Shown here: one piece after another, positions 1 to 12,037 of the stretch
Position numbering within the stretch: position 1 is the first letter of the stretch
How the letters are laid out: the number at the start of each line of letters is the position of its first letter
Source: Rhodospirillaceae bacterium
GTDB lineage: Bacteria; Pseudomonadota; Alphaproteobacteria; UBA9219
Direction: 5' to 3'
Assembly (NCBI GenBank): GCA_003486725.1
Contig: DNGD01000092.1
Span: forward strand, 1 to 12,037
Length of the DNA stretch: 12,037 nucleotides
The notes under the pieces: generated by a model
Database searches by the model: none
Seen by the model: only the letters and a program-made list of their open reading frames with translations
Told to the model about the DNA's origin: nothing
Program-made: the position numbers and the translations under genes

Positions 1-380
1 GAAGCGGCGCGCGCCGAAACGCGCAGGGGTGTCTCCAGCCGGATCACGCCGTTTTCAATCGCCTGAAACGCCAGATAAAGCGTCATCATCTTGGTGAGCG
101 AGGCCGGATGACGAGGGCTGGTGCCGCTCGTTTCGTGAAGAATGGCCCCCGTGTTTGCATCAATGACCAGATCGGCATACAGCGCCGACGAGGGAGCGGT
201 CGAAACAGTGCGGGCGGCGCGCGGTCTGGCCTTGGTTTTTTTGGTCTTTTTCTTGGTTGCGGCCTCGGCGTCATCGGAAGAAACCGTTAGGGCGAGAAGG
301 AAAGAGATTAAAAGAACACCCTGAAAAACGCCTTGAAAGAGGGATTTTTGGGGCTTGGGGCGGGTTAAGTTTCTTTGCAT
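1..380 (-). CDS. D-alanyl-D-alanine carboxypeptidase (peptidase S11, penicillin-binding protein), N-terminal part
   Basis: Periplasmic serine peptidase that trims the terminal D-Ala from peptidoglycan stem peptides. The visible 126 codons begin with a signal peptide: a basic start, a hydrophobic core VLLISFLLALTV at residues 22-33, and a likely cleavage after AEAA near residue 41. A Lys/Arg-rich linker follows (about 43-57), then the start of the catalytic domain with YADLVIDANTGAIL and the catalytic SxxK motif, SLTK, at residues 94-97 followed by MMTLYLAF. This is the standard S11 order; the SxN and KTG motifs lie beyond the left edge. ATG at 380 is chosen because AGGA sits five bases upstream of it. 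An in-frame ATG at 386 overlaps that AGGA and is less likely. The gene is divergent from the phasin. The family assignment is firm; the exact paralogue (DacA, DacC or DacF type) cannot be decided from this part. The Lys-rich linker is longer than usual. Confidence 0.9.
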   Translation of the reverse strand, partial: MQRNLTRPKPQKSLFQGVFQGVLLISFLLALTVSSDDAEAATKKKTKKTKARPRAARTVSTAPSSALYADLVIDANTGAILHETSGTSPRHPASLTKMMTLYLAFQAIENGVIRLETPLRVSARAA

Positions 381-505
381 CTTCATCCTATAACATCGCA
401 CTGGTTCTCTGGCCGCGCTCAAGGGGCACGTGAAGGTCAAGATGAGTTCAAAGTGATATAAATGCAAGTCGGATCATTTTTTAATTTTTCCTCTTGCGTC
501 CATTC

Positions 506-534
506 TTGACACGTTAAACCCCATGATTTATGTT
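506..534 (+). promoter_or_regulatory. Sigma70-type promoter of the phasin gene
   Basis: A perfect -35 box TTGACA (506-511) is followed by a 17-base spacer and a -10 box TATGTT (529-534, four of six consensus bases). Transcription would start near 541, about 88 bases upstream of the phasin start codon. No other consensus pair is obvious in the 387-628 spacer. I found no convincing promoter for the divergent carboxypeptidase gene. Confidence 0.6.
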
Positions 535-545
535 AACGTTAAATT

Positions 546-558
546 GTTGCGCTGCAAC
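546..558 (+). promoter_or_regulatory. Palindromic candidate operator, TGC-N3-GCA type
   Basis: GTTGC-gct-GCAAC is a perfect 5-bp palindrome with a 3-base centre, lying a few bases after the predicted transcription start of the phasin gene. In Paracoccus and Rhodobacter the PHB-responsive repressor PhaR binds TGC-rich sites of the form CTGC-N3/4-GCAG next to phasin genes. This site keeps the TGC-N3-GCA core. The location fits a roadblock or operator that senses polyhydroxyalkanoate. The assignment is inference from position and core sequence, and it could also be a small RNA hairpin. Confidence 0.4.
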
Positions 559-591
559 ATACGACTTAATGTGACGAAGGCTGGATAAAAG

Positions 592-616
592 CCGGTCTTC
601 GCCGGGTTTTTCTTTT
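592..616 (+). promoter_or_regulatory. Weak terminator-like hairpin in the phasin leader
   Basis: CCGG-tcttcg-CCGG (592-605) is followed by a run of T broken by one C (607-616), just before the ribosome binding site. An overlapping alternative pairing joins GGCT (579-582) with AGCC (590-593) and CGAAG (575-579) with CTTCG (597-601). The 4-bp stem is short, so this may not terminate at all. The overlap of two exclusive folds is the only hint of attenuation. Confidence 0.2.
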
Positions 617-628
617 GAGGAGGCAGAA

Positions 629-1027
629 ATGCAAGCCACGAACGAGCAGATGGAAAAAATGACAAATAATCTTGTCCAGACTGCGACCGAAATGAACACG
701 ATGATGCGCGATACAGTCAATGCAACGTTGCAATCTGTTTCCATCATGACCAAGGGCTGCGGCGATCTGTGCGACAGCCTGAGCACGCTGATGCAGAAAT
801 CATTGGAGCAAAGCGTAAAGATCAGCCAATCGATGATGACGGCGACGTCCATGGACGATCTGGTCAGCACGCAAAACACGGTTTTGAAGGGCAACTTCGA
901 CACAATAATGTCGGATTTGAACAATCTTTCACAGATGTCGAGCCGGATCGCGCAGCAAGCTGCCGAGCCCGTCACAAAACATGTGAACGCGTCGATTACG
1001 AAGATTTCGAAGAGCCGCGCGGCCTAA
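629..1027 (+). CDS. Phasin family protein
   Basis: Small amphipathic helical protein that coats polyhydroxyalkanoate granules and controls their number and size. It has 132 residues, within the usual range of alphaproteobacterial phasins (PF09361, Phasin_2). There is no signal peptide, as expected for a cytoplasmic granule protein. The family signature lies at about residues 66-120: TATSMDDLVSTQN, then NFDTIMSDLNNLSQMSSRIAQ and the AAEPVTKHVN motif close to the C-terminus. The whole chain reads as helix and probable coiled coil, rich in Met, Gln, Asn and Thr. A near-perfect Shine-Dalgarno GAGGAGG (617-623) five bases before the ATG fixes the start and suggests high expression. The gene is a single unit with its own promoter and terminator. 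Two Cys residues in GCGDLC (about 48-53) are unusual for the family. It could be a phasin-like protein without granule function, but sequence and control region both fit a phasin. Confidence 0.85.
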   Translation: MQATNEQMEKMTNNLVQTATEMNTMMRDTVNATLQSVSIMTKGCGDLCDSLSTLMQKSLEQSVKISQSMMTATSMDDLVSTQNTVLKGNFDTIMSDLNNLSQMSSRIAQQAAEPVTKHVNASITKISKSRAA

Positions 1028-1049
1028 TCGCCGTTTAGCCCAGACGAAT

Positions 1050-1087
1050 AAAAAACCTCCGGCTCCTAACAGGAGCGGAGGTTTTTT
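1050..1087 (+). terminator. Intrinsic terminator of the phasin gene (possibly bidirectional)
   Basis: CCTCC (1056-1060) and GCTCCT (1062-1067) pair with AGGAGC (1071-1076) and GGAGG (1077-1081), giving an 11-bp stem with one bulged G and an AAC loop. Six T follow (1082-1087). An A-run before the stem (1050-1055) means it could also stop transcription from the other strand. It lies 22 bases after the phasin stop codon. Confidence 0.93.
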
Positions 1088-1121
1088 GTGCCCCAAAAAT
1101 GTTAAGAAATGGCGATTTTGC

Positions 1122-1151
1122 TTGACATTTACGATATGTTTATGATATAGA
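1122..1151 (+). promoter_or_regulatory. Promoter of the candidate small RNA
   Basis: TTGACA (1122-1127), 18-base spacer, then TATAGA (1146-1151). This predicts a start near 1157-1159. It lies directly after the phasin terminator and before a folded segment with its own terminator, which argues that it drives an independent short transcript. Confidence 0.6.
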
Positions 1152-1157
1152 CTGGGG

Positions 1158-1263
1158 GCTGAAGGTGTAGCACGTCGCCGATAGGCGGTGCCGTATAATG
1201 GGCATGGGGCTGCACTGATTTTTCCAGAAGGGGGGAGGTACTTCGTGACCTCTCCCCTTTTTT
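1158..1263 (+). ncRNA. Candidate small non-coding RNA of about 105 nucleotides
   Basis: The segment is bounded by a good promoter and an intrinsic terminator and contains no ORF with a ribosome binding site. It can fold: GTGTAGC (1165-1171) pairs along its full length with GCTGCAC (1209-1215, one G-U pair). Inside, CGTCGCC (1173-1179) pairs with GGCGGTG (1184-1190, two G-U pairs) around a GATA loop. TGCC (1189-1192) can alternatively pair with GGCA (1201-1204). A short U-rich single strand (1216-1223) precedes the terminator stem. It does not carry the conserved GGAAGC core of SRP RNA and I recognise no riboswitch or known alphaproteobacterial family. It could instead be a leader with an attenuator for the giant gene, but the strong terminator and the roughly 280 bases to the next start favour a stand-alone RNA. 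The 5' end is a prediction. Confidence 0.45.
1230..1263 (+). terminator. Intrinsic terminator of the candidate small RNA
   Basis: GGGGGGAGGT (1230-1239) pairs with ACCTCTCCCC (1248-1257) over ten base pairs including one G-U, with an 8-base loop, and is followed by six T (1258-1263). It is very stable and has no large gene directly upstream, so it needs a transcript to terminate. Confidence 0.85.
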
Positions 1264-1276
1264 GTTTATATTTTTT

Positions 1277-1354
1277 GAAGAGCGATTTTTTTTGAGGAGC
1301 GGTTTTTAAAAAGGGAAAGAAAGAGGGGCGTAACATTTTGATCAAAACATTTTG
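1277..1354. repeat. AT-rich spacer with short direct repeats
   Basis: GAAGAGCGATTTTT (1277-1290) recurs as GAGGAGCGGTTTTT (1294-1307), 17 bases apart. AACATTTTG occurs at 1332-1340 and again at 1346-1354, and TTTTGATCAAAA (1336-1347) is a perfect 12-bp palindrome between them. The stretch lies between the small-RNA terminator and the giant gene and could hold its promoter or operators. I see no consensus -35/-10 pair in 1264-1540. Confidence 0.4.
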
Positions 1355-1550
1355 GAAGGGCACGACGAAAAATCAATTTGAACTAATTTTTAACGATTAT
1401 GAACGCAGACTGACCCCATGGTTTCCGGCGAAACCAGTTGTTCATGCAGCGATGCGCGAACAACAAATGCGTGTGTGGTACTCAAGGCGGGGTCGGGTTT
1501 GTTGTTTCTGTCCCGAAAAGAGGTTTCGTTTGTGGGGACTCTATGGCTGA
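1338..1550 (+). CDS. Doubtful small ORF overlapping the start of the giant gene
   Basis: A 70-codon frame starting at TTG, with AGGGG about ten bases upstream, ending at a TGA eight bases inside the giant gene. The product is basic and rich in Trp, Arg and Cys (VCCFCPEKRFRLWG near the end) and resembles nothing I recognise. If translated, its stop overlapping the next ATG would couple translation and could open the hairpin that covers that start codon. The composition is closer to a random frame than to a conserved protein, so treat it as a possible leader ORF only. Confidence 0.15.
   Translation: MIKTFWKGTTKNQFELIFNDYERRLTPWFPAKPVVHAAMREQQMRVWYSRRGRVCCFCPEKRFRLWGLYG
1437..1464. repeat. Inverted repeat upstream of the giant gene
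   Basis: GTTGTTC (1437-1443) and GAACAAC (1458-1464) are perfect inverted 7-mers separated by 14 bases. The spacing between half-site centres is 21 bases, two helical turns, which suits a dimeric regulator. It could equally be an RNA hairpin in the leader. Confidence 0.35.
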
Positions 1551-1571
1551 TTCCATAGAGCCGAAACAAAC
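1523..1571. promoter_or_regulatory. Long inverted repeat enclosing the start codon of the giant gene
   Basis: CTCTATGG (1539-1546) and CCATAGAG (1553-1560) form a perfect 8-bp stem with a 6-base loop. The ATG start (1543-1545) is inside the left arm. Outer arms can add GTTTCG (1523-1528) with CGAAAC (1562-1567), or GTTTGT (1528-1533) with ACAAAC (1566-1571). The weak Shine-Dalgarno GGGGA (1534-1538) sits in the interior bulge. In the mRNA this would hide the start codon. No T-run follows, so it is not a terminator. Confidence 0.6.
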
Positions 1572-4500
1572 AGAAAAGGGAAGGCTGTGCTTAATCAAAA
1601 AGCGCAATAAGAGCGTTTGCGCCCAGAACGGTCAAAACGAATCACCTCACATTCGTGAAAATTATTCCCGCGCGGGCTTTGCGATCGCGCCGATTCTGTA
1701 TCTTTTGACCTTGGCGGGCGTGGCCGGCGGCGTTTTGTTCAGCAGCTATAGCCAAGTTCTGCGCGGCAATATCAATGTCACCAACGCCAATACGACGAAA
1801 AACGACATTGCGGCGGCAGTCACGACCCTATCGGCAACGGCGGTGATGGGGGATGATGCCGAAACCCTTTGCCCTCCGGGCAGCAGCGACGTGGTGGGGG
1901 GAACCTGCGAGGCCGTTCCTCAAAAAATGACGTTGTTCGCGGATGTGCCGGTGGCGGATGCCGCGAAGTTGCCCATCGATTATACAATTGCTGATGACAC
2001 AGGAAACCCAGCAGAGGTTGGCGTCTTTGCGGCGGCGGCGGGCGTTAAACAGCTTGATCCGTGGGGCCATTATTATATTTATTGCCGTTGGCAGAAGAAA
2101 AACATTCCGGCAGAGGTGGCTCAGCCCGCGATGGCCATCATCTCTGCTGGTGCCAATGCCACGCTTGAAACAGAATGCGGTGATGCGACGCCACAAGGCG
2201 ATGACCAAATCAATGTTATCACGGTCGGGACGGCCATTAACCGCGCCGCTGTTTGGCAGCAAACGGCAACGGGCGCTGTATATGGATCCCCAGACACAAA
2301 AATCATCGTATCGCCTGAGGGTGTGATCACGGCGTGGGGGTTGGTTATCAACGCCCCCGGTACGATTGAAGCGCAAACACTTATTGTTGATACGGCAACC
2401 TTTGACCATTTAAATCTGACAAACCCGCTGCCGGTTGAAAGCGGCGGTACGGCCGCCATCACCGCGACGGGCGCGCGCATCAATTTGGGATCGGGCGCGG
2501 TCGGTGATGCCGTCTTTGTGGCGGCGACGGCAACAGCGGGACGCAACGCCCTCGGCGGCACGGCGCTGGGCCAATATCTGTTTGCGACGACGACTTTGAT
2601 TGCCGATACGGCCAGTGCAGTGCGCCTCGATCTTCTGGGGGCCAGCGCTGTCGGTAATTCGTTGTTTGTGGCCGGAACCGCCGCAGATGCCCGCACTGTG
2701 TTGGGCGCGACCGCGATGGGCGATTATTTGTTCAGCTCCAGCGCCTATGTTGCCGCGACGGCGTCGGATGTCAGAACTACGTTGCTGGGGGCGGGGGCCG
2801 TTGGCGATGCGGTGTTTATGTCTGCCAGCACGGATACCGCGCTTACCGCGCTGGGCGGAACCGCTGTCGGCAAAGGTGTTTTCACCGCGGCGACGGCCAC
2901 AGCAGCGCGCACGACGCTCGGTGGCGGCGCGGTGGGTAGTCCGCTATTTACAGCACCCGACCAGCCGACGGCGTGGTCTATCTTGGGGTTGGTCGGCGGA
3001 ACGGGCACGCTGGATGTCAGTATTTCCGGCAGCGTCGATGCCTCGCAAATAACCGGCACGCTCCCGATTGAACATGGTGGTACCAGCGCCGTTTCGGCCA
3101 GCGCCGCGCTTGATAATTTGTTTGGCAACGATTCAGTTCCCTCGACCGCCCTCAATTTAGGTCGTATTGCTGATGGCAGCATTCCTAGCGCCAAGATGAC
3201 GAGCGTGGTGACGGCGGGAATCTACAATCGGGTTGAGGTTGATGACGCTGGCCGCGTGATCGATGGAAGTCTCATTGTCATTGACAATGACAAAATCACT
3301 GATGGCGTGGGCGATTACATTATTGCCTCGGCCACGGATGGCGGGCGCTTGATCTTCTCGACTGCTAGCGCCGTGCGCATGGTACTGGACTCCATCGGCA
3401 ATCTTGGTATCGGTACGGAAGAGCCGGAAGAAAAATTGCATATCTTCGGCGGCAACGCACGCATTTCGGGCCCCTCGGATGGTTTCCGTGAATTGCAATT
3501 CGCAACCTCGACCAGCGCCAAACGCTGGGTCGTGGCGGCTGACGATGAAACGGAAACGGGATCGGGCGACAGCGGATCGGACTTCGTGATCCGCCGTTAT
3601 AACGATGCAGGCACGGTGCCCACGACGGCCCTAACGATCGATCGCGCGACGGGCAACGCACTGTTTGCCGGAAGCGTTGCGGCGACAGGCGGTTTTCTGG
3701 GTTACTTTACGGGCACGTTCGACGGCACCTATATCGGCACGATTTCGGGCGCCGTTTTGTTGGGCGCGGATTCTACACATGCCAACCCCCAACGCACAGG
3801 TGATATGACAACCGGCTTTTTCAGTGACGCCGCAGCGCAGGTTAGCGCGGCGATTTCTGGCACTGAGCGCCTGCGCATTACGGCAACCGGCATCACCGCT
3901 TTTGGTGGCATCGATACGGGCGCGATCACGAATGCGTATTATCTCGGCGGCACAAAAATCCTGCACCAACCCGCCAGCGATACGACGAGTATTGGGGTGG
4001 GCGGTGGTACCCTTGCGGCGCAGACGGCAACGAATTTAGGAAATATCGCGTTGGGTTTGGACGCGCTGTATACAAACCAAACAGGTGGCGGAAACACCGC
4101 CATAGGTTATCGGGCCCTGTACTATACAACAACGCGTATCAATACGGCTGTTGGGTATCAGGCGCTGGAGAACAACACAGAAGGCACAGGAAATGTTTCG
4201 GTTGGGACAAGCGCGCTGCGGGCTAATACCACGGGTGGCTTGAACACAGCCCTAGGTCTTTATTCTCTCTACACGAACCAAACAGGCAGTTACAATACAG
4301 CGGTCGGGTGGCGAGCCTTGTTTTATGCAGCAACTGGCTCGAACACCGCCGTTGGCTCTGCCGCGCTGCACGAAACCACAACAGGCACCTTTAACGCGGC
4401 CCTGGGTGTAGACGCGTTGCGGTTGAACACGACTGGGAGCAGAAACACGGCTGTTGGCACTGGTGCTGGTTATTCAAATGTAAGCGGCACGAACAACACG

Positions 4501-7500
4501 ATAATGGGTTATGAAGTTGCCCGCACCACCCTCACCACCGGCTCCAACAACATCCTGATTGGCACTTCATCGCTGGTGGATACGGCGACGGCGGGGCAGA
4601 GCAATCACCTGAATATCGGCAATACGATTTATGGCGATCTTGGTGCGGGGGCCGTGTCAATCGGCTCACCAACGCTGACGCCCGGCACCAGCCTCGATCT
4701 TTCGGCGCGCACCGACAGTTTGCGCATTCCTTACGGGACAACAGCGCAGCAGCCCGCCGGTCAAGAAGGCATGGTGCGTTACAATGAAGACATTGACAGC
4801 ATCGAAGTTTATCAAGGCGATCCGGCCTCTTGGTTCCCGTTGGTGTCTTCCGCGACGGCGGGCACCACCATGGATCTTGGCCCCGATGCCACGCATGCCT
4901 CGCCCTCGCGTCCCGATGACATCACAACGGGCTTGTACTCTGCCACCGCCAGCACGGTTTCGACTGCGATTTCGGGCACGGAGCGGTTGATCGTGACGAC
5001 GACGGGCACGACGACCACGGGCATCGTCAACCTTGCCGCCATCACCGACCACTTCGCCATTGCTACGGTCAGGGTTTTACATCAGCCCGCGAGCGACGCG
5101 ACATCAATCGGTGTGGGCAATGGTACCTTCACAACACACACTGCGGCGGGGCTAGGCAGTACAGCCGTTGGGTATCAGACACTACAAACAAACACAATCG
5201 GTGGCATTGGCGCTGGTGCGAAGAACACCGCGATAGGCTATCAAGCCTTGCTTTTAAACACGGGGTCGGGTTCTGCTGCCGGTTCTTATAACAACGCGAT
5301 CGGAAACACGGCGTTAGGCACGAACACAGCCACCGGCATCAATACGGGCAGCTATAACAACGCGATCGGAAGCGGCGCGATGAACACCAATACCGGCAAT
5401 GGCATGGCCGCCGGCAGTTATAACAACGCGATTGGTGCCGGTGCCATGTATGTTAACGAAGGCGCGGCGCCTGGTGCGGGCAGCTATAACAACGCGATTG
5501 GGTTTCGGGCTCTATACAAAAACACGGGCGCGGGAAACACCGTTATCGGCTCTTATGCTTTGGGCAAGACAACAGCGACCTATACGGGGTCGAACAACGT
5601 GGCCTTGGGATATGCTGTTGGCAGCACCACGCTTGTTTCAGGTTCATCCAACATCCTAATCGGCACGTCGGCGGCGGTGGACACACCAGCGGCGGGAACC
5701 AATGAATGGCTGAACATCGGCAACACGATTTACGGGGATTTGAGCAAGCGGAGCATCGCGCTAGGGGCTGGCGCTCTATCGGCAGTCACGACGGGCGCGG
5801 TTTTGGATATGGGTGGCGCGACGGGCGTGGCGCTTTCATCCATGATCCTGCCCAAGGATATCGAGGCCAACCGCCCCACGGTTCCTGTGGTGGGCATGGT
5901 GCGCTACAACACCACGTCGAACAGCGTTGAGTTCTATCAGGGCGGCACGCCCGGTTGGTATTCCCTTGCTGCGACAACAACGGCGGGCTCAAACACTTAT
6001 CTCGGCGCGGATGCCACGCACAATTCGCCTTCGCGCAGTGATGACATCACAACGGGTTTGTTCTCTGATACGGCCAGCACGGTTTCTATTGCGACCGCTG
6101 GAACCCAGCGTTTGATTGTCACCGCAACGGGCAGCGTCGGCATCGGCACCATAACGCCAGCGCAGGCGTTGGAGGTTTCTGGCGATATCAATCTTAGCGC
6201 CATCACGAACGCCTATCACATCGCCAACATCAAGGTTCTGCACCAACCAGCGAGCGATACGACGAGTATCGGGGTCGGCAGCGAAACCCTCTCGGCGCAA
6301 ACGGCGACGAACCTGCACAACACGGCGGTGGGCTACCGCTCATTGTACAATAACCAAACGGGCGCGCACAACACGGCGGTTGGGCACGAGGCGCTGTTTA
6401 GCACAACAACGGATAGCAATTCGGCGCTCGGGTATCAGGCGCTCCGAAGCACCACAGCAGGCACCCGCAATGTTGGTATCGGTTATATGGCTCTCTACAC
6501 TAATCAGGGGGGCAATTATAACACGGCGATGGGCTATCAAGCGCTGTATTATACAACGACAGGTTACAACACGGCGGTTGGTTATCGTGCGCTGTATAAC
6601 ACGACGACCAGCGTAGGTAATGTGGCTATGGGCTTCAGCGCCTTGCTTAACAACGTTACGGGAAGCAATAACGCTGCGTTTGGGTACGGTGCTCTTCTCA
6701 ACAATGCCTCGGGCTCTGGGAATGTGGCGCAGGGCTCTTACGCACTTTATGCAAACACATCGGGCTCAAACAACACGGCTGTCGGGTTTGAAGTTGGGCG
6801 CACCACTCTTGCCACCGGCTCCAACAACATCCTGATCGGCACCTCGTCGCTGGTGGATACGGCGACGGCGGGGCAGAGCAATCATCTGAATATCGGCAAT
6901 ACGATTTTTGGTGATCTGGGCGCGGGAACGGTGGGCATCGGCTCTGGTACCATTAATCCGGGCGTCAGTCTTGATATCTCTTCGCGCACTGATGCGATGC
7001 TGATCCCCAAAGGCACCGCGTTGCAGCCACCCGCCGGTATCCCTGGCATGGTGCGGTATAACACCGACATCGACAGTATCGAGGTCTACCAAGGCGCGCC
7101 CGCCGGATGGTTCACGCTGACATCGTCCACGACGGCGGGCAGCACGATGTATCTCGGCGCGGACGCGACGCACAACACGCCCTCGCGCAGCGATGATGTG
7201 ACGACCGGTTTGTTCTCTGCCACGGCCACCACAGTTTCAATTGCGACGGCAGGTGCCGAGCGCGTGCGCGTTGATGCTAATGGCAAGGTGAAATTAGGCG
7301 CGGGCGCGGTGACGGCGGGCGTGGCCCTGGATATGGCGTCGCACACAGATTCGATGCTCTTGCCAAAGGGAACGGTTGTACAGCGCCCCGCAGGCATCGT
7401 GGGCATGGTGCGGTATAACACCGAGACGGCGAGCGTCGAGTTCTATCAGGGCAGCACGCCGGGTTGGTATTCTCTTGGCACGACCGCAACGGCGGGCAGC

Positions 7501-10500
7501 ACGATGTTCCTCGGCGCCAATGCCACGAACACCTCTCCCTCGCGCAGTGACGACATTACGACCGGTTTGTTCTCTGCCACGGCCAGCACGGTTTCCATCG
7601 GAACCGCAGGAGTCCAGCGTCTGATCGTCACCGCGACGGGCAGCGTCGGCGTCGGCACCGCGACGCCCGCGCAGGCGTTGGAGATCAGCGGTTATATCAA
7701 TCTTACCGCCATCACGCATGCTTATCGCATTGCCAACGTCAAGGTACTGCATCAACCGGCGAGTGATACGACATCGATCGGCGTAGGGTCGGGATCATTG
7801 GCCGCGCAAACGGCGTCGAACCTTAATAATACGGCGATGGGCTATCAGGCGCTGACCACCAACCAGACGGGAGCCTATAGCACGGCCATCGGAACCCAAG
7901 CGCTGATGACGACGACGACCGGCTATAACACGGCTGTCGGCTATCGGGCTTTGTACGGGACAACAACGGGCATCTATAACACCGCCGTTGGTATGCAGGC
8001 GTTGCAGGGCAACACCGTGGGCGTCCACAATGTCGGCCTTGGCTATTACACACTGTTTGCCAACACAAGCGGAAGCTACAACACCGCCATCGGCAACCAT
8101 GCCTTGCGCAATACGACCGGCGGTTACAATACGGGCGTGGGCTATATGTCGCTCTATGCGAACACGAGCGGAGCAAACAACACGGCGATAGGATATGAGG
8201 TCGGTAAAACGACGCTCTCCACCGGCGCGCGCAATATTCTGATCGGCACCTCCTCATTGGTGGACACGCCAGCCGCCGGAACCAACGATTGGCTGAATAT
8301 CGGCAACACGATTTATGGCAATTTGAGTACGGGCCATGTCAGCATCGGGACAGGCGCCACGGGCGCGACCTATCCTTTGACCGTCGCCAAGCCAACGGCG
8401 CCGAATGATACTGCTATCCGCGTCGTTGATCTTCAAGGTGGCGCGGATGTGACTCTGGGGCCAATGCATTTGGCTTTGGGCGTGATCCCTTCCGCTGTTG
8501 CCGGAAATCGGTATGCATTTATCGGCGGTGGCGATGATATTGGTATGCGACCCTTGATTTTGAACACAAACGGGACGGGACAATACGGTACTGTCGGGAT
8601 CGGCGCAGCGACTGTGACGGCGGGAACATCGCTGGATATTTCGGCTCGGACGGACTCGATCATCGTGCCAAAGGGAACGATTGTCCAGCGCCCCACGGGT
8701 GTTGAAGGCATGATGCGCTACAACACCGAGACCGCAAGCGTCGAGTTCTATCAGGGAAGCACGCCGGACTGGGTCTCTCTGGCGGCTTCGGCGACGGCGG
8801 GATCAACGATCTACCTCGGCCCGGATGTTACCCACACGTCACCCTCGCGTAGTGTTGATGTGACGACAGGCCTCTTCAGCGATGTTGCAGCAACGGTCAA
8901 AACCGCCATTTCCGGCATCGAGCGCTTGATGGTCTCGGCAACAGGCATCAGCGTAAACGGCAACGTGAATGTTGCCACGCTTACGAACCATTACTTGATT
9001 GCTGGCACCAAGGTCTTGCATCAACCCGCGAGCGACACAACGTCGATCGGCTTGGGTGGTGGCTCTCTGGCGGCGCAGACGGCGACGAACCTTTATAACA
9101 CTGCGCTGGGTGGCGAATCGTTGACCTCCAACACCGGTGCAAACAACACGGCGGTCGGATTTACCGCTCTTTGGATGAACACGACAGGCACCGATAACAC
9201 GGCTTCAGGGCGATCCGCACTGGGCTGGAGTATGACGGGTGATCACAATACCGCCGTGGGCTCCAGCGCCATGCTTGGTGCCACCGCTACCGCCAATCGG
9301 TTGACCGGAAGCAGTAATACGGCTGTCGGTTCTGGTGCCTTGATCGCCGTTCAAACAACGGCAAATGCAAACACGGCGCTGGGTCGTCAGGCGGGGTATG
9401 CGCTTACCACGGGCGCGAGCAACCTTATCCTTGGCTATCAGGTCGGCTCGACGATGCTTGCGACAGGCAGCAGCAACATCCTGATCGGCACCAGCAATCT
9501 GGTGGATACCGCGACGGCGGGACAAAACAACTGGCTGAATATCGGCAATACGATCTATGGTAATCTGACAACCGGCAGTATCGCGCTCGGCGCGGCGGCG
9601 GTGACGGCGGGCGCATCGCTCGATATCTCGGCGCGGACAGACTCGATCATCGTGCCAAAGGGAACGATTGTACAGCGCCCCACAGGCGTTCCCGGCATGG
9701 TGCGGTACAACACCGAGACGGCGGCACTTGAAGTGTATCAAGGCAGCACGCCGGATTGGGTGGTGTTTGGTGCAACGGCAAGCAATGTTGGCACCTTGGG
9801 CACCTCGACCGCGACGGCCAGCCCGTATCGTACGGGTGAAGTTAATACCGGTCTGTTTAGTCCCGCCTCGGGTGTGGTGAGCGTGACCTCGTTGGGCACC
9901 GAGCGCCTACGCGTTGGTGCAAACGGCGCGGTGACGGTTGGTGCGGGCGCGGCCAGAGACGGTGTCGTCCTTGACCTCGTTGCTGGCACCGGCACGGCGC
10001 TGTCGTCCATGATCCTGCCGCAGGATACTCTTGAAAATCGTCCTACAGCGGGCATCGCGGGTATGCTGCGCTACAACACCTCCAACAACACCTTCGAAGG
10101 CTTTAACGGCACCGAATGGATAACGCTCAGCCCCACCACCGGCAGTATTATCGGCGAAGTGAAGGTTTGGCCGACTGAAACCGTGCCTGCCGGCTATCTG
10201 GAATGCCGAGGTCAGGCCGTGGACAGAGTGGCTTACGCTGATCTGTTCGCGGTGATCGGCACGACCTATGGTGTGGGCGACGGCTCCACGACCTTTAACC
10301 TGCCGGATTATCGCGGCGAGTTCCTGCGTGGCTGGGCCCATGGCACGACAAACGATCCGGATAAGGCGACGCGCACCAACAGCGGCGGCGGCGTCACGGG
10401 TGATCATGTCGGCACGAAACAAACGAGTGCGCTTGCGACGCATACCAATAGTGTCGATCCACCCGTCGCGTCATCGGATGTTGTGGCCGCACATGGTCAT

Positions 10501-12037
10501 ACGGTTGATCCGCCCGTGACGGCTGCGGTCGCGGCGGAGGCACACACCCATGCGGTTGATCCGCCCGTGACGGAGGCGGTCGCGGCCGCGGCGCACGTCC
10601 ATTCGGTTAACCCGCCCAGCACATCAGTCGTTGAGGCAGCCGCGCACACTCATTCGATTGATCCGCCCAGCACGGGAACAAACACGACGGGTGCCCATAC
10701 GCATACGTTGAACGGTGGCGTCACCATATCCGGCAGCTCGTTGGCAACAAGTGGAAGCAGAGGGGATACATCGGGCGTCGCAAATTCTGCCGGTAATCAT
10801 GCCCACGCCGTCGATATTGCGGCGTTTAACAGCGTCAGCGGCGGCGGCCATGGTCATACCGTCGATATTGCGGCATTCGACAGCGTAAGCGGTGGTGGGC
10901 ATGGCCACAATGTCGATATTCTCTCCTTTACCAGCAGCGGCGGCGGTGGTCATGGCCATAACGTGGACATCGCTTCCTTTGCCAGCGGCAATGCGGGTGG
11001 CCATGGCCACACCACGGATATCGCGGCCTTCAACAGCACCTATACAGGAAGCACCGAAACGCGCGCCCGTAACGTCAATGTGATGTTCATCATCAAGTAT
11101 CAGGAAGACGCGGCGGCGGCGGGTGGCGGCGGCACCTTGTCACCGCAAAACTTCTCGATCGCGGGCGATGCTGTTGCCTCGCCGGTCAGCTTTGACGGCA
11201 CCGCGCCCGTTGAGCTGTTTGCCACGGTTAGTAAAATTCAGGGCTATACAGTTGCCGACACCGAGCCAACGAATGGTCAAGCTCTTGTTTGGAACACCGC
11301 CAGCAGCCAGTGGGAACCAGGGACAGCCAGCGGTGCCAGCTTCTTTGGCGCGAACGCTTCGAATACCGCGCCCTCACGCAGCGATGACGTGACGACGGGT
11401 CTCTTCAGCAGCACGGCTTCGGTTATTCAAACCGCGATCGCGGGGACCGAGCGCCTGCGCGTCACGGCGACAGGGATCAGCGCAACCGGAAACGTCAATG
11501 TGGCCGCGATCACCAATTACTATGCGATTGCCGCGACCAAGATTTTATATCAACCCGCCAGTGATGCGGCCAGTATCGCCCTTGGCACGAATGCGGGGGC
11601 GTCGATTGCCTCTGGAACGAACAATACGGTTCTTGGTAGTGGCGTGGCCAGCACGACCTTGGAGAGCGGCAGCAACAACATTTTGATCGGCACAAGCAAC
11701 GCGGTGGATACGCCATCGACGAATACGTCGAACTGGTTGAACATCGGCAACACGATCTATGGCGATCTAAGCACGGGCAGCATCGCGATCGGTGCAGCGG
11801 CGGTGACAGACGAGGTCGCTCTGGATATGTCGGCCCGCACGGATTCGATGATCGTGCCAAAGGGTCTTGACGCGGGACGCCCCGCCTCGCCGGTTACCGG
11901 CATGATCCGCTACAACACGACGTCGGACACACTAGAAGTCTATCAGGGCACCACGCCGGATTGGGTCGCTTTGGGTGCAGGCGGCGGTAGCGGAACGAGT
12001 GAACTCGGTGCCTCGACGGCGACGGCCAGTCCCTACC
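1543..12037 (+). CDS. Giant mosaic fibre protein: pseudopilin-like head, tail-fibre/beta-roll rod, internal phage tail collar domain (3' end beyond window)
   Basis: At least 3,498 codons without a stop. Order by residue: charged leader 1-44; hydrophobic segment 46-67 following Gly45-Phe46; extracytoplasmic head to about 235 with Cys110, 122, 181 and 212, DPWG (172-175) and YYIYC (177-181); 22/28-residue repeats 317-482; a GGTSAVSASAALDNLFG tail-fibre motif; GIGTEEPEEKLHI and FVIRRYNDAG...ALTIDRATG motifs near 628-710; six NTAxGxxAL beta-roll modules (807-1033, 1179-1400, 1566-1792, 2069-2261, 2492-2675, 3335-3409); repeated TGLFS...TERL and GMVRYNT units; a collar domain from 2867. The 1543 ATG is preferred over 1444 because GGGGA precedes it and no ribosome binding site precedes 1444; the frame is closed by TGA at 1411. 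The role is inferred as a trimeric surface adhesin anchored through the inner membrane or a pilus-like fibre. Residue 5 after the putative cleavage is Pro rather than Glu, so prepilin processing is uncertain. Confidence 0.9.
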   Translation, partial: MADSIEPKQTEKGRLCLIKKRNKSVCAQNGQNESPHIRENYSRAGFAIAPILYLLTLAGVAGGVLFSSYSQVLRGNINVTNANTTKNDIAAAVTTLSATAVMGDDAETLCPPGSSDVVGGTCEAVPQKMTLFADVPVADAAKLPIDYTIADDTGNPAEVGVFAAAAGVKQLDPWGHYYIYCRWQKKNIPAEVAQPAMAIISAGANATLETECGDATPQGDDQINVITVGTAINRAAVWQQTATGAVYGSPDTKIIVSPEGVITAWGLVINAPGTIEAQTLIVDTATFDHLNLTNPLPVESGGTAAITATGARINLGSGAVGDAVFVAATATAGRNALGGTALGQYLFATTTLIADTASAVRLDLLGASAVGNSLFVAGTAADARTVLGATAMGDYLFSSSAYVAATASDVRTTLLGAGAVGDAVFMSASTDTALTALGGTAVGKGVFTAATATAARTTLGGGAVGSPLFTAPDQPTAWSILGLVGGTGTLDVSISGSVDASQITGTLPIEHGGTSAVSASAALDNLFGNDSVPSTALNLGRIADGSIPSAKMTSVVTAGIYNRVEVDDAGRVIDGSLIVIDNDKITDGVGDYIIASATDGGRLIFSTASAVRMVLDSIGNLGIGTEEPEEKLHIFGGNARISGPSDGFRELQFATSTSAKRWVVAADDETETGSGDSGSDFVIRRYNDAGTVPTTALTIDRATGNALFAGSVAATGGFLGYFTGTFDGTYIGTISGAVLLGADSTHANPQRTGDMTTGFFSDAAAQVSAAISGTERLRITATGITAFGGIDTGAITNAYYLGGTKILHQPASDTTSIGVGGGTLAAQTATNLGNIALGLDALYTNQTGGGNTAIGYRALYYTTTRINTAVGYQALENNTEGTGNVSVGTSALRANTTGGLNTALGLYSLYTNQTGSYNTAVGWRALFYAATGSNTAVGSAALHETTTGTFNAALGVDALRLNTTGSRNTAVGTGAGYSNVSGTNNTIMGYEVARTTLTTGSNNILIGTSSLVDTATAGQSNHLNIGNTIYGDLGAGAVSIGSPTLTPGTSLDLSARTDSLRIPYGTTAQQPAGQEGMVRYNEDIDSIEVYQGDPASWFPLVSSATAGTTMDLGPDATHASPSRPDDITTGLYSATASTVSTAISGTERLIVTTTGTTTTGIVNLAAITDHFAIATVRVLHQPASDATSIGVGNGTFTTHTAAGLGSTAVGYQTLQTNTIGGIGAGAKNTAIGYQALLLNTGSGSAAGSYNNAIGNTALGTNTATGINTGSYNNAIGSGAMNTNTGNGMAAGSYNNAIGAGAMYVNEGAAPGAGSYNNAIGFRALYKNTGAGNTVIGSYALGKTTATYTGSNNVALGYAVGSTTLVSGSSNILIGTSAAVDTPAAGTNEWLNIGNTIYGDLSKRSIALGAGALSAVTTGAVLDMGGATGVALSSMILPKDIEANRPTVPVVGMVRYNTTSNSVEFYQGGTPGWYSLAATTTAGSNTYLGADATHNSPSRSDDITTGLFSDTASTVSIATAGTQRLIVTATGSVGIGTITPAQALEVSGDINLSAITNAYHIANIKVLHQPASDTTSIGVGSETLSAQTATNLHNTAVGYRSLYNNQTGAHNTAVGHEALFSTTTDSNSALGYQALRSTTAGTRNVGIGYMALYTNQGGNYNTAMGYQALYYTTTGYNTAVGYRALYNTTTSVGNVAMGFSALLNNVTGSNNAAFGYGALLNNASGSGNVAQGSYALYANTSGSNNTAVGFEVGRTTLATGSNNILIGTSSLVDTATAGQSNHLNIGNTIFGDLGAGTVGIGSGTINPGVSLDISSRTDAMLIPKGTALQPPAGIPGMVRYNTDIDSIEVYQGAPAGWFTLTSSTTAGSTMYLGADATHNTPSRSDDVTTGLFSATATTVSIATAGAERVRVDANGKVKLGAGAVTAGVALDMASHTDSMLLPKGTVVQRPAGIVGMVRYNTETASVEFYQGSTPGWYSLGTTATAGSTMFLGANATNTSPSRSDDITTGLFSATASTVSIGTAGVQRLIVTATGSVGVGTATPAQALEISGYINLTAITHAYRIANVKVLHQPASDTTSIGVGSGSLAAQTASNLNNTAMGYQALTTNQTGAYSTAIGTQALMTTTTGYNTAVGYRALYGTTTGIYNTAVGMQALQGNTVGVHNVGLGYYTLFANTSGSYNTAIGNHALRNTTGGYNTGVGYMSLYANTSGANNTAIGYEVGKTTLSTGARNILIGTSSLVDTPAAGTNDWLNIGNTIYGNLSTGHVSIGTGATGATYPLTVAKPTAPNDTAIRVVDLQGGADVTLGPMHLALGVIPSAVAGNRYAFIGGGDDIGMRPLILNTNGTGQYGTVGIGAATVTAGTSLDISARTDSIIVPKGTIVQRPTGVEGMMRYNTETASVEFYQGSTPDWVSLAASATAGSTIYLGPDVTHTSPSRSVDVTTGLFSDVAATVKTAISGIERLMVSATGISVNGNVNVATLTNHYLIAGTKVLHQPASDTTSIGLGGGSLAAQTATNLYNTALGGESLTSNTGANNTAVGFTALWMNTTGTDNTASGRSALGWSMTGDHNTAVGSSAMLGATATANRLTGSSNTAVGSGALIAVQTTANANTALGRQAGYALTTGASNLILGYQVGSTMLATGSSNILIGTSNLVDTATAGQNNWLNIGNTIYGNLTTGSIALGAAAVTAGASLDISARTDSIIVPKGTIVQRPTGVPGMVRYNTETAALEVYQGSTPDWVVFGATASNVGTLGTSTATASPYRTGEVNTGLFSPASGVVSVTSLGTERLRVGANGAVTVGAGAARDGVVLDLVAGTGTALSSMILPQDTLENRPTAGIAGMLRYNTSNNTFEGFNGTEWITLSPTTGSIIGEVKVWPTETVPAGYLECRGQAVDRVAYADLFAVIGTTYGVGDGSTTFNLPDYRGEFLRGWAHGTTNDPDKATRTNSGGGVTGDHVGTKQTSALATHTNSVDPPVASSDVVAAHGHTVDPPVTAAVAAEAHTHAVDPPVTEAVAAAAHVHSVNPPSTSVVEAAAHTHSIDPPSTGTNTTGAHTHTLNGGVTISGSSLATSGSRGDTSGVANSAGNHAHAVDIAAFNSVSGGGHGHTVDIAAFDSVSGGGHGHNVDILSFTSSGGGGHGHNVDIASFASGNAGGHGHTTDIAAFNSTYTGSTETRARNVNVMFIIKYQEDAAAAGGGGTLSPQNFSIAGDAVASPVSFDGTAPVELFATVSKIQGYTVADTEPTNGQALVWNTASSQWEPGTASGASFFGANASNTAPSRSDDVTTGLFSSTASVIQTAIAGTERLRVTATGISATGNVNVAAITNYYAIAATKILYQPASDAASIALGTNAGASIASGTNNTVLGSGVASTTLESGSNNILIGTSNAVDTPSTNTSNWLNIGNTIYGDLSTGSIAIGAAAVTDEVALDMSARTDSMIVPKGLDAGRPASPVTGMIRYNTTSDTLEVYQGTTPDWVALGAGGGSGTSELGASTATASPY
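1675..2220 (+). other. Pseudopilin-like N-terminal domain of the giant protein (GspG-like)
   Basis: Residues 45-226. A Gly-Phe junction after a basic leader (Lys20, Lys21, Arg22 and Arg43 among others) is followed by about 22 hydrophobic residues, FAIAPILYLLTLAGVAGGVL. After roughly 105 residues comes DPWG-H-YYIYC, matching the DPWGNPYxY motif of the major pseudopilin GspG. Then comes MAIISAGAN...GDDQINVI, which aligns in order and spacing with the YSLGADG...ADI calcium-loop region of GspG. Four Cys residues could form two disulfides. Against canonical pilin processing: Pro at position 5 of the putative mature chain, and a leader of about 45 residues. It may be a divergent minor pilin fold kept as an anchor. 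Confidence 0.55.
2491..2988 (+). repeat. Seven imperfect 22/28-residue repeats, tail-fibre shaft
   Basis: Residues 317-482. Each unit has the form GxAVGDxLFxxxTAxxARxxLG. Lengths are 22, 28, 22, 28, 22, 22 and 22 residues; the longer units carry a six-residue insert after the Phe (for example ATTTLI). The motif is related to the GGTGATTAAGARTNLG segments common in phage tail fibres, and one such segment, ESGGTAAITATGARINLG, directly precedes the array. Probably an elongated trimeric shaft. Confidence 0.7.
3961..4641 (+). repeat. Beta-roll head module 1 (10 repeats plus cap)
   Basis: Residues 807-1033. It opens with LHQPASDTTSIGVG, runs through ten units of 16-18 residues with the pattern NTAxGxxALxxxTTGxx, and closes with the cap NILIGTSSLVDTA...LNIGNTIYGDL. 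The repeat matches YadA-like trimeric beta-roll heads as found in bacterial tail-fibre-domain proteins. Confidence 0.8.
5077..5742 (+). repeat. Beta-roll head module 2 (with 22-residue variant repeats)
   Basis: Residues 1179-1400, with the same opening and cap as module 1. About eight units, but the central ones are 22 residues long instead of 17, with Gly/Ala-rich extensions such as GSAAGSYN and GMAAGSYN. These would form longer loops protruding from the roll. Confidence 0.75.
5281..5501 (+). repeat. Four 66-bp tandem DNA repeats inside head module 2
   Basis: The core GG(C/T)(A/T)(G/C)(T/C)TATAACAACGCGAT recurs at 5281, 5347, 5413 and 5479, exactly 66 bases apart. The codons differ only at wobble-like positions within the core, while the interval between cores is diverged. 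This indicates expansion by slippage or unequal recombination followed by drift of the loop. Confidence 0.85.
6238..6918 (+). repeat. Beta-roll head module 3 (10 repeats plus cap)
   Basis: Residues 1566-1792, 227 residues, identical in length to module 1. The cap segments of the two are close at DNA level: CTGGTGGATACGGCGACGGC and the following 15 bases are identical, which suggests duplication or gene conversion. Confidence 0.8.
7141..7497 (+). repeat. Module unit lacking a beta-roll head
   Basis: Between head modules 3 and 4 there is an extra copy of the linker cassette: TGLFSATA...GAERVRV, then LDMASHTDSMLLPKG, GMVRYNTE (ATG at 7405) and FYQGSTPGWYSL, with no LHQPAS or NTAxG section. It reads as a module from which the head was lost, or a linker duplicated without it. 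Confidence 0.65.
7747..8325 (+). repeat. Beta-roll head module 4 (8 repeats plus cap)
   Basis: Residues 2069-2261, with the same opening (LHQPASDTTSIGVG) and cap (NILIGTSSLVDTPAAG, LNIGNTIYGNL) as the others. Units are 16-18 residues, two fewer than in modules 1 and 3. Confidence 0.8.
8341..8620 (+). other. Unique insert after head module 4
   Basis: Residues 2267-2359 contain YPLTVAKPTAPNDTAIRVVD and an otherwise unrepeated, more hydrophobic stretch (LALGVIPSAVAGNRYAFIGG) before the usual linker resumes. No counterpart follows the other heads. It resembles a small globular domain of the kind found between tail-fibre shafts; I cannot name a family. Confidence 0.45.
9016..9567 (+). repeat. Beta-roll head module 5 (about 7 repeats plus cap)
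   Basis: Residues 2492-2675. It has the same opening and cap but more irregular units, one with a longer loop (GATATANRLTGSS). The linker that follows shares about 32 identical bases with the one after module 4 (GACTCGATCATCGTGCCAAA onward, near 8653 and 9641). Confidence 0.75.
10141..10344 (+). other. Phage tail collar domain within the giant protein
   Basis: Residues 2867-2934: GEVKVWPTETVPAGYLECRG, then AYADLFAVIGTTYGVGDGST, TFNLPDYRGEFLRGW. This is the complete PF07484 signature, including the P-x-GYLxC-x-G and F-NLPDYRGEFLRGW elements. The matching C-terminal strand, ETRARNVNVMFIIKY, lies at about 11056-11100. In phages this domain sits at the distal tip of short tail fibres. Here it is internal, with further fibre modules after it. 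Confidence 0.88.
10441..11010 (+). repeat. His-x-His array on an exact 51-bp lattice in the collar insertion
   Basis: HxH pairs begin at 10492, 10543, 10594, 10645, 10696, 10798, 10849, 10900, 10951 and 11002, every 51 bases, with a degenerate HTN at 10441 and a TSG at the vacant lattice point 10747. Two repeat families share the register: AAHxHxVDPPVTxxVA in the first half and GHGHxVDIAAFxSxSGG in the second. HxH motifs of trimeric phage fibre tips (T4 gp37) coordinate metal ions along the axis, so ten metal sites per trimer are plausible. Confidence 0.88.
11545..11769 (+). repeat. Beta-roll head module 6, contracted
   Basis: Residues 3335-3409. It opens with LYQPASDAASIALG but has only one or two NTxLG units before the cap NILIGTSNAVDTP...LNIGNTIYGDL. 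It is the shortest of the six and lies after the collar domain. Confidence 0.75.

Follow-up and report, generated by a model that had tools for sequence, protein, structure and literature searches.

The analysed window (G000:C119:1-12037, the whole stretch of 12,037 nucleotides, from a draft genome of 1.65 Mb that is 79% complete) carries most of a giant fibre gene. We interpret its product, with a probability of roughly 55%, as a giant modular pilin with a phage-type trimeric fibre, which would act as an adhesin at the tip of the filament made by an order-specific type 4 machine. At the level of sequence, this reading draws on a family of conserved heads with a GspG-like profile match and an N-terminal motif shared with small pilin-like proteins, on a pilus-type machine encoded in most of the same genomes, and on a complete relative that has an S74 domain and two predicted membrane helices. 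The gene is a single stop-free frame that starts at an ATG at 1543 and runs off the 3′ end of the contig, and GGGGA at 1534-1538, ahead of this ATG, is a possible ribosome-binding site. The first-pass annotation had described one frame joining a Gly-Phe helix, a head with four cysteines, a tail-fibre rod and a phage collar, and all of these were found in the window between 1543 and 12036. The features are as follows.

1543..12036, plus strand: giant fibre gene, 3,498 codons from the ATG, 3′ end past the contig
1543..1677, plus strand: basic leader of 45 residues, the last of which is Gly45 (Gly in 29 of 29 heads)
1678..1740, plus strand: hydrophobic helix FAIAPILYLLTLAGVAGGVLF, with Pro at mature position 5; motif common to pilin-like proteins
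1678..2256, plus strand: conserved pilin/GspG-like head domain, residues 46-238 (homologues, alignment and profile comparison)
2056..2091, plus strand: DPWGHYYIYCRW motif, residues 172-183 (head alignment and profile comparison)
2143..2205, plus strand: SAGANATLETEC...GDD stretch, residues 201-221, at the place of the GspG SxGxDG..DD loop
2440..2982, plus strand: rod section 1, short LGxxxxGDxxFxAxTAxxAR-type repeats, residues ~300-480 (by eye; limits approximate)
4093..9342, plus strand: rod with 25 NTAVGxxAL-type repeats in blocks, residues 851-2600 (PHROG matches and repeat count)
10153..10326, plus strand: phage tail collar domain PF07484, residues 2871-2928 (Pfam Collar, E 6.6e-23)
10492..11010, plus strand: ten HxH motifs, residues 2984-3156, downstream of the collar, in 17-residue steps with one gap of 34

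The protein reads R-A-G-F-A-I-A-P-I-L-Y at the start of the head, and FAIAPILYLLTLAGVAGGVLF is its sole membrane-helix candidate. Following Gly45-Phe46 and this one hydrophobic helix, the head contains DPWGHYYIY (172-180), SAGAN (201-205) and GDDQ (219-222), with cysteines at positions 110, 122, 181 and 212. Beyond these four, the window's protein has cysteines only at 16 and 26 (leader) and at 2888 (collar). The rod matched virion and tail-spike families in PHROG (best E 3.8e-89). Modules of the forms SPSRSDDxTTGLFS and GMxRYN are set between the blocks of NTAVGxxAL-type repeats (rod residues 851-2600), and the rod starts again after the HxH motifs.

A protein search with the head (residues 1-300) recovered 24 homologues of 1,961-5,301 aa at 37-57% identity, so that the head is more than a product of chance; the count refers to scored candidates (the 2,251 sharing most words) and not to all sequences. 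A scan of named genomes for the head gave 19 loci, every one in a metagenome-assembled genome, with titles naming Alphaproteobacteria, Proteobacteria, Rhodospirillaceae or Micavibrio. NCBI places Micavibrio in Bdellovibrionales, which we think explains the “Bdellovibrionales” labels. Within the order to which the window's genome belongs, the head was found in 27 of 33 genomes (17 of the 21 of good quality), mostly in single copy. A class sample of 385 genomes taken from a larger group yielded head matches in eight, five of them within the order and three weak. Two of the weak matches (L059 and L061) also lie inside giant frames, of 5,041 and 4,765 aa. They come from another family of the class and differ in the helix (GNVFFTLFGAV and GNIFFTLFGAV), with the DPWG, SAGP and GDD stretches kept.

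Five residues, Gly45, Asp172, Cys181, Cys212 and Trp238, are invariant in all 29 aligned heads, and Pro173 (28 heads), Trp174 (27), Gly175 (28), Asp220 (27) and Asp221 (26) are present in most. The DPWG region, which the first-pass annotation had singled out, is therefore conserved in the homologues. Cys110 and Cys122 are jointly missing in six rows (L019, L020, L023, L027, L043 and L050), which suggests that they form a disulphide pair; three rows in which only one of the two is missing in the aligned columns (L051, L059 and L061) speak against it. Searched by itself, the head had no match at E 1 or better in Pfam, PHROGs or NCBIfam, and its profile had just two matches among PDB sequences (E 1.4 and 2). 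A precomputed Pfam accession, PF26696.1, is given for eight of the 25 proteins of the head search, P0001 among them; the local Pfam scan was without it.

Nine of the 24 homologues (P0010, P0011, P0013-P0016, P0018, P0019 and P0021) have a leader of 141-217 residues ahead of the membrane helix. Scans of two of these long leaders produced helix-turn-helix matches below threshold (E 0.0099 and 0.032). If such a leader is cut off, an N-terminal part of 141-217 residues would be freed into the cytoplasm.

Upstream of the fibre gene are a phasin and, on the minus strand, part of a D-alanyl-D-alanine carboxypeptidase. The stretch just 5′ of the gene, at 1146-1264, is strongly structured and has a terminator-like hairpin at its end. 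The folding energy computed for positions 1140-1270 is -55.1 kcal/mol (z -4.27), a value reached by none of 200 shuffles. Rfam gave matches only below gathering score over positions 1000-1660, and an exact 15-mer of the hairpin stretch was found at one locus among 176, L029, and this is the position of the stretch itself.

That the gene encodes a prophage or phage tail fibre would agree with the matches of a rod piece to 89, and of a collar piece to 460, of 50,697 phage records. The head, however, had no match in these 50,697 phage records, in 72,556 plasmid records or in IMG/VR viral contigs, and most head-bearing genomes have one copy of it. No virion genes were found around the fibre: the neighbours in the window are the carboxypeptidase and the phasin, and neighbours recur across loci and genomes. 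A prophage origin was rejected on account of these recurring neighbours and the absence of the head from phage records, and a viral fibre is barely credible as an explanation.

The proposal that the head is GspG-like or pilin-like is supported by profile comparison. The soluble domain of the head was aligned with 40 GspG proteins in hhalign, using a profile of 27 of the 29 rows from which the helix had been removed and the two most distant rows, L059 and L061, left out. This gave a score of 45.9 and a probability of 93.4 over 32 columns, which cover DPWG..Y and SAGxxG. In 300 column shuffles the maximum was 28.9 and the mean 12.6, and the reversed profile scored 10.3. As the match is local, we claim that the head shares a related segment with GspG, and do not claim the fold as proven. 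The DD loop of GspG binds metal. The SAGANATLETEC...GDD stretch of the head lies at the place of this loop, and metal binding by the head is putative.

Sequence criteria for type IV pilins were applied to the same heads. The Gly that precedes the hydrophobic helix, at the prepilin peptidase site, is present in 29 of 29 heads, and the residue after it (+1) is Phe in 27. None of the 29 has Glu at mature position 5, which is Pro in 26, Thr in two and Ala in one. Pfam returned no pilin family for the 29 heads or the window's protein, nor did NCBIfam for the latter, and the N_methyl/GFxxxE family signature is absent from the heads (Pfam) and from the window's protein (Pfam and NCBIfam). T2SSG (PF08334, the GspG family) was the family matched by most heads, yet only three of the 29 matched it, weakly (best E 0.17). 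Since neither Glu5 nor the family signature was found, we do not file the fibre as a proven type IV pilin.

A giant GspG of a type II secretion pseudopilus would account for the GspG-like profile match of the head. However, PF08334 was detected in only one of the 33 genomes of the order, which is not that of the window, whereas the head is present in 27. With a true GspG in a single genome, a type II secretion system is unlikely to anchor the fibre, so that this half of the machine suggested by the first-pass annotation is not supported, and identity of the fibre with GspG is very improbable.

The other half, a type IV pilus-like link, is supported: the N-terminus of the head resembles pilin-like proteins of an operon found in the same genomes. 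In G028 this operon encodes, in order, a secretin, an ASH/choice-of-anchor protein, an ATPase, a T2SSF platform protein, two proteins of 361 and 170 aa that match no family with confidence, and a protein of 219 aa. Secretin, T2SSE and T2SSF matches are above the family cut-offs, and the final 219-aa protein has S-A-G-I-A-I-G-P-I-L-F close to its start. Operon sizes and order are the same in G004 and G014. The copy in the window's genome (contig C95) runs from the ASH protein through the ATPase and platform to the motif protein and is cut by the contig at both ends, with the secretin end missing and the motif protein truncated. The operon ATPase was found in 29 of 33 genomes, at 70-93% identity to the copy in the window's genome. 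The conserved operon, with a terminal pilin-like gene lacking Glu5, was also observed at L070, L074, L077, L079 and L177. At L070 its proteins of ~360 and 170 aa had no confident family match and a classical Glu5 pilin adjoins the operon; no such pilin was seen beside it at L074 or L077.

A DNA pattern for the N-terminal motif was present in 32 of the 33 genomes of the order, and a backwards control in 0 of 33. The 73 hits, counted by hand from coordinates, comprised 62 ending in Phe and 11 ending in Tyr. All 11 Tyr-ending hits sit at head genes, so that, of the 27 genomes with a head, only 11 have one that fits the strict motif; heads missed by it read, for example, GFGVAPILY or GFMLAPLLY. 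Sixty-four distinct hits were translated, of which 60 end in Phe (59 GIAIGPILF and one GFAIGPILF) and four are heads. Class-wide, the pattern was found in 13 of 385 genomes, five of them in the order, and the control in two of 385. Among the eight class genomes with the motif outside the order, G132 had nine hits, small-protein-like among those listed. The single hits in G207 and G302, which read like transporters, and those at L116 and L119, in short frames, were set aside by eye as chance; this sorting left out L112, L117 and L118.

In 21 of the 29 genomes with the ATPase, again by hand count from coordinates, a motif hit lies 2.97-3.34 kb downstream of the ATPase on the same strand. In six of the remaining eight, a contig end interrupts the region or the ATPase frame is truncated. 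Checking by position, we found two motif-class proteins (GIALGPIIF) that the pattern had missed at the operon end in G025, and no motif-class protein there in G003. Motif-class proteins thus stand at the operon in 22 of 29 genomes, 21 by pattern and G025 by position. The small proteins with the motif form two classes, according to whether they are encoded at the operon or in other places. Aligned with these in hhalign, the head gave probabilities of 82.6 and 92.1, against 31.2 for six Glu5 pilins; these values are from single pairwise runs, the shuffle control being confined to the GspG comparison, and they are partly circular because the small proteins were picked by the same motif. An operon-class protein from contig C19 of the window's genome had 230 homologues at E <= 0.001 among the scored candidates, and none of the 120 of these that were listed carried a Pfam family.

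Head and operon do not coincide in every genome. Head, motif and ATPase all went undetected in G010 (99% complete), and G021 (98%) has neither head nor ATPase match, but two motif hits. The ATPase was found without the head in G019, G022, G023 and G024, and the head without the ATPase in G015 and G029 (~80% complete).

A prepilin peptidase and an assembly ATPase, which had been expected near the fibre gene, are both encoded in the window's genome, but the fibre gene is not beside the machine. Two peptidase A24 loci and seven T2SSE-family matches were found. The ATPases include one of PilB/GspE type with an MshE-related c-di-GMP motif (C181), a divergent one (C68), a Tad-like fragment (C244) and a fourth with a T2SSF partner (C95); apart from the c-di-GMP motif, the family scores on these four contigs are under the NCBIfam cut-offs. 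A PilT/DotB-like ATPase was seen on C132, with a similar match on C30. A pilus cluster in G028 (L068) has a PilN-like secretin and lies beside genes that looked conjugation-like.

Another pilus machine of this genome, whether MSHA-like, R64-like or Tad-like, could instead use the fibre as its tip or as a minor subunit. The ATPases on C181, C68 and C244 provide candidates, clusters in relatives that presumably correspond to C181 and C68 encode secretins resembling MshL and PilN (each scoring below cut-off), and a 428-aa pilin-S74 protein of this genome has a classical Glu5 N-terminus. We regard this as improbable, given that the head lacks Glu5 and that in 22 of 29 genomes the proteins it resembles sit at the operon of the C95 type.

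The helix may alternatively be an uncleaved signal anchor that fixes the head in the inner membrane with no pilus involved, like the MAT adhesins of Bdellovibrio, the fibre either reaching the surface or remaining periplasmic. Such an anchor would suit a head without pilin signature or Glu5 and a fibre gene located away from the operon. It would also suit the leaders of 141-217 residues in nine of 24 homologues, which look like cytoplasmic domains, two having the sub-threshold helix-turn-helix matches. However, the motif common to the operon's pilin-like proteins and the GspG-like soluble domain would then be a coincidence, and MATs begin with a signal peptide and a conserved beta-rich domain of ~130 aa (PMC10769870). 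We consider a signal anchor unlikely.

The 3′ end of the window's gene lies beyond the contig, and the far end was therefore examined in relatives. An S74-type motif, S-[DS]-x-R-x-K, is present in the last 200 residues of 14 of the 24 homologues, in agreement with the S74 peptidase chaperone anticipated by the first-pass annotation at the 3′ end. A hydrophobic helix follows the motif in five of these 14 and is absent in the other nine, so that a second tether is not general. A single frame of 9,791 aa belonging to the head family was seen in a 1.83-Mb contig, without gaps or stops (G002:C1:607480-636852; L169-L170). Its only helix-like segments are at residues 28 and 9762, and an S74 domain (E 1.3e-15) lies ahead of the second of these and a basic tail behind it. 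Basic residues precede the first helix and follow the second, an arrangement that would place both ends of this fibre in the cytoplasm and the fibre itself in the periplasm. We infer that S74 would work here from the membrane.

The sole S74 match in the window's assembly is on C54 (L081:2048-3331), in a separate 428-aa protein that begins like a classical Glu5 pilin and ends in an S74 domain, N_methyl and S74 both being above cut-off. It was rejected as the missing 3′ end of the fibre gene because its frame has a pilin N-terminus of its own. In G008 (L173:2-3504) the giant frame stops and an overlapping frame in another phase has the S74 motif, which represents a break or an assembly error. 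Directly downstream of the giant gene at L172, L174 and L175 there are more fibre-like genes, with apparent Sec signals by eye.

If the fibre is a giant modular pilin carried at a pilus tip, as we prefer, the helix starting at residue 46 would insert while the leader stayed in the cytoplasm. The second helix behind S74, seen in some complete relatives, would anchor the far end, leaving the whole fibre as a periplasmic loop. Three chains would fold, and S74 would cleave itself and set the distal end free. The secretin/T2SSE ATPase/T2SSF platform operon would build a filament, and the Glu5-less head would dock at its tip and be pushed through the operon's secretin, after which the fibre would bind another cell or a surface. 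We infer, that is, prepilin cleavage, trimerisation, S74 self-cleavage in this family, the tip position, export and adhesion.

Large pilins that lack Glu5, GspK among them, are described as tip subunits (PMC5207764, PMC10191384), and CofB as a tip trimer (PMC10191384). By analogy, it is plausible that the fibre is trimeric and that its three pilin-like heads sit at the tip of a pilus. The missing Glu5 is in itself no marker of a tip position, as the operon's own pilin-like protein also lacks it. Several observations tell against the pilus-tip reading. CofB and TcpB tips do carry Glu5, the fibre gene lies away from the operon with housekeeping genes as the neighbours seen, and leaders have 141-217 residues in nine of 24 homologues compared with 13-30 in class IVb prepilins (PMC9045228). 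The fullest version of our reading is that this alphaproteobacterial order has its own type 4 filament machine with Pro5-class operonic subunits, fibres of up to ~9,800 residues, an inner-membrane tether at both ends, membrane-anchored S74 folding and release, exit through the secretin and a head at the pilus tip. We put it forward tentatively, at rather less than even odds.

The fibre may serve as a long adhesive probe that a pilus machine exposes. This would join phage tail-fibre adhesion to such a machine, on a scale larger than that of the modular pilins in the compared portions of the literature. It would provide a candidate for an adhesin common to the order, some members of which are labelled Micavibrio, a genus of epibiotic predators, and a simple route by which a very long trimeric fibre might be folded ahead of export. 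It would also indicate a pilus-type system in which the pilin-like subunit of the operon does without Glu5, a residue important for assembly in other systems.

The architecture had been said to look new, which holds in part. Pilin-S74 fusions are in print (PMC8179133), whereas the size, the Glu5-less N-terminal class with its machine, and the second membrane anchor after S74 appear to be new parts, none of them present in the consulted portions of the compared papers. No description of the giant fibre gene was found in the literature searched, which we do not take to mean that none has been published. The genome paper of Micavibrio ARL-13 reports type IV pili, and the words tail, giant and pseudopilin do not occur in its consulted text (PMC3189940).

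GspG (PF08334) has an N-terminal helix followed by DPWG..Y and SxGxDG in the same order as the head, which differs in its weak or missing family match, its lack of Glu5 and its four cysteines. Shufflon PilV resembles the fibre in being a minor pilin whose N-terminal part is constant and whose C-terminus is adhesive. In TP114, the constant part of PilV has 345 aa and the variable ends 69-113 residues (PMC9045228), in contrast to the one giant chromosomal fibre found here, and no shufflon family was among the Pfam matches of the window's protein. The Bdellovibrio MATs are also phage-type fibre proteins of a bacterium, and 13 of 21 have S74, a trimerisation chaperone that cuts itself off, as shown for the MAT Bd3182 (PMC10769870). 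They start with a signal peptide and an N-terminal beta-rich domain of ~130 aa, reported in the part of that paper compared here as having no PDB homologues (PMC10769870). The membrane helix and GspG-like head of the fibre are set apart from that domain by its description.

The closest known systems are pilin-headed. Modular pilins comprise more than 1,200 proteins in 264 architectures, including pilin (IPR012902) with S74 (IPR030392), and the most extreme multi-domain example has 860 residues (PMC8179133). Like the fibre, they join a small pilin-type N-terminal module to an unrelated functional module, and S74 is found in complete relatives of the fibre. Unlike them, the fibre has no N_methyl signature and Pro in place of Glu at position 5, some members have a second membrane helix behind S74, and the family spans 1,961-9,791 aa. 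Lacking the signature, the giant fibre would escape a survey of modular pilins by N_methyl. The type IVb minor pilins CofB and TcpB resemble the fibre as large pilin-headed tip subunits, trimeric in CofB, but they have Glu5 and far smaller added domains (PMC5207764, PMC10191384), whereas the fibre adds thousands of phage-type residues to its head.
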